Shown in pieces: positions 1-64,000 of a stretch of 64,000 nt of DNA. How positions within the stretch are numbered: position 1 is the first letter of the stretch; each line of letters opens with the position of its first letter. The DNA is from Anaeromyxobacter paludicola (GTDB lineage: Bacteria; Myxococcota; Myxococcia; Myxococcales; Anaeromyxobacteraceae). A model generated the notes under the pieces. That model was not told the DNA's origin, did not search any database, and saw only the letters and a program-made list of their open reading frames with translations. Location of the stretch: contig NZ_AP025592.1 of assembly GCF_023169965.1 (NCBI RefSeq), positions 620,001-684,000 of the forward strand. The letters are read 5' to 3'. The translations under genes and the position numbers were made by a program.

Positions 1-648
1 GATCAAGAACCCGCTGGCGGGGCTCTCGGGCGCGCTCGAGCTCCTCGCCGAGGACCTCGCCGCCTCGCCGCGGCAGGCCGAGATGGTGGGCGAGATGCGC
101 CACCAGGTGGCGCGGCTCGGCCACACCATGGAGAGCCTCCTCAGCTTCGCGCGGCCGCCGAAGGCGCGCCTGCGCACCACCGACGTGAACGCCACGCTCG
201 AGAAGGTGCTCTTCCTCATCCGCCAGCAGCGCAAGGCGGCGTCCATCGACGTGCGCCCCGAGCTCGGGCCGGGGCTCCCGGCGGTGCTGGCCGATCCGAA
301 CCAGCTCGAGCAGGTCTTCCTCAACCTCTGCCTCAACGCGTGCCAGGCGATGAACGGGGAGGGCGCGCTCACCGTCCGCTCGTTCCTCTCCGAGGAGCGC
401 GTCACGGTGGAGATCGCCGACACCGGCCCGGGCATCCCGGCCGACCTGCGCCCGCACCTCTTCAAGCCGTTCTTCACCACGAAGCGCGAGGGCAACGGGC
501 TCGGGCTCGCCATCAGCGCGCGCATCGTGGCCGAGCACGGCGGCAACATCGGCTACCGCTGCCCACCGGGCGGCGGGACCGTCTTCGCCATCACCCTTCA
601 GCAGGCGCGGCCAGGGCAGGGCCCGGAGCGCGCCACGGAGCACGCCGC

Positions 649-652
<4 letters not shown>
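1..652 (+). CDS. Sensor histidine kinase, NtrB-like, C-terminal part (5' end outside window)
   Basis: Only the transmitter half is present. The reading frame is open from the first bases, which encode IKNPLAG, the part of the H-box just after the phospho-accepting His, so the His itself lies immediately upstream of the window. The HATPase domain follows with an intact N-box (NLCLNACQAM), G1 box (DTGPGIP) and G2 box (GNGLGLAI). It should autophosphorylate and pass phosphate to the response regulator encoded next. The stop overlaps the next start as ATGA at 649-652, so the two are translationally coupled. The input domain and stimulus cannot be seen. Confidence 0.93.
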
Positions 653-2022
<1,370 letters not shown>

Positions 2023-2059
2023 GCCGCGCCTGCGCCGCCGCCGACGCGGGCCGCCGGGA

Positions 2060-4432
2060 GTGCGGGCGGTGACGCCGCGCGGGTGCCCGTCCGGCCTCGC
2101 TCGCGTCGCGCTCGCCCTCGCCGCCCTGCTGGGCCTCGCCTGGGCGCCGGTGCTCCTCGGCGGCGCCTGGGTGCAGCGGGACGCGCTGCGCTACATGCTG
2201 CCGGCCTGGCAGGTGGCGTCGCGGGCGCTCGCGGCGGGCCGCTGGCCCGAGTGGATGGACGGGGTCGGCTTCGGGGCCGCCTTCGCCGCGAACCCGGTGC
2301 ACGCCGTGGCGACGCCCCTCGGCTGGCTCGCCGCCGCGCTGCCCGGCCCGGGCGGGCTCGCGGCCTGGTCGGTCCTCCACCTCCTCGTGGCGGGGCTCGG
2401 CGCCGCCGCCTTCGCGGCCCGGCTCGGGGCCGCGCGCCTGGGCGCGCTCTTCGCCGGGGCCAGCCTCGCGCTCGGAGGGTACGCCGGCTCGGTGCTGGTG
2501 AACGGGCTCGGCCCCGCCATCGCCTGGACGCCCTGGGTGGCCTGGGCGGCGGAGGGGCTCGCCGCAGCCGCCGGGCAGGAAGGGCCGCACCGGCGCCGCG
2601 CGCTCGCCGCCGCCTCCGCCTGGCTCGCGGCGGCCCTCGCCTTCCAGCTCTCCACCGGCGAGCCGCTCTGCGCCCTCGGCGCGGCCTACCTCGCCGGCGT
2701 CGTGCTCCTCGCGCGGAGCCCGCGCCGGCTCGAAGCGCTCGGGGCCCTGGCGGCCTCGGGCGCCGCGGCCCTCCTCCTGGCGGCCGTCGCGGTGCTCCCG
2801 GCCGCCGCGCTGCTCGCCGGGAGCTCCCGCCTCTCGGAGCGGGGCGCGCAGGCCGGCAGCTGGGCGCTGCACCCGCTGCGGCTCGTCGAGCTCGTCTGGC
2901 CGGGCGCGCTCGGGGATCCGGCGGGGCAGGGGTGGCTGGCGCGCGCGCTCGCGCCGGCCCCGGGCGGCGGCGAGCCCTTCTGGTCCCTCCTGCTCCACGC
3001 CGGCGCGCCGGCGCTGCTGCTCGCGGCCTGGGCCGGACGGGAGCGGCGGCTGCGCGGCCTCCTCGCCGGGTCCGGCCTGCTCCTGCTGCTCGCGCTCGGC
3101 GCCCACACACCCGTCTGGCCGGCCTGGCGCGCCGTCTTCCTCCCCGAGCAGCTGGGGCGCTACGCGGAGAAGCACGTCTTCGGCGCGCTCGTCCTCTGGT
3201 CGGCGCTCGCGGGAGTCGGGTTCACCCGCTGCTTCGAGGAGCGCCGCGCCGGGAGAGGGCTGCGCGCCGGCGCGTGGGCGGCCGCCGCGGGGCTCGCCGC
3301 GGCCGCGCTCGGCCTGGGCGCGCTCCGGCCGGTCGCCGCCGGCTGGGTGGCGGCCCGGGCGCAGGCGCTGGCGCTCCCGCTCGACGCCGCCGGCGGGGTC
3401 GAGGCCGCGGTCCGGGGCGGGCTCGCCGGCGCCGCGGGCGCGGCGGCGTTCGCGGTGGCGCTGGGGCTCGCAGCCCGGGCGCGCCTGGGCGGCCTCGCGG
3501 CGGGGCTCGCCGCGGCCGGGGCGCTCCTCCCGTCGGTGGGGCTCGTCCGGTCGGCCGTGCTGGTCGCGCCGCGCGCCCTCGTGGAGAGCCGGCCGGCGGC
3601 CCTCGCCCCGATCCCGGCGAGCCCCGGCCGGCCGCCGCCCCGGCTCATGCGGCCGGAGGGGTTCGCGATGCGCACCCGCGTCGAGGACGGCGCCGACTTC
3701 GCGCGCCTCTTCCGCGAGGCGCTCGAGCCGAACGTGCCCGCCAGCTTCGGGGTGGCGGCGCTCCCGGGGTTCGAGCCCTCGGAGAGCCGGCGCGCCCTGC
3801 GCTTCTGGGCGACCGTCTTCCCGCGGATGACCTGGGAGTCGCTGACGCGGCTCTGCGGCGTCGAGTGGGTCTACGTCCAGCGGCCCATGTCGGAGGCGAC
3901 GGGGCTCCCCGCGATCGCCGCCGGACCGGACGGCTGGAGCCTGCAGCGGGCGCCGGGGGTGCGGCCCCGGGCCTTCGTGACGCCGCGCTGGGCGCGGGCC
4001 GCGACCGAGGACGAGGCGCTCTCGCTGCTGGCGGCGGACGGGCGGGAGGCGGACCCGGCGCTGGTGGTGCTCGCCGGGCCGGGACCGCTGCCGCCCGGCG
4101 GCGCGGAGGGGCCGCTCGTGCCGTGCGAGGCGGCGAGCCCGGAGCCGGAGCGGGTGGAGGTGCGCTGCGAGGCCCCGCGGGGCGGCCAGCTGGTGCTCCT
4201 CGACGAGCTCGCCGACGGGTGGACCGCCGAGCTCGACGGCCGCCCGGCCCCGATCGCGCTCGCGGACGGGCTCTTCCGGGCGGTGCAGGTCGAGCCCGGC
4301 CGGCACCGGGCGGTGTTCCGGTACCGCACGCCGGGGCTGCGGCTCGGGGCCGCGATCTCGCTCGCGGCCTGGGCGGCCTGGGGGCTGGCGCTGACGCGGC
4401 TGCGCCGGAGGGGGCGCGCCGCGCCGGGCTAG
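2060..4432 (+). CDS. YfhO-like polytopic membrane protein (copy 1)
   Basis: 790 aa with many hydrophobic helices and a soluble C-terminal domain. The N-terminal signature after the first helix ([11 protein letters not shown], then [10 protein letters not shown] and FAANPVHAV) is shared with the gene at 7750 and is typical of the bacterial YfhO membrane family, whose studied members take part in glycosylating cell-wall polymers or lipids. The C-terminal part carries an ELDGRPAPI...FRYRTPG region. A GTG nine bases downstream (2069) is an alternative start with better spacing from GGGAG. The stop shares a CTAG with the stop of convergent rpoH. The substrate cannot be inferred. Confidence 0.8.
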
Positions 4433-5349
4433 GCGGCCGCGCGGTCGTCGATCTCGACCGGCTTGCCGTCGGTGGGCCAGTCGATCTCGGCGGCCAGCGT
4501 CTGCAGCTCCTCGCGCAGCTTCTCCTTGGCGCGGATCTCCAGCTGGCGGGCGCGCTCGCGGGAGAAGCCGAAGTGCTCGCCCAGCTCCTTGAGCGTGAGC
4601 GGGCGGTCGCACATGACGCGCTGCTCGATGATGAACCGCTCGCGCTCGTCGAGCCGCGCCAGGGCCGCGGCGACGCGGCCGGAGACGATCTCCTGCTCCT
4701 GCGCGCCGGAGAGCTCGTCGTCCTGCTGGGGGCCCTTGCTGGCCACGAAGTCCACGTGCGTCTGCGTGCCGTCCTCGCCGAGCGGAGCGTCGAGCGACAC
4801 GTCGCGCCCGTCCATCCGCTGCTCCATCTCGTGCACCTCGCCCGTCTTCACGTGCAGCTTGCGGGCGACCTTGTCGGCGTCGCGGCCGTCCGACCCTTCG
4901 CCCTGCTCGACGCTGTGGCGGTCGAGCTCGCGGCGGGTGCGGGCGAGCGAGAAGAACAGCTTTCGCTGCGCCTGGGTGGTGCCGAGCTTCACGAGCGACC
5001 AGGACTTGAGGATGTAGTTCTGGATGTAGGCGCGGATCCACCAGACCGCGTAGCTGATGAGCCGGATCCCCTTGGCCGGATCGAACTTCTGCACCGCCTT
5101 CATGAGACCGATGTTGCCCTCCTGGACCAGGTCGGGCATGCGGAAGCCGTAGGAGCGGTACTCGTGCGCCACCTTCACCACGAAGCGCAGGTTGGCGGTG
5201 ACGAGCCGGTGGGCCGCGCGGCTGTCTCCCTTGCGCTGGTACTCGCGCGCGAGCGCCTGCTCCTCCTCGGCCGAGAGCAGCGGGAACTGGTTGATCTCGG
5301 CCAGGTAGAGATCGAGGGAGGTGATGCCGTTCTGGGTGGTACGCTTCAT
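4429..5349 (-). CDS. rpoH: RNA polymerase sigma-32 (heat-shock) factor RpoH
   Basis: 306 aa, close to the usual RpoH size. Region 2 is clear ([19 protein letters not shown]), and the RpoH box [10 protein letters not shown] at about 128-137 separates RpoH from RpoD. A C-terminal region 4 HTH follows ([19 protein letters not shown]). It directs transcription of heat-shock chaperones and proteases. The start ATG is preceded by GGAGG with good spacing. A -24/-12 sigma-54-type promoter lies about 36 bp upstream, so the gene may be under RpoN control. It converges with the YfhO-like gene, and the two stop codons overlap. Confidence 0.95.
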
Positions 5350-5384
5350 CGGTCCTCCGCGTGGGGGCGGCGGACCTACACGGG

Positions 5385-5400
5385 AGCAACCCGTATGCCA
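5385..5400 (-). promoter_or_regulatory. Sigma-54 (-24/-12) promoter for rpoH
   Basis: Read on the minus strand the sequence is TGGCATACGGGTTGCT. It matches the consensus TGGCACG-N4-TTGCW at the GG and GC dinucleotides and has exact spacing. Transcription would start about 12 bp past the GC, leaving a leader of roughly 25 nt that still holds the GGAGG ribosome-binding site. It has not been tested, and a weak sigma-70-like pair further upstream cannot be excluded. Confidence 0.6.
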
Positions 5401-5473
5401 CTTCAGGGTAATTGTGATTTCCCCTTAGGCGACGGACTCTTGCTCCGCAAGTGCCTGGGAGGGTGGGGTGGTT

Positions 5474-5593
5474 CCCTGTAACTTGGAGCCCATAGTTTTT
5501 ACAGGGTCCGCCAAAAACCTCGACCCAGCGGGGTTTTTAGCCTGTCGTTTTTTCAGGGTGCAGCGAACCTATCGGGATCCCTGCCAAAAAAAC
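5474..5593. repeat. AT-rich island of inverted repeats sharing a T-tract-CAGGG motif
   Basis: GTTTTTACAGGG (5495-5506) and GTTTTTTCAGGG (5547-5558) are near-identical direct copies. CCCTGTAAC (5474-5482) and CCCTGCCAAAAAAAC (5579-5593) are inverted copies of the same motif. They pair as CCCTGTAA/TTACAGGG (17-nt loop) and as T6-N-AGGG/CCCT-N-A7. Between them AAAAACC (5513-5519) pairs with GGTTTTT (5532-5538). T-tracts follow several stems, so the island could act as transcription terminators or an attenuator, or be the remnant of a small mobile repeat. Confidence 0.55.
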
Positions 5594-5690
5594 TGTGGCT
5601 CGCCCCCTTGCCTGGAGGGCGGGCCGTTCCCATATTCGCCTAGATCGTCGGGTGGATGCGGCGCTAGCGTCTCCATTGGAAGGTGAACGA

Positions 5691-6422
5691 GTGTCCCAGC
5701 GAGACGCATTCGAGGCTGCCCCCGCGCAGCACCTCGAACCAGAACCGGACGGTGAGGCAGAGCGGCGGCTGCAGCTGCGCGGCAGCCAGCTCGGCTTCGT
5801 GGCGCACGAGATGCGCAACCCGCTCTCCACCGCGCTCTGGAGCGCGGAGCTCCTCGCCAAGCTGACGCCCGAGGACCGCGGCGGCGCGCGCGGGGAGAAG
5901 CTCGCCGGCATGTGCCTGCGCTCGCTCAACCGGCTCAGGCACCTCGTCGAGGACCACTTCCTGTCCGAGCGGCTCGCCGTCGGCGGGCTCGCCGTGCGGC
6001 TCGACCCGGTGCCGCTCCTGGAGCTGGTCGAGGCGGTCGCCGCGCGCTCCCCGGGCGCGCCGCCGGAGGTGCGGGTGGCGGCCGACCTCGCCGCCTGGGC
6101 CGACCGCGGCCTGCTCGAGCGGGCGGTGGACGGCATCCTGTCGGCCGTGACCCGCGAGGGCGCGACCGCGAAGGTGGAGGGGGCGTCCGGCGACGGCACC
6201 TCCTCGCTGCGCTTCTCCGGCGCCCCGGTACCCGGGGAGGCGCTGGAGGAGCCGCACAAGGGCTCTCCCTCGGATCCGACGGGGCGGGCGCTGGCGCTGG
6301 TGATGTCGAAGCGGGCGGTGGCGGCCATGGGGGGACGCCTCGCCCTGGATCAGGGAGCGCTGCTGCTCGAGCTCCCGTCACGAGACCTGCCGGCGGAGAT
6401 CGACCGGCAGGAGGGACACTGA
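5691..6422 (+). CDS. Histidine-kinase-like protein with degenerate ATPase domain
   Basis: 243 aa from the GTG at 5691, chosen because GGAAGG precedes it; an in-frame ATG-less extension to 5595 lacks such a site and runs into the hairpin island. The dimerisation H-box is intact (HEMRNPLS, His about 39). The C-terminal half has the length of a HATPase domain but lacks its signatures: the N-box position reads RAVDGILSAV with no Asn, no DxGxG is seen, and the G2 position reads GRALALVMSK. It may be a phosphotransferase of the ChpT kind or a pseudokinase. A lone receiver follows 8 bp downstream and is the likely partner. Confidence 0.7.
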   Translation: MSQRDAFEAAPAQHLEPEPDGEAERRLQLRGSQLGFVAHEMRNPLSTALWSAELLAKLTPEDRGGARGEKLAGMCLRSLNRLRHLVEDHFLSERLAVGGLAVRLDPVPLLELVEAVAARSPGAPPEVRVAADLAAWADRGLLERAVDGILSAVTREGATAKVEGASGDGTSSLRFSGAPVPGEALEEPHKGSPSDPTGRALALVMSKRAVAAMGGRLALDQGALLLELPSRDLPAEIDRQEGH

Positions 6423-6430
6423 CCCCCCCT

Positions 6431-6811
6431 ATGCGCTCGCGCGTCCTCGTCGTCGACGACGACCCCGACATCCTCGACGCCATCTGCGACATCCTCGACG
6501 CCGAGGGGTACGACGTCGCGCGGGCGCGCCACGGCGCGGAGGCGCTCGAGCAGGTGATGCGCCGCCGGCCCGACCTCATCCTGCTCGACCTGATGATGCC
6601 GGTCATGGACGGGCCCACCTTCGCGCGGGAGCTGCGGAGCCGCCGCCTCGACGGCATCCCCATCATCGTCATCTCCGCCGAGGGGAACCCGGCGCGGGCG
6701 GCGAGCGTCCAGGCGAGGCGCTACCTCGCGAAGCCCTTCGACATCGAGGTCCTGCTCGCCCAGGTGGCCGACCTGGTGCACGGCGCGGGGGCCGACGCCG
6801 CGTCGCCCTGA
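6431..6811 (+). CDS. Single-domain response regulator (stand-alone receiver)
   Basis: 126 aa, a CheY-like receiver with no output domain. The acidic pocket VVDDDPD, phospho-acceptor Asp in LILLDLMMP, conserved Ser in VISAE and Lys in LAKPFD are all present, so it should be phosphorylatable. It lies 8 bp after the kinase-like gene with the degraded ATPase domain, as in phosphorelay modules. Its output would be by protein interaction; no target is visible. A Pro-coding C-tract directly precedes the ATG in place of a good ribosome-binding site, suggesting coupled translation. Confidence 0.9.
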   Translation: MRSRVLVVDDDPDILDAICDILDAEGYDVARARHGAEALEQVMRRRPDLILLDLMMPVMDGPTFARELRSRRLDGIPIIVISAEGNPARAASVQARRYLAKPFDIEVLLAQVADLVHGAGADAASP

Positions 6812-6850
6812 GGCGCCGCGCCGGCGGGCGCACGGCTTGCGCGGCCGTCC

Positions 6851-6879
6851 TTGACGCCCGGGGGCCGTTCCAGTAAAAG
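6851..6879 (+). promoter_or_regulatory. Sigma-70 promoter for rplC
   Basis: TTGACG (6851-6856), a 17-bp spacer and TAAAAG (6874-6879). A leader of about 60 nt follows before the GAGG and ATG of rplC. The gene therefore appears to have its own promoter rather than being read from a ribosomal operon. Confidence 0.6.
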
Positions 6880-6945
6880 CACCGCCTTTCCAACGGCACG
6901 TCCTTCCCGGCCCTACGCCGCGGGGCGGACCACTGCGAGGTACAC

Positions 6946-7656
6946 ATGGCGACCGGTCTTCTGGCCAAAAAAGTAGGCATGACGCAGATCTTCGACGCGA
7001 ACGGAGACTGCATCCCCGTGACGGTGCTCTCCTGCGGTCCCTGCACCGTCGTCCGCCGCAAGACGAAGGAGCAGGACGGCTACGACGCCGTCGTCCTCGG
7101 CTACGACGCGGTGGACGAGAAGCACGCGCACCGGCTCACCAAGGCCGAGGTCGGCGTGTTCAAGAAGGCCGGCACCCCGATCTTCCGCCACGTGAAGGAG
7201 GTCCGCGTCAAGGACGCGAAGCTCCTCGGCGAGCTCAAGGCGGGCGACGTCCTCACGGTGGACAAGGTCTTCAAGATCGCCCAGCGCATCGACGTCTCCG
7301 GCCTGACCAAGGGCCGCGGCTTCGCCGGCGTCTTCAAGAAGTGGGGCATGAAGGGCGCCGCGCGCGACTCCTCCACCGCCCACGAGCACCACCGCCACAT
7401 CGGCGCGATCGGTCAGCGCAAGACGCCGGGCAAGGTCTGGAAGGGCAAGCACATGCCCGGCCACTACGGCGTGGACATGGTCACCGTGCAGAACCTGACC
7501 GTCACCGGCGTCGAGGCCGAGGGCAACCTCCTCCTCGTCAAGGGCGCGGTCCCGGGCCACAACGACGCGGTGCTGTTCGTCGACACCGCCGCCAAGGGCC
7601 AGCCGCGGGTGAAGAAGAAGCAGGAAGAGCGCGCTCGCGCCAAGCCGAAGGTCTAG
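6946..7656 (+). CDS. rplC: 50S ribosomal protein L3, isolated from the S10 operon
   Basis: 236 aa. It begins GLLAKKVGMTQIF, the typical L3 start, and carries the central TPGKVWKGKHMPGHYG loop that reaches the peptidyl-transferase centre. L3 is an early-assembly protein of the large subunit. The C-terminus has a Lys/Arg-rich tail (about residues 219-236) beyond the usual end. In most bacteria rplC sits between rpsJ and rplD; here neither neighbour is ribosomal, and the gene has its own promoter and terminator. It could be a relocated sole copy or a second copy. Identity is certain; its status in the genome is not. Confidence 0.96.
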   Translation: MATGLLAKKVGMTQIFDANGDCIPVTVLSCGPCTVVRRKTKEQDGYDAVVLGYDAVDEKHAHRLTKAEVGVFKKAGTPIFRHVKEVRVKDAKLLGELKAGDVLTVDKVFKIAQRIDVSGLTKGRGFAGVFKKWGMKGAARDSSTAHEHHRHIGAIGQRKTPGKVWKGKHMPGHYGVDMVTVQNLTVTGVEAEGNLLLVKGAVPGHNDAVLFVDTAAKGQPRVKKKQEERARAKPKV

Positions 7657-7691
7657 CCCCCGCGCCCGCTCGCGGGCGGAGGTCGAAACGG

Positions 7692-7732
7692 GAAGGGCGC
7701 TGCCGGCGACGGCGGCGCCCTTCGCGCTTTTT
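7692..7732 (+). terminator. Rho-independent terminator after rplC
   Basis: GAAGGGCGCTGCCG (7692-7705) pairs almost perfectly with CGGCGGCGCCCTTC (7710-7723) across a GCGA loop. A short T-run follows at 7728-7732. Confidence 0.75.
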
Positions 7733-7749
7733 GGGTACCATGCGCGGCC

Positions 7750-10113
7750 ATGCGAGAGAGCCGCGGACGGTTCGGCCTGGTGCTCGCGGGCCTGGCCGGG
7801 CTCGCCGCGGTGGCGTACGCCCGCGTGCTCTTCCTGGGCGAGACCTTCGTCCAGCGCGACGCGCTCACCTACCTCCTGCCGTCGCGGGCCGAGCTCGCGG
7901 CCGCGCTCCGGGCCGGGCGCCTGCCGGAGTGGACCGACGGCGTGGGGCTCGGGGCGCCGTTCGCGGCCAACCCCATCCACGGGGTCACCTACCCGCCCGC
8001 GTGGCTCTCCGCGGTGCTGCCGGTCTCCTTCGGCGCCGATCTCGGCATCGTGCTGCACCTCCTCTTCGGCGCGGCCGGGGTGGCGGTGCTGGCGCGCCGC
8101 CTCGGAGCCGGCGCGCGCGGCGCGCTCTTCGGGGGCGCCGCCTTCCTCACCTGCGGCTACGTGGCGTCGATGCCCGCCAACAACAACGCGCAGCTCCTCG
8201 CCTGGACGCCCTGGGTCGGGGCGGGGGCGGCGGCGCTGGCGGCGGCGTGCGACGGGGGCGGGCGCCGGGAGCGGGTCCGCGCCGGGCTCCTCCTCGCCGC
8301 CGCGCTCGCCGGGCAGCTCGCGGTGGGCGAGCCGGCCCACGTGGTGACGAGCGGGCTCCTGGCGCTCGGGGTGCTCCTCGCGCTCTCGCGCCGGCGGGGG
8401 CGGGGGCGGGCGGTGGTGCACCTGGCGCTCTCCGGCGCCGCGGCGCTCCCCCTCGCCGCCGCCTCCCTGCTGCCGCTGCTCGCGCTGGTGGCCTGGAGCG
8501 ACCGGGCCGGCGGGCTCAAGGGGATCATGGTCGGGGGCTGGTCGCTGCCGCCGGCGCGGCTCCTCGAGCTGGTCTGGCCCGGCGCGCTCGGCGACGCGTC
8601 GCTCCCGCGCAACCTCGCCCGGGTGGTCGCCGACGCCAGCGGCGGCGGGGGCGGCGGCGTGCCGGGGCCGACCTGGGCGGCGACGGTCCACCTCGGGATC
8701 CCGGTGCTGCTGCTCGGCGCGGCCGGCGCCTGGCGGCCGGGCCGCCGCGCCCTGGCGGCCCTCGCGCTCGCCTTCGTCCTCCTGGCGCTCGGGAGGTACG
8801 CCCCCGTGCACGGCCTGCTCCGGGCGGTCTTCCCGCCCGAGCGGCTGGCGCGCTACCCCGAGAAGCACCTCCTCGGCGCGCTGGTGCTCTGGACGGCGCT
8901 CGCCGGCGCCGGCTTCGACGAGGTCTTCCGGCCCGGGGCGCGCCGGCTGCTCCGCCCGGCGCTGGCGGGGCTGGCGCTGAGCGCCGCCTGGCTCGTGGGG
9001 CTGGCGCTCGGGGGCGACGCGCTCGCGGCGGCCCTGGCGCCGGCGGCGGCGGCCCTCGTGCCGCCGCTCGACGTCGCCGGCGCCATCCGGTTCGCGCTGC
9101 TCGCCGGCTCGGTCTCGACGCTCCTCCTCGCCGTCTTCGTGGGCGCGCTGGCGCTCCGCGAGGACGCGCGCCTGGGGCCGCTCGCGCCGGCGCTGGCGGC
9201 GGCCGCCGCCATCGGCGGGCTGGTCTGGAACGGCCGGGCCTTCGCGCCCACCGCGCCGCGCGCCCTCGCCTGGGAGCCCCCGGCGGCCCTCGCGCCGGCG
9301 CTCGCCGCGGTCGCGCCGGGCCGGCCGCGGCCGCGGGTCTACCTCGGGTACTCCCGCCTCGACCCCGCCGACTTCGGCTCGGGCGAGCGGCTGGCCCGCG
9401 CCTTCGTGCAGCGCGCCTACACCAACCTCCCGGCCCTCCACGGGCTCGCCTGCCTGCCCGGGGCCGACAGCGCCTTCAGCGGGCCGTACGCGAGCTTCAT
9501 CGACGGCCACCGCTCCATCAGCATGCGCCGCTTCGCGGCCCTGTTCGGCGTCCCCTGGGTGCTGCTCGACCGCGACATGGCGGCCACGACCCCCTGGCCC
9601 GCGGTCGGCGAGAGCGAGGTCGGGACCGTGCTCCTCGACGCCGGGCCGGTCCGCCCGCGCGCCTTCGTCGCGCCGCGCTGGCGGACGGCGCCGCTCGAGG
9701 AGGCGCTCGCCGAGCTGGCCGCGCCGGGCCGCGACGCCGATCCGGGCCGGGTGGTGCGGGTGGGCGGGGGTGGGGAGGCCGCCCCCGCGGCCGGCGCCGA
9801 GCGCGCCCCCCTCACGCCGTGCGAGGTGACGGTCCGGCGGCCGGAGGAGGTGGAGCTCGCCTGCGACGCGCCCTACGGCGGGCAGGCGGTGCTGCTCGAG
9901 GAGACCGCGCCGGGCTGGAGCGCCGCCGTGGACGGCGCCCCGGCCGCGATCGCGCGGGCGGACGGGCTCTTCCGCTCGGTGGCGGTGGGCCCCGGCCCGC
10001 ACCGGGTGACGTTCCGGTACCGGACGCCGTGGCTGCGCGCCGGGATCGCCGTCGCCCTCGCCGCCTGGGCGGCCTGGGGGCTCGCCCTCTGGCGGACGCG
10101 GGCTAGGCGGTGA
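7750..10113 (+). CDS. YfhO-like polytopic membrane protein (copy 2)
   Basis: 787 aa with the same plan as the gene at 2060: a first helix followed by [25 protein letters not shown] and [11 protein letters not shown], many hydrophobic helices, then a soluble C-terminal domain ending near FRYRTPWLR and a last helix. YfhO-family proteins are linked to lipid or cell-wall glycosylation; the sugar and acceptor here are unknown. It starts 18 bp after the rplC terminator, with an ATG at 7750. The 3' end overlaps the 3' end of convergent typA by 11 bp. It is clearly a paralogue of copy 1, with rpoH, the kinase-like pair and rplC between them. Confidence 0.8.
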
Positions 10114-11953
10114 CGCCGGCCGAGCCGCGCTTGCGGTCGCGCTCGATCTTGTAGCGCATGTTCGGGTCGAGGAACTTCTTGCGCAGCCGGATCGACTGCG
10201 GCGTCACCTCGACGAGCTCGTCCTCGGCGATCCACTCCAGCGCCTTCTCGAGCCCCATGTCGCGCGGCGGCGTGAGGATGATGTTCTCGTCCCGGCCGGC
10301 GGCGCGGATGTTGGTGAGCTTCTTCTCCTTGCAGATGTTGAAGTCGAGGTCGTTGTCGTGGCTGTGCTCGCCCACGATCATGCCGGTGTAGACCTTGTCG
10401 CCCGGCTTCACGAAGAGGGCGCCGCGCTCCTGGCAGTAGAAGCAGGCGTAGGCCACCACGTCGCCCTCGCGGTCGGAGACGATGGCGCCGCTCTTCCGCT
10501 TCTCGATCTTGCCCTGCCAGGGCTCGTAGCCGTCGAACTGCGACGACATGATCCCCTCGCCGCGGGTGAGGGTGAGGAACTCGTTGCGGAAGCCGATGAG
10601 GCCGCGGGCCGGCACCCGGAACTGCAGGCGGGTGCGGCTCGACCCGAGCGGCTGCATGTCCACCATGCGCCCCTTGCGCGGCCCCATGCTCTGGGTGACG
10701 CCGCCGACGGCGTCGGCCGGCAGGTCGGCCACCAGGAGCTCCATCGGCTCCTGCACCTCGCCCTCGACCTCCTTCAGGATCGGCTCGGGGTTCGAGACGG
10801 TGAGCTCGTAGCCCTCGCGCCGCATGTTCTCCACGATCACCGCGAGCTGCAGCTCGCCGCGGCCGACCACCTTGAAGGAGTCGGGCGAGTCGGTGTCCTC
10901 GACGCGGATGGAGACGTTCCGGTAGGCCTCGCGGTAGAGCCGCTCGCGGATGTTGCGGCTCGTGACGTACTTGCCCTCCTTGCCGGCGAAGGGCCCGTCG
11001 TTGACCTTGAAGACCATCGACATGGTCGGCTCCTCCACGCTGATGCGCGGGAGCGCCACCGGGAAGTTGGGATCGCTGAGGGTGTCGCCGATGCCGATCT
11101 CCTCGGCGCCGGCGATGCAGACGATCTCGCCCGGGCCGGCGTCCTTCACCTCGGTCCGCTTCAGCCCCTCGTAGGCGTAGAGCCGCACGATCCGGGCGGG
11201 CACGATCTTGCCCTCCTCGCGGATGACGGCGATGGCGTCGCCCTCGTGCGCCACGCCGGAGGTGATGCGCCCGATGGCGAGGCGGCCGACGTAGTCGTCG
11301 TAGTCGAGGTTGTCCACCAGCATCTGCAGCCCCTCGCGCTCGCCGGGGAGCGGGGCGGGGATGTGGGTGAGGATGGCGTCGAAGAGCGGCTTGAGCGTCT
11401 CGGCGTGGAAGGCGTCGGCCACGGTGTGGGCGGCGCGCCCCTCGCGGGCCACGGCGTAGATGACCGGGAAGTCGATCTGGTGCTCGTTGGCGCCGAGGTC
11501 GATGTAGAGCGAGTAGACGAGGTCGAGGACCTCCTTCGCCCGCGCGTCCTGGCGGTCCACCTTGTTGATCACCACCACCGACGGCAGCCCCATCGCCAGC
11601 GCCTTCGAGAGCACGAAGCGCGTCTGCGGGAGCGGCCCCTCGGCGGCGTCCACGAGCAGCAGCACGCCGTCCACGAGGCGCAGCGCGCGCTCCACCTCGC
11701 CGCCGAAGTCGGCGTGGCCGGGGGTGTCGACGATGTTGATCTTCACCCCCTGGTAGTTGACCGCCGTGTTCTTCGCGAGGATGGTGATGCCCTTCTCGCG
11801 CTCGAGGTCGTTCGAGTCCATGACCCGATCGACGACCGCCTCGTTGGTCCGGAAGACGCCGGCCTGCCGCAGCATGTGGTCGACGAGGGTGGTCTTGCCG
11901 TGGTCGACGTGGGCGACGATGGCGACGTTGCGGATCTTCTCGCGGGGGGTCAT
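10103..11953 (-). CDS. typA: Translational GTPase TypA/BipA
   Basis: 616 aa from the ATG at 11953, the position where TypA homologues begin ([21 protein letters not shown]); a longer frame upstream is unlikely. The G1 (AHVDHGKT), G3 (DTPGH) and G4 (NKVD) motifs are present, then domain II, EF-G-like domains III and V and the TypA C-terminal domain ([12 protein letters not shown] near the end). TypA is a ribosome-binding GTPase used in stress adaptation and 50S assembly. It is monocistronic and convergent with the YfhO-like gene. No strong Shine-Dalgarno precedes the ATG. Confidence 0.96.
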
Positions 11954-11992
11954 CTGGTGAGGGCTCGCTTCCGGGGGGTGAAAAGGGCGGAT

Positions 11993-12022
11993 TGTATAGT
12001 CCTCCCGAGCCCTTCCCGGCAA
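11993..12022 (-). promoter_or_regulatory. Candidate sigma-70 promoter for typA
   Basis: On the minus strand TTGCCG, an 18-bp spacer and TATACA lie 40-69 bp upstream of the typA ATG. The -10 is good and the -35 moderate. Confidence 0.45.
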
Positions 12023-12050
12023 GGGGCGGGTCCGCTAAGTTGCGGGCAGC

Positions 12051-12437
12051 TTGCCGCTCGCCTTCCACCACCTCGCCCTGCAGTGCCACGACCTCGCTCG
12101 CTGCGAGCGGTTCTACGTGGAGGTGCTCGGGCTTCCGGTGCTGCGCCGCTGGCCCCGCGAGGGCGGGGGCGACCGGAGCGTCTGGCTGGCCCTCGGCGAC
12201 GGGTTCCTCGCCCTGGAGCGCGCCGCCGAGCCGCCGGCGGAGTCGGGGTTCCGGCACGGCGCCGCCGGCCTGCACCTCCTCGCGCTGCGGATCGCGCCGG
12301 GCGAGCGTGCGGCCTGGGAGGCGCGCCTCGCGAGCGCCGGCGTGGAGGTGGTGCACCGCACCCGCTATACCCTCTACGCCCGGGACCCCGAGGGGAACCG
12401 GGTCGGGCTGTCGCACCACCCGGAGGAGGCCGCGTGA
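12051..12437 (+). CDS. Glyoxalase/VOC-family protein (glyoxalase I-like)
   Basis: 128 aa. The single VOC module starts AFHHLALQCHDL, with a metal-ligand His at the beginning, and ends with YARDPEGNRVGLSHH, the usual VOC closing strand. The TTG at 12051 is the first start after an in-frame TAA at 12036, so it is accepted although no strong ribosome-binding site is visible. The next gene, a glyoxalase II-like hydrolase, overlaps it by GTGA. The pair could detoxify methylglyoxal through a thiol adduct, but VOC proteins also include dioxygenases and resistance proteins, so the substrate is inferred only from the neighbour. Confidence 0.7.
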   Translation: MPLAFHHLALQCHDLARCERFYVEVLGLPVLRRWPREGGGDRSVWLALGDGFLALERAAEPPAESGFRHGAAGLHLLALRIAPGERAAWEARLASAGVEVVHRTRYTLYARDPEGNRVGLSHHPEEAA

Positions 12438-13204
12438 CCTTCCTGCGCCGGCGGTACGCGAGGGACAACTGGGCCTACCTCCTCGCCGAAGGGCCGGACG
12501 CGGTGCTGGTCGATCCGGGCGATCTCGCCGCCGGCCTCTGGCTCGCGGAGCAGGGGCGCGCCGCCGGCGCCGAGGTGCGGGCCATCCTCCACACCCACGG
12601 GCACGCCGATCACTCCGGCGGGAGCGCCGCCCTCCGGGAGCGGCTCGGCGCGCCGGTGGTGGCGCACGCCGCCGACGCGGCCTGGTTCGCGCCCGACCGG
12701 GACCTGGCGGGCGAGGGGGAGCTCCGGTTCGGCGCCCTGGCGCTCGAGGTCGTGGCCGCCCCCGGCCACACCCCGGGCTCGGTGCTCTTCCGCGCCGGCC
12801 GGCGGCTGCTCACGGGCGACACCCTCTTCCGCGGCGGGAGCGGCAACTGCCGGCACGGCGGCGACCCGCGCCGGCTCGCGCGCACCTTCCTCGAGGTGCT
12901 CCCGGCGCTCGACGGCGGGCTGGAGGTCCACCCGGGCCACGACTACGCCGAGCTGAACCTCCCGTTCGTCCTGGCGCTCGAGCCGGGGAACGCGGCGGCC
13001 CGGGCGGCGCTCGAGGCGGCGCGGGCCGCGCACGCGCGGGGCGAGGACCCGGCGCCGGCGAGCCTCGCGGCCGAGCGGGCGGTGAACCCGTTCCTGCGCG
13101 CCACCGACCCGGCCGTGGCCGACGCCCTCGCCGCCCGGGGCGCGCGCCCCGCCCCCGGCGAGGAGGTCTTCCTCGCGCTCCGGCGCCTGAAGGACGCCTG
13201 GTAG
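12434..13204 (+). CDS. Metallo-beta-lactamase-fold hydrolase, glyoxalase II-like
   Basis: 256 aa from a GTG overlapping the previous stop. The binuclear metal motif HTHGHADHSGG lies near residues 54-64, followed by PGHTPGS, TGDTLF and a HPGHDY...NLPF...EPGN region. That last region resembles the substrate-binding end of hydroxyacylglutathione hydrolases. It is translationally coupled to a VOC protein, which supports a glyoxalase II or related thioester-hydrolase role in the cytoplasm. A general MBL thioesterase or persulfide dioxygenase is an alternative. Confidence 0.75.
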   Translation: MTFLRRRYARDNWAYLLAEGPDAVLVDPGDLAAGLWLAEQGRAAGAEVRAILHTHGHADHSGGSAALRERLGAPVVAHAADAAWFAPDRDLAGEGELRFGALALEVVAAPGHTPGSVLFRAGRRLLTGDTLFRGGSGNCRHGGDPRRLARTFLEVLPALDGGLEVHPGHDYAELNLPFVLALEPGNAAARAALEAARAAHARGEDPAPASLAAERAVNPFLRATDPAVADALAARGARPAPGEEVFLALRRLKDAW

Positions 13205-13212
13205 GAGGGGCC

Positions 13213-13785
13213 GTGGGGCAGGTGCTCACGCTCGCGAACCTGCTCACCTTCGCGCGCATCCTGCTCGCGCCGGTCTTCCTCGTGCTCTACGTGCGGGGGG
13301 AGACGGTGCGGGCGCTCTCGGCCTTCGCGGCGGCCGCCGCCACCGACGTGCTCGACGGGCTCGTCGCCCGGGCCCTCGACCAGCGCACCCGGCTCGGCGC
13401 GTTCCTCGATCCGGCCGCCGACAAGCTGCTCGCCGCCTGCGCGCTGGTGGCGCTGGCCGCGCGGGGCGGGCTGCCCTGGTGGCTGCCGGCGCTGACCATC
13501 TCCCGGGACGCGGCGCAGCTGCTCGGGGCCGGGGCGCTCCGGCTCAGCCACCACCGGGTCCCGATCGCGCCCACCCGGATCGGCAAGTACGCCACCTTCG
13601 CGCTCGCCGTGACGGTCCTGCTCGCGCTCGCGGCCGAGCTCGGCGCCTTCCCGCGGGCCCGGGCGGCGCCCCTCGTCGCCGCGTTCGGGACCCTGGCGGC
13701 CGAGTGCGTGCTGGTGAGCTTCGCGCAGTACTTCCTCTACTTCGTGCGCAGCTGGCGGCTGCCGCGCGCGCCCGACCCGGTCTGA
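13213..13785 (+). CDS. CDP-alcohol phosphatidyltransferase (PgsA-like)
   Basis: 190 aa integral membrane enzyme starting at a GTG 5 bp after AGGAGGGG. The full CDP-alcohol motif D-x2-DG-x2-AR-x8-G-x3-D-x3-D is present at about residues 37-62 (DVLDGLVAR, then GAFLDPAADK). About five to six hydrophobic helices follow. Such enzymes move a phosphatidyl group from CDP-diacylglycerol to an alcohol, most often glycerol-3-phosphate to give phosphatidylglycerol phosphate. The acceptor is not fixed by the motif. It is probably transcribed with the two glyoxalase-like genes (8-bp gap). Confidence 0.85.
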   Translation: MGQVLTLANLLTFARILLAPVFLVLYVRGETVRALSAFAAAAATDVLDGLVARALDQRTRLGAFLDPAADKLLAACALVALAARGGLPWWLPALTISRDAAQLLGAGALRLSHHRVPIAPTRIGKYATFALAVTVLLALAAELGAFPRARAAPLVAAFGTLAAECVLVSFAQYFLYFVRSWRLPRAPDPV

Positions 13786-13891
13786 GCCCGAGGCGCGCGT
13801 CTGCCCCAGGCCCGGAGGGGGAGGAGGCGAGCGAGCCCCACCCGCACCGCCGGGCTTGCCACCGCCCGATCCGTACTAAGATTGAGTCTCG

Positions 13892-14965
13892 ATGGGGCGC
13901 GTGATCAAGCTGGTGGTCTCCGACTTCCACCTCGGGAAGGGCCCCTACCGCGAGGACGGCTCGGTCAACGTCTTCGAGGACTTCCGCTGCGACGGGAAGT
14001 TCGCCGCCTTCCTCGACTACCACTGCGCGGGCGAGCACGCGGACGACGACGTGGAGCTCGTCGTCAACGGCGACTTCTTCAACCTGCTCTCGGTGGATCT
14101 CGACGGGCGGCTCCAGGAGGCGATCACCGAGCGGGTGGCGGTCGAGAAGACCGAGGCCATCATCCGCGGCCACCCGGTGGTCTTCGAGGCGCTGCGCCGG
14201 TTCGCGGCCACGCCGCGGCGGAACGTGGTCTTCATGATGGGGAACCACGACCCGGGCTTCCTCTTCGCCGGCGTGCGGGCCGCGGTGTCGCTCGCGGTCG
14301 GCGGCCGCCACGTCTACCTCCTCGACGCCTACGACTTCGACGGCGTGCACGTCGAGCACGGCATGCAGCGCGAGCCGATGAACGCCTTCAACCCGTCGCG
14401 CTACTTCCAGGAGCGGAACGGGGAGCAGATCCTGAACCTGCCGCTCGGGTCGAGGTACATCATCTCGGTGCTGAACCAGGAGAAGGCGCAGCGCCCCTTC
14501 ATCGACAAGGTCGCGCCCTTCCGGCGTTATCTACAGTGGGCCGCGGTGAACGACCCCAAGTTCGCCGCGCGGCTCGCCCTCCGCAGCTTCAACTTCGCCG
14601 CGGCCGCCGCCCTGAAGCGGATCCCGCACCTCGACCCGATGCCGCTCGCCGACCTCGCCAAGCGGCTCCTCGACTACACGGCCTACCCGTCCCTCGAGGC
14701 CGAGGCGAAGCACCTGCTCAACCGCAAGGGCTACCACACGGTGATCATGGGCCACACGCACGTGCCGCTCTACCGCGAGTACGCGCGCGACAAGGTCTAC
14801 ATCAACACCGGCACCTGGAACGCCATGACCTCGCTCGACATGGGCAACCTCGGGCGGACCGAGGTGCTGACCTACGCCCACGTCGAGTACGTGGACGGCC
14901 GGCCGCGCGCGCGGCTGCGGGAGTGGAAGGGGCTGCAGCGCCCGGCGGAGGACGTCTTCTTCTAG
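13892..14965 (+). CDS. Calcineurin-like metallophosphoesterase
   Basis: 357 aa. All blocks of the superfamily are present in order: SDFHLGKG (D-x-H), NGDFFN, GNHDPG, a VEHG block and GHTHVPL near the C-terminus. A central insertion of about 100 residues (roughly 165-265) is helical and basic and may form a lid or membrane-facing surface, as in LpxH-like enzymes, though the overall sequence is not a clear LpxH. It has its own 5' spacer of 106 bp without a convincing promoter, and tRNA-Val follows. The substrate is unknown. Confidence 0.8.
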   Translation: MGRVIKLVVSDFHLGKGPYREDGSVNVFEDFRCDGKFAAFLDYHCAGEHADDDVELVVNGDFFNLLSVDLDGRLQEAITERVAVEKTEAIIRGHPVVFEALRRFAATPRRNVVFMMGNHDPGFLFAGVRAAVSLAVGGRHVYLLDAYDFDGVHVEHGMQREPMNAFNPSRYFQERNGEQILNLPLGSRYIISVLNQEKAQRPFIDKVAPFRRYLQWAAVNDPKFAARLALRSFNFAAAAALKRIPHLDPMPLADLAKRLLDYTAYPSLEAEAKHLLNRKGYHTVIMGHTHVPLYREYARDKVYINTGTWNAMTSLDMGNLGRTEVLTYAHVEYVDGRPRARLREWKGLQRPAEDVFF

Positions 14966-14992
14966 GCACGCGCCCGCGACGCCATCCGACCG

Positions 14993-15020
14993 TTGACACC
15001 TGCGCAGGGCGCGCTATAAA
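14993..15020 (+). promoter_or_regulatory. Sigma-70 promoter for tRNA-Val
   Basis: TTGACA (14993-14998), a 16-bp spacer and TATAAA (15015-15020). It is the best -35/-10 pair in the window, with the mature tRNA starting 32 bp past the -10 box. A GC-rich discriminator follows the -10, as expected for a stringently controlled stable RNA. Confidence 0.8.
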
Positions 15021-15052
15021 GCGGCCTCCGTTTCGGCGGAGCAGCGCAGCAG

Positions 15053-15124
15053 AGGCCCGTAGCTCAGTGGTAGAGCATCACCTTGACACGGTGGGGGTCG
15101 TCGGTTCGATACCGACCGGGCCTA
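15053..15124 (+). tRNA. tRNA-Val, anticodon GAC
   Basis: The cloverleaf closes completely. The acceptor stem AGGCCCG pairs with CGGGCCT. The D-stem GCTC/GAGC, the anticodon stem TCACC/GGTGG around loop TTGACAC (anticodon GAC at 15085-15087) and the T-stem GTCGG/CCGAC with loop TTCGATA are all intact. The discriminator is A. The 3' CCA is not encoded (CTG follows), so it must be added after transcription. It has its own promoter and terminator. Confidence 0.96.
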
Positions 15125-15132
15125 CTGAGCAG

Positions 15133-15168
15133 AGAGGGGTCGGACGCGAGTCCGGCCCCTCTTTTTTT
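15133..15168 (+). terminator. Rho-independent terminator after tRNA-Val
   Basis: AGAGGGG-TCGGAC pairs with GTCCG-GCCCCTCT across a short GCGA loop, followed by seven T residues (15162-15168). Confidence 0.85.
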
Positions 15169-15289
15169 GCGTCGGGGCCGCCCGGGTCCTGACCCCGGAG
15201 GTCCTCGCCGGGGGGGGCGCGCGCAGGGGTAACCTCAGGGAGGCGCGCAGGGGGAGACGGGTCCAGGGAGCCGCGCCGGGGAGCCTCGA

Positions 15290-16300
15290 ATGCCCGTGCT
15301 GGTCACCGGAGCGGCAGGCCTCGTCGGGAGTCACGTCGTGGACGCCCTGCTGAGGCGGAAGGCGGTCGTCCGGGCGCTCCTGCTGCCGCGCGAGCCCGCG
15401 GCCCGGCTCCTGGAGGCCGGCGTGGAGGTGGTGCGCGGCGATCTCGGCGACCCCGCCTCGCTCCGGGGGGCGGTCGCCGGGGTGGATCGGGTGCTCCACT
15501 GCGCCGCCCGCACCGGGCCCTGGGGGCCGCGCCCCGAGTACGAGCGCGCCAACGTGGCCGGGCTCCGGGCGCTGCTGGAGGCGGCGCGGGCGGCCGGCGT
15601 GCGCAGGCTCGTCCACGTGAGCTCCGCCATCGTCCACGGGACCGACGCGCCCGCGCCGCGCGACGAGTCGGCCCCGCTCCGGCCCGAGCCCAACCCCTAC
15701 AGCTGGTCGAAGATCGAGGGGGAGCGGCTCCTCGAGGCGGCGGCGCGCGAGGGCGGCCTCGAGGTGGTGGTGGTCCGGCCGGGGCTCGTGTTCGGCCCGC
15801 GCGACGCCGGCAGCTTCGGGCGCTTCGCCCGGATGCTGGAGCGCGGCGAGATGGTCCAGATCGGCGACGGGCGGAACCACCTCCCGCTCGTCTACGTGGG
15901 CGACGTCGCCGAGGCGGTGGTGCTCGCGTCGGAGGCGCCGGGCGCCGCCGGGCGCGCCTACCTCGTGGTCAACGACGAGCCGGTCACGCAGCGCGAGTAC
16001 CTCGCCGCCCTCGCCGCCGAGCTCGGCGTCCCGCCGCCGCGGCGGCGGATCCCGTACCGGGTGGCGCTCACGCTGGCCCAGCTGGCGGAGGCGCTGGTCC
16101 GCGTCTCGGGCCGGGCCGGGCCCCCGCCGCTCACCCGCTTCGGCGTGCGGATGCTGGGCGGCGAGAACCGGTTCGTCATCCGCCGCGCCCGCGAGGAGCT
16201 CGGGTTCGAGCCCCGGGTCGGCCTCGCCGAGGGGGTCCGGCGCGGCGTGGCCTGGTACCGGGCGGAGGCGCGGGCGCGCGCCGAGGAGGCGCGGACATGA
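15290..16300 (+). CDS. NAD-dependent epimerase/dehydratase (extended SDR), copy 1
   Basis: 336 aa. The N-terminal Rossmann motif is VTGAAGLVGSHV, the substrate strand has HVSSAIVHG and the catalytic pair is YSWSK. The C-terminal part (LTRFGVRML onward) resembles 3-beta-HSD/epimerase-type extended SDRs. It acts on a nucleotide sugar or a 3-hydroxy/3-oxo substrate; the exact one cannot be told. The stop overlaps the next start by ATGA, and the following gene is a close paralogue. Position in a glycan/lipid-type region supports envelope metabolism. Confidence 0.8.
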   Translation: MPVLVTGAAGLVGSHVVDALLRRKAVVRALLLPREPAARLLEAGVEVVRGDLGDPASLRGAVAGVDRVLHCAARTGPWGPRPEYERANVAGLRALLEAARAAGVRRLVHVSSAIVHGTDAPAPRDESAPLRPEPNPYSWSKIEGERLLEAAAREGGLEVVVVRPGLVFGPRDAGSFGRFARMLERGEMVQIGDGRNHLPLVYVGDVAEAVVLASEAPGAAGRAYLVVNDEPVTQREYLAALAAELGVPPPRRRIPYRVALTLAQLAEALVRVSGRAGPPPLTRFGVRMLGGENRFVIRRAREELGFEPRVGLAEGVRRGVAWYRAEARARAEEART

Positions 16301-17301
16301 GAGAGGTCCTGGTCACCGGCGCCGCCGGCTTCGTGGGCCACCACCTCGTCGCCGCGCTGTGCGCGCGCGGCTGCCGCGTCCGCGTGCTCGCCCTCCCGGA
16401 GGAGGACGTCTCGTCGCTCGGGCCGGAGGTCGCGGTCCACCGCGGCGACGTCCGCCGGCGGGAGTCGCTCGACGCGCCCATGCGCGGCGCCGACACGGTC
16501 TTCCACCTCGCCGCCGTCCACGGGCTCTGGCGGCCGCGGGAGGAGTACCGGGCGGTGAACGTGGGCGGGGTCGAGAACGTCTGCGCCGCCGCGGCCGCGG
16601 CCGGCGTGGGGCGGCTCGTCCACGTGAGCTCCTGGACCGTCTACGGCATGGGGCTCTCCGGGGCGGTGCGCGAGGACCAGCCGCTCGCGCCGCGGCCCGA
16701 CGACTACGCCGTGACCAAGGCCGAGGCCGATCTGCTGGTGCAGCGCCGCGCGCGCGAGGGGCTGCCCGCGGTGGTGGTCCGGCCCGGGACGATGTTCGGG
16801 CCCGGGGACCGGGTCAACTTCGGCCGCATGGCCGATCGGCTCCGGGACGGGAAGGCGGTGCTCATCGGGCGCGGCGACAACGCGCTCCCCTTCGTGGACG
16901 TGACCGACGTCGTCGAGGGGATGATCCTGGCCGCCACCCGCGACGGCGCCGCCGGCGAGGCCTACAACCTCTCGACCGACGCGCCCATCACCCAGGAGCA
17001 GCTCTGGCGGGCCATCGCCGAGGAGCTCGGGGTGCCGCCGCCGCGGCTCCGGGTGCCGTTCCGCGCGCTCCACGCCGCCGCCTTCGTCGCGGAGCAGGTG
17101 GCCCGGATCCGACCGGGGACGCAGCCCCTCGTGACCCGCCTCGGCGTGGAGCTCTTCGGCTGGGAGAACCGGCACGCCATCGACAAGGCCCGCCGCGAGC
17201 TCGGCTACGCGCCGCGGGTGGCCGTGCGCGAGGGCGTCCGGCGGGCGGCCGCCTGGTACCTGGGCGCCGGGGGACGGCCCGCGGCCCGCGGCGCCGCCTG
17301 A
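16297..17301 (+). CDS. NAD-dependent epimerase/dehydratase (extended SDR), copy 2
   Basis: 334 aa, translationally coupled to copy 1. VTGAAGFVGHHL is the cofactor loop, HVSSWTVYG the Ser strand and YAVTK the catalytic pair. It is alignable along its length with copy 1 and with the convergent copy 3, including the C-terminal LVTRLGVELFGWENR segment. The adjacent pair could catalyse successive steps or form a heterodimer. Substrate not identifiable from sequence. Confidence 0.8.
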   Translation: MREVLVTGAAGFVGHHLVAALCARGCRVRVLALPEEDVSSLGPEVAVHRGDVRRRESLDAPMRGADTVFHLAAVHGLWRPREEYRAVNVGGVENVCAAAAAAGVGRLVHVSSWTVYGMGLSGAVREDQPLAPRPDDYAVTKAEADLLVQRRAREGLPAVVVRPGTMFGPGDRVNFGRMADRLRDGKAVLIGRGDNALPFVDVTDVVEGMILAATRDGAAGEAYNLSTDAPITQEQLWRAIAEELGVPPPRLRVPFRALHAAAFVAEQVARIRPGTQPLVTRLGVELFGWENRHAIDKARRELGYAPRVAVREGVRRAAAWYLGAGGRPAARGAA

Positions 17302-17351
17302 CCGGCCGCCGCGCGACCGCCCAGGTGTCCTCCGGAGCGCCGGGATCCCGC

Positions 17352-18353
17352 CTAGAGCCAGCCCTGCCGGCGGTACCAGGCCACCGTGTCGGCGAGCCCC
17401 TCGGCCAGATCGCGGCGCGGCGCGTACCCGAGCTCGCGCGCCGCCTTCGCGAAGGAGCAGACCCGATCCTCGCTGAAGAAGCGGACGCCGCTCCGGCTGA
17501 GCGGGGCCGGGCGCCGCGCCACGCGGGCCGCGAGCTCCAGGCCGGCGGCGCCGGCCAGGGCGACCGCGCGCGGCAGGTTCAGGCGCGGCGGCGCGACGTC
17601 GAGGGCCCGCGCGAGCGCGTCGGCGAGCTCGCGGAAGCTGACGGCCCGGGGGCCGACCAGGTGGTAGGGCTCGCCGTCGCGCCCGGACTCGAGGCAGGCC
17701 AGCATGCCGTCCACGGCGTCGTCCACGTGGGTGGGCTGGCAGAGGCTCCGGCCGCCGTCCACCAGGAAGAAGCGGCCGCGCGCCACCGCCCGGAAGAGGC
17801 CGAGGACGTGGCGATCGCCGGGGCCGTACACGAAGCCGGGGCGGGCGATGCGGACCGCGAGCCCCTTCCCGGCGAAGGCCACCGCCAGCCGCTCCGCCTC
17901 CGACTTGCTCCGCTCGTACGGGTTCTCGGGGCGGTGCGGCGCCGACTCGTCGGCCGGCGCGCGGGGCGTGGGGCCGAGCACGCCGGGGCTGCTGAGGTGG
18001 AGCACGCGGGCCCCCGGGGCGACGGCGAGCGCCGCCGCGAGGACGTTGCCGGCCCCGTCCACGTTGATCCGGCGGTAGACCTGCTCCGGGACCCCCGCCT
18101 CTCCGAGCCGGCCGGCGGCGTGGACCACCCGGTCGGCGCCGCGCAGGAACCGGCGCAGGCCGGCCGGGTCGAGGACGTCCCCCTCGTGCCAGGCGATCGG
18201 GAGGTCCCCGAGCGGGCGGACGTCGCTCCCGGCGCGCCGGAGCGCGTGGACCTCCGCGCCGGCCTGGCAGAGCGCCCGGGCCAGCGCGCCGCCGAGGAAG
18301 CCGGTCGCGCCGGTCACGGCCACGCGCGCGCCGGCGAGGGCGGGCGCGGTCAC
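17352..18353 (-). CDS. NAD-dependent epimerase/dehydratase (extended SDR), copy 3
   Basis: 333 aa from a GTG overlapping the flippase stop (GTGA). The cofactor loop is VTGATGFLGGAL, the Ser strand LHLSSPGVLG and the catalytic pair YERSK. It is the last gene of a five-gene minus-strand operon (GT2, radical SAM, Cys-motif protein, flippase, this enzyme). This context suggests modification of a lipid-linked or nucleotide sugar. It converges on copy 2 with a 50-bp gap. Confidence 0.8.
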   Translation of the reverse strand: MTAPALAGARVAVTGATGFLGGALARALCQAGAEVHALRRAGSDVRPLGDLPIAWHEGDVLDPAGLRRFLRGADRVVHAAGRLGEAGVPEQVYRRINVDGAGNVLAAALAVAPGARVLHLSSPGVLGPTPRAPADESAPHRPENPYERSKSEAERLAVAFAGKGLAVRIARPGFVYGPGDRHVLGLFRAVARGRFFLVDGGRSLCQPTHVDDAVDGMLACLESGRDGEPYHLVGPRAVSFRELADALARALDVAPPRLNLPRAVALAGAAGLELAARVARRPAPLSRSGVRFFSEDRVCSFAKAARELGYAPRRDLAEGLADTVAWYRRQGWL

Positions 18354-19642
18354 GGCGAGACCGCCTCCGCCGCGGGCTGCCGGGAGGCGGCCGGCTCCGG
18401 CGCCCAGGTGAGCAGCGCCCCGGCGACGTTCCCGACGAGGCCAGCGCCGACGAGCGCGAGGGCCATGCGCGCGAGGTCCTGGCGGCCGAACGCCAGCATC
18501 GCGCCCACCTGCAGCAGGAGCACCCCTCCGAGGACCCAGACGTACGCCCGCCGGTCGAGGGAGAGGGCGTAGTTGAGCCAGATGTGGAGCCCGGCCTGGA
18601 GGGTCGCGGCGAGGCCGGCGAGCCCCAGCACCACCCCCGGCGAGCGGTACGCGCCGGAGAAGACGAGCCGCACCACCTCGCCCGGCAAGAGGAAGTAGAC
18701 GCCGGTGAGCAGGAGCCCGGGCGAGAGCGCCGCCGCGAGGGCGAGGAGCAGCAGCGGCCGCGGGTCCACCCCGGCGGCGCGCCGGCGAGCCACCTTGGGG
18801 AAGAGCACGAGCCCGAGGGCCCAGGGCAGGAAGAGGCAGATCTTCGCGAGCGTGACCACCGGCCCGTAGTCGCCGGCGGAGCGCGGGTCGAAGTAGTGCT
18901 TCACGAAGAGCGCGTCGGCGTTGGTGAGGAGGCCGAACACGGCCAGCCCGGCCACGATGGAGGCGGCGTGCGGCAGGCGCACCGGCGCGACCGCGGGCGC
19001 GGGTCCCGGGGGCGCCCGGAGCGCGGGGCGGAGCCAGGCGAGGGTGAGCGCCACGCAGGCGAGCGCGGCGAGCGGCTGCGCCAGGATCGCGCCGGGCGCG
19101 CGCAGGCCGCCGCCGACGAGCAGGGCGCAGAGCGCCACCCGGAGCGCCGCCTGGATCACCTGCACCAGCCCGAGCGCGCCGAACCGCTGCGTCCCCTGGA
19201 GGACGCCGAAGGCCGCCTCGCGCAGGAAGAGCAGGAAGGCCATGCCGCTCGCGAGGAGGAGCGGCAGCGCCCCCGGCAGGCGCAGGGTCCGCGCGAGCGG
19301 GTGCGCGACGAGGGCCATCGCGAGCGTGGCGAGCGCGCCCCACCGCCAGGCCCAGTCCCACGCGGCCCGGCCGAAGGCCGCCACCCGCCCGGCGCCCTCC
19401 GCGCCGACGCCGATCGTCGACACCTGGTACGCCACCACCATCCGGATCGCGATGGTGAAGAGCGTGACCACCTGGACCACCGCCATCACCGAGACGAAGA
19501 CGCCGAACTCGGCGGGGGCGAGCCAGCGGCCCGCGACCACGTTCACCACGTAGTCGAGCCCGCCCGCGAGCACCATCGAGCCGCTGAGGACCAGCCCGTG
19601 CCAGGCCCCGCCGGAGCGGAGCAGCGAGCGCGAGCGGCTCAC
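18350..19642 (-). CDS. Oligosaccharide flippase-like membrane protein (MOP/Wzx type)
   Basis: 430 aa from a GTG at 19642. About 12 hydrophobic helices span nearly the whole length. The N-terminal helix pair and WLAPAEFGVFVSVMAVVQ are typical of polysaccharide-transport (Wzx/MurJ-like) flippases, and a DALFVKHYFDP segment follows the central loop. It would move a lipid-linked glycan across the inner membrane. It sits 28 bp after the small Cys-motif gene and overlaps the epimerase start. Assignment is from topology and context. Confidence 0.75.
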   Translation of the reverse strand: MSRSRSLLRSGGAWHGLVLSGSMVLAGGLDYVVNVVAGRWLAPAEFGVFVSVMAVVQVVTLFTIAIRMVVAYQVSTIGVGAEGAGRVAAFGRAAWDWAWRWGALATLAMALVAHPLARTLRLPGALPLLLASGMAFLLFLREAAFGVLQGTQRFGALGLVQVIQAALRVALCALLVGGGLRAPGAILAQPLAALACVALTLAWLRPALRAPPGPAPAVAPVRLPHAASIVAGLAVFGLLTNADALFVKHYFDPRSAGDYGPVVTLAKICLFLPWALGLVLFPKVARRRAAGVDPRPLLLLALAAALSPGLLLTGVYFLLPGEVVRLVFSGAYRSPGVVLGLAGLAATLQAGLHIWLNYALSLDRRAYVWVLGGVLLLQVGAMLAFGRQDLARMALALVGAGLVGNVAGALLTWAPEPAASRQPAAEAVSP

Positions 19643-19670
19643 GCCCGGGCTCTCCTTCCCGGCGCGCGGC

Positions 19671-19961
19671 TCACGGCTCGCCCCTCCGCGCGTAGCGCAT
19701 CGCGGGCCGGTAGACGCAGCTGCAGCGGCCGGCGCGCGGGCAGCCGGGCAGGGGGAGCCGCGGCGCCTCCTCGGGCCGGTAGACCGCGCCCGGCGGCAGC
19801 GCCAGGGCGGCGGCGCACGCCTCCGGTCCGACCTCGACCGTCACGCCCTCGATCGCCCCGCCCGCCTTCATGCCGAGCGCGTAGGCCGCGAGCGTCTTCT
19901 CGGCGTAGCCGGGCGGCTTCTCCTGCGAGGCCTGGAACCGCTTCAGCCACTCGAGCGCCAT
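19671..19961 (-). CDS. Small Cys-motif protein coupled to radical SAM gene
   Basis: 96 aa, starting 2 bp after the radical SAM stop. The N-terminal half is amphipathic (MALEWLKRFQASQ...). The C-terminal 30 residues read LPLPGCPRAGRCSCVYRPA with Cys at three closely spaced positions, followed by a basic end. This Pro/Cys/Arg pattern recalls a short C-terminal motif in various proteobacterial proteins, which I cannot name. It could bind a metal, accept a Cys modification or act as a partner of the radical SAM enzyme. No signal peptide or membrane segment is seen. Confidence 0.65.
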   Translation of the reverse strand: MALEWLKRFQASQEKPPGYAEKTLAAYALGMKAGGAIEGVTVEVGPEACAAALALPPGAVYRPEEAPRLPLPGCPRAGRCSCVYRPAMRYARRGEP

Positions 19962-19963
19962 GG

Positions 19964-21136
19964 TCAGCGTCCTTCCTCGGCCGAGGCGGCGGGCGCGGGC
20001 GACGCGGCGGCCGCCGGGGCCGGCGCCGTGGCCGGCTCGGGGGGCTCGGGCGCGGGGCGCGCCAGCCGGGCGCCGATGCGGACCAGCGTCGGCACGTCGT
20101 GGAGCATGTTGGTGTAGGACGCGTTGGCGAGCGGGCAGTGGCACTCGCCCGCGGCGATGCTGCGGCGGACCTGCTTCGCCTTCTCGCCGAACCAGACCTC
20201 GCGGAAGTCGTAGCCGTGCTGGCGCAGGTTCCCGAGGTCGTCGGCGCGGACGCAGCAGGGCCAGACCGTGCCGTCGGCGTAGATCTGCGCGCTCGCCCAG
20301 CCGGCGTAGCAGTCGATGACCTGACGCTGCTCCGCGAGGATGCGGGTGGCGAGCCGGTAGTACTCGACCCGGAGCGCCTCCGTGATCCGCGAGAGCCCCC
20401 GGAAGCGCCGCCGGCCGGCGTAGGCGACGAGCCGGTCCGCGGCCTCGGCGTACTGCGCGGCGCTGGGCGTGATGGGGAGCCCGACCGTGTCGAGCTCGAC
20501 CCGCGGCTCCGCCAGCTCGGTGATGAACTGATCGGCGCCCGACCGCTCGGCGTAGGCGATGAGCGCGTCGAGGTGCCCGATGCTGAAGCGCGACACGACC
20601 GAGTGGATGCCCACGGTGAGGTTCGGCAGGGCGCGGCGCAGCTCGAGCAGGGCCGCCAGCCGCTCCTCGAACTTGGCGAAGTTGCCGGGCACGCCCCGGA
20701 TGCGGTCGTGGGCCTCGCCGACGCCGTCGAGCGAGAGGTTCACCACGAGCTGGCTCTCGGGGCAGGCGCGGGCGATGCGCTCCACCCGGTCCGGGATCGA
20801 CGAGAGGATCCCGTTGCTGGGGATGTTGATGATGCCCGGGCGGCAGTGCTCGTAGGCGAGCTGCGCGAGCTCGACGACGTGCGGGTACATGAGCGGCTCG
20901 CCGCCGCTGATGGTGAACCAGTAGGGCGCGCGCCCGAGCGACCGGAGCACCCGGTCCCACTCCTCCAGCGTGAGCTCGTCCTCGCGCTTCATCCAGATGT
21001 TGCAGGTGAGGCAGCGCGAGTTGCAGCGGGGCGACGGGGAGAGCGTGAGGTTGAGGGGGAGGAGCCTCGGCCAGCCGGTCCGGCGCTGGAGCCGGAAGAG
21101 CGGGATGCGCGCCAGGACGCCGGCCATCCGGTTCAT
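19964..21136 (-). CDS. Radical SAM protein with C-terminal SPASM-like Cys region
   Basis: 390 aa. The 4Fe-4S/SAM motif CNSRCLTC lies near residues 38-45, followed by TISGGEPLMYP. The C-terminal part contains CYAGW, DGTVWPCCV and GECHCPL, a set of Cys like that of SPASM auxiliary-cluster domains. The tail after about residue 355 is Ala/Pro-rich. Its ATG overlaps the GT2 stop. In glycan clusters such enzymes modify sugars, lipids or peptides; the tight link to a small Cys-motif protein leaves a peptide substrate possible. Confidence 0.85.
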   Translation of the reverse strand: MNRMAGVLARIPLFRLQRRTGWPRLLPLNLTLSPSPRCNSRCLTCNIWMKREDELTLEEWDRVLRSLGRAPYWFTISGGEPLMYPHVVELAQLAYEHCRPGIINIPSNGILSSIPDRVERIARACPESQLVVNLSLDGVGEAHDRIRGVPGNFAKFEERLAALLELRRALPNLTVGIHSVVSRFSIGHLDALIAYAERSGADQFITELAEPRVELDTVGLPITPSAAQYAEAADRLVAYAGRRRFRGLSRITEALRVEYYRLATRILAEQRQVIDCYAGWASAQIYADGTVWPCCVRADDLGNLRQHGYDFREVWFGEKAKQVRRSIAAGECHCPLANASYTNMLHDVPTLVRIGARLARPAPEPPEPATAPAPAAAASPAPAASAEEGR

Positions 21137-22176
21137 GCGTGCTCCTGCGGCGCCCCGCCGGAGGCGGTCGGGAGCGGCGCCAGGCGAGCCGTCGCGACCG
21201 GCAGGTCCGCCGCCTGGAGCGCGCGGGCGTGGGCGAGGAGCGCGGCGTCCGGGAGCGGGAGCGGGTCGGGCGGCGCGGTCAGGCCGAGCGCCTTGGTGGT
21301 CGAGGCCATGGCCCAGACGCTGTGGTCGAGACGCCGCCGGTGGTCCCGGCGCCCGAGGTGCCGCCCCCAGGCCTCGAGCGCCGCGACCGCCCAGGTCCAG
21401 GCGAAGTACTTGGGGCGCCAGTCGAGGCGTCGCAGCACCAGCCCGAGGATCTTGAGGCTGCCGAGGGTGCTCGGGCGGTAGCCGCAGCCGTCCCGGAGCG
21501 CCAGGTGGCCGGCGAAGATCCGGCGGCGCTGGGAGAGGAAGTCGCGGACCGTGTCCGGCCCCTTGTTGTAGGTGACCGCGTCGGGCACGTAACGGACCGT
21601 GTACCCCTGGCCGCGGATCACCGACTCGACGCTCGCCTCGTCCACCGCCGAGCGGCGCGGGATGCGCTCGAAGACCTTGCGGAAGGCGATCATCTCGCCC
21701 GCCTTGAACTCGCGCAGGTTGATCTCGTGGTGCAGGTCCCAGAGCATGTGGGCCGCGAACCCCATGAACCGGGTCCGGTCGTTCACCGGCACCGGCCGGC
21801 AGGTGGTCATGGCCACCTCCGGATCGGCGAAGGGGAGCACGATCCGCTCCACGGTGTCGGGGGCCGGGAGGATGTCGGCGCTGCAGAGCACCAGCACCTG
21901 CTCCCGCGCCTGCGACAGGAAGAGGTTCACCGCCGCCGACTTCCCCTCGCGCCTCTCCTGCACCACCACCCGCACCCGCGGCTCGGAGGCGGCGAAGCGG
22001 CGCGCCACGCCGACGGTGTCGTCGGTGCACCCGCTCGCGATCACGATGACCTCCGTGATCCGGGCCGCCGCGGTGCGCTGGCCCGCGACCGCCTCGAGCA
22101 GCCGCCCGATGTTGGCCTCCTCGTTGTAGGCCATGATCCCCATCGAGCAGCGGATCGCATCGGGAGTGGCGGCCAT
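21133..22176 (-). CDS. Family 2 glycosyltransferase
   Basis: 347 aa from the ATG at 22176, which follows a GAGGGGAG site. The GT-A core starts GIMAYNEEANIGRLL, then VIASGCTDDTV and CSADILPAPDT (DxD-like position), and a helix-rich C-terminal half follows. It would transfer a sugar from a nucleotide or lipid donor on the cytoplasmic face. It is the first gene of the five-gene minus-strand operon, so its promoter should lie in the 154-bp divergent gap to the amidohydrolase. The acceptor is unknown. Confidence 0.85.
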   Translation of the reverse strand: MAATPDAIRCSMGIMAYNEEANIGRLLEAVAGQRTAAARITEVIVIASGCTDDTVGVARRFAASEPRVRVVVQERREGKSAAVNLFLSQAREQVLVLCSADILPAPDTVERIVLPFADPEVAMTTCRPVPVNDRTRFMGFAAHMLWDLHHEINLREFKAGEMIAFRKVFERIPRRSAVDEASVESVIRGQGYTVRYVPDAVTYNKGPDTVRDFLSQRRRIFAGHLALRDGCGYRPSTLGSLKILGLVLRRLDWRPKYFAWTWAVAALEAWGRHLGRRDHRRRLDHSVWAMASTTKALGLTAPPDPLPLPDAALLAHARALQAADLPVATARLAPLPTASGGAPQEHA

Positions 22177-22330
22177 GGTGCTCCCCTCGGCGTGGGCGGA
22201 GCGAGGGAACCTCCGCTCGCCACGAAGACATGCTAACGGCGGCACGCTCCGTCCGTCTCCGGCCCTCCTCGGGCCTCCGCGGAAAGGGGCCCACCCGTCT
22301 GTGCGGTGGGAAGGGGCATCCGGGGGGGAG

Positions 22331-23779
22331 ATGCTCACCGAGATGCCGCACGCGGTCATCGCGCTGCTCCTGTCGCTGAGCGCTGCCGGCCCGGGCGGGC
22401 CGTGGGCCGACGCCGTCTACCTGAACGGCGACTTCTACACGCTCGACCCGCGGGCTCCCCACGTCGAGGCGGTCGCCATCCTGGAGGGGCGGTTCCTCCG
22501 GGTGGGGAGCCGGGAGGACGTGGCCGGGGCGATCGGCCCGCGGACCGAGGTCGTGGACCTCGGCGGCGCGTTCGTCCTGCCGGGGCTCGTGGACCCGCAC
22601 ACCCACCCGAGCTTCGAGGCGGAGGAGCCGTTCCACTTCGAGGCGGGCGTGCCCTGGGACTGGCTGCGCCGGCACCGGGTGTTCGGCCGGTGGCTCATCC
22701 CGACCCGCGCCCGCCGGGTGGGCGCGCTGGCCGACGCCACGCGGATCATCTCGAGCTACGGCATCACCTCCTTCGGCGACGGCTGCGTCGAGCCGGAGAT
22801 CCTCCCGCTCTGGCAGGAGCTCCTGCGCCGGCGCGCGCCGGCCCAGCGGGCGGTCTTCTTCGTCCGGGCGCTCGGGCCGCGGCGGTCGCCCGCCCTGCGC
22901 TCCGCGGCCCAGGTGGTCCAGATCGCCGGCCGGCAGCCGCTCCCCGACGTCCGGTTCGGGGCGAAGCTCTGGGTGGACGGCTACTTCTGGGACCAGAGCG
23001 CGGCGCTCGACGCGCCGTACCAGGGCGCCCGGGGCAGGGGGGGGCTGACCGTGGCGCCGGCGGTGCTGGAGCGGCTCGTGGGGGAGCTCGATCGCGCCGG
23101 GTTCCCGATCCAGGCGCACGCCATCGGCGAGCGGGGGGTGGGGGCGGCGCTCGACGCCTTCGAGGCCGCGCGCCGCGGCCGCGCCGGCCCGGGGCCGCAG
23201 CACGCGGTGGTGCACGCGCACCTCGTCCGCCCGGAGGACCTGCCGCGCTTCGCCGCGCTCGGGGTCGCCGCCAGCCTCGACGCCTACCTGGCCCAGCCGG
23301 CGGTGCGGGACGCCGTCGGCCGGGCGCTGGGGCCGGCCCGCCGCGAGCGATACCTGCCGTTCCGCGCGCTGCGCGAGGCGGGGGCGCTCGTCGGGGCGCA
23401 CAGCGACTGGGCCTCGGCCAGCATGAGCCCGTTCCTCGGCATGTACGTGCTCGTCACCCGCCGGTCGCCCGGTCACCCGGAGCGCGGCGCGCTCGGGCCC
23501 GGCAACGCCATCACGCTCGCGCAGGCGATCCGGGCCTACACCCTCGACAACGCGCGCCTGCTCGGGATGGAGCGCGAGGTCGGCTCGATCGAGCCCGGCA
23601 AGTCGGCCGACCTCGCCATCCTCGACCGCGACCTGCTGCACGCCCCCCTCGAGGCGCTGCGCGACGTCCGGGTCCGGGCGACGGTCTTCCGGGGGCGGCG
23701 GGTCTACGACGGCGCCGAGCTCCCGCTCCGGCTCGCCCGGAGCGAGCGCGAGCTCGTCGATCTCGGGAACGCCCACTGA
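22331..23779 (+). CDS. YtcJ-like metal-dependent amidohydrolase
   Basis: 482 aa if started at 22331. An ATG at 22343 is as likely, since GGGGGGAG abuts the first one. Metal ligands are visible as DPHTHP (about residues 87-92), QAHAIGE, HAHLV and HSDW. The C-terminal strand GSIEPGKSADLAILDRD is the usual amidohydrolase closing barrel segment. The N-terminus is hydrophobic (VIALLLSLSAAGPGGPWA), so export is possible. Family members hydrolyse exocyclic amides or formamides; the substrate here is unknown. The stop overlaps the next ATG by one base. Confidence 0.8.
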   Translation: MLTEMPHAVIALLLSLSAAGPGGPWADAVYLNGDFYTLDPRAPHVEAVAILEGRFLRVGSREDVAGAIGPRTEVVDLGGAFVLPGLVDPHTHPSFEAEEPFHFEAGVPWDWLRRHRVFGRWLIPTRARRVGALADATRIISSYGITSFGDGCVEPEILPLWQELLRRRAPAQRAVFFVRALGPRRSPALRSAAQVVQIAGRQPLPDVRFGAKLWVDGYFWDQSAALDAPYQGARGRGGLTVAPAVLERLVGELDRAGFPIQAHAIGERGVGAALDAFEAARRGRAGPGPQHAVVHAHLVRPEDLPRFAALGVAASLDAYLAQPAVRDAVGRALGPARRERYLPFRALREAGALVGAHSDWASASMSPFLGMYVLVTRRSPGHPERGALGPGNAITLAQAIRAYTLDNARLLGMEREVGSIEPGKSADLAILDRDLLHAPLEALRDVRVRATVFRGRRVYDGAELPLRLARSERELVDLGNAH

Positions 23780-25353
23780 TGCCCCCCTCCGCGCGCAGGA
23801 CCGGGCTCGCGCTCGCCGGGATCACTGCGGCGGCGCTGGTGCTGCGCCTCGTCCTCCTCGGCCGGGCGAGCCTCTGGCTCGACGAGATGTGGAGCATCGC
23901 CACCGCCCGCATGGACGGCGCCGCCGTGCTCTCGGTGGTGCTGCACCGCGACTCGAACGCGAGCCTGTACTACGCCCTGCTCCACGGCTGGATCGGGCTC
24001 GGGCAGGGGGAGGGGACGGTCCGGCTGCTCTCGGCCCTCCTCGGCGCCGCGACCGTCCCGGCCGTCTACCTCCTCGGCGCGCGGCTCGGGGGGGCGCGCC
24101 TCGGGCTGGCGGGCGCGGCGCTCCTGGCGGTGAACGGCGTGCACGTGCAGTTCTCGCAGGAGGCGCGCGCCTACTCCCTCGTGATCCTGCTCGTGACCCT
24201 CGCGACCGGGTGCTTCGCGCGGGCGCTCGAGGCGGGGGACCGGCGGGCGTGGGCGGGCTGGGTCCTGGCGGGCGCCCTGGCGGTCTACGCGCACGTCTTC
24301 GCGGCGCTCGCGCTGGCGGCGCACGGCGTCGCCTTCCTGCTCCGCCGCCGGCGCGGGGCGACGGCCTGGCGGCGCCTCCTCGCGAGCGGGGCGGCCCTGC
24401 TCGCGCTCCTCGCCCCGCTGGCGCTCCTCCTGACCGCGCGGACGCGGGAACCGACCGCCCCGCTCGGCTGGGTGGCGCCGGTCGGCGCGCGGAGCCTGGG
24501 CGCGCTGCTCTGGCTGCTCGCCGGCAACCCGGTCCTCGACTCCAGCCGAGGGACGGCGGAGCTGTTGCCCGGGATCCCCCTGGCGCTGCTCTACGTCGCG
24601 CTCTGCGGGCTGGCGCTGGTCCGCGGAGCGCGCGGGGGCGGCGAGGGCGCCACGCGAGACGGGCTCGTCCTCCTCGCCTCCCTGGCCGTGGTCCCGGCGC
24701 TGATCGCGTTCGGGGCGTCGCTCGCGAAGCCGGTCTTCGTCGCGAAGTACCTCCTCGTCAGCATGCCCGGGACCGCGCTCCTCGCCGCGGTGGGCCTGCT
24801 GGCGATCCGCCCCGGTTGGCCGCGCCGCGCGGCGTTGGGGGTGATGGTGGCGGTCTCGCTCGCGATGCTGCCGGCGTACTACCGGTCCCGCGCGAACGAC
24901 CGCGAGTGGCCGTCGGCCACCGCGGCGCTCCTCGCCGGCGCGCGGCCGGGCGACGCCGCGGTCTTCCTGGTCGCGCCGGGGCGGCTCCTCTTCGACCACT
25001 ACCGCGGCGCCCCGGCGAGGCCCGACCCCGGGATCGAGGTGGCCTACCCGCCGTGGCGAGACCCGTCCCACGATCCGGAGGCGCTCGCGTACCTCCCGGC
25101 GCTGCCGGCGGGGCTCGCCGACGACCTCGCCGCCCGGCACCCGCGCGTCTGGCTCGTCCTCTTCCACGACGAGTTCCGCTTCACCGCGCCCACGGCCCGG
25201 GCGCTCGAGGCGGAGCTCGGCGCGCGCTATCCGCTCGCGGCCGAGGCGCTCTTCCGGGGCCGGCAGGAGCGGGTGAGGCTGCTGCTCTTCTCCCGCACCG
25301 CCGACGCGCCGGCGGCGCCCGCGGCCCGGCCCGCGGCGGCCCCCGGGCGCTGA
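23779..25353 (+). CDS. Family 39-like (ArnT/PMT type) membrane glycosyltransferase
   Basis: 524 aa. The first periplasmic loop has WLDEMWS, the acidic motif typical of polyprenyl-phosphate-dependent GT-C enzymes, and HVQFSQEARAYSL matches the usual following loop. About 10-12 helices are followed by a soluble C-terminal domain ending in an Ala/Pro tail. It would transfer a sugar from a polyprenyl-phosphate donor on the outer face of the inner membrane. It is coupled to the amidohydrolase by a one-base overlap (TGATG). Confidence 0.8.
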   Translation: MPPSARRTGLALAGITAAALVLRLVLLGRASLWLDEMWSIATARMDGAAVLSVVLHRDSNASLYYALLHGWIGLGQGEGTVRLLSALLGAATVPAVYLLGARLGGARLGLAGAALLAVNGVHVQFSQEARAYSLVILLVTLATGCFARALEAGDRRAWAGWVLAGALAVYAHVFAALALAAHGVAFLLRRRRGATAWRRLLASGAALLALLAPLALLLTARTREPTAPLGWVAPVGARSLGALLWLLAGNPVLDSSRGTAELLPGIPLALLYVALCGLALVRGARGGGEGATRDGLVLLASLAVVPALIAFGASLAKPVFVAKYLLVSMPGTALLAAVGLLAIRPGWPRRAALGVMVAVSLAMLPAYYRSRANDREWPSATAALLAGARPGDAAVFLVAPGRLLFDHYRGAPARPDPGIEVAYPPWRDPSHDPEALAYLPALPAGLADDLAARHPRVWLVLFHDEFRFTAPTARALEAELGARYPLAAEALFRGRQERVRLLLFSRTADAPAAPAARPAAAPGR

Positions 25354-25372
25354 CGCCGCCGCTCGCCGGCGG

Positions 25373-26875
25373 TCACGGCACGAAGGCGAGCAGGGCGGCG
25401 GACCGGTTCTCGGCCACGACCGACACCGGCCCCGGGAGGCGGGCCGGGTCGTAAGGGCTCATGACCAGGCAGTAGCCGAACGCGCCCCGCACCGACGCCG
25501 GCGCCCGCGCGGCGCCGTCGCCCTGGTACCAGAACTCCGACGGGGCGGGCGGCTTCGGGCGGGCCCACCGCACGTAGGGCGTCACCCCGCCGAGGAAGAG
25601 GTACGGCGTGACCGCGCCGCTCTCCACGGTGGCGAGCGTCCCCGCGTGCAGGAACGGGTTGGAGCGCCCGTCGAGCGGCCGGGTCGCCACCGGGAGCACC
25701 GTCGCGCCGGGCGGCACCCGCGCCGCGATCTCCCGGTAGGCCCGCATCTCGCGATCGGCGGGGCGCAGGTGGGCCGCGAGCGTGCCCAGGTTGGCGAAGG
25801 CGAGCAGGGCGGCGGCCCAGGCGGCGAGCGGGCTCGGGCGGGCGGCCCGATCGGCCGCGGCGAGCGCGGCGAAGGCGCCGAAGAGCGCGGCGAGCGGCAC
25901 CGCCCGGACGTCCACGTACGTGACCGTCCCGCGGCCGTGGGGGAGGGCGGCGTAGAGGGCGAGGAAGGAGAGCGCGACGGCGCCCCCGGCGACCACCTCG
26001 GGGCGGCGCAGCGCGCGCCGGCCGCTCCAGGCGAGGAGGCCCGCGGCGAGGAGGAACAGCCCCAGCAGCGCCGCCTCGCCCGGGAGCCCGTAGCGGACGA
26101 AGGGGCTCGCGGTCGCGAGCAGCTTGTGCGCGGGCGAGAGCAGGAAGAGCCGGTCGCCGCCCGGGTTCGGCGTGAGGTGCGCCGCGTGCCACGCCCCCAG
26201 CGCGAGCACGGGCAGGGCGCCGCTCGCGGCCCGGCGCCAGGTGGTCCGGCCCTGCCGGAGCGCCACCGCGGCGGCGACGGCCAGGGCGGCGGCGCCGAAG
26301 AGGAGCGCCGAGAGGTGGAGGAGGTAGCCGCCCAGGAGCGCCGCCGCGCAGGCCGCGAACGCGCCGGGCCGGCCGGTGGCGAGGAAGCGCTCCCAGGCCG
26401 CGGCCGCGAGGAGCGTGGCCGCGATCGCGAGCCGGTAGTGGCCGAGGCCGTTGACCAGGAACCAGTCGGTCGAGAGGTAGAGCGAGAGGAGGAGCCCGAC
26501 GAGCACGCTGCGCAGCCCGAGGCCCGCCGCGCGCAGGTAGACGGCCGCGGCCGCGGGCACGCCGAGGGCGCACAGGCAGATCCAGATCCGGCCGGCCGGG
26601 TAGGGTCCGAAGAGGCGCACCAGGGTCGCGAGCGCGAGGTCGCCGAGCACGTACGGGACCGCGGCGAGCTCGAGCCGGTACTGCCCGCCGAAGCGGGCGC
26701 CGCCCCGGAACAGCAGGTCGGAGAGGATGTCGGCCCGCGCGAGGTGGTTGGGGAGATCGCAGAAGGGGAGCCCTCCCAGCGACCCGAGCAGGGCGAGGTA
26801 GGCGGCCACCGCGGCGGCCGCGGCGAGCGGCAGGGCGAGGCGGGCGGCGCGATCTCCGGGCGGGAGGAGGGGCAT
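25373..26875 (-). CDS. Polytopic membrane protein, GT-C-like, function unknown
   Basis: 500 aa with about 11-12 hydrophobic helices. An acidic first loop reads FCDLPNHLARADILSD, and the C-terminal soluble part is YREIAARVPPGATVLP...GTVTY-like, as in other GT-C membrane proteins. ATG 26875 is used; the frame extends further upstream without a better start. It converges on the GT39-like gene with only 19 bp between stops and diverges from the GT87-like gene. A role in glycan assembly is inferred from topology and neighbours only. Confidence 0.6.
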   Translation of the reverse strand: MPLLPPGDRAARLALPLAAAAAVAAYLALLGSLGGLPFCDLPNHLARADILSDLLFRGGARFGGQYRLELAAVPYVLGDLALATLVRLFGPYPAGRIWICLCALGVPAAAAVYLRAAGLGLRSVLVGLLLSLYLSTDWFLVNGLGHYRLAIAATLLAAAAWERFLATGRPGAFAACAAALLGGYLLHLSALLFGAAALAVAAAVALRQGRTTWRRAASGALPVLALGAWHAAHLTPNPGGDRLFLLSPAHKLLATASPFVRYGLPGEAALLGLFLLAAGLLAWSGRRALRRPEVVAGGAVALSFLALYAALPHGRGTVTYVDVRAVPLAALFGAFAALAAADRAARPSPLAAWAAALLAFANLGTLAAHLRPADREMRAYREIAARVPPGATVLPVATRPLDGRSNPFLHAGTLATVESGAVTPYLFLGGVTPYVRWARPKPPAPSEFWYQGDGAARAPASVRGAFGYCLVMSPYDPARLPGPVSVVAENRSAALLAFVP

Positions 26876-27020
26876 CTCGGGGCTCGTCGCCGGCGGCGCC
26901 GGGCGGAGCGCCCCGGAGTGTAGCCTGGGAGGGCTCCGACGGACGGGCCAAGCGAGGCGTGCCGCCCCGCCACCCCCACCGGGACCGCCGGCGCGGAGCC
27001 CGGCCGCGTACGCTGTGTCG

Positions 27021-28346
27021 ATGCTTCGAGCGGGAGCGCGCGCGTCTCCGGACAGCTGGCTCGCCCCGGGCTGGCCGCGCCGGCTCGGGCTCGCGCTCCT
27101 CGCCGGCGCCGTGGTGGCGGAGCTCCTGGCGCGGGGACCGGCGCGAGGGCTCCGCGAGAGCCAGGACCTCGCCGTCCACGCCGCCGCCGCCCGGCTGTTC
27201 GTCGACGGGCGGGATCCGTACGACCCGCGCCTCCTCGCCGAGGCCTTCCGGAGGGCCGGCGGGCCGCCGGGGCTCACGCCGACGGCCACCTGGATGCCGT
27301 CGGTCTACCCGCCCGTCACCTACCTGGTGGAGGCGCCCCTCGCGCTGCTCCGCTGGCGCCCCGCCGTGATCCTCTGGCAGGCCGCGAGCCTGGCGCTGGC
27401 CCTGGCGGCGATCCGCGCCCTGGCGCGGGCCGCGGCGCTCCCCCCGGCGCGCGCCCTCGCCTTCGCGCTCGCGGCGCTGGCGCTGGCGCCCCTGCACACC
27501 GGGCTCGCCATGGGCCAGGGCGCGGTGCCGGCCGCGGCGCTGCTCTGCCTCGGCTGGTGCGAGCGTCGCGCGCGGCCGGTCCGGGCCGGCCTGCTCCTCG
27601 CGCTCGGGGCGGCCCTGAAGCCCTCGCTGGCCTTGCCCGTGGTGCTGGCGGCGCTCGCGCGCCCGGCCCCGGCCCTCGTGGCCAGCGCCGGGGCCGCCTT
27701 CGCCGCCGCCAGCGCGCTCGCCGAGGCCCGCCTGCGCCTCGCCGGGGTCGAGGGGGTCCGCCACTGGCTCCGGAACGTGGCGCTCGCGGCGGGCCCGGGC
27801 GGCATGAACGCGCCCTTCCCGGAGAACCCCTACCGCATCACCCTCCTGAACTGGGACGTGCTGCTCGCGCAGCTGCTCCCCGAGCCGCTGTCGCGCGCGC
27901 CGGGCGCGGTCTCGATCGCGCTCGCCCTGCCGCTCGTCGCGCTCGCGCTCCGGCGGTCCCGCGCCGCGGCGGCCGGGCCGGCGGAGCTCGCCCCCGCGGC
28001 GCTCCTGTGCCTCGCCGGCCTGCTCTCGATGTACCATCGCTCCTACGACGGCGTGCTGCTCTGGCTGCCCATCGCGGCCGTGGCGCGCGGCTGGCGCGGG
28101 CTGGGACCCTGGACGCGCCGGGCGGCCGCCGCCGGCTACGCGGCCTTCCTCGTCCCGGGGCCGGTGGTCCTCGACCTGCTGGCGCGGTCCGGGCGGCTCC
28201 CGGAGGCGCTGACCGGCGGCCCGGCGTGGCGGCTCCTGGTCCTGCCGCACCCGATCTGGATCCTCTCCGCCGCCGCGGGCGCCTTCGCCTGGCGGCTGGC
28301 GCGGCGCGAGCGGGCCGCCGCGGCCCGTCCGGCCGGCGCGGCCTGA
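27021..28346 (+). CDS. GT87/DUF2029-like membrane glycosyltransferase
   Basis: 441 aa from the ATG at 27021; a GTG at 27015 is also in frame. The pattern [11 protein letters not shown], then [11 protein letters not shown], a [11 protein letters not shown] segment and [16 protein letters not shown] is that of GT87 (PimE-like) polyprenol-phosphate-dependent mannosyltransferases. About 10 helices. It has no close operon partner: divergent membrane gene upstream, thrS downstream. The exact sugar and acceptor are unknown. Confidence 0.7.
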
Positions 28347-28453
28347 GCGGCCCGAGCGCCGGCCGAGCGCCGGCCGAGCGCCGCGCGCGGACTTCGCCGG
28401 ACCGCGTCGCGCGCTGGCCTTTTCGCCGATCCGGCGATAGAAAAAACGATCCC

Positions 28454-30460
28454 ATGTCCGAGAACGTGAACGTCACGCTGCCCGACGGCAGCTCCAAGGA
28501 AGCGCCGCGCGGCGTGCGCATCATCGACTTCGTCCGCGAGCAGATCGGCCCCGGCCTCGCCAAGGCGGCCTACGCCGCCCGGCTGGACGGCGAGCCGGTC
28601 GATCTGTCGCGCGCCATCGACAAGGACGCCCGGCTCGAGGTGATCACCACCAAGAGCCCCGAGGCGCTCGAGATCGCCCGGCACGACGCCGCCCACGTGC
28701 TGGCGAGCGCGGTGCAGCGGCTCTACCCCGACGCGCAGGTCACCATCGGCCCCTCGGTCGAGGACGGCTTCTACTACGACTTCGCGCGGGAGAAGCCCTT
28801 CACGCCCGAGGACCTCGAGAAGATCGAGGCCGCCATCGCCGAGGAGGTGAAGGCCGACAAGCCGTTCGTCCGCGAGGAGATCTCGATGGACGAGGCGATC
28901 CGGCTCTTCGAGGCCAAGGGCGAGAAGTTCAAGGTCGAGATCGTCCGCGACATCGCCGCCAAGGGCGCGAAGACGCTCACCCTGTACCGGCACGGCGACT
29001 GGGTGGACTTCTGCCTCGGGCCCCACGGCCCCTCCACCGGGCGCATCGGGGTGGTCAAGCTCATGAGCGTGGCCGGCGCCTACTGGCGCGGCGACCCGAA
29101 GAACCCGATGCTGCAGCGCATCTACGGCACCGCCTTCTTCGACAAGAAGCAGCTCGAGGCCCACCTGGTCCGGCTGGAGGAGGCGCGCAAGCGCGACCAC
29201 CGCAAGCTCGGCCCCGCGCTCGGCCTCTTCGCGTTCCACGAGTACGCCCCCGGCGCCGCCTTCTGGCTGCCGCACGGCGTCGCCGTCTTCAACGTCCTCA
29301 TGGACGCGATGCGCCGCCTCGTGAACGCGAACGGCTACCAGGAGGTGAAGACGCCGCTGCTCTTCAACAAGCGGCTCTGGGAGACCAGCGGCCACTGGGG
29401 CAAGTACAAGGAGAACATGTTCCTCGTCGTCGACAGCGAGACCGACGAGAAGCTGCCGCTCGACGAGCGCTGCACCCAGTCGCTGAAGCCGATGAACTGC
29501 CCGTCGCACCACCTCATCTACCGGATGGGCAAGCGCAGCTACCGCGAGCTGCCGCTCCGCTACTACACGAGCGACGTGCTCCACCGGAACGAGGCCTCGG
29601 GCTCGCTCGGCGGCCTCACCCGCGTGCGCCAGTTCCAGCAGGACGACTCGCACATCTACCTCATGGAGTCGCAGGTCCAGGACGAGATCGCGCGCATCGT
29701 CGGGCTCATGAAGCAGGTGTACGGCGCCTTCGGGCTGCCGTTCAGCGCCCGCTTCTCCACCCGGCCCGAGGTGCGCATCGGCGACGACGCCCTCTGGGAT
29801 CGGGCGGAGGGGGCGCTCCGCAACGCCCTCGACACGCTCGGGCTCGAGTACACGGTGAACCCGGGCGACGGCGCCTTCTACGGCCCCAAGATCGACTTCG
29901 CGGTGACCGACTCGCTCGGCCGCACCTGGCAGCTCTGCACCATCCAGGTGGACTACGCGGCGCCGGAGCGCTTCGACCTCACCTACGTGGGCGACGACAA
30001 CCGCGAGCACCGGCCGGTGGTCATCCACCGCGCCATCTACGGCTCCTTCGAGCGGTTCATCGCCATCCTCACCGAGCACTACGCGGGCGCCTTCCCGGCC
30101 TGGCTGGCGCCGGTGCAGGCCCGCGTGGTCACCATCTCCGACCGCTACGACGCCTGGGCGGAGGAGGCGGCCGCGCGGCTGCGGCAGGCGGGCTACCGGG
30201 TCGAGCTCGACCGCTCGAGCGACACCCTCGGCGCCAAGATCCGGAACGCGCAGCTCGCCAAGATCCCCTTCACGCTCGTGGTGGGCGAGAAGGAGTGCGA
30301 GGTGAAGGGGGTCGCGCCGCGGCGGTACGGCGGCACGGAGCCGGGCGGCTCTGCTGACCGGCGGGCGGAGGCGAAGCCGGAGCAGACGACTGACCTGAAG
30401 ACCATGCCGCTCGAGGCCTTCCTCGAGCTCCTGGGCCGCGAGGCGGCGCCGCCGTTCTAG
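28454..30460 (+). CDS. thrS: Threonyl-tRNA synthetase
   Basis: 668 aa. It holds an N-terminal TGS domain (1-65), an editing domain with HDAAH and FCLGPH zinc/editing residues, a catalytic core with MNCPSHH and motif 2 ([16 protein letters not shown]), motif 3 near the end of the core and a C-terminal anticodon-binding domain. An extra Ser/Glu/Ala-rich stretch of about 18 residues (around 630-650) interrupts the last part of the anticodon domain, compared with the E. coli enzyme. The leader has a TCGCCG-AT-CCGGCGA hairpin flanked by T and A tracts. It charges tRNA-Thr. Confidence 0.97.
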
Positions 30461-30493
30461 TCGCGCCCCGATCGGGATCGATCGTTGCGCGGG

Positions 30494-30522
30494 TTCACAG
30501 CCCGCGTACCTTCTGCTACTCT
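30494..30522 (+). promoter_or_regulatory. Possible sigma-70 promoter for leuA operon
   Basis: TTCACA (30494-30499), a 17-bp spacer and TACTCT (30517-30522). The -35 overlaps a CGCGGG...CCCGCG dyad (about 30487-30505) that could be the thrS terminator or an operator. The match is modest. Confidence 0.35.
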
Positions 30523-30578
30523 CGATGATTCACACTTTGCTCCGGCCGATGCCGGGCCGGAGCGGCGAAGGGGAGACC

Positions 30579-32150
30579 GTGACTGAGGCCGCTTCGAACC
30601 GCGTCGTGATCTTCGACACCACCCTGCGGGATGGTGAGCAGTCGCCGGGCGCCAGCATGGACCTCGGCCAGAAGCTCCAGATCGCGAAGGCGCTCGAGGC
30701 GCTCGGGGTGGACGTGATCGAGGCCGGCTTCGCCGCCGCCTCGCCCGGCGACCTGGAGGCCATCCAGGGGGTGAGCCGCCACGTCTCCGGCCCGATCATC
30801 TGCAGCCTGGCCCGCTGCACCCAGGGCGACATCGACGCCTCCTGGAAGGCGCTGCAGGACGCGCCCCGCCGCCGCATCCACGTCTTCCTCGCCACGAGCC
30901 CCATCCACCGCGACTTCAAGCTGAAGCTCGCGAAGGAGGAGATCGTGAAGCGGGCGGTCGAGGGGGTGCGCCGCGCCCGCGAGCGGTTCGACGACGTCGA
31001 GTTCTCGCCGGAGGACGCCGCCCGCACCGAGCTCGAGTTCCTGGCCGAGGTGGTGGAGCGGGCCATCGAGGCCGGCGCCACGACGGTGAACATCCCGGAC
31101 ACGGTCGGGTACGCGCTCCCGCAGACCTACGCGGAGACCATCCGCTACCTGCGCGCCCACGTGCGCGGCATCGAGCGCGCGGTCATCTCCGTCCACTGCC
31201 ACAACGACCTCGGCCTCGCCGTCGCCAACAGCCTCGCCGGCGTGCTCGAGGGCGCGCGCCAGGTGGAGTGCACCATCAACGGCATCGGCGAGCGGGCCGG
31301 CAACGCCTCGCTCGAGGAGGTCGTCATGGCGGTGAGGACCCGCCGCGACGTGCTCAAGGTCGAGACCGGCATCCGGACCGACCGGCTCTACCCGACGAGC
31401 CGCCTGCTGTCGCAGGTGACCGGCCTCGCCGTGCAGCGGAACAAGGCCATCGTCGGCCAGAACGCCTTCGCCCACGAGGCGGGCATCCACCAGCACGGCA
31501 TGCTCACCCACCGCGAGACCTACGAGATCATGCGGCCGGAGGAGGTGGGCTTCGCCCGCTCCAGCCTCGTGCTCGGCAAGCACTCCGGCCGCCACGCGCT
31601 CAAGGAGCGGCTCGCCGCGCTCGGCTACGGGCTCGACGACAAGCAGCTCGATCTCGTCTTCGCCGACTTCAAGACGCTCGCCGACAAGAAGAAGGACATC
31701 TACGACGCCGACCTCGAGGCGCTCGTGATCCACGGCCAGGTGCTCGGCGCCGGCGCCCGCAAGTGGGAGCTCGCGGCGCTCTCGACCACCTCCGGGACCG
31801 GCACGCTGCCGGCCGCCTCCATCGCCCTGACCGACGCGGGCGGCGAGCGGCACCAGGCGGCGAGCGCCGGCGACGGCCCGGTGGACGCGGTCTTCAAGGC
31901 CATCGAGCGGATCACCGGCGTCTCGGTGAAGCTGCGGGACTACAGCATCGCCAGCGTGACCACCGGGGAGGACGCGCAGGGCGAGGTGGTGCTCGAGGTG
32001 GAGCACGAGACCGGCGTGTACCGCGGCCGCGCCCTCTCGACCGACATCATCGAGGGGAGCGCGCGCGCCCTCCTCGACGTGGTGAACCGCATCGCCGTCC
32101 GCGCGGGCGCCCAGTCGCCCGCCGGCCGGGAGGAGATGGGAACCGTCTGA
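30579..32150 (+). CDS. leuA: 2-isopropylmalate synthase
   Basis: 523 aa from the GTG at 30579, three bases after GGGGAG; an ATG at 30525 would add 18 residues not usual for the family. The [15 protein letters not shown] motif marks LeuA rather than citramalate synthase. The metal-binding HCHND and the LeuA C-terminal allosteric domain (from about 390) are present. It condenses acetyl-CoA with 2-oxoisovalerate, the first step of leucine synthesis, and leucine probably inhibits it. It overlaps leuC by one base. Confidence 0.95.
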
Positions 32151-33562
32151 TGAGCCCGCGCACGCTGTTCGAGAAGGTCTGGGACGCGCACGTCGTCCGC
32201 CCCGAGACCGACGAGACCCCCGCCGTCCTCTACATCGACCTCCACCTCGTCCACGAGGTGACCTCGCCGCAGGCCTTCGCCGAGCTGCGCGCCCACGGCC
32301 TGCCGGTGCGGCGGCTCGACCGCACCGTCGCCACCATGGACCACTCCACGCCGACGCTGCCGCGCCAGGCCGACGGGAGCTATCCCTGGGCCGACGCCCA
32401 GGCCGAGGCCCAGGTGTCGATGCTCACCCGCAACTGCCTCGAGTTCGGCGTGGAGCTCCACCCGCTCGGCGAGCCGACGCAGGGCATCGTCCACGTGGTC
32501 GGGCCGGAGCTCGGCCTCACCTGGCCCGGCGCCACCGTGGTCTGCGGCGACAGCCACACCGCGACCCACGGGGCCTTCGGCGCGCTCGCCTTCGGCATCG
32601 GCACGAGCGAGGTGGGGCACGTGCTCGCCACCCAGTGCCTGCTGCAGCGCAAGCCGAAGACGCTGGCGGTCCGGGTGGAGGGGGCGCTCGGCCCCGGCGT
32701 GACCGCCAAGGACCTCGTGCTCGCCATCATCGCCAGGCTCGGCGTGGGCGGCGGCACCGGCCACGTCATCGAGTACCTCGGCCCGGCCATCCGCGCGCTC
32801 TCCATGGAGGCGCGCATGACCCTCTGCAACATGTCGATCGAGGCGGGGGCCCGCGCCGGCATGATCGCGCCCGACGAGGTCACCTTCGCGTACCTCGCCG
32901 GTCGCCCGCGCGCGCCGCACGGCGCCGCCTGGGAGCAGGCGGTCGCGGCCTGGCGCCAGCTCCCCTCCGACGCGGGCGCGCGCTACGACCGCGAGGTCAC
33001 CGTGGACGCCTCGGCCATCGAGCCGATGATCACCTGGGGCACGAACCCCGGCATGGCCATCCCGGTGACCGGCCGCGTGCCGACCCCGGAGGCGGCCGGC
33101 GCCGAGCGCGGCGCGGTGGAGAAGGCCCTCGGCTACATGGGCCTCGCGCCCGGCCAGCCGATCCTGGGGCAGCCGATCGACGTGGTCTTCATCGGCAGCT
33201 GCACCAACTCGCGCATCGAGGACCTGCGCGCCGCCGCGGCGGTGCTGAAGGGGCGCAAGGTGAAGGTGCGCTCGCTGGTGGTCCCGGGCTCCGCCGAGAT
33301 CAAGGCCCAGGCCGAGGCCGAGGGGCTCGACCGGATCTTCTCGGAGGCGGGCGCCGAGTGGCGCCAGGCCGGCTGCTCCATGTGCATCGCCATGAACGGC
33401 GATCGGATCGAGCGCGGCCAGTACTGCGTCTCCACCTCCAACCGCAACTTCGAGGGGCGCCAGGGCGCCGGGGGGCGCACGCTGCTCGCGAGCCCCGCCA
33501 CCGCCGCCGCCGCCGCCGTCGCCGGCGCGGTCGCCGACCCCCGCCGCATGGGAGCCGCCTAG
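32150..33562 (+). CDS. leuC: 3-isopropylmalate dehydratase, large subunit
   Basis: 470 aa. Aconitase-type 4Fe-4S ligands are seen in [12 protein letters not shown] and GCSMC, and HSTPT and [12 protein letters not shown] are the substrate-side motifs. With LeuD it isomerises 2- to 3-isopropylmalate. Start ATG overlaps the leuA stop (TGATG); leuD starts at the base after its stop. Confidence 0.96.
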
Positions 33563-34135
33563 ATGGAGCCGCTGCGCACGATCGAGAGCCGCACGGTGGT
33601 GATGCCGCAGGCCAACATCGACACCGACCAGATCATCCCCGCCCGCTTCCTCAAGGTGACCGACAAGCAGGGGCTCGGGAAGGCGCTCTTCGCCGACTGG
33701 CGCTACGACGGCGAGGGGCGGCCCCGCCTCGACTTCGTCCTCAACCGCCCGGAGGCCGAGGGGGCGCGGGTGCTCGTGGCCGGCGACAACTTCGGCTGCG
33801 GCAGCTCGCGCGAGCACGCCCCCTGGGCGCTCGTGGACGCCGGCTTCCGCGCCGTGGTCTCGACCCGGATCGCCGACATCTTCCGCAACAACGCGCTCAA
33901 GAACGGGCTCGTGCCCATCGTGGTGGACGCGGCGGCCCACGCGCGCCTGCTCGCGGCGCCGGGGGCCGCGGTGCGGGTGGACGTCGAGGCGCAGACCCTC
34001 ACGCTGCCCGACGGCGCCGCGGTCCGCTTCCCGCTCGACGCCTTCAGCCGCTACTGCCTCCTGAACGGCGTGGACGAGCTCGGCTTCCTGCTCTCGCAGC
34101 GGCCGGCGATCGACGCCTACGAGAGGGCGCGATGA
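33563..34135 (+). CDS. leuD: 3-isopropylmalate dehydratase, small subunit
   Basis: 190 aa, the swivel domain partner of LeuC. The signature [17 protein letters not shown] is complete. It abuts leuC without any gap, and its stop overlaps leuB (ATGA), so LeuC, LeuD and LeuB are likely made in fixed ratio by coupling. Confidence 0.96.
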
Positions 34136-35217
34136 GCGGCGCCCCGGCCCCGGTGAAGGCCCGGATCGCGGTCCTCGCCGGCGACGGCATCGGCCCGGAG
34201 GTCACCGAGCAGGCGGTGCGGGTGCTCGAGGCCGTGGCCGCCGCCCGCGGCCACGTGTTCACGCTCGAGGACGCGCTCGTCGGCGGCGCCGCCATCGACG
34301 CCACCGGCTCGGCGCTCCCGGAGGAGACGCTCGCCGCCTGCCGGCGCTCCGACGCCGTGCTGTTCGGCGCCATCGGCGGGCCGAAGTGGGGCCCCTCGGC
34401 GAAGGTGCGCCCGGAGCAGGGGCTGCTCGCCCTGCGCAAGGGGCTCGGCCTGTTCGCGAACCTCCGGCCGGTGACGGTGAACCCGCGCCTCGCGGGGGCC
34501 TCGCCGCTCAAGGCCGAGGTGATCGCCGGCGTGGACCTGCTCGTGGTCCGCGAGCTTACCGGCGGCATCTACTTCGGCGAGAAGCGGCGCGAGGGCGCGA
34601 GCGCCTTCGACGCCTGCACCTACACCGAGGACGAGGTGGCGCGGGTGGTGCGGGTCGCGGCGCGGCTCGCCCGCGGCCGGCGCCGGAAGCTCACCAGCGT
34701 GGACAAGGCGAACGTCCTCGAGACCTCCCGGCTCTGGCGCGACGTGGCCACCCGCGTCGTGAAGGAGGAGTTCCCGGAAGTCGTCCTCGACCACCACCTC
34801 GTGGACAGCTGCGCCATGCAGCTCGTCCGCCGCCCGGCCGACTTCGACGTGGTGGTGACCGAGAACATGTTCGGCGACATCCTCACCGACGAGGCCTCGG
34901 TCATCGCCGGCTCGATCGGCCTGCTGCCGTCGGCGTCGCTGGGCGAGGGGACCTTCGGCCTCTACGAGCCCATCCACGGCTCGGCGCCCGACATCGCCGG
35001 GCGCGGCCTCGCCGACCCCTACGGCACCATCGCCAGCGCGGCGATGCTCCTGCGCCACTCGCTCGGCCTCGAGCGGGAGGCGGCGCTCGTGGAGCAGGCG
35101 GTCGCCCGCGCGGTGGACGGCGGCGCGCTCACCGCCGACCTCGGCGGGAGCACCTCGACCGAGGCGGCCGGCACGGCCGTCGTCCAGGCGCTCGAGTCGC
35201 TCGTAGCCGTAGCCTAG
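34132..35217 (+). CDS. leuB: 3-isopropylmalate dehydrogenase
   Basis: 361 aa. It has the beta-decarboxylating dehydrogenase pattern: GDGIGPEV at the start, [12 protein letters not shown], the SVDKANVLE loop and [13 protein letters not shown]-like [12 protein letters not shown] region, then [14 protein letters not shown] for NAD binding. It makes 2-oxoisocaproate using NAD. The last leucine gene of the string; a 101-bp gap with a possible new promoter separates it from ilvB. Confidence 0.96.
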
Positions 35218-35280
35218 GGGCGCCCGGCCGGCCTCCGCGTCGGCCGCGCCGGGCCGCCGCAATGGGACGTCGCGGGAGCG

Positions 35281-35309
35281 TTGAGGTGAATTCGAATCGA
35301 CTGTAGTCT
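35281..35309 (+). promoter_or_regulatory. Possible internal promoter for ilvBNC
   Basis: TTGAGG (35281-35286), a 17-bp spacer and TAGTCT (35304-35309), in a locally AT-richer stretch (GAATTCGAATCG). AGGGATCC then precedes the ilvB ATG. No leader peptide rich in branched-chain codons is seen. Confidence 0.4.
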
Positions 35310-35318
35310 GAGGGATCC

Positions 35319-37040
35319 ATGGCGAAAGAGAAGATGACCGGCGCGCAGGCGCTCCTGCGCTGCCTCGAGCTCGAAGCCGTCGAGTACGTGTTCGGCGTCC
35401 CCGGGGGCGCCATCCTGCCGGTGTACGACGCCCTGTTCGAGGCGACGCACCAGAAGGGCTACCACCTCAAGCACGTCCTCGTACGCCACGAGCAGGTCGG
35501 GGCGCACGCCGCGGAGGGCTACGCCCTCGCCACCGGCAAGGTCGGGGTCTGCTTCGGCACCTCCGGCCCGGGCGCCACCAACCTCGTCACCGGCATCGCC
35601 GACGCCTACATGGACTCGGTGCCGCTCGTCGCCATCACCGGCAACGTGCCCAAGTCGCTCATCGGCACCGACGCCTTCCAGGAGGCCGACATCACCGGCA
35701 TCACCATGCCGGTGACCAAGCACAACTGGCTCGTGACCGACGTGGAGGACCTGCCGCGCATCATCAAGGAGGCCTTCTACCTCGCGCGCACCGGCCGGCC
35801 CGGCCCGGTCCTGGTGGACATCCCCAAGGACGTGCAGAACGCGACCTTCGAGTTCGAGTACCCGGAGACGGTGAACATCCCCGGGTACATGCCGGCGCCG
35901 AAGGAGCCGCCGCGGCTCGCCGACGCCGCCACGCTCATCCGCTCCGCCACCCGCCCGGTGCTCTACCTCGGCGGCGGCGTCCGCTCCTCCGGCAGCTACG
36001 CCGAGGTGCTCGCCTTCGCCGAGCTGGTGGGCGCGCCGGTGGTCACGACCGTCCACGGCAAGGGCGTCTTCCCCGAGACCCACCCGCGCTGCCTCGGCAT
36101 GTTCGGCATGCACGGATCGCGGTACGCCAACTACGCGGTCCAGGACTCCGACCTCATCGTCGCGCTCGGCGCCCGGTTCGACGACCGGGTCACCGGCAAG
36201 CTCTCGGCCTTCGCCCCGGAGGCGAAGGTGGTGCACCTCGACGTGGACCCGGCCGAGATCTCCAAGCTCGTGACCGCCACGGTGCCGCTCGTCGGCGATC
36301 TGAAGGTGCTCCTCCCCCGGCTGCACGCCGAGGTGCAGCGGGTGTTCGAGGCGCGCGGGCGGCCCGACCTCGGGCCGTGGCTGGCCCGCGTCGAGGCCTG
36401 GCGGACGAAGCACCCGCTCCGCTACGCCCAGGAGCCGGGTGCGCCCATCCTCCCGCAGAAGGCGATCGACGTCCTCTACGAGAAGACGAAGGGGCGGGCC
36501 ATCGTCGCCACCGGCGTGGGCGAGCACCAGATGTTCGCCGCGCAGTGGTACAAGACCGACTTCCCGCGCCAGTTCATCACCTCCGGCGGCCTCGGCACGA
36601 TGGGCTTCTGCCTCCCGGCGGCCATCGGCGCCCAGCTCGGCAAGCCGGGCGAGCTCGTCATCGGCATCGACGGCGACGGCAGCTTCCAGATGACGCTGCA
36701 GGATCTCGCCACCGCGGTGGAGCTCGAGCTGCCCATCAAGATCTTCATCCTCAACAACCTGTTCCTGGGCATGGTCCGCCAGTGGCAGGAGCTCTTCTAC
36801 GACAACCGCTTCAGCCAGACGCCGCTCAAGGACTGCCCCGACTTCGTGAAGCTCGCGGAGGCCTACGGCTGCCTCGGCCTGCGCGCCCGCACGCTCGAGG
36901 AGCTCGAGCCGGTGGTGGATCAGGCGCTGGCGCCCCGGGGCGGGCCGGTCATCGTGGACATCCGGGTCCGCCGCCAGGAGAAGGTGTTCCCGATGGTGCC
37001 CGCCGGCGCGCCGCTCAACGACATGATCGGGGGTGAGTAG
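35319..37040 (+). CDS. ilvB: Acetolactate synthase, large (catalytic) subunit
   Basis: 573 aa. N-terminal TPP PYR domain with the catalytic Glu in [15 protein letters not shown], a central FAD-binding domain and a C-terminal PP domain with GDGSFQMT...FILNN. It makes acetolactate (valine, leucine) and acetohydroxybutyrate (isoleucine). The regulatory subunit starts at the base following the stop. No ilvD or ilvE is in the window. Confidence 0.96.
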
Positions 37041-37574
37041 ATGGAACGCACCGAGGAAGCCCAGAACTACTCGCTCCACACCATCAGCCTGCTGGTGCAG
37101 AACCTGCCCGGCGTGCTCCACCGCATCGCCGGCCTCTTCTCGCGGCGCGGCTACAACATCGCGAGCCTCACGGTCGGCCCGACCGAGCGGCCCGAGTACT
37201 CGCGCATGACCATCGTGGTGCGCCTGTCCTCGATGACGGTGGATCAGGTGGTCCGCCAGGTGCAGAAGCTCGTCCCGGTGGTCGAGGTCCGCGAGCTCAA
37301 GCCCCAGGACCTCGTCGAGCGCGAGCTCATGCTCGTGAAGATCAAGACGCCGGAGGCGAACCACTCCGAGCTGCGCGCGCTGGCCGAGACCTACGAGGCC
37401 TCCATCGTGGACGTCTCGCCCGACGCCCTCATCGTCGAGGCCACCGGCAACGCCGGCAAGCTCGACGCCCTCGAGGACCGGCTCAAGGCCTACGGCATCC
37501 AGGAGATCTGCCGCAGCGGCCGCATCGCCCTCGAGCGCGGCTTCAAGACCCTCGCTCCCCCCAACCTCAAGTAG
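37041..37574 (+). CDS. ilvN: Acetolactate synthase, small (regulatory) subunit
   Basis: 177 aa. The N-terminal ACT domain is [27 protein letters not shown], with a second ACT-like half from about residue 85. It confers valine feedback control on IlvB. It is immediately adjacent to ilvB with no intergenic bases. Its length (about 160-180) matches the ilvH/ilvN long type. Confidence 0.95.
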
Positions 37575-37609
37575 CTCCCCGCAACCGCAAACCCGTACAA
37601 GGAACCGAA

Positions 37610-38635
<1,026 letters not shown>

Positions 38636-38658
38636 CCCGTCCGGCGATCGGGGTCGAC

Positions 38659-38680
38659 GCTCCTCCGCAGGCGGAGGAGC
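38659..38680. terminator. Perfect dyad after ilvC
   Basis: GCTCCTCCGC (38659-38668) and GCGGAGGAGC (38671-38680) form a ten-base perfect inverted repeat with only two bases between. No T-run follows, so it may be a Rho-assisted terminator or an operator; the infC -35 box begins two bases later. Confidence 0.4.
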
Positions 38681-38681
38681 G

Positions 38682-38709
38682 TTGACTTCTCGAACGAAAT
38701 CCTTAAAGT
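38682..38709 (+). promoter_or_regulatory. Sigma-70 promoter for the infC operon
   Basis: TTGACT (38682-38687), a 16-bp spacer and TAAAGT (38704-38709). It leaves a leader of about 95 nt before the infC start and ends the branched-chain transcription unit. Confidence 0.55.
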
Positions 38710-38809
38710 ACGCTGTCCTTTGCCGTCCGGCGGCGGCGTGGATTCACCACAAAAGCGAGTCATTCCAGAGCGTTCCGCCTCGACGCTCACAGGTACTGGA
38801 GAGTAGGCC

Positions 38810-39508
38810 ATCAACCCGCGAGACACACGCAGCCAGCGCGACGCACGCACCAACCGGCGCATCAAGGCGCGCGAGGTTCGAGTCGTCGGCCCCACCGGGG
38901 AGCAGCTCGGCGTCCTGCCGATCGATCAGGCGCTGGCGCGCGCCCAGGCCGAAGGGATGGACCTCGTCGAGGTCAGCCCGATGGCCAAGCCGCCCGTCTG
39001 CAAGATCATGGACTACGGGCGCTTCAAGTACCTCGAGAAGAAGAAGCAGAACGAGGCGAAGAAGAAGCAGGTCGTGGTGCAGCTCAAGGAGGTGAAGCTG
39101 CGCCCGCGCACCGAGGAGCACGACTACGACGTCAAGGTGCGCAAGATCCGCGAGTTCCTCGCCGAGTCCAACAAGGCGCGCGTGACCGTGACCTTCCGCG
39201 GCCGCGAGATGAGCCACCGCGAGCTCGGGCAGAAGGTGCTGCAGCGGGTCATCGAGGACATGAAGGACGTGGCCGTCATCGAGGCCGCGCCCCGCATGGA
39301 AGGGCGCCAGATGTTCATGATCCTGGCCCCGAACCCGAAGATGCTCCAGGCCCAGCGCGATCGCGCCCGGGCGGCGGAGGCCAAGGGCGCCGCCGCTGCC
39401 GCCGGCGCGGCGTCCCCGGCCCCGCAGGCCGCCGCCCAGCCCGCGGCCGCCCCTCGCCCCGAGACGCCGGCGGAGGCCCCGCGCCCCCCGGCGGTCGAAC
39501 AGCAGTAA
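38810..39508 (+). CDS. infC: Translation initiation factor IF-3 with ATC start codon
   Basis: 232 aa when started at ATC 38810. The in-frame TAG at 38804 and the lack of any ATG/GTG/TTG before 38957 force a rare start: a complete IF3 N-domain (RINRRIKAREVRVVG-like, GEQLGVLPIDQAL) is encoded from 38810, and GGAG sits about 8 bp upstream. The linker is Lys-rich (KKKQNEAKKKQ) and the C-domain has FRGREMSHRELG and EGRQMFMILAP. An Ala/Pro tail of about 38 residues follows, as in the myxobacterial IF3 called Dsg. Non-standard starts let IF3 repress its own translation in E. coli. Confidence 0.93.
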   Translation: MNPRDTRSQRDARTNRRIKAREVRVVGPTGEQLGVLPIDQALARAQAEGMDLVEVSPMAKPPVCKIMDYGRFKYLEKKKQNEAKKKQVVVQLKEVKLRPRTEEHDYDVKVRKIREFLAESNKARVTVTFRGREMSHRELGQKVLQRVIEDMKDVAVIEAAPRMEGRQMFMILAPNPKMLQAQRDRARAAEAKGAAAAAGAASPAPQAAAQPAAAPRPETPAEAPRPPAVEQQ

Positions 39509-39526
39509 CGAACAGGAAAGAGAACG

Positions 39527-39730
39527 ATGCCCAAGCTGAAGACGAAGAGCGCCGCGAAGAAGCGGTTCCAGGTGAAGAAGAGCGGCGCGGTGAAGTTCCG
39601 CCGGGCCGGCGTCCGGCACCTCGCCACGTTCGGCAAGACCAAGAAGCAGAAGGTCGGCCTGCGCGGCACGAGCCACCTCACGGACGAGGACGCCAAGAAG
39701 ATCAAGGAGTGCTTCCCCTACGCCCGGTAG
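39527..39730 (+). CDS. rpmI: 50S ribosomal protein L35
   Basis: 67 aa, starting MPKLKTKSAAKKRF, the invariant L35 beginning, with a very basic composition throughout. GGAAAGAGA precedes the ATG. It lies between infC and rplT, the standard order, 18 bp after infC. Confidence 0.97.
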   Translation: MPKLKTKSAAKKRFQVKKSGAVKFRRAGVRHLATFGKTKKQKVGLRGTSHLTDEDAKKIKECFPYAR

Positions 39731-39788
39731 TCGGTCGTAGTCGCAAGCCCGGTCCCACAGCGCCCAAGCGGGGCTCACGAAGCGCGGC

Positions 39789-39820
39789 GCGGACGTCACC
39801 GGAGGTGACGGACGGTCCGC
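39789..39820 (+). promoter_or_regulatory. Stem-loop in rpmI-rplT spacer, possible L20 control site
   Basis: GCGGAC-GTCACC (39789-39800) pairs with GGTGAC (39804-39809) and GTCCGC (39815-39820), giving a 12-bp stem with a five-base bulge and a GGA loop. L20 is known to regulate this operon by binding mRNA in E. coli and Bacillus; whether this hairpin is such a site is inference. Confidence 0.4.
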
Positions 39821-39847
39821 CTCCCGCCGGCAAACAGGAGAAGAGAG

Positions 39848-40192
39848 ATGCGCGTCAAGAAGGGTTTCAAGGCTCGTCGCCGTCGTAACCGCGTACTGAA
39901 GCTCGCGAAGGGCTTCCGCGGCCGCCGCAAGAATTGCTACAAGCGCGCCAACCAGGCCGTCGAGCGCGCCCTCAACTACAGCACCCGCGATCGCCGCCGC
40001 CGCCGCCGCGAGTTCCGCTCGCTCTGGATCACCCGCATCAACGCCGCGGCCCGCCTCAACGGCACGAGCTACTCCAAGCTCGTCTCGGCGCTCGCCAAGG
40101 CCGGCGTGGCGCTCGACCGCAAGGTGCTCGCGGACCTCGCGCTCTTCGTCCCGGGCGACTTCGCCCAGGTCGTGAAGTCGGTGCAGGCCTAG
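39848..40192 (+). CDS. rplT: 50S ribosomal protein L20
   Basis: 114 aa. It begins with a basic helix ([24 protein letters not shown] split over residues 2-25) and carries the typical [20 protein letters not shown] segment. L20 is needed for early 50S assembly. AGGAGAAGAGAG gives a strong ribosome-binding site. The 117-bp spacer from rpmI contains a stable hairpin. Confidence 0.97.
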
Positions 40193-40208
40193 CGGGGGAG
40201 CCGTCCCC

Positions 40209-41285
40209 GTGCCGGATCCCACAGGTCAGCTCCAGGCGCTCGCCGAGGCGGCGCGGACGGCCATCGCCGCCGCGCCCGACGAGCGGGCCCTGGAGGACCT
40301 CCGCGTCCGCTACCTCGGCAAGAAGGGTGAGCTGTCCCAGGTCCTCCGGGGCATGGGGCAGCTCCCGCCCGAGGAGCGGCCCCGCGTCGGCGAGGTCGTC
40401 AACCGCGTCCGCGACGAGGTCGAGGGGCTCCTGGCGCGCCGCCAGGAGGGGCTCGCCCAGGAGAAGCTCGAGGCCGAGCTGCGCGGCCCCGCGCTCGACG
40501 TGACGCTGCCGGGCCGCAGGCTCGTGCCGCGCGGGCACCGCCACCCCGTCACGCGCGCGATGGACGACATCGCGGCCATCTTCTCCCGCCTCGGCTACGA
40601 GGTGGCGAGCGGCCCCGAGATCGAGCTCGACTGGTTCAACTTCGAGGCCCTCAACATCCCGGCGGACCACCCCGCCCGCGACATGCAGGACACCTTCTAC
40701 GTGGACGGCGGCACCCTCGGCCCCTCCGCGCGGCCGGGCGTGCTGCTCCGCACCCACACCTCGCCGGTGCAGGTCCGCTCGATGCAGCGGGCCGGCCAGC
40801 CGCCGCTGCGGGTCATCTGCCCGGGCCGGGTGTACCGCTCCGACTACGACCAGACCCACAGCCCCATGTTCCACCAGGTCGAGGGGCTCTGCGTCGATCG
40901 GGGCGTCACCTTCGCCGACCTGAAGGGCACGCTCGCCGCCTACGCCCGCGCCTTCTTCGGCCCGGGCACGCGGACGCGCTTCCGCCCGAGCTACTTCCCG
41001 TTCGTGGAGCCGGGCGCCGAGGTGGACGTCTCCTGCTCCATCTGCGGCGGCACCGGCCGGCGCGACGGCAAGCGCTGCGGCACCTGCAAGGAGACCGGCT
41101 GGCTCGAGGTGCTCGGGGCCGGCATGGTCCACCCCAAGGTGCTCGCCAACGGCGGCTTCGATCCGGCGCAGGTGTCCGGCTTCGCCTTCGGCTTCGGCGT
41201 GGAGCGCATGGCCATGCTCCGCTCCGGGATCGACGACCTGCGCCTCTTCTTCGAGAACGACCTCCGGTTCCTCGAGCAGTTCTAG
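40209..41285 (+). CDS. pheS: Phenylalanyl-tRNA synthetase alpha subunit
   Basis: 358 aa from a GTG at 40209, 16 bp after rplT, with GGGGGAG upstream. An N-terminal coiled-coil region (1-85) is followed by the class II core with HPARDMQDTFY, the motif 2 region FHQVEGLCVD and motif 3 GFAFGFGVERMAML. It pairs with PheT as an alpha2-beta2 enzyme. Confidence 0.97.
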   Translation: MPDPTGQLQALAEAARTAIAAAPDERALEDLRVRYLGKKGELSQVLRGMGQLPPEERPRVGEVVNRVRDEVEGLLARRQEGLAQEKLEAELRGPALDVTLPGRRLVPRGHRHPVTRAMDDIAAIFSRLGYEVASGPEIELDWFNFEALNIPADHPARDMQDTFYVDGGTLGPSARPGVLLRTHTSPVQVRSMQRAGQPPLRVICPGRVYRSDYDQTHSPMFHQVEGLCVDRGVTFADLKGTLAAYARAFFGPGTRTRFRPSYFPFVEPGAEVDVSCSICGGTGRRDGKRCGTCKETGWLEVLGAGMVHPKVLANGGFDPAQVSGFAFGFGVERMAMLRSGIDDLRLFFENDLRFLEQF

Positions 41286-41313
41286 GGACCCCGGCGGCCG
41301 GTTCGGGAACGGC

Positions 41314-43731
41314 ATGCGCATCTCCTACAAGTGGCTCTCCGAGTACGTCTCCCTGCCGGCCCCCGACGAGCTGGCCCGCCGGCTCACGGCCGTGGGGCTC
41401 GAGGTCGAGGCGGTGGAGCGGGTGGGCGCCGAGCTGGCCGGCGTCGTGACCGCGCGCATCGTCGCCTCCGACCCGCACCCCAACGCCGAGAAGCTCTCGG
41501 TCACCCGCGTGGACGCGGGCGGCCCGGAGCCGCTCCAGGTGGTCTGCGGGGCGAAGAACTACCGCGTCGGCGACGTGGTGCCGCTCGCGACCGTGGGCGC
41601 GAAGCTGCCCGGCGGCGTGGAGATCAAGAAGGCGAAGCTCCGCGGGGTCGAGTCCTTCGGCATGCTCTGCTCGGCCCGCGAGCTCGGGCTCTCGGCCGAC
41701 GCCGCGGGGCTCCTGATCCTCCCGGCCGAGACCGCGCCCGGCCAGCCCATCGCGGCGGCGCTCGGGCTCGACGACGTGCTGCTCGAGGTGAACGTCACCC
41801 CGAACCGCCCCGACGCGCTCTCGCACCTCGGCATCGCGCGCGAGGTCGCCGCGCTGCTCGGCACGCCGGTGCGGCCGCCCCGGGCCGCGCTCGCCGAGGC
41901 GGGCGGCCCGGCCTCGGACGCGGTGAAGGTCCGGATCGAGGCGCCGGAGAAGTGCCGCCGCTACGCCGCGCGCGTGGTGGAGGGCGTGACGATCGGCCCG
42001 TCGCCGGCGTGGCTCGCCCGGCGGCTCGAGTCCTGCGGCGTCCGCTCCATCTCCAACGTGGTGGACGCGACCAACTACGTGCTCCTCGAGCTGGGCCACC
42101 CGCTCCACGCCTTCGACCTCGACCAGGTGGCCGGGGCCGAGATCGTGGCGCGCGCCGCCCGGCCGGGCGAGCGGATGACCACGCTCGACGGCAAGGAGCG
42201 GGCGCTCGATCCCGACGACCTCGTCATCGCCGACCGCGACCGGGCGAGCGCCCTCGCCGGCGTGATGGGCGGCGGCGACTCCGAGATCTCCCAGGGCACG
42301 ACGCGCGTGCTGGTGGAGTCGGCCTGGTTCGCGCCGGCCACGGTGCGGCGCACCGGGAAGCGGCACGGCCTGCACACCGAGGCCTCCCACCGCTTCGAGC
42401 GCGGCGCGGACCCGGGCATGGTGCTCCCGGCCCTCGACCGCTGCGCCGCCCTCATCGCCGAGCTCGGCGGGGGGAAGGTGCGCCCGGGCGTGGTGGACGC
42501 GCACCCCCGGCCGCACCAGCGCGCCGAGGTGAGGCTCTCCTTCGACCGGCCGGCGGCGCTGCTCGGCATGCCGGTCCCGCGCGCCGAGGCGGAGCGGATC
42601 CTGGCCGGGCTGGGCTTCGAGGCCCGCGACGCGGGCGCGGACGGCGCGACCTTCCTCGTCCCGAGCTGGCGCGTGGACGTGTCCGGCGAGGAGGATCTCG
42701 TCGAGGAGATCGTCCGCACCGTCGGCTACGACGCCATCCCGGAGACCCTCCCGCCGCTCGCCGGCGTCACCCCGTCGCGCCCCCGCGACGCCGAGGCGCT
42801 CGACCGGGCGCGCGAGGCGCTCGAGGCGGCCGGCTTCTGCGAGGCGGTGAACTTCAGCTTCGTCGCCGAGAAGGAGCTCGCCGCGGTGAGCTCCGCCGCG
42901 CCGATCGCGCTGCGGAACCCGATCAGCGCGGACCTGGCGGTGATGCGGACGGCGCTCGTCCCGTCGCTCCTCAAGAACGCGGCCCACAACCTGCGCCAGC
43001 GGGTCGGCGACGTGCGGCTCTACGAGGCCGCCCGCGTCTACGCGCCCCACCCCGAGGGCGCGGCCCCGGCGGACGGGCCCGACGGCGCCCCCGCGCACGA
43101 GGCCTGGCGGCTCGCCGCCGTGCTGGCCGGCCGGCGCAGCCCCCTCGGCTGGAGCGCGGGCTCGGAGGCGGCCGACTTCTACGATCTCAAGGCGGCCGTC
43201 GAGGGGCTCCTCGAGGCGCTCGGCGTCGCCCGGGCCGGCTTCCGGAGCGGCGGCCCGTCGTGGCTCCACCCGCGCAGCGCCGCCACGGTGCTCGCGGGCG
43301 GACGGGAGCTCGGCCACCTGGGCGAGCTCCATCCTCGGGTCTCCGAGGCCTTCGAGCTGCCGCGCGGGGTGCTGGCGTTCGAGCTCGACCTCGCCGCCCT
43401 GGCGTCGCTCGCCCGCATCGTCCCCGGGTACCGGCCGGTGCCGCGCTTCCCGGCCGTGCTGCGCGATCTGGCGGTGGTGGTCGCGGAGGAGGTCCCGGCC
43501 GGTGAGGTGCTGCGCTGCGTCCGCGCCGAGCCGCTCGTCGAGGAGGTGACCCTCTTCGACGTCTACCGCGGCGCGCCGCTGGCCGCGGGCAAGAAGAACC
43601 TGGCGATGGCCCTCCGGTACCGGCTGCCCGAGCGCACGCTCACCGATGCCGAGGCCGACGCGGCCCACCAGCGGATCCTGGAGCGGCTCGCCGCCGACCC
43701 GGCCGTCAAGGCCGAGCTCCGGACGAGCTAG
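41314..43731 (+). CDS. pheT: Phenylalanyl-tRNA synthetase beta subunit
   Basis: 805 aa. The domains run in the usual order: an N-terminal tRNA-binding OB fold (ARIVASDPHPNAEKLSV), the B3/B4 editing region, the B5 fold, the class II-like core, and a C-terminal anticodon-binding FDX-ACB domain (PRFPAVLRDLAVVV). It lies 28 bp after pheS and forms the heterotetramer with it. Confidence 0.97.
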   Translation: MRISYKWLSEYVSLPAPDELARRLTAVGLEVEAVERVGAELAGVVTARIVASDPHPNAEKLSVTRVDAGGPEPLQVVCGAKNYRVGDVVPLATVGAKLPGGVEIKKAKLRGVESFGMLCSARELGLSADAAGLLILPAETAPGQPIAAALGLDDVLLEVNVTPNRPDALSHLGIAREVAALLGTPVRPPRAALAEAGGPASDAVKVRIEAPEKCRRYAARVVEGVTIGPSPAWLARRLESCGVRSISNVVDATNYVLLELGHPLHAFDLDQVAGAEIVARAARPGERMTTLDGKERALDPDDLVIADRDRASALAGVMGGGDSEISQGTTRVLVESAWFAPATVRRTGKRHGLHTEASHRFERGADPGMVLPALDRCAALIAELGGGKVRPGVVDAHPRPHQRAEVRLSFDRPAALLGMPVPRAEAERILAGLGFEARDAGADGATFLVPSWRVDVSGEEDLVEEIVRTVGYDAIPETLPPLAGVTPSRPRDAEALDRAREALEAAGFCEAVNFSFVAEKELAAVSSAAPIALRNPISADLAVMRTALVPSLLKNAAHNLRQRVGDVRLYEAARVYAPHPEGAAPADGPDGAPAHEAWRLAAVLAGRRSPLGWSAGSEAADFYDLKAAVEGLLEALGVARAGFRSGGPSWLHPRSAATVLAGGRELGHLGELHPRVSEAFELPRGVLAFELDLAALASLARIVPGYRPVPRFPAVLRDLAVVVAEEVPAGEVLRCVRAEPLVEEVTLFDVYRGAPLAAGKKNLAMALRYRLPERTLTDAEADAAHQRILERLAADPAVKAELRTS

Positions 43732-43744
43732 CCCGGAGGCGGGA

Positions 43745-44194
43745 GTGGCCACGGTCGCGCCGGCCGAAGAGGGGAAGCGGCGACCGCCGCGCGGCTCGGT
43801 CGCGCTGGCGCTGGCCGTGGCGGCGCTCCTCTCCTGCTGGAACGCCCTCGCCGCCCCGCTGGGGCTCGGGCTAGGGCTCGCCGGGGTGGTCGCCGGGGCG
43901 GTGGCGCTCCGGCGCGGGGCGCCGCGGAGGAGGGGGAGGGCGGCGGTCGGGCTCTCCGCGCTGGCGCTCGCCGCCGCGACGGGCGTGCTCCTCGTCAGCG
44001 CCGGCCGGCTGGGCGGCGGGCGCGAGGAGCCGGTGGTCGAGGCCCGCAGCCCCGCCGAGACCGACGCCGCGCTCCAGGGGCTCTCCGAGCGGACGGCGGA
44101 GGCAAGGGCCCGCGCCCGCGCCGAGCTGTCGCGCGTGGAGGGACAGGAGCCCGCGAGCCCGCGGGGGCGCGATGGTGGCGGGGGACGCCGGTGA
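43745..44194 (+). CDS. Small two-helix membrane protein, function unknown
   Basis: 149 aa from a GTG 13 bp after pheT, preceded by GGAGGCGGGA. Two hydrophobic segments (about 19-53 and 64-82) around a short Arg-rich turn (RRGAPRRRGRAA) are followed by a charged, Glu/Arg-rich C-terminal half that could form a coiled coil. The layout matches DUF4190-like small membrane proteins, but no family is certain. It sits between pheT and ihfA, which are often adjacent. Confidence 0.6.
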   Translation: MATVAPAEEGKRRPPRGSVALALAVAALLSCWNALAAPLGLGLGLAGVVAGAVALRRGAPRRRGRAAVGLSALALAAATGVLLVSAGRLGGGREEPVVEARSPAETDAALQGLSERTAEARARARAELSRVEGQEPASPRGRDGGGGRR

Positions 44195-44210
44195 GCCGCG
44201 TCGCGGTTGT

Positions 44211-44239
44211 TTGACAGCCGACAGTGAATCAGCTAACGA
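44211..44239 (+). promoter_or_regulatory. Sigma-70 promoter for ihfA
   Basis: TTGACA (44211-44216), a 17-bp spacer and TAACGA (44234-44239), in a locally AT-richer segment. The leader to the GTG start is about 40 nt. Confidence 0.55.
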
Positions 44240-44281
44240 TTGTAGCCACTTACCCGGTCTCCACAGCATTGTGAGGCGGAC

Positions 44282-44632
44282 GTGACCAAGGCCGATATCA
44301 TCGAGAGCGTCTACGAGAAGGTCGGCTTCTCCAAGAAGGAAGCCGCTGAGATCGTCGAGATGGTCTTCGACACCATCAAGGAGACGCTCGAGCGCGGGGA
44401 GAAGATCAAGATCTCCGGGTTCGGCAACTTCATCGTGCGGGACAAGAAGTCGCGGGTCGGCCGCAATCCCCAGACTGGCGAGGAGATCGAGATCTCCGCC
44501 CGTCGCGTGCTCACGTTCCGGCCGAGCCAGGTGCTCAAGAACGCCCTCAACGCCAGCGCCGAGGCCGAGGCTGCAGCGGCCGCCCAGGCTGCGGCGGCTG
44601 CCGCGCAGCAGGAGAAGCCCTCGCAAGGCTGA
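44282..44632 (+). CDS. ihfA: Integration host factor alpha subunit
   Basis: 116 aa from a GTG. It has the HU/IHF fold with KADIIESVYEKVGFSKKEA at the start, the GFGNF turn and a beta-arm carrying GRNPQTGEEIEI with the DNA-intercalating Pro. An Ala/Gln-rich tail of about 20 residues extends past the family end. With IHF-beta (not in the window) it bends DNA, often as a helper at sigma-54 promoters, of which this window has two candidates. Position after pheT is the standard one. Confidence 0.92.
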   Translation: MTKADIIESVYEKVGFSKKEAAEIVEMVFDTIKETLERGEKIKISGFGNFIVRDKKSRVGRNPQTGEEIEISARRVLTFRPSQVLKNALNASAEAEAAAAAQAAAAAAQQEKPSQG

Positions 44633-44664
44633 GCCTCCGGGCCTCAGCAGACGCGCCAGCGGCG

Positions 44665-44692
44665 GCGCCATCCCGAAAGCGTGGGACGGCGC
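44665..44692. terminator. Stem-loop between convergent ihfA and regulator gene
   Basis: GCGCCATCCC (44665-44674) pairs with GGGACGGCGC (44683-44692) with one mismatch and an 8-nt loop. No T-run on either side, so termination is only suggested by its place between two converging genes. Confidence 0.35.
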
Positions 44693-44731
44693 GGGCCCGG
44701 CGTGCGCGCGGACGCGCGGGGCGCGAGTCCC

Positions 44732-46093
<1,362 letters not shown>

Positions 46094-46103
46094 CTCGGGG
46101 ATC

Positions 46104-47636
46104 CTAACGCGGTGGGGCCGAGGGCGGGGCCGGCACGAGCAGCGTGAAGGTGGCGCCGCGCCCGGGCTGGCTGTCCACCTCGATGCGCCCCTTGAGCGCG
46201 CTCGCGATCTCGCGGCAGATGGCGAGGCCGAGGCCGGTGCCCTTCCCGCGCGGCTTGGTGGTGTAGAACGGCTCGAAGATCCGCTTGCGCTCCTCCGGCG
46301 GGATGCCCGGCCCGGTGTCGGCCACCTGGAGGGCGAGGAGCCCGTCGTCGCGGCGGGCGCGGACCGTGAGCTTGCCCCCCTGGGCCATGGCGTCCACGGC
46401 GTTGGCGATGAAGTTGGTGAGCACGTGCCGGACGAGGGAGGGATCGAGCGCCACCCGGCCCAGGTCGCCCGGCACCTCGCGCGCGACCTGCAGCCGGCCG
46501 CGCACGTCGGCGGAGAGGGTGAGCGAGAGGGCCTCGTCCACCAGCGCCCCGACCTCCACCGGCTCCGGCGCCGGCGTGAGCGCGCGGGCCGAGTCGAGGA
46601 AGCGCCGGATGATGGCGGTCATCCGCTTCACCTCGCCCTCGACGATGGCGAGCTGCTCCCGCTCGTCGCCGGGGATGGCCGCGCTGCGGGCCAGCATCTG
46701 CACGTGGCCGCTGATGGCGTTGAGCGGGTTGCCGAGCTCGTGGGCGATGGTGCCGGAGAGCTGCCCGAGGGCGGCGAGCTGCTCCTTGCTGCCGAGGTCG
46801 CGCCGGGCCTCGACGAGCAGGTCGTTCAGCTCGGCGAGCTCGCGGTTCTTCTGGGCGAGGTCGGCGGTGGCGGCGTCCACCCGCTCCTGGAGCTGCTGGT
46901 TGAACCCGCGCAGCCGCTCCAGCATCGCCTCGAGGCCGCGCGCCACCTGGCCGATCTCGTCGGGCCGGCCGGTGCCGGGGACCCGGACCTCCTCGAGCGC
47001 CCCCTCCTCGACGCGCGCCATCGACGACGCCAGCGCCTCGAGCGGGCGGGCGAGCATGCGGCGGAGGATGAGGGTGAAGGCGACCACCAGCACGAGGCCG
47101 GAGACGCCGGTGACGGCGAGGAAGGCGCGGCGCTCCTTCTCGGCCAGCGACTCCGCGTCGGAGACGAAGGTCTCGACGCGCAGGGCGGCCACGGTGCGGC
47201 CGTAGGAGTCCTTCACCGGCAGGTCCACCTGCCAGGCGCGGGCCTCGCCCGAGCCCACCAGGAGCGCCGCCGGCTGGTCGGGGAAGTCGTACTCGCGCTG
47301 GGCGAAGAGGGTCTCCGGCCCGGCCGTGGTGAACTGGATCCGGATGACGTCGTCCACGCCGGGGTGGCGGATGGCGAGCTCGGCGGCCCGGATGTTCCGG
47401 TGCCGGCGCAGCGCGGCGGTGAGCCGGTCGGCGGCGCGGGCCGGATCGAAGCCGCGCGAGACGTCGTGCGACAGGTCGAGGTCGCCGCGGATGGAGCGCG
47501 CCACCTCGAGCGAGCGGTCGCGGACCGCCTGCTCCACGGCGCGCGCGGCGATCCGCTCGCCCACCCCCGCGGCGGTGGACATGGTGAGCACCAGGATGGC
47601 GCCGAAGAGGAGGGTGATCTGGAGCCGCAGCGACAT
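46104..47636 (-). CDS. Membrane sensor histidine kinase, NtrB/ZraS-like
   Basis: 510 aa. A transmembrane helix (7-25), an extracytoplasmic sensor region (about 30-165), a second helix (about 170-190), a HAMP domain and a coiled coil (to about 275) come first. The transmitter then has H-box IAHELGNPLNAI, N-box NFIANAVDAM, G1 DTGPGIP and G2 GKGTGLGLAI, all intact. It should sense an envelope or periplasmic signal and phosphorylate the NtrC-type regulator encoded next. The stimulus is unknown. Confidence 0.93.
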   Translation of the reverse strand: MSLRLQITLLFGAILVLTMSTAAGVGERIAARAVEQAVRDRSLEVARSIRGDLDLSHDVSRGFDPARAADRLTAALRRHRNIRAAELAIRHPGVDDVIRIQFTTAGPETLFAQREYDFPDQPAALLVGSGEARAWQVDLPVKDSYGRTVAALRVETFVSDAESLAEKERRAFLAVTGVSGLVLVVAFTLILRRMLARPLEALASSMARVEEGALEEVRVPGTGRPDEIGQVARGLEAMLERLRGFNQQLQERVDAATADLAQKNRELAELNDLLVEARRDLGSKEQLAALGQLSGTIAHELGNPLNAISGHVQMLARSAAIPGDEREQLAIVEGEVKRMTAIIRRFLDSARALTPAPEPVEVGALVDEALSLTLSADVRGRLQVAREVPGDLGRVALDPSLVRHVLTNFIANAVDAMAQGGKLTVRARRDDGLLALQVADTGPGIPPEERKRIFEPFYTTKPRGKGTGLGLAICREIASALKGRIEVDSQPGRGATFTLLVPAPPSAPPR

Positions 47637-47662
47637 GCGGGCGCTCCACCGCGAGCGGAAAG

Positions 47663-47699
47663 AAAAAGGGCCGGCCGCGTGCGATCGCGACCGGCCCCG
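47663..47699 (-). terminator. Terminator downstream of the Ala/Pro/Lys protein gene
   Basis: On the minus strand GGGGCCGGTCGCG pairs with CGCGGCCGGCCC (one mismatch) across a six-base loop, followed by TTTTTC. It separates the small gene from the kinase gene, which is on the same strand, so the two are not one transcript by default. Confidence 0.75.
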
Positions 47700-47724
47700 A
47701 AAGCCTATCCGAAAACGGACGGAC

Positions 47725-47997
47725 TTACTTCGCGGCCTCGGCCTTCTCGGCCTTCTCCGCCTTCTTCTCGGCCTTCTTGGCCTTCTTGGCGGCCTTCTTC
47801 TCCGCCTTCTTCTCGACCTTCTTCTCCTCCTTCTTCACCTCGGCGGCCGGAGCGGCCGGGGCGGCCGGGGCGGCCGGGGCGGCGGCGGCCGGGGCAGCCG
47901 GGGCGGCCGGGGCAGCGGCGGCGGCCGGGGCCGGCTCGGCGGCGACGGCGGAGGAGGCGAGGAACGCGGAGGCGACGAGGGCGCTGAGGATCTTCAT
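47725..47997 (-). CDS. Small secreted Ala/Pro- and Lys/Glu/Ala-rich protein
   Basis: 90 aa. A Sec signal peptide is clear (MKILSALVASAFLASSAVA, cleavage before AEP). The mature part is of two low-complexity blocks: Ala/Pro repeats (about 20-52), then Lys/Glu/Ala (about 53-90) resembling histone H1-like or TolA-like helices. Despite low complexity the gene looks real: it has a GGGAGAGA site, a near-consensus sigma-54 promoter and a strong terminator. It could bind polyanions (LPS, DNA, cell wall) in the periplasm. No family is recognised. Confidence 0.75.
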   Translation of the reverse strand: MKILSALVASAFLASSAVAAEPAPAAAAAPAAPAAPAAAAPAAPAAPAAPAAEVKKEEKKVEKKAEKKAAKKAKKAEKKAEKAEKAEAAK

Positions 47998-48058
47998 GGG
48001 TGTCTCTCCCTGATGGAGTTTCTGGGGACGAATCCGTTCCGTCCGGCTCCGGTGCTTC

Positions 48059-48073
48059 GCAATCGGCGTGCCG
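48059..48073 (-). promoter_or_regulatory. Sigma-54 (-24/-12) promoter for the Ala/Pro/Lys protein gene
   Basis: On the minus strand CGGCACGCCGATTGC, 14 of 15 positions of TGGCACG-N4-TTGC with exact spacing. Transcription would begin near 48047, about 50 nt before the ATG. The sigma-54 activator gene of this locus is encoded on the same strand 2 kb further on. Confidence 0.65.
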
Positions 48074-48227
48074 CTCGGCCGCTCCGCCGTTCTTCCAGCA
48101 ATGACGCCCGGTTGGCGCCCGGCGCGGCGCGGGCGGGGCGCGGGGAGCTGGCGCGGCGGGGAAAAGGGGGACGGTGTCCGGTCGAGGACTGTGCCGGGAC
48201 TCCCCGGCGCGGGCTATAACCCCGGCG

Positions 48228-48623
48228 ATGGCGACCATCGACTACACCGACCACCGCCCGGCTCGCCTGGAGGTGGAGTTCCACTTCGCCGCGGCCCACC
48301 GGCTGCCCCGCTACGACGGGCCGTGCTTCCGGATGCACGGCCACAACTACCGCTTCCTCGTCGCGGTGGAGGGGGACGTGGATCCCCGCACCGGCATGGT
48401 GGCCGACTTCGGGCGGGTGAAGGAGCTGGTCCAGGAGCACGTGGTCCAGCGGGTGGATCACCGCACCCTGAACGACTTCCTCGAGAACCCGACCGCGGAG
48501 AACATCGCCCGCTGGATCTTCGAGACCCTCGCGCCCAGGCTCCCGGGCCTCGCCGAGGTGCGGCTGTTCGAGATCCCGGGCTGCTGCGTGGTCTACCGGG
48601 GCGCGCTTGCCGGCCCGGCGTAA
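48228..48623 (+). CDS. queD: 6-carboxytetrahydropterin synthase / 6-pyruvoyl-tetrahydropterin synthase family
   Basis: 131 aa from the ATG at 48228. Zinc ligands are FHFAAAHRLP and the HGH of CFRMHGHNYRF, where the Cys is catalytic; PTAENIARWIF is the usual substrate-side helix. The family turns dihydroneopterin triphosphate into 6-carboxytetrahydropterin for queuosine, or into pyruvoyl-tetrahydropterin. The 3' end overlaps folE, whose product makes its substrate, so the pair is a coupled pterin unit. TATAAC at 48215-48220 may be its -10. Confidence 0.9.
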   Translation: MATIDYTDHRPARLEVEFHFAAAHRLPRYDGPCFRMHGHNYRFLVAVEGDVDPRTGMVADFGRVKELVQEHVVQRVDHRTLNDFLENPTAENIARWIFETLAPRLPGLAEVRLFEIPGCCVVYRGALAGPA

Positions 48624-49275
48624 GGGGGGCACGGCCCGGCGGCGCCCCGCGCCCGCCCGCGCGGCGGTGGCCGAGGCGACGGCCCGCTTCCTCGACGCCC
48701 TGGCGCTCCCGCCCGGCGTGCGGCGCGGGCCCGACCTCGCCGCCACGCCGGCGCGCGTGGCCGAGGCCTGGCTGGAGGACCTCGTGGACGGCTACGGGCA
48801 GGACCCGGCCCGGATCCTCGGCGGGGCGATCGCCCGGGCCGGCGAGGACCTCGTCGCGGTGACCGGCATCGACTACCACTCCGTCTGCCCCCACCACCTC
48901 CTGCCCTCGCGCGGCGTGGCCCACGTCGCCTACGTGCCCGGCGGCAAGGTGGTCGGCTTCGGGCAGCTGGCCCGGCTCGTGGACTGCTTCGCCCACCGGC
49001 TGGTCCTCCAGGAGGAGCTCGCCGCCGACGTCGCCCGGGCGCTCGTCGAGCACCTCGGCGCCCGCGGCGCGGCCTGCGTGCTCGAGGCGGAGCAGTTCTG
49101 CATGACGGTGCGGGGCGAGCGCCGGCGCGAGGCGCGGGCCCACGCGCAGTGCTTCCTCGGCGCGTTCGCCCGCGACGAGGCCCTGCAGCGGCGCTTCCTG
49201 TCCCTCACCGGCGAGCCGCTGCCCGAGGAGGAGCCGCGGCGGCGCAGCGCCGGAGGCCGGCGGGGGGCGCGGTGA
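48607..49275 (+). CDS. folE: GTP cyclohydrolase I
   Basis: 222 aa from a TTG at 48607, overlapping queD by 17 bp; GTG 48667 is an alternative, since the first 20 residues are basic and unlike the family. The zinc site is CPHH in SVCPHHLLPSRG and the second Cys is in EQFCMTVRG; KVVGFGQLARLVD is the family core. It converts GTP to dihydroneopterin triphosphate for folate and for QueD. The C-terminus has a basic tail. The stop overlaps the SDR gene (GTGA). Confidence 0.92.
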   Translation: MPARRKGGTARRRPAPARAAVAEATARFLDALALPPGVRRGPDLAATPARVAEAWLEDLVDGYGQDPARILGGAIARAGEDLVAVTGIDYHSVCPHHLLPSRGVAHVAYVPGGKVVGFGQLARLVDCFAHRLVLQEELAADVARALVEHLGARGAACVLEAEQFCMTVRGERRREARAHAQCFLGAFARDEALQRRFLSLTGEPLPEEEPRRRSAGGRRGAR

Positions 49276-49954
49276 GCGTGGACGTCCGCCCCTTCGGCGC
49301 GGTGGTGACCGGCGGCGGCCGCGGCATCGGCGCGGCGGTCGCGGCGGCGCTGACGCGCGCCGGCGGGCGGGTCACGGTGGCGGCGCGATCGCTGGCGCAG
49401 CTCGAGGCGGTGGTGCGGCGCGGCGACGCCGCCATGGCGGCGCGGTGCGACGTCACCCGGGAGGCGGAGGTGGCGGAGCTCGTCGCCGCGCACGAGGCCC
49501 GGGTGGGCGCGTGCGACGTGCTCGTCTGCTGCGCCGGGATCCTCGAGCGCGGCCTCGTCGAGCGGCTCGCGCCGGAGCGGTTCCGCGCCGTGCTCGAGGT
49601 GAACCTCACCGGGGCCTTCCTCTGCGCCCGGGCGGCGCTGCCCGGCATGAAGGGGCGGCGGCGCGGGCGCATCGTCAACGTCGCCTCCATCTCCGGCACC
49701 CTGGGCACGCCCGAGGGGAGCGCCTACAACGCGTCGAAGTGGGGGCTCATCGGCTTCACCAAGTCGCTCGCCGAGGAGCTGCGCGGCGCCGGCGTGCAGG
49801 CGCTCTCGGTCTCGCCCGGCTCGGTGGACACGGAGATGCTGCGGGAGACGCCGTTCGAGCCGCAGATGACCCCCGCCGAGGTGGCGAAGGTGATCGCCTT
49901 CTGCGCGCTCGAGGCGCCCGACGCCATGAACGGCGCCAACGTGGAGGTCTTCGG

Positions 49955-49958
<4 letters not shown>
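49272..49958 (+). CDS. Classical short-chain dehydrogenase/reductase
   Basis: 228 aa from a GTG overlapping the folE stop. The cofactor loop is TGGGRGIG, with CCAGI (NNAG position), catalytic Ser in NVASISG and YNASK. Arg near the end of strand 2 (AARS) favours NADP. It could act in pterin metabolism (as a pteridine reductase-like enzyme) because of coupling to queD-folE, but it may equally serve the downstream FAD oxidase; the sequence does not decide. Confidence 0.85.
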
Positions 49959-51343
<1,385 letters not shown>

Positions 51344-51357
51344 GGGGAGGCGCCGCC

Positions 51358-51430
51358 CCTCCCCACGCGGTGGGGAGGGAGCGCCTCGGGGGGCGCTCGA
51401 AGGTTCCCTCCCCCGCGGAGCGGGGGAGGG
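51358..51430. repeat. Pair of GC palindromes between convergent operons
   Basis: CCTCCCCAC-GCG-GTGGGGAGG (51358-51378) and CCCTCCCCCGC-GGA-GCGGGGGAGGG (51406-51430) are two perfect inverted repeats that also resemble each other. They fill the 110-bp gap between the FAD oxidase and korC. They look like REP-type intergenic palindromes and may act as a bidirectional terminator for both operons. Confidence 0.6.
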
Positions 51431-51453
51431 TGAGGGAGGGGCGGGGGCGGGCG

Positions 51454-52008
51454 CTACGCCTTCGCGGCGAGCAGCTGCTTCCCGTAGGCGTAGCCGCGGT
51501 CGAACGCCTTCATGTTGAGCTCGACGGTGGCGGGCGGGACCGAGTCCTTCACCGCCTCGCGCGCGGCCTGCTCGCTCACGAGCCCGGTCACGGCGGTGAA
51601 GAAGCCCACCATGACGATGTTGAGCACCATCTTCTTGCCGAGCTCCTCGGCGATGCGCGTCGCCGGGACGGCGTAGACCTTCACCGTCGGCGGCAGCCCG
51701 GCCGGCTTCACGAGGTCCTCCTCGATGAGGAGCGTGCCGTCCGGCCGGAGCTCCGGCGAGAACTTCACGAAGGCGTCCTGCGACATCGCCACCATGAGGT
51801 GCGGCCGGTGGACGTACGGGTAGAGGATGGGGCTCGTGTCCACCACCACCTGGGCGCTGCACGCCGAGCCGCGCGCCTCCGGCCCGAAGGCCTGGGTGAG
51901 GCAGGAGTGCTTGTCGTCGAAGAGCGCCGCCGCCTTGCCGATGATGATGCCGCCGAGGATGACGCCCTGGCCGCCGAGGCCGCCGATCTTGATCTCCGTG
52001 GGACCCAT
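51454..52008 (-). CDS. korC: 2-oxoacid:ferredoxin oxidoreductase, gamma subunit
   Basis: 184 aa. The family start KIGGLGGQGVILGG and QAFGPEARGSACSAQVV are both present. It is the last gene of a four-subunit operon (ferredoxin delta, alpha, beta, gamma). It contributes to the CoA and alpha/beta interface of the enzyme. Its start is 10 bp after the beta stop. The 2-oxoglutarate type is the best guess from subunit sizes and separate gamma; 2-oxoisovalerate is possible. Confidence 0.88.
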   Translation of the reverse strand: MGPTEIKIGGLGGQGVILGGIIIGKAAALFDDKHSCLTQAFGPEARGSACSAQVVVDTSPILYPYVHRPHLMVAMSQDAFVKFSPELRPDGTLLIEEDLVKPAGLPPTVKVYAVPATRIAEELGKKMVLNIVMVGFFTAVTGLVSEQAAREAVKDSVPPATVELNMKAFDRGYAYGKQLLAAKA

Positions 52009-52018
52009 TGTCTTCCTC

Positions 52019-52885
52019 CTAGGCCTTGCCCGGCGAGGTGTAGGGGACGTACTTCGTGCCGAGCGCCTTCGACAGGCGCGCCTCCATCGCCTCCTCGAGC
52101 GTGGGGCGCTCGATGTCGACGAACTTCCCGACCGGGATCTCGTCGCGGAAGTCGAGCCCGACCTCGCGGGTGTCGGCGCCGTTCATCACCACGCTCTTCT
52201 CCTGGTAGAACTTCATCTCGTCGAGCCCCTCGCCGAGCTTGTTGCGGCGCAGGTACAGGGTGGGGCAGGGGGCGATGATCTCGATGAAGCGGAAGCCCTT
52301 CTTCGAGAGCGCCTCGCCCATGGTCTTCGCGATCTGCCGCACGTGGTAGGCGGTCCAGCGCGCGACGAAGACGCCGCCGCAGGACGCGACCAGGTGGGGC
52401 AGGTTGAAGGACTGCTCGTAGGCGCCGTAGGGCGTGGTCGAGGCGATGGCCGGGTTGGGCGTGGTGGGGGTCACCTGGCCGCCGGTCATGCCGTACGTGA
52501 AGTTGTTCACGCAGACCACGAGGAGGTCGGCGTTGCGCCGGGCGGCGTGGATGAGGTGGTTGCCGCCGATGGCCGAGAGGTCGCCGTCGCCGGAGTAGAC
52601 CACCACGTTCAGGTCCGGGCGGGCCAGCTTGAGGCCGGTCGCGAACGGGATGGCGCGGCCGTGGGTGGTGTGGAACGAGTCGAGCTTGAGGTAGCCCGCC
52701 ACGCGGCCGGTGCACCCGATGCCGCTCACCACCGCCACCTTCTCGAGGTCGAAGCCGGAGGCGTCGAGGGCGCGCGTGAAGCAGTTCACCGTGGTGCCGA
52801 TGCCGCAGCCCGGGCACCAGATGCTCGGCATGCGCTCCTTGCGCAGGTACTTGTCGACCGGGTTCTCACGAACGGGCGCGCTCAT
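52019..52885 (-). CDS. korB: 2-oxoacid:ferredoxin oxidoreductase, beta subunit
   Basis: 288 aa. TPP-binding subunit with WCPGCGIGTTVNC, a further cluster Cys in SGIGCTGR, and the TPP/Mg motif GDGDLSAIGGNH with VCVNN. ATG overlaps the alpha stop. With alpha it forms the catalytic core that decarboxylates or carboxylates 2-oxoacids with ferredoxin. Confidence 0.92.
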   Translation of the reverse strand: MSAPVRENPVDKYLRKERMPSIWCPGCGIGTTVNCFTRALDASGFDLEKVAVVSGIGCTGRVAGYLKLDSFHTTHGRAIPFATGLKLARPDLNVVVYSGDGDLSAIGGNHLIHAARRNADLLVVCVNNFTYGMTGGQVTPTTPNPAIASTTPYGAYEQSFNLPHLVASCGGVFVARWTAYHVRQIAKTMGEALSKKGFRFIEIIAPCPTLYLRRNKLGEGLDEMKFYQEKSVVMNGADTREVGLDFRDEIPVGKFVDIERPTLEEAMEARLSKALGTKYVPYTSPGKA

Positions 52886-54045
52886 CGAACGGCCTCCAGG
52901 ATGGCGTTGAGGATGACCTCGGGGTTGTGGACGGTGCCGCCGACGTGCGGGACCCCGACGGTCTTGCAGCGGCCGCCGGCGATGCGCTCCACCTCGAGCA
53001 TCATCTGGCCCATGTTGAGCTCCGGCACCACGAAGGCCTTCACCTTGCGCGAGAGCTCGATGATCTGCTTCTCCGGGAAGGGCCAGGCGGTGATGAGCCG
53101 GAACGAGCCGACCTTCACGCCCTGATCGCGCGCCGCCTGGATGGCCTTCTCGGCGATCCGGGAGGTGATGCCGTAGCTCACCACCACCACCTCGGCGTCG
53201 TCGAGGTGCTTCTCCTCCCACCGCACGATCCGGTCGGCGTTGAGGACGATCTTGTCGAAGAGCCGGCGCTGCATCTTCTCCTGCGCCGCGACGGTCATGG
53301 CCGGGTAGCCGCGCTCGTCGTGGGTCAGGCCGGTGACGTGGATGCGGTGGCCCTGGCCCGGCATCGCCATCTCGGGGACGAGGGTCCCCTCGGCGGGCTC
53401 GAAGAGCTTGAAGGTGCCGGGCGTCTTCTTGGTGAACTTGCGCGGGGTGACCGGGATCCGCTCCGCGGACGGGATGACCACCTTCTCGGTCATGTGGCCG
53501 ACCACCTCGTCGAGCATCACCAGCACCGGGACCCGGAACTCCTCCGCCAGGTTGAACGCCTCGACGGTGAGGTCGAAGCACTCCTGCGGCGAGTTGGGGC
53601 AGAGGGCGATGATCCGGTAGTCGCCGTGCGAGCCGAAGCGGGCCTGCATCATGTCGCCCTGCGCCGGCTGCGTCGGGAGGCCGGTGGAGGGGCCGGCGCG
53701 CTGCACGTCGACGTAGACGCAGGGGGTCTCGGTGATGGCGGCGTAGCCGAGGTGCTCCATCATGAGCGAGAAGCCCGGGCCGGAGGTGACGGTGAGGGCC
53801 TTGGCGCCGCCCCAGGCGCCGCCGAGCAGGGCGATGGAGGCGGCGAGCTCGTCCTCGAACTGGAGGAAGCGGCCGCCGACCTGCGGGAAGCGCTGGGCGA
53901 TGCGCTCCACCACCTCGGTGGACGGGGTGATGGGGTAGCCGGCGGCGAAGCGGCAGCCGGCGGCGATGGCGCCCTCGCTGCAGGCGTGGTCGCCGTCGAG
54001 GTAGTGGCTGCCGGTAAGGACTCCGGGGGAGCTGGCGTTGGACAT
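52882..54045 (-). CDS. korA: 2-oxoacid:ferredoxin oxidoreductase, alpha subunit
   Basis: 387 aa from the ATG at 54045. The alpha-subunit signature GYPITPSTEVVE is near residue 36, TSGPGFSLM and VQRAGPSTGLPT follow in the pyrimidine-binding domain, and domain II ends with PELNMGQM. It starts 11 bp after the delta subunit. Substrate specificity is not readable directly. Confidence 0.92.
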   Translation of the reverse strand: MSNASSPGVLTGSHYLDGDHACSEGAIAAGCRFAAGYPITPSTEVVERIAQRFPQVGGRFLQFEDELAASIALLGGAWGGAKALTVTSGPGFSLMMEHLGYAAITETPCVYVDVQRAGPSTGLPTQPAQGDMMQARFGSHGDYRIIALCPNSPQECFDLTVEAFNLAEEFRVPVLVMLDEVVGHMTEKVVIPSAERIPVTPRKFTKKTPGTFKLFEPAEGTLVPEMAMPGQGHRIHVTGLTHDERGYPAMTVAAQEKMQRRLFDKIVLNADRIVRWEEKHLDDAEVVVVSYGITSRIAEKAIQAARDQGVKVGSFRLITAWPFPEKQIIELSRKVKAFVVPELNMGQMMLEVERIAGGRCKTVGVPHVGGTVHNPEVILNAILEAVR

Positions 54046-54056
54046 GGTCGGTCTCC

Positions 54057-54329
54057 TCAGGCGGCCGCGCCTTCGAGCTTCTCGCGGTAGCCGTAGATGG
54101 CGAAGTCGGGGCAGTAGAGGCCGCACATGTCGCAGCCGTTGCACTTCTCGGGCTTCGCGAGGAACGGGGGGTGGTAGCCCTTGGCGTTGTAGCCGGCCTC
54201 GAGGTCGAGGGCCTCGAGGGGGCAGAACTCCACGCAGAAGCCGCAGCCCTTGCAGTGCTCGCGGTTCACCACCACGACCCCGCGGAACTTCTTGTCCTTC
54301 TTGGCCGCTGGCGCGGTCTCCGTCGTCAT
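54057..54329 (-). CDS. korD: 2-oxoacid:ferredoxin oxidoreductase, delta (2[4Fe-4S] ferredoxin) subunit
   Basis: 90 aa from the ATG at 54329, with GGGAGAGACG ahead. Two clusters are coordinated by CKGCGFCVEFCP and CNGCDMCGLYCP. It passes electrons from the TPP core to free ferredoxin. It leads the operon, so the promoter should be in the 516-bp region upstream. Confidence 0.93.
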   Translation of the reverse strand: MTTETAPAAKKDKKFRGVVVVNREHCKGCGFCVEFCPLEALDLEAGYNAKGYHPPFLAKPEKCNGCDMCGLYCPDFAIYGYREKLEGAAA

Positions 54330-54378
54330 CGTCTCTCCCTCGGCGCGCGGGCCGGGAACGGGTTCACGAAGAGTCCCG

Positions 54379-54407
54379 CTCCTACACCCCGCGTGTGGGT
54401 CTGACAA
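54379..54407 (-). promoter_or_regulatory. Weak candidate promoter for korDABC
   Basis: On the minus strand TTGTCA (54407-54402), a 17-bp spacer and TAGGAG (54384-54379). The -35 is good but the -10 is poor, so it may need an activator. Confidence 0.25.
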
Positions 54408-54566
54408 GCGTCATTGACGATCCGTGTATTCGACTCGCGGTGACGACGATTGCGCCGCGCGCGGCGATCCCGTTGTGATGCAGGCCACTTCCGCCGGGGC
54501 GGGCGCCGGCCGCGCGGGCGCGGGGGAGCGCCCAACTATTTTTCGCGCTGGGTGAGGGGCTGTCGG

Positions 54567-54597
54567 CGATCAAGGTCGGGACGGGGCGACTTGATCG
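54567..54597. promoter_or_regulatory. Operator-like dyad in the oxidoreductase control region
   Basis: CGATCAAG (54567-54574) and CTTGATCG (54590-54597) are perfect inverted half-sites, extended by GGTC/GAC inside, with about 31 bp overall. It lies between the two divergent promoters. The binding protein is unknown. Confidence 0.4.
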
Positions 54598-54693
54598 AAC
54601 GGGGTCGCCGGGGGCCGATCCCGAGCCCGGAGAGCGCCCTATCTGCCCGCAAGGACGGGAAGTCCCGGGTGGGGCGCAAAAACTGCGGACGCC

Positions 54694-54722
54694 TTGACAC
54701 TCATAGGAAAAGTGGGGATAAC
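54694..54722 (+). promoter_or_regulatory. Sigma-70 promoter for the two-subunit oxidoreductase
   Basis: TTGACA (54694-54699), a 17-bp spacer and GATAAC (54717-54722), in an AT-rich pocket. Confidence 0.6.
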
Positions 54723-54845
54723 GACCACCCGAAAACGCCTGTGATTGCTTGACGGGGCTCGCCGGGACCGGAGACGGTCGCTGAAGCCGACGACGGGCCT
54801 TTTTCGCGCTGTTCGGCTCCTAACCCGAAGGAGTGTGAAGGCCGA

Positions 54846-56708
54846 ATGTCCACACCAGCCACCCCCAGCGACCGCAAAATCGAGCAGGTCGACACCGTCA
54901 CCATCCGCTTCGTGGGCGACTCCGGCGACGGCATGCAGCTGACCGGAACCGAGTTCACGAAGGCCTCCGCGCTCGCGGGCAACGACCTCGCGACCTTCCC
55001 CGACTATCCGGCCGAGATCCGCGCGCCGGCCGGCTCGCTCTTCGGCGTCTCCGGCTACCAGCTCAACTTCTCCTCCCGCGACATCCACACGCCGGGCGAC
55101 GCGCCCGACGTGCTCGTGGCCATGAACCCGGCCGCGTTCAAGACCAACCTCGCCGATCTCAAGGTCGGCGGGATGCTGATCGTGAACACCGGCGCCTTCA
55201 ACGCGCAGAACCTCGAGAAGGCCGGGTACAAGTCGAACCCGCTCGACGACGCGGCGCTGAAGCAGAACTACAAGGTCTTCGCGGTGGACATCAGCGCCCT
55301 CACCGAGGCGGCGCTCCAGGGCTCGGGCCTCTCCGCCAAGGAGATCGCCCGCTGCAAGAACTACTTCGCGCTCGGCCTCATGTTCTGGCTCTACAACCGG
55401 GACGCCGAGCACGAGATCGGCAACATCAACAAGAAGTTCGCCAAGAAGCCGCCCATCGCCGCGGCCAACGTGGCGGTGTTCAAGGCCGGCTACAACTTCG
55501 GCGAGACCTCGGAGCTGTTCCACGCCTCCTACGAGGTCCCGGCGGCGAAGCTCGCGCCCGGCGTCTACCGGAACATGACCGGCAACTACGCCACCGCGCT
55601 CGGGTTCGCCGCGGTGGCCCGCCAGACCGGCCGGCAGGTCTTCCTCGGCAGCTACCCCATCACCCCCGCCACCGAGATCCTCCAGGAGATGTCGAACCTG
55701 AAGGAGGACGGGGTGGTGACCTTCCAGGCCGAGGACGAGATCGCCGGCATCGGGTCGGCCATCGGCGCGGCCTTCGGCGGCGCGCTCGCCTGCACCAGCA
55801 CCTCCGGCCCGGGCCTCGCCCTCAAGTCGGAGATGATCGGCCTCGCCTGCATCACCGAGCTGCCGCTCGTCATCGTCAACGTGCAGCGCGGCGGCCCGTC
55901 CACCGGCATGCCGACCAAGACCGAGCAGGCCGACCTGCTCTTCTCCCTCTACGGGCGGCACGGCGAGTGCCCGGTCCCGGTGCTCGCGGCGCAGAGCCCC
56001 GCCGACTGCTTCTACTCGGCGATGGAGGCGATGAAGATCGCGGTGAAGTGGATGACCCCGGTCATCCTGCTGACCGACGGCTACCTCGCCAACGGCTCCG
56101 AGCCGTTCCGTATCCCCGATCCGTCCGAGCTGCCGAAGGTGAAGGTGAGCTACCAGACGGCGGCGAACGGCGAGGCCGGCGAGTTCCTCCCGTACAAGCG
56201 CGACGCCAAGCTCGTCCGCCCCTGGGCGGTCCCCGGCACGGCCGGCCTCGAGCACCGCGTCGGCGGCCTCGAGAAGGACTCGCTCTCCGGCATGGTCTCG
56301 TACGACGGCGCGAACCACGAGAAGATGGTCCGCACCCGCGCGCAGAAGGTGGCCAACGTCGTCGAGGACGTCCCCGACGTGAAGGTGAGCGGCCCGGAGA
56401 AGGGGAAGGTCCTCCTGCTCTCCTGGGGCGGCACCTACGGCTCCGTCCGCACCACCGCCGAGGCGCTCCAGGCGGAGGGGAAGAGCGTGGCCCACGCGCA
56501 CCTGCGCTGGCTCAACCCGCTGCCGAAGAACCTCGGCGCGGTGCTCCGCAGCTACGAGAAGGTGGTCATCCCCGAGGTGAACGCGGGTCAGCTCGCCTTC
56601 TACGTCCGCGCCAGCTTCCCCGGCGTCGATCCGGTGCAGTTCAACCGGATCAACGGCAAGCCCATCAAGACGTTCGAGCTGGCCGCCGCCGTTCGCGAGC
56701 TGCTCTAG
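54846..56708 (+). CDS. 2-oxoacid:ferredoxin oxidoreductase, fused gamma-alpha subunit (second system)
   Basis: 620 aa. The gamma domain comes first (FVGDSGDGMQLTG at about 23-35, to about 195), followed by the alpha domain with GSYPITPATEIL near 275, TSGPGLALKSEM and VQRGGPSTGMPT, and PEVNAGQLAFYVR near the end. The fused gamma-alpha plus beta design is that of KorAB-type 2-oxoglutarate oxidoreductases, as used with ferredoxin in oxidative or reductive TCA cycles. GAAGGAGTG precedes the ATG. It is not closely similar to the divergent four-subunit set. Confidence 0.92.
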   Translation: MSTPATPSDRKIEQVDTVTIRFVGDSGDGMQLTGTEFTKASALAGNDLATFPDYPAEIRAPAGSLFGVSGYQLNFSSRDIHTPGDAPDVLVAMNPAAFKTNLADLKVGGMLIVNTGAFNAQNLEKAGYKSNPLDDAALKQNYKVFAVDISALTEAALQGSGLSAKEIARCKNYFALGLMFWLYNRDAEHEIGNINKKFAKKPPIAAANVAVFKAGYNFGETSELFHASYEVPAAKLAPGVYRNMTGNYATALGFAAVARQTGRQVFLGSYPITPATEILQEMSNLKEDGVVTFQAEDEIAGIGSAIGAAFGGALACTSTSGPGLALKSEMIGLACITELPLVIVNVQRGGPSTGMPTKTEQADLLFSLYGRHGECPVPVLAAQSPADCFYSAMEAMKIAVKWMTPVILLTDGYLANGSEPFRIPDPSELPKVKVSYQTAANGEAGEFLPYKRDAKLVRPWAVPGTAGLEHRVGGLEKDSLSGMVSYDGANHEKMVRTRAQKVANVVEDVPDVKVSGPEKGKVLLLSWGGTYGSVRTTAEALQAEGKSVAHAHLRWLNPLPKNLGAVLRSYEKVVIPEVNAGQLAFYVRASFPGVDPVQFNRINGKPIKTFELAAAVRELL

Positions 56709-56726
56709 GCCAGGAGAGGACCGACC

Positions 56727-57782
56727 ATGGAAACCACGACCAACGGCCAGAACGGCGCCCCCGCGCTGCCCCTCTACACCAAGAAGGACTTCGAGTCCGG
56801 CGTCGATCCGCGCTGGTGCCCGGGCTGCGGCGACTTCTCGATCATCAACCAGGTCCAGAAGCTGCTGCCGACGGTGGGCGTCCCTCGCGAGAAGATCGTC
56901 TTCATCTCCGGCATCGGCTGCTCGAGCCGCTTCCCGTACTACATGAACAACTACGGGATGCACACGCTCCACGGCCGGGCCCCGAGCTTCGCCTCGGGCC
57001 TCAAGGTGTCGCGGCCGGACCTGATGGTGTGGGTGATCACCGGTGACGGCGACGCGCTCGCCATCGGCGGCAACCACTTCATCCACGCGATGCGGCGCAA
57101 CATGGACATCAAGCTGGTGATGTTCAACAACCGCATCTACGGCCTCACCAAGGGGCAGGTCTCGCCGACCTCCGAGCTCGGCAAGAAGACCAAGACCACC
57201 CCGTACGGCTCGCCCGACTACCCGTTCAACCCGCCCGCCCTGGCGCTCGGCGCCGGCGCCACCTTCGTCGCCCGCACCGTGGACGTGGAGGGCGCGCACA
57301 TGGGTGGCGTGCTCAAGGCGGCGGCCGAGCACAAGGGCAGCACCTACGTCGAGGTCTACCAGAACTGCCCGGTGTTCAACGACGGCGCCTACACCTACAT
57401 GACCGAGAAGGCCGTCCGCGCCGACTCGATCCTGCGGATGGAGCAGGGCAAGCCCCTCCTCTTCGGCAAGGACGGCAAGAAGGGCATCCGGTTCAACCCG
57501 CAGACGGTGCACCTCGAGGTGGTGACCGTCGGCGAGAACGGGATCACCGAGAAGGACATCCTGGTCCACGACGCGACGCACGAGGATCCGACCATCGCCT
57601 TCATGCTCGCGAACCTCACCGGCAAGCCCGGCTTCCCCACGCCGATCGGCGTCTTCCGCGACGTGCGGCAGCCGACCTGCGACGAGCTCACCTGGCAGCA
57701 GATCGCCGAGGTGAAGGAGAAGAAGGGCGAGCCGACGCTCGAGAAGCTGCTGGCGAGCGGCGAGACCTGGACCGTGAAGTGA
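56727..57782 (+). CDS. 2-oxoacid:ferredoxin oxidoreductase, beta subunit (second system)
   Basis: 351 aa. CPGCGDFSIIN and ISGIGCSSR provide cluster Cys, and GDGDALAIGGNHF with FNNRIYGLTKGQ forms the TPP/Mg site. A C-terminal extension of about 60 residues, absent from the four-subunit beta, is typical of the KorB of two-subunit enzymes. It lies 18 bp after the alpha subunit, with GGAGAGGA, and a strong terminator follows. Confidence 0.92.
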   Translation: METTTNGQNGAPALPLYTKKDFESGVDPRWCPGCGDFSIINQVQKLLPTVGVPREKIVFISGIGCSSRFPYYMNNYGMHTLHGRAPSFASGLKVSRPDLMVWVITGDGDALAIGGNHFIHAMRRNMDIKLVMFNNRIYGLTKGQVSPTSELGKKTKTTPYGSPDYPFNPPALALGAGATFVARTVDVEGAHMGGVLKAAAEHKGSTYVEVYQNCPVFNDGAYTYMTEKAVRADSILRMEQGKPLLFGKDGKKGIRFNPQTVHLEVVTVGENGITEKDILVHDATHEDPTIAFMLANLTGKPGFPTPIGVFRDVRQPTCDELTWQQIAEVKEKKGEPTLEKLLASGETWTVK

Positions 57783-57820
57783 GCCGCGCCGGGCGCTGAC
57801 CGCCCGCGCGACGAGAGACC

Positions 57821-57860
57821 GGCGCCGCGATCCTCCGGGGTCGCGGCGCCGCTTCGTTTC
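57821..57860 (+). terminator. Terminator after the two-subunit oxidoreductase
   Basis: GGCGCCGCGA (57821-57830) and TCGCGGCGCC (57841-57850) form a perfect ten-base stem with a ten-base loop, followed by a short T-containing stretch. Confidence 0.65.
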
Positions 57861-57887
57861 GGGGTGCCCCCGCGCCCGCCGCCGCGG

Positions 57888-58673
57888 TCAGCCCCCGCAG
57901 GCGAGGGCGGCGCGCAGGCTCTGCTCGCACCGCGGGCTCCCGGCCGCGAGCTCGAGGCAGCGGCGGCAGGCGCGGGCCGCCTCGGCGCACCGCGAGAGCC
58001 GCACGAGCGAGATGCAGAGGCCGTGCAGGGCCTCGGCGGAGCCGGGCCGCAGCTCCACCGCGCGCCGGTAGCTCTCGGCGGCCCCGGCCGGATCGCCCGC
58101 GTGCCAGGAGAGGAACGCGAGGTCGTGGTGGGCCTCGTAGAGCTCCGGGTGGCCCTCGAGCAGGTGCAGGTAGGCGCGGCGGGCCTCCGCGAAGGACTCG
58201 GCGCGGCGCGAGGGCTCGGCGCGCCCCTCCTCCACGAGCGCCCGGGCGAGGTTGAGCCGCGCGTCGGCGAAGTCCGGGTCCACCTGGAGCGCCTGCCGGA
58301 AGCGCTCCCGCGCCGCCTCGCGGTCGCCCTCCTCGAGCAGCACCACCCCCAGGTTGTTGTGCCCCTCGGCGAAGTCGCGGTCCGCCTTCACCGCGGCCTC
58401 GAACCAGCGCCGGGCGGGCCCCGGCCGCCCCCGGCGCTGCTCCACCACGCCGGCGCCGTTGAGCGCCTCGGGGAGCTCGTCGTTGAACTCGAGCGCGTGC
58501 TGGAAGGCCACCTCCGCCCGCTCGAGCTCGCCGCGCTGCAGGTAGTCGTAGCCCTTGCGGACCTCCTCGAGCGCGCGCTCGTGCACCGGACGCGGCGCGC
58601 AGGCGAGGAGGAGGACGGGGAGGGCGAGCGAGGCGGAGCGGCGGAGCGGACGCATCACCCGGCGCTTTGCCAT
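57888..58673 (-). CDS. TPR-repeat lipoprotein (PilF/Tgl-like architecture)
   Basis: 261 aa. A signal peptide ends in a lipobox (LPVLLLAC, Cys near residue 25), so the protein is probably an outer-membrane lipoprotein. About five to six TPR repeats follow (for example AEGHNNLGVVLLEEGDREAA). Length and plan resemble PilF/PilW and the myxobacterial Tgl proteins that assemble the type IV pilus secretin, but no secretin or pilus gene is near and TPR proteins are common. ATG 58655 is an alternative start giving a more standard signal peptide. Four extra Cys lie near the C-terminus. Confidence 0.75.
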   Translation of the reverse strand: MAKRRVMRPLRRSASLALPVLLLACAPRPVHERALEEVRKGYDYLQRGELERAEVAFQHALEFNDELPEALNGAGVVEQRRGRPGPARRWFEAAVKADRDFAEGHNNLGVVLLEEGDREAARERFRQALQVDPDFADARLNLARALVEEGRAEPSRRAESFAEARRAYLHLLEGHPELYEAHHDLAFLSWHAGDPAGAAESYRRAVELRPGSAEALHGLCISLVRLSRCAEAARACRRCLELAAGSPRCEQSLRAALACGG

Positions 58674-58866
58674 GCGCGTGCCACGGTCCCGCTCCCGGCG
58701 GTCCGCGAACGGCGCGAGGGGCGCGGGCCGCGCCGGGCCGCCCCGCGGACCGACGAGCCGCGCCGCGGACTTCGCGCCTCCCGGCGCGCTCAGGAGGGGA
58801 GTAGACCCCGAAGGGGCGAACCGCGGGTCCGGAACGATTCCTCAACGATCCCGCTTGCCTTCGGGT

Positions 58867-58895
58867 TTGACACTACATCCATGGTCACATAGCTT
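58867..58895 (+). promoter_or_regulatory. Sigma-70 promoter for the ribbon-helix-helix gene
   Basis: TTGACA (58867-58872), a 17-bp spacer and TAGCTT (58890-58895), only about 11 bp before the ATG. If correct, the transcript has almost no leader, and the start codon may be read leaderless; no good ribosome-binding site is seen. Confidence 0.45.
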
Positions 58896-58906
58896 GGTTT
58901 TCGCCG

Positions 58907-59098
58907 ATGGCGCGCAAGAAGATCTCCACCACCATCTACATCACGCCCGAACAGGCGGAGCGGCTCAAGCTGCTCAACGAGCGGACCAAGGTCCCGGTGG
59001 CGGAGTACATCCGGCAAGGCATCGACCTGGTGCTCGATCAGTACCGTGCAGCGCTGCCGGGTCAGCTTACCCTTGATGATGTGGGCTCGAAGAAGTAA
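58907..59098 (+). CDS. Ribbon-helix-helix (CopG/MetJ-like) DNA-binding protein
   Basis: 63 aa. The beta strand KISTTIYITPEQAERLKLL and helix pair TKVPVAEYIRQGIDLVLDQY match the RHH fold of small dimeric repressors. It stands 9 bp before the UDP-glucuronate decarboxylase gene, so it may control that operon or itself. No toxin gene is next to it, so an antitoxin role is unlikely. Confidence 0.8.
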   Translation: MARKKISTTIYITPEQAERLKLLNERTKVPVAEYIRQGIDLVLDQYRAALPGQLTLDDVGSKK

Positions 59099-59107
59099 CC
59101 CTCCGCC

Positions 59108-60049
<942 letters not shown>

Positions 60050-60066
60050 CCGTCCACGAGGGGGCC

Positions 60067-61005
60067 ATGGGCAGGAAGATCCTCATCACCGGCGGCGCCG
60101 GGTTCATCGGATCGAACGTGGCGGATCGCTTCGTCGGGGCCGGCTGGGACGTCGCCGTCATCGACGACCTCAGCTCCGGCAAGCGGGAGAACGTGCCGGC
60201 GGCAGCCCGGCTCTACCCCTGCGACGTGCGCAGCGCGGCGGCGGCCGAGGCCATCCGCAAGGAGCGGCCCGACGTGGTGGCGCACCTCGCGGCGCAGATC
60301 GACGTGCGCAAGTCGATGGCCGACCCGCGCCACGACGCCGACGTGAACCTGGGCGGCCTGCTCAACGTGATGCAGGCGGCGGTGGCGGCGGGCTCGGTGA
60401 GGCACGCGCTCTTCGCCTCGAGCGGCGGGGCGATGTACGGGGAGACCGATCACGTCCCCACGCGCGAGGACGAGCCGCCGCACCCGGTCTCGCACTACGG
60501 CGCCGCCAAGACCGCGAGCGAGATCTACCTGGGCGTCTACCGGGCGAGCCACGGCATCACCTCGACCGCGCTCCGCTTCGCCAACGTCTACGGCCCGCGC
60601 CAGGATCCTCACGGCGAGGCCGGGGTGGTCGCCATCTTCGCCGGCCGGCTGCTCGAGGGCCAGCCCTGCACCATCTACGGCGACGGGACCCAGACGCGCG
60701 ACTACGTGTTCGTCGAGGACGTGGCGCGCGCCAACCTGCTCGCGGCGGAGCGGGGCCACGACGGTCCGCTCAACGTCGGCACCGGGATCGAGACCGACGT
60801 CAACCGGCTCTACGCCGTCCTCGCGACGGCCGCCGGCAGCGCCGCGCCGCCGAGGTACGCGCCGGGCCGCGCCGGCGAGCAGCGGCGCTCCTGCATCGAT
60901 CCGTCCGCGGCCCGGGGCGCGCTCGGCTGGCAGCCGGAGGTGCCCCTCGAGGAGGGGCTGCGCCGCACCCTGGAGTGGTTCCGCCAGCGTCGCGCGGCGC
61001 CCTGA
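60067..61005 (+). CDS. UDP-sugar 4-epimerase family (GalE-like extended SDR)
   Basis: 312 aa from the ATG at 60067 after GAGGGGG. The NAD loop is TGGAGFIGSNV, the Ser strand FASSGGAMYGE and the catalytic pair YGAAK. RFANVYGPRQDPHGEAGVV and YGDGTQTRDYV are as in UDP-glucose/UDP-N-acetylglucosamine 4-epimerases. It might epimerise UDP-xylose or UDP-glucuronate, given its neighbour, but GalE-type enzymes vary in substrate. Confidence 0.85.
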   Translation: MGRKILITGGAGFIGSNVADRFVGAGWDVAVIDDLSSGKRENVPAAARLYPCDVRSAAAAEAIRKERPDVVAHLAAQIDVRKSMADPRHDADVNLGGLLNVMQAAVAAGSVRHALFASSGGAMYGETDHVPTREDEPPHPVSHYGAAKTASEIYLGVYRASHGITSTALRFANVYGPRQDPHGEAGVVAIFAGRLLEGQPCTIYGDGTQTRDYVFVEDVARANLLAAERGHDGPLNVGTGIETDVNRLYAVLATAAGSAAPPRYAPGRAGEQRRSCIDPSAARGALGWQPEVPLEEGLRRTLEWFRQRRAAP

Positions 61006-61078
61006 CGCCCGCGGTTCGACGGGCGTGGGGCTGCTCGCCCCGGCCTCCGTGCCCACCTTGTTGCCGCAAGGAGGCGTC

Positions 61079-61909
61079 ATGGCGTCACGAACCGGCAGGA
61101 CCACCACCGATCACGACGAGATCCGGCGCTGGGCGGAGGAGCGCGGCGGGAAGCCCTCGGAGGTGATGGGCACCGAGCGCGGCGGCGGCACCGGGATGAT
61201 CCGGATCGACTTCCCCGGCTACTCCGGCGAGGGCTCACTGCGCGAGATCTCCTGGGACGAGTGGTTCCAGAAGTTCGACGAGAGCGGGCTCGCCCTCGTG
61301 CTCCAGGAGCGGACGGCGGGCGGGCAGCGCAGCAACTTCAACAAGCTCGTGGCACGCGAGACGGCGGAGTTGCGCGCGCGCGGCGGCCGCGGCAGCGCCC
61401 GCCGGGGCACCGGCCGGGAGCGGCAGGGCGGGTCGGGCGCGGCGAGGTCGCGCGGCGCGGGCGGCGGACGCGGCGCCGGCGCGGCCGCGCGGTCCCGCTC
61501 GGCGGGCGCGGGGTCCCGGTCCGGCGGCCGGTCGCGGTCGGGCGCGACGTCCGGGTCCCGCGCCGGCGGCCGATCGCGGTCCGCCGGCTCCAGCGCGGGA
61601 TCCCGGAGCAGCGCCCGGTCTCGGTCCACGGGGTCGAGCGCGGGGTCCCGCTCCGGCGGCGCCTCGCGCTCCTCGGGGTCGCGCTCCGGCGCCCGGGCGA
61701 ACTCCACCCGCTCGCGCGGCGGCACGCGCAGCGCGCCCCGCTCCGAGGCGGCACGGACCGCGCGGCGCGGCGGCGGCTCCAAGGCTGGGGGCGCGCCGGC
61801 CGGGCGCGGCACCTCCCGGAAGGGCGGCCAGGGCCAGGGCCAGGGCCGCTCGAGGTCCGGCTCGCGCTCCGGGTCGCGCACCACCGGCCGCGGCGGGAGG
61901 CGGCGGTAG
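61079..61909 (+). CDS. Conserved small-domain protein with long Ser/Arg/Gly-rich basic tail
   Basis: 276 aa, with a strong AAGGAGG site. Residues 1-100 form a compact domain (DHDEIRRWAEERGGKPSEV, then IRIDFPGYSGEGSL, ISWDEWFQKFDESGLALVLQE and NFNKLVARET) that exists alone in many bacteria as an uncharacterised small protein. From about residue 100 to the end the protein is low-complexity Ser/Arg/Gly/Ala with repeated RSRS, SRSGG and AGSRS units, like RNA- or DNA-binding tails. The function is unknown; nucleic-acid binding is inferred. Confidence 0.75.
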   Translation: MASRTGRTTTDHDEIRRWAEERGGKPSEVMGTERGGGTGMIRIDFPGYSGEGSLREISWDEWFQKFDESGLALVLQERTAGGQRSNFNKLVARETAELRARGGRGSARRGTGRERQGGSGAARSRGAGGGRGAGAAARSRSAGAGSRSGGRSRSGATSGSRAGGRSRSAGSSAGSRSSARSRSTGSSAGSRSGGASRSSGSRSGARANSTRSRGGTRSAPRSEAARTARRGGGSKAGGAPAGRGTSRKGGQGQGQGRSRSGSRSGSRTTGRGGRRR

Positions 61910-62479
61910 GTGGCGGGCTCGGGCGAGGAGCGGCTCAACCTGGACTTCGTGACCGACCGGCTCGCGGTGGGCGGCAGCTACCCCGAGCGGGACGCGGAGC
62001 GGCTCGCTCGGGAGCACGGGATCCGGCACGTGGTGGACGTGCGGGTGGAGGCGCGCGACGACGAGGCGGTGCTGCGCCGCTGCGGGGTGACCCTGCTCCA
62101 CCTCCCCACCGAGGACCGCTGCGCCATCTCGCTCGACGTGATCGACGACGGCGTGGGCTGGGTGCGCGAGCGGCTCGGGCGGGGGGAGCGGGTCTTCATC
62201 CACTGCGAGTACGGCGTGGGCCGGAGCGCGCTCCTGGCGCTCTGCGTGCTCGTCGCGGAGGGGGACGCGCCGCTGGAGGCGCTGGCGCGCGCCAAGTCGG
62301 CCCGCTGGCAGGTCTCGCCCAGCCCGGAGCAGCTCCAGGCCTTCCAGGTCTGGTGCCGGCGCGAGCAGCATCGGGCGGGGGCGGCCTGGCCCATCCCGAG
62401 CTTCGAGGAGCTCGCCGGGATCGCCTACAGCCACCTGCGCCGCGGCGAGGTGGGGACGGGCACGCTCCGCTCCGGCTGA
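61910..62479 (+). CDS. Dual-specificity/PTP-type phosphatase
   Basis: 189 aa from a GTG that directly follows the previous stop. The P-loop HCEYGVGRSA (catalytic C99, R105) is complete, and a general-acid Asp is probably in LPTEDRC at about 65. The preceding LNLDFVTDRLAVGGSYPERDA start is typical of DSP-like phosphatases acting on phosphoproteins, phosphoinositides or phosphosugars. Gene 62495 follows 15 bp later, suggesting one functional unit. Confidence 0.85.
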   Translation: MAGSGEERLNLDFVTDRLAVGGSYPERDAERLAREHGIRHVVDVRVEARDDEAVLRRCGVTLLHLPTEDRCAISLDVIDDGVGWVRERLGRGERVFIHCEYGVGRSALLALCVLVAEGDAPLEALARAKSARWQVSPSPEQLQAFQVWCRREQHRAGAAWPIPSFEELAGIAYSHLRRGEVGTGTLRSG

Positions 62480-62494
62480 CGCCCGCACGAGGCG

Positions 62495-64000
62495 ATGCGG
62501 GTCTACGGCGATCGGCTGCGGCGCGAGGCGCCGCGCGAGAAGCTCGCCCGGCTGGGCGCGCTCCTCGGCGACGCCCGCGCGGCCGGCGGGCGCGCGCGGC
62601 ACGACCTCCTGCTCGACGCGCTGGTGGAGGCGGGCGAGCTCGCGCAGGGGGTGCTCGACGCGCGCTTCGCGGCGGAGGGCGCGGACGGGCGCTCGCCGGA
62701 GGGAGACGCGGCGATGGCGCTCGCCGGCGGCGTGGCGCGGGCGCTCTGGAGCTCCTGGCGCTCCGGCTTCTCCCGGGTGGAGTGGCCGCCCGGAGCGCTC
62801 GCGCTGGCCGTGGCGCGCGCCGGGCTGCCCGCGACCGTCGAGGTGAAGGCGCCGGAGGGCTACGCCTTCTACGCGCTCTACCCCGAGGCGTACGGCGAGG
62901 CGGCGGAGGCGCTCGCCCCGGCGGGCGCGCGGCTGCGCGTCATCGGGCTGCGGAGCGTCGGCACCGGGCTCGCCGCGCTCGTCGCCGCCGCGGCGGGGGC
63001 CACGCGCGCGCCGGTGACGCTGCGGCCGGTCGGGCATCCCTTCGCGCGCCGGCTGGCGGTGTCGGCCGCCCTGGAGCGCGAGCTCGTCGGCGATCCCGAG
63101 GCGCGCTACGCCGTCGTGGACGAGGGGCCGGGGCTCTCGGGCAGCTCCTTCGCCGCGGTCGGCCGCTGGCTGGAGGCGCGGGGCGTCGCGCCGGAGCGGA
63201 TCCACCTCCTCCCCGGGCACGACGGCGAGCCGGGCGGCGTCAACCCCGAGGCCGCCGCCGCGTACCGTCGCTGGCCGAGGCGCGCGGTCTCCTTCGAGGC
63301 GCTCCACCGCGAGGCCGGCGGGATCGCGGCCTGGGCGGCCCCGCTCATCGGCCTGGCGCTCGAGCCGCCGCGGGACCTGTCGGGCGGCGCCTGGCGCGCG
63401 CTGGTGTGCGGGGCGCCGCCGTGGCCGCCGGCCGACCCGCCGCGCGAGCGGCGCAAGCTCCTCGTCCGGACGCGCGCGGGGCCGTGGCTGTTGCGCTTCG
63501 CCGGCCTGGGCCGCTCGGGCGCGGCGGCGCTGCGACGGGCCCGGGCGCTCGCCCGCGCCGGGTTCGCCGCCGAGGTGGCCGGGCTCGCGCGCGGGTTCCT
63601 GGTGCAGCGCTGGGTGGAGGCGCGGCCGCTCCCCCAGGCGGCGGTCCCGCGCGCCGCGCTCCTCGCCCGGGTGGCCGAGTACCTCGCCTTCCGCGCCGCG
63701 GCGCTGCCGGCCGGGGCGGGGGAGGGGGCCGCGCCGGGCGAGCTCCTCGAGATGGCGCGGACCAACCTCGCCGAGGGGGGCGAGGCGGCGGCGCTCCGCG
63801 CGCTCGAGGCTGCCGCCGCGCCGCTCGACGCCATCTCCGCGGGCGCGAGGCCGATCGAGGTGGACGGCAAGCTGCAACCCTGGGAGTGGCTCGTCGCCGG
63901 CGACGGCCGGCTGCTCAAGGCCGACGCCGTGGATCACTGCGCCGCGCACGACCTCGTCGGCTGCCAGGACCTGCTCTGGGACGTGGCCGGCGCCGAGGCG
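62495..64000 (+). CDS. Phosphoribosyltransferase-like / kinase-like fusion protein, 3' end outside window
   Basis: 502 codons are open to the window end without a stop, starting with the ATG at 62495. Residues about 165-260 carry a type I phosphoribosyltransferase pattern: VIGLRSVGTGL, RPVGHPF and the PRPP-loop-like VVDEGPGLSGSSF (207-219). The C-terminal part (about 320-502) looks like an aminoglycoside-kinase fold: LLVRTRAGPWLLRFAG as a beta-rich N-lobe, then DGKLQPWEWLVAG (from D457) and DLLWDVAGAEA, with the usual HxD loop altered. The reaction is unknown. It probably works with the phosphatase just upstream. Confidence 0.7.
   Translation, partial: MRVYGDRLRREAPREKLARLGALLGDARAAGGRARHDLLLDALVEAGELAQGVLDARFAAEGADGRSPEGDAAMALAGGVARALWSSWRSGFSRVEWPPGALALAVARAGLPATVEVKAPEGYAFYALYPEAYGEAAEALAPAGARLRVIGLRSVGTGLAALVAAAAGATRAPVTLRPVGHPFARRLAVSAALERELVGDPEARYAVVDEGPGLSGSSFAAVGRWLEARGVAPERIHLLPGHDGEPGGVNPEAAAAYRRWPRRAVSFEALHREAGGIAAWAAPLIGLALEPPRDLSGGAWRALVCGAPPWPPADPPRERRKLLVRTRAGPWLLRFAGLGRSGAAALRRARALARAGFAAEVAGLARGFLVQRWVEARPLPQAAVPRAALLARVAEYLAFRAAALPAGAGEGAAPGELLEMARTNLAEGGEAAALRALEAAAAPLDAISAGARPIEVDGKLQPWEWLVAGDGRLLKADAVDHCAAHDLVGCQDLLWDVAGAEA

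Follow-up and report, generated by a model that had tools for sequence, protein, structure and literature searches.

The window, that is, the whole stretch of 64,000 nucleotides of Anaeromyxobacter paludicola DNA that was analysed, carries a kinase-like gene (5691..6422, plus strand) with a GTG start and a product of 243 aa, here named pHK. Its neighbours in the window are an NtrB/NtrC pair, rpoH, a receiver gene, rplC and typA. The rpoH-type sigma factor (4429..5349, minus strand; TIGR02392 over cut-off) is divergent from the pHK gene. Upstream of rpoH lies the motif TGGCA-N6-TTGC (5386..5400, minus strand), which fits the consensus of a sigma-54-type -24/-12 site. On the other side, the pHK gene stops at 6422 and a single-domain receiver of 126 aa (6431..6811, plus strand) starts with an ATG at 6431. 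The CheY-like gene that the first-pass annotation placed 8 bp downstream is thus present. Further downstream is rplC (ribosomal protein L3; 6946..7656, plus strand), which also lies downstream in the family to which the window's genome belongs. This rplC was the only one found in that genome, and in the part of the window that was read it is not grouped with further ribosomal protein genes.

The protein consists of two parts. A helical hairpin (DHp, residues about 22-96) carries H39, E40 and N43, and a degenerate ATPase-like (CA) domain follows at residues about 104-230. The H-box HEMRNPLS occupies residues 39-46 (5805..5828, plus strand, by arithmetic from the GTG at 5691). It had been described as intact, and H39, E40, N43, P44 and L45 are indeed invariant in 26/26 family members. 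In the predicted model, about 20 residues without predicted structure precede the hairpin helices (22-57 and 66-96), and the alpha/beta domain covers about residues 105-229. No sensor domain was found in the 243 aa by sequence, Pfam or model. The sole Pfam match at E up to 10 was PF00512 HisKA (2.7e-7, 31 bits vs. a cut-off of 26.9); HATPase_c was not detected. A ChpT-type Pfam family exists, and it was likewise not matched at E up to 10. In the window's genome, 4/92 HisKA matches, including pHK, are not followed by an HATPase_c in the next 600 b.

To examine the ATP site, we put 26 members of the family into one alignment with 20 canonical kinases from the window's genome, which were chosen from the 92 HisKA matches as lying on the plus strand and having a HATPase_c match. 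The 26 rows do not include the members of G005, G012, G018, G027, G030, G039, G051 and G059; four of these (G027, G030, G039 and G051) we read separately, and by eye they looked the same. The N-box Asn was present in 20/20 canonical kinases and in 0/26 members of the pHK family. The same absence (0/26) was found for the G1 Asp (canonical 18/20), the F-box Phe at both places (19/20 each), the G2 middle Gly (20/20) and the G3 Gly (20/20). The family retained H39, E40, N43 and D138, the Asp preceding the N-box, in 26/26, and the first G2 Gly in 25/26. In pHK itself, the degenerate CA half (6102..6419, plus strand) keeps D138, has lost the N-box Asn, reads GRALAL at G2 and is deleted at G1, F-box and G3.

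These results bear on several statements of the first-pass annotation. The missing N-box Asn and the loss of DxGxG and GxGxG were confirmed. Because no canonical N and G boxes occur in any of the 26 relatives, the suggested pattern of a ChpT-type phosphotransferase or pseudokinase stands. The claim that domain length is preserved was too generous: from HisKA start to HATPase end, canonical kinases have 212-226 residues, while pHK has about 201 (residues 30-230). In the alignment, the shortfall corresponds to gaps common to the family at G1, at the F-box/lid and in the G3 loop. Sequencing error, frameshift or chance can be rejected as the cause of the losses, because the same losses are found in 26 sequences. 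As read from the alignment, the loss of the ATP site is real, old and family-wide, and is no local lesion. A still-active kinase, which would bind ATP in an unusual way or be phosphorylated by the CA domain of a partner, is very improbable when the N-box Asn, the G1 Asp, the Phe at both F-box places, the G2 middle Gly and the G3 Gly are missing in 26/26, even though the prediction of the CA fold is a confident one and the family keeps D138 and the first G2 Gly.

A profile built from the 26 sequences was searched against one phylum set of 195 genomes. Members were found in 34 of them, belonging to four families of one order. All of these score at E 2e-29 or better, whereas the matches that come next lie in long frames and start at 1.6e-22. 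The window's family has members in 22/24 genomes (G006 and G023 are without, and the G023 genome is 66% complete), family f7 in 10/12 genomes seen, and f5 and f8 one each. The most distant member, on a long branch of the tree, is that of f8 (G030), and its membership rests on profile score, H-box and rpoH neighbour. Contig ends truncate the members in G005, G012, G018 and G059. Beyond the phylum, one genome-contig scan with a single protein returned one relative with 73% identity, from a Myxococcales metagenome bin.

Conservation was unevenly distributed over the protein. We found that 23/25 invariant columns fall in the hairpin of the family. T47 and W50 are among them, at H+8 and H+11, and both columns vary among the 20 canonical kinases. 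Their spacing from H39 equals that of A268 and A271 from H260 in HK853, residues that the titles of structure entries present as a rewired interface. R63, G65, R67 and K70 near the hairpin turn are also invariant, while the same columns are variable in the canonical kinases. Over ten species pairs, dN/dS was 0-0.10 for the hairpin and 0.10-0.45 for the CA half. Identity over the same 9 genomes was 73% in the hairpin half of pHK and 85% in that of the neighbouring NtrB; the corresponding values for the CA half were 42% and 73%. Taken together, the dN/dS and identity figures indicate that the phosphoacceptor half is tightly held, indeed nearly frozen, and that the ATPase half is looser, yet still under purifying selection. 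The lost ATP site might also be that of a decaying kinase without function. However, the frame is open in dozens of genomes, both halves are under purifying selection, the hairpin is near-frozen and the place beside rpoH is conserved, so that we give this explanation almost no weight.

For the window protein and a distant f7 relative, AlphaFold gave models with mean pLDDT values of 91.8 and 92.4, respectively. Both models match kinase cores over their length. The best PDB match of the window model was DivL (Z 19.8, 3.5 A, 204 aligned), with HK853 1.4 Z lower; that of the f7 relative was also DivL (Z 18.1, 3.0 A, 203 aligned), tied with CusS at 17.7. DivL is also among the best PDB matches of the family sequence profile. 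ChpT (4fmt, 4fpp) appeared in the Foldseek list for the window model at ranks 41, 42 and 49, with E about 1e-8, and Spo0B was not among the fold-search matches listed. The order of the matches is in accord with the ChpT-type or pseudokinase pattern, with DivL and ordinary kinase cores coming first and ChpT lower. The CA half is predicted to keep a kinase-like fold without an ATP site, and a fold match alone shows no function.

The rank of DivL raises the question of a non-enzymatic binder, which would sense a phosphorylated receiver or pair with a true kinase and act by contact. DivL of Caulobacter is described as having neither kinase nor phosphatase activity (PMC4211667), and a kinase fold without kinase activity is the feature it would share with pHK. 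However, DivL has Tyr in place of His and carries PAS sensor domains, whereas pHK has no PAS and the histidine is present in 26/26. Because this histidine never changes, a DivL-like scaffold is rather unlikely.

We then considered the neighbours. The receiver matched PF00072 at 9e-28 over residues 5-112 of 126, and it has no output domain. Its active-site residues are intact, and the active-site blocks are conserved in 12/12 linked receivers. A receiver is linked to the pHK gene in 12/31 testable genomes, all of genera g1-g4 in the window's family; G009 and G007 belong to these genera and have no linked receiver. In 10/12 genomes that have the linked receiver, the two ORFs share 4 bases, as far as the start codons picked by script are concerned, which argues for joint translation of the receiver and the pHK gene. 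The linked state requires at least four changes on the tree, two of which are forced by well supported branches. Among the searched receiver-less relatives of the window's family, no close copy of the receiver was found elsewhere: the best scored 90.7 bits, whereas linked receivers reach 147 bits or more and paralogues in the window's genome form a background of about 84 bits. An obligatory partnership is rejected, with 19/31 testable genomes having no linked receiver. The first-pass proposal of a relay with the 8-bp neighbour is therefore retained only in part. A canonical receiver does adjoin pHK, but it is not the defining partner; it is absent from other loci while the pHK gene and its hairpin stay conserved, and the constant neighbour is rpoH.

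The rpoH gene divergently adjoins the pHK gene in 32/33 testable genomes (G005 was not testable). The single exception is G010, whose best rpoH match in the assembly is 47% identical and whose pHK gene lies directly after NtrC. A close rpoH (E 1e-100) was present in 107 genomes, most of them without a pHK member, which means that the pairing is one-way. A canonical kinase beside rpoH was considered as the ancestor and rejected: no H-box ORF occurs within 1500 b of rpoH in the fetched f2, f3, f4, f6 and f9 loci, and one canonical kinase was seen, in G023. We also observed a second close rpoH paralogue in the window's genome (73% identity, G000:C1:2862082-2862942), where the profile finds only one pHK member; close rpoH paralogues exist in other genomes of the order as well.

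The sigma-54-type site upstream of rpoH was found in 22 of the 31 loci with rpoH beside the pHK gene (one of them at -8, which is odd), with a chance expectation of 0.007 per 300 b as estimated from the window. Several genomes that have no pHK gene also carry it upstream of their rpoH. The NtrB/NtrC pair adjoins rpoH in most window-family loci that were read far enough. From the frequent sigma-54-type rpoH promoter, the adjacent NtrB/NtrC in most of these loci and the divergent pHK gene, one could imagine a phosphorelay tied to RpoH. The ATP-dead kinase would then route or drain phosphate to set RpoH synthesis or activity, and the receiver would be a later add-on. We regard such a connection as doubtful.

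Other features of the intergenic region are recorded here separately. A perfect 8-bp inverted repeat, CCCTGTAA ... TTACAGGG, lies between rpoH and the pHK gene (window 5474-5506), and TTACAGG-like and CCTGTAA-like blocks recur in this region in several relatives. The pattern CTTG-N18-C(C/G)CA (window about 5614-5640) is upstream of the pHK gene in 11/12 receiver-bearing genomes and in 2/20 other loci scanned. We make no claim of a heat-shock (sigma-32-type) promoter, since the pattern was derived from the same sequences and is absent upstream of groES in the window's genome.

A phosphotransferase would need partners, and we surveyed the window's genome for relay components. It contains 33 hybrid-kinase-like frames. 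The 5 Hpt domains detected are all in frames as long as an HATPase-bearing frame, which are presumably CheA, and a free-standing Hpt was not found in this genome. Both results, like the missing sensor domain, are consistent with the ChpT-type or pseudokinase pattern. Three other kinase-like frames stood out. The first (L157, G000:C1:1001200-1003800, ORF 976-1623, minus strand) encodes a 215 aa kinase-like protein whose H-box, HDVKNPL, is intact and in which N and G boxes cannot be seen; it closely precedes a 475 aa receiver-bearing frame. The second (L159, G000:C1:3699500-3703500, frame 1314-1748, plus strand) is a HisKA-only frame of 144 codons with HDVRNPL and no ATPase domain. The third (L158, G000:C1:998000-1000900, frame 449-2686, plus strand) is HisKA-like with CARDLRGP, without His, at the phosphoacceptor place; a receiver and then a GGDEF-like stretch follow in frame.

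On balance, we consider it somewhat probable that pHK is a cytosolic, kinase-derived histidine phosphotransferase that serves receivers phosphorylated elsewhere. This reading is backed by the retention of H39, E40 and N43 together with the loss of the ATP site in 26/26, by the conserved hairpin, the kinase-like fold, the 33 hybrid-kinase-like frames and the ORF overlap. Two copies would pair through the hairpin into a four-helix bundle. H39 would accept a phosphoryl group from a receiver domain encoded elsewhere, on a hybrid kinase or a response regulator, and would pass it on, or back, to another receiver. The coupled receiver, where a genome has one, may be one of the partners. The ATPase-like half would no longer bind ATP and would only shape docking. 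Several points count against the reading: the linked receiver is missing in 19/31 testable genomes, a hybrid kinase can function with no separate phosphotransferase, both models show monomers and draw on the small alignments that the family itself provides, and ChpT is no top structural match.

Besides, E40 and N43 suit a phosphatase equally well. HExxN, by the E and N of the H-box, is a phosphatase signature, and both residues are invariant in 26/26, whereas the position of N43 is taken by N, T or S in the 20 canonical kinases. The main rival is a dedicated phosphatase, whose hairpin would drain the coupled receiver, or else some other response regulator, of phosphate without ever carrying it on; this activity needs neither a sensor domain nor an ATP site. 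However, the histidine is invariant here, although an enzyme that is purely a phosphatase would not strictly require it. We treat the phosphatase as possible, although not likely.

Few kinase-derived phosphotransferases are known (Spo0B, ChpT, PhyT and RedE). A family with uniform ATP-site deletions, a near-frozen hairpin and rpoH as constant neighbour would represent another origin of the same trick. If pHK is a phosphotransferase, some of the hybrid kinases in this genome, where a free-standing Hpt was not found, would have a relay partner in it. The protein is small enough for purification and has a named neighbour to test. Among the papers listed in our literature search, most of which were judged by their listing, none was seen to deal with the family, and no biochemistry of it was found.

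The phosphotransferase reading has precedents in the T2 transmitter of RedCDEF, PhyT and ChpT. We take T2 of the T1-R1R2-T2-R3 locus to be RedE. In Myxococcus xanthus, also a myxobacterium, the second transmitter of RedCDEF is supplied with phosphate by a receiver and seems unable to autophosphorylate, as stated in PMC3018481. Similarly, pHK is a kinase homologue followed by a single receiver gene, and its sequence, with the ATP site lost, is consistent with the same inability. However, no second kinase and two-receiver protein lie in this arrangement beside pHK, its constant neighbour is rpoH and its receiver is often missing.

PhyT, of the general stress response of Sphingomonas, has a degenerate ATPase domain and passes phosphate on to PhyR from SdrG, a single receiver (PMC5898713). 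It resembles pHK as a degenerate-ATPase kinase homologue with a single-domain receiver in a stress sigma-factor pathway. However, PhyT is anchored in the membrane, has a domain in the periplasm and carries HRxxN, while pHK has no such domain and has HExxN (HEMRN); the nearby sigma factor here is RpoH-type, not EcfG, and there is no phyR-like neighbour.

ChpT, of the Caulobacter CckA-ChpT-CtrA relay, has an atypical Bergerat fold in which no ATP was seen in crystals, and its lid is replaced by extra helix turns, plus an added helix (PMC3433190). The likeness lies in the hairpin, the phosphoacceptor His and a kinase-like fold without an ATP site, which in pHK is predicted, not solved. However, residues 177-201 of the window model have neither helix nor strand predicted, and Pfam sees only HisKA in pHK. 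Our best reading, drawn by analogy, is that the family would work most like RedE, PhyT and ChpT and belongs to none of them, since it fails at least one tested feature of each of RedE, PhyT, ChpT and DivL.

Follow-up and report, generated by a model that had tools for sequence, protein, structure and literature searches.

A PRTase–pseudokinase fusion and its neighbouring phosphatase gene as a candidate ribosylation system of a bacterial glycan cluster

Work on ribofuranose in bacterial glycans has so far followed two leads, HAD-type PRP phosphatases and UbiA-type enzymes (PMC11127046). The gPRT + PRP system of Klebsiella O4/O7 transfers phosphoribosyl from PRPP and then removes the 5-phosphate, with its genes in a glycan cluster and with PRP belonging to the HAD family of phosphatases (PMC11127046, PMC11231755). 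In Bcs3, the Haemophilus type b capsule polymerase, the counterpart is CriT/CrpP, where a PRTase-like core produces O-linked ribose-5-phosphate with a coupled phosphatase; CrpP is HAD-type, CriT has helical bundles, and both are part of one large polymerase polypeptide (PMC10299916). An earlier note on the DNA analysed here, made from sequence alone, had described a phosphatase beside a fusion of a PRPP-loop domain to a kinase-like domain and knew of no characterised pathway with such a combination, which overlooks the PRPP-dependent ribofuranosylation of glycans by gPRT + PRP (PMC11127046) and CriT + CrpP (PMC10299916).

We examined this locus in a 64,000-nucleotide stretch (the window; positions 620001-684000 of a 4.59-Mb single-contig Myxococcota genome), in which a phosphatase gene (PTP) is followed on the same strand by the gene for the PRTase–pseudokinase fusion (FUS). 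We propose a two-step ribosylation, which we regard as an even call. FUS would move 5-phospho-ribofuranose from PRPP to a hydroxyl group of an oligosaccharide that contains a cyclitol or xylose and is a product of the neighbouring glycan cluster; its kinase-fold domain, which would no longer phosphorylate, would probably hold the acceptor as choline and aminoglycoside kinases hold theirs; and the adjacent PTP would take off the 5-phosphate to leave a riboside. For many Proteobacteria, a histidine phosphatase encoded within the cluster or close to it would perhaps carry out the dephosphorylation instead of PTP. The same logic, PRPP-dependent O-ribosylation of a cyclitol-containing acceptor and then dephosphorylation, is that of BtrL/BtrP (butirosin). 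We favour the two-step scheme because FUS has a PRTase-like fold whose PPi-, hood- and PRPP-loop residues are invariant in 40/40 relatives, because its kinase fold has lost the catalytic Asp, because PTP recurs upstream and FUS is linked to and co-occurs with a glycan cluster, and because gPRT + PRP and CriT + CrpP set a precedent (PMC11127046, PMC10299916). Computation supports the two folds, the conserved PRPP site, the lost kinase residue and the links of FUS to the phosphatase and to the cluster; that FUS uses PRPP, that the linkage is through O, what the acceptor is and that PTP acts on the FUS product are inferred.

FUS/PTP resembles gPRT + PRP in the expected order of PRPP transfer and phosphate removal within a glycan cluster, but the partner here, encoded by a gene of its own, is a Cys-based phosphatase of the DSP type (elsewhere perhaps a histidine phosphatase) rather than a HAD enzyme, and FUS carries a kinase-fold domain, which the cited passages describe for neither gPRT + PRP nor CriT + CrpP. 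To CriT/CrpP it is alike in its PRTase-like core and phosphatase coupling; it differs in having a kinase-fold domain where CriT has helical bundles, and in being two proteins instead of one polypeptide. Since its partner is not of the HAD family, and since a FUS profile run against all PDB sequence chains (solved structures only) gave no match at E up to 1 and thus showed no homology to a characterised gPRT or CriT, we do not file FUS as a gPRT + PRP member; by analogy, it may work like one. If this is right, the transferase architecture and the phosphatase fold would differ from those of the known systems, and the PRPP-then-phosphatase logic would be shared with them. A third architecture for bacterial ribofuranose would lengthen the list of non-Leloir sugar transfers. 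The fuller picture, an unnamed, laterally spread O-phosphoribosyltransferase family with a dead small-molecule kinase as acceptor module and a Cys-based phosphatase partner, ribosylating a cyclitol-containing oligosaccharide of a widespread cluster, is offered tentatively, with the chances somewhat against it. In that picture bacteria would have put together this route to ribofuranosylation independently, and surveys with the HAD phosphatase as their marker would have missed it.

Table 1. Features of the PTP–FUS locus and its upstream neighbours (window coordinates)
Feature	Position	Strand	Remarks
UDP-xylose synthase-like SDR (UDP-glucuronate decarboxylase family), upstream neighbour	59108..60049	+	51% identical to annotated Ensifer-cluster UDP-glucuronic acid decarboxylase
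NAD-dependent sugar epimerase-like SDR, upstream neighbour	60067..61005	+	ORF; conserved in genome G004 at 79%
PTP (phosphatase gene)	61910..62479	+	GTG start, 189 aa, ORF; compact DSP-type Cys phosphatase
HCEYGVGRS, active site of PTP	62201-62227	+	HCxxGxGRS invariant in 21/21 FUS-linked relatives
FUS (PRTase–pseudokinase fusion)	62495..64000 in window	+	ATG start; 502 aa in window, 551 aa total
N-terminal helical region and type I PRTase-like domain of FUS	62495..63370	+	AlphaFold2 (AF2) model, Foldseek
RSVG, putative PPi loop	62951..62962	+	R and G (R153, G156) invariant in 40/40
RPVGHPFAR, putative flexible catalytic (hood) loop	63023..63049	+	R176, P177, G179, P181, R184 invariant in 40/40
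VVDEGPGLSGSS, putative PRPP-binding loop	63113..63148	+	D, E, G, P, S, G, S invariant in 40/40
Choline-kinase/APH-fold domain of FUS	63380..64000, on to 64150	+	AF2, Foldseek
DGKLQPWEWL, counterpart of kinase HGDxxxxN catalytic loop	63863..63892	+	Catalytic Asp -> Lys, Asn -> Glu
KADAVDH, counterpart of DFG Asp region	63917..63937	+	K, D, D, H each in 39/40

The gene pair and the fusion reported from sequence are confirmed as genuine. The ATG of FUS lies 15 bp 3′ of the PTP stop codon, the spacing that the earlier note had given, and its frame is still open at the end of the window; the full 3′ end, which that note had called for, was obtained from the genome sequence and places the stop at window-equivalent 64150, ~50 codons beyond the window (complete gene, 62495-64150, or L009:6495-8150). 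The FUS frame is not a high-GC accident, since homologues ~35–53% identical over near-full length occur in several phyla and its PRPP site is invariant. Long antisense ORFs over the FUS/PTP region (904–921 aa) were set aside as high-GC shadow frames. Upstream, an ORF at 61079-61909 ends one base before the PTP start codon; its first 105 aa are ordinary and are followed by a low-complexity tail of Arg, Ser, Gly and Ala (88% together), and genome G004 has a 253-aa gene at the equivalent place.

PTP matches the Pfam DSP-PTPase families PF22785 (E = 3.9e-11) and PF22784 (E = 4.3e-9), and is the one PF22785 match in the source genome. It has both the HCxxGxxR(S/T) site, given in the earlier note as HCxxGxxRS, and an upstream LHLPTxD segment whose Asp, the upstream general acid, is conserved in the FUS-linked relatives, as are the catalytic Cys and Arg among all 21 of these. 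Its relatives among PDB sequences are DUSP23 and microbial PTPs, with weaker matches to PTPMT1 and the phosphoglucan phosphatase LSF2. With DUSP23/PTPMT1 and Tc-R-P type DSP phosphatases it shares fold family, HCxxGxxRS site and Pfam match, and it differs from them as the operon partner of FUS.

This partnership recurs. PTP lies directly upstream of FUS on the same strand (gap −4 to 88 bp) at 21 loci, namely 19 of the 23 Myxococcota loci examined plus a Phenylobacterium and a Burkholderiales genome, and in Myxococcota it remains with FUS where FUS sits outside the glycan cluster. Mapped on the FUS tree, the PTP link needs eight changes, a number as low in only 4/500 shuffles. Near the other alphaproteobacterial and acidobacterial FUS genes, PTP is absent at the loci examined. 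Its lack beside most alphaproteobacterial FUS genes counts against the two-step scheme and, in part, against the reading of the earlier note, which had named relatives without the phosphatase link as a refutation; the conserved phosphatase–fusion pair for which that note proposed a survey holds for the 21 loci. Outside these, other phosphatases are found: in S. meliloti, Ensifer, Azospirillum and Roseomonas clusters a histidine phosphatase gene adjoins that for inositol-3-phosphate synthase, and in Methylobacterium another histidine phosphatase lies directly 3′ of FUS. The tie of the cluster histidine phosphatase to FUS is uncertain, because the same gene beside inositol-3-phosphate synthase also occurs in clusters without FUS alongside, and it may serve that synthase instead.

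In the likeliest of the rival explanations, the phosphatase would serve the inositol phosphate produced by inositol-3-phosphate synthase and be a mere fellow traveller of FUS, with PTP and histidine phosphatase interchangeable in that role. The clusters that contain inositol-3-phosphate synthase divide accordingly, those of Phenylobacterium and Burkholderiales having PTP and no histidine phosphatase, and those of Rhizobiaceae, Azospirillum and Acetobacterales having a histidine phosphatase and no PTP. However, the Myxococcota PTP keeps with FUS even where FUS lies well away from the cluster, and a search of these genomes gave no close inositol-3-phosphate synthase. We consider this role rather unlikely; it can also be compatible with a ribosylating FUS.

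We found the PTP–FUS pair within or bordering a conserved glycan cluster, which the end of the window cuts. The two SDR genes of Table 1 lie upstream, and beyond the window, on the opposite strand, a glycosyl-hydrolase-like protein (annotated beta-xylosidase in relatives) is followed by a TIGR04290 methyltransferase (E = 2e-106) and an ABC exporter. Next come two glycosyltransferases and a Gfo/Idh inositol-dehydrogenase-like protein, then a Zn-dependent dehydrogenase whose nearest relative is inosose dehydrogenase, a pair of sugar-nucleotide epimerases and, after these, further glycosyltransferases. FUS thus shares the glycan biosynthesis cluster location of gPRT + PRP, and lies inside such a cluster in Myxococcota, Acidobacteriota, Rhizobiaceae, Azospirillum, Roseomonas, Phenylobacterium and Burkholderiales. 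Its surroundings in three phyla have in common the TIGR04290 methyltransferase, glycosyltransferases, UDP-xylose synthase and inositol-dehydrogenase-like enzymes, to which the Proteobacteria clusters add inositol-3-phosphate synthase. FUS would offer a handle on this cluster, which occurs in soil bacteria and Myxococcota as well as in plant symbionts (S. meliloti pSymB); a literature search on the S. meliloti locus, on TIGR04290/TIGR04295 and on the name ‘rhizo-twelve’ for the cluster returned nothing useful.

Where FUS lies elsewhere in the genome, the cluster was still present in the genomes inspected. Among Myxococcota (n = 195 genomes), FUS occurs in 16 of the 18 genomes with TIGR04290 (Fisher p = 8e-14, uncorrected for relatedness), and TIGR04290 is present in 10/10 non-myxobacterial FUS genomes, even with FUS unlinked. 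Within one order (150 genomes), the three genomes with FUS are all among the eight with TIGR04290 (p = 1e-4, rising to 0.002 once the seed genome is left out). FUS is nevertheless an optional add-on of the cluster and not a core part of it, since TIGR04290 occurs without FUS (2 of the 18 Myxococcota genomes; 5 of the 8 in that order) and FUS without TIGR04290 (13 of the 29 FUS-bearing Myxococcota genomes, several of which nonetheless retain further genes of the cluster). The latter count weighs against the ribosylation reading.

An oligosaccharide containing a cyclitol or xylose is the probable acceptor. Inositol is supported as a part of it in Proteobacteria by the inositol-3-phosphate synthase of their clusters, and cannot be the general acceptor in so far as the source genome has no close match to that enzyme; a close one is likewise missing in all but 5 of the 195 Myxococcota genomes, which weakens any general link between FUS and inositol. 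One Myxococcota genome (G114, L082 5232-6494) has a divergent inositol-3-phosphate-synthase-like gene (30% identity) near FUS, below the phylum-wide search threshold. Azospirillum clusters (L089 5749-7053, L112 5743-7050, L127 5102-6394) contain a TIGR04295 B12-binding radical SAM protein, which suggests an unusual methylation or rearrangement in their product. Whole clusters including FUS are found on S. meliloti pSymB and in Ensifer (L087 8728-26685, L091, L108 6798-24572), where they add polysaccharide pyruvyl transferase-like and F420-hydrogenase beta-like genes.

Alternatively, FUS could ribosylate a non-glycan small molecule, base- or cofactor-like, at N or C, with the phosphatase giving a nucleoside-like product and the cluster being just a frequent neighbour. 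N-glycosides are the usual products of known PRTases with this fold, the Roseomonas cluster encodes a histidine phosphatase similar to alpha-ribazole phosphatase, and FUS lies away from the glycan cluster in several genomes. Its repeated occurrence in the same cluster across three phyla, and its co-occurrence with the TIGR04290 methyltransferase even when unlinked, argue against such a substrate, and we regard it as unlikely.

The two-step scheme depends on the N-terminal half of FUS acting as a phosphoribosyltransferase. An AF2 model was made for the Roseomonas rosea homologue on an 11-sequence alignment that included the window protein (pLDDT 89.8, pTM 0.90), and its N-terminal half was also modelled alone (pLDDT 88.6, pTM 0.90). 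Foldseek placed this half with the type I phosphoribosyltransferases, the best matches being uracil and adenine PRTases (UPRT/APRT; probability 1.00, E = 4e-3) and the top of the list mostly PRTases. Against the scheme count the modest significance of that E-value and the failure of PRTase profiles, including PF00156, to match any of 11 FUS members at E up to 1. A profile alignment gave a weak match to the genome’s own APRT-like protein (69%), agreed with the motif register in this half, and set VVDEGPGLSGSS onto the PRPP loop of the genome’s own PRTases. The loop, DEGPxxSGS, combines an acidic pair with a small/hydroxyl phosphate loop, as a PRPP loop does, with one extra residue between the two compared with the usual form; D208, E209, S214, G215 and S216 are invariant in 40/40 relatives. 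The PRPP-loop domain of the earlier note is thereby borne out in the predicted structure, and the PRTase site is apparently intact.

A third possibility, that FUS is a non-catalytic PRPP/nucleotide sensor controlling the cluster while the phosphatase acts independently, is very unlikely. PurR is a PRTase-fold regulator, and such a structure (7rmw) is among the Foldseek matches of the N-terminal half; both domains of FUS also descend from enzymes, with one now catalytically degenerate. Yet invariance extends to the Arg of the PPi loop, the D-E pair and the residues of the hood loop, which is more than should be needed merely to bind PRPP, and profile searches found no DNA-binding domain in FUS.

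By Foldseek, the C-terminal half has the fold of choline kinases and APH enzymes (LicA, 4r7b; E = 7e-8, probability 1.00), in keeping with the aminoglycoside-kinase-like domain with an altered catalytic loop that had been proposed from the sequence. The kinase homology rests on the fold, hhalign against the genome’s own APH proteins having failed. FUS is like LicA in fold and unlike it in that the catalytic Asp and the metal-binding Asn are replaced along the kinase-like loop DGKLQPWEWL...KADAVDH (63863-63937). In a register taken from the predicted strands after the loop, the catalytic-Asp position of HxDxxxxN (465 of the model) is R in 25, K in 12, T in 2 and D in 1 of the 40 relatives, and the metal-binding Asn position (470 of the model) is Glu in 37/40. 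With Arg, Lys or Thr in 39/40 relatives, the kinase site appears lost and phosphoryl transfer by FUS unlikely, so that this step in the pathway of the earlier note is not supported; its bifunctional fusion, with the kinase-fold domain an active transferase through alternative catalytic residues, is most improbable on these same replacements, even though D463, K481, D483, D486 and H487 are near-invariant and the beta-3 K/R could still allow a nucleotide to bind. Joined to a PRTase, such a pseudo-kinase would show instructively how the small-molecule kinase fold can be put to another use.

The novelty claimed for the fusion withstood domain searches: Pfam, NCBIfam and PADLOC gave no useful family match to the whole of FUS, and on these searches, together with that of PDB sequences, we rejected an assignment to any enzyme family already known or to any defence system on record. 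FUS is present in 29/195 Myxococcota genomes and in Methylobacterium, Skermanella, Roseomonas, Inquilinus, Phenylobacterium, one Burkholderiales genome and Acidobacteriota, so that its relatives span three phyla (Myxococcota, Acidobacteriota and Alpha/Betaproteobacteria). It is also carried on 89 plasmid records, mostly S. meliloti pSymB, plus Azospirillum, Rhizobium, Ensifer and Roseomonas. The source protein is about as close to Roseomonas (52% identity) as to members of its own family (45–48%), which suggests lateral spread. In Azospirillum ramasamyi, FUS and the glycan cluster are on two different plasmids of one strain (L111 12001-13761 and L127). The FUS of genome G058 has an insertion of ~33 residues, and one complete genome (G104:C1:9080274-9080447, L070) holds a ~58-residue FUS fragment that looks like a decaying gene.
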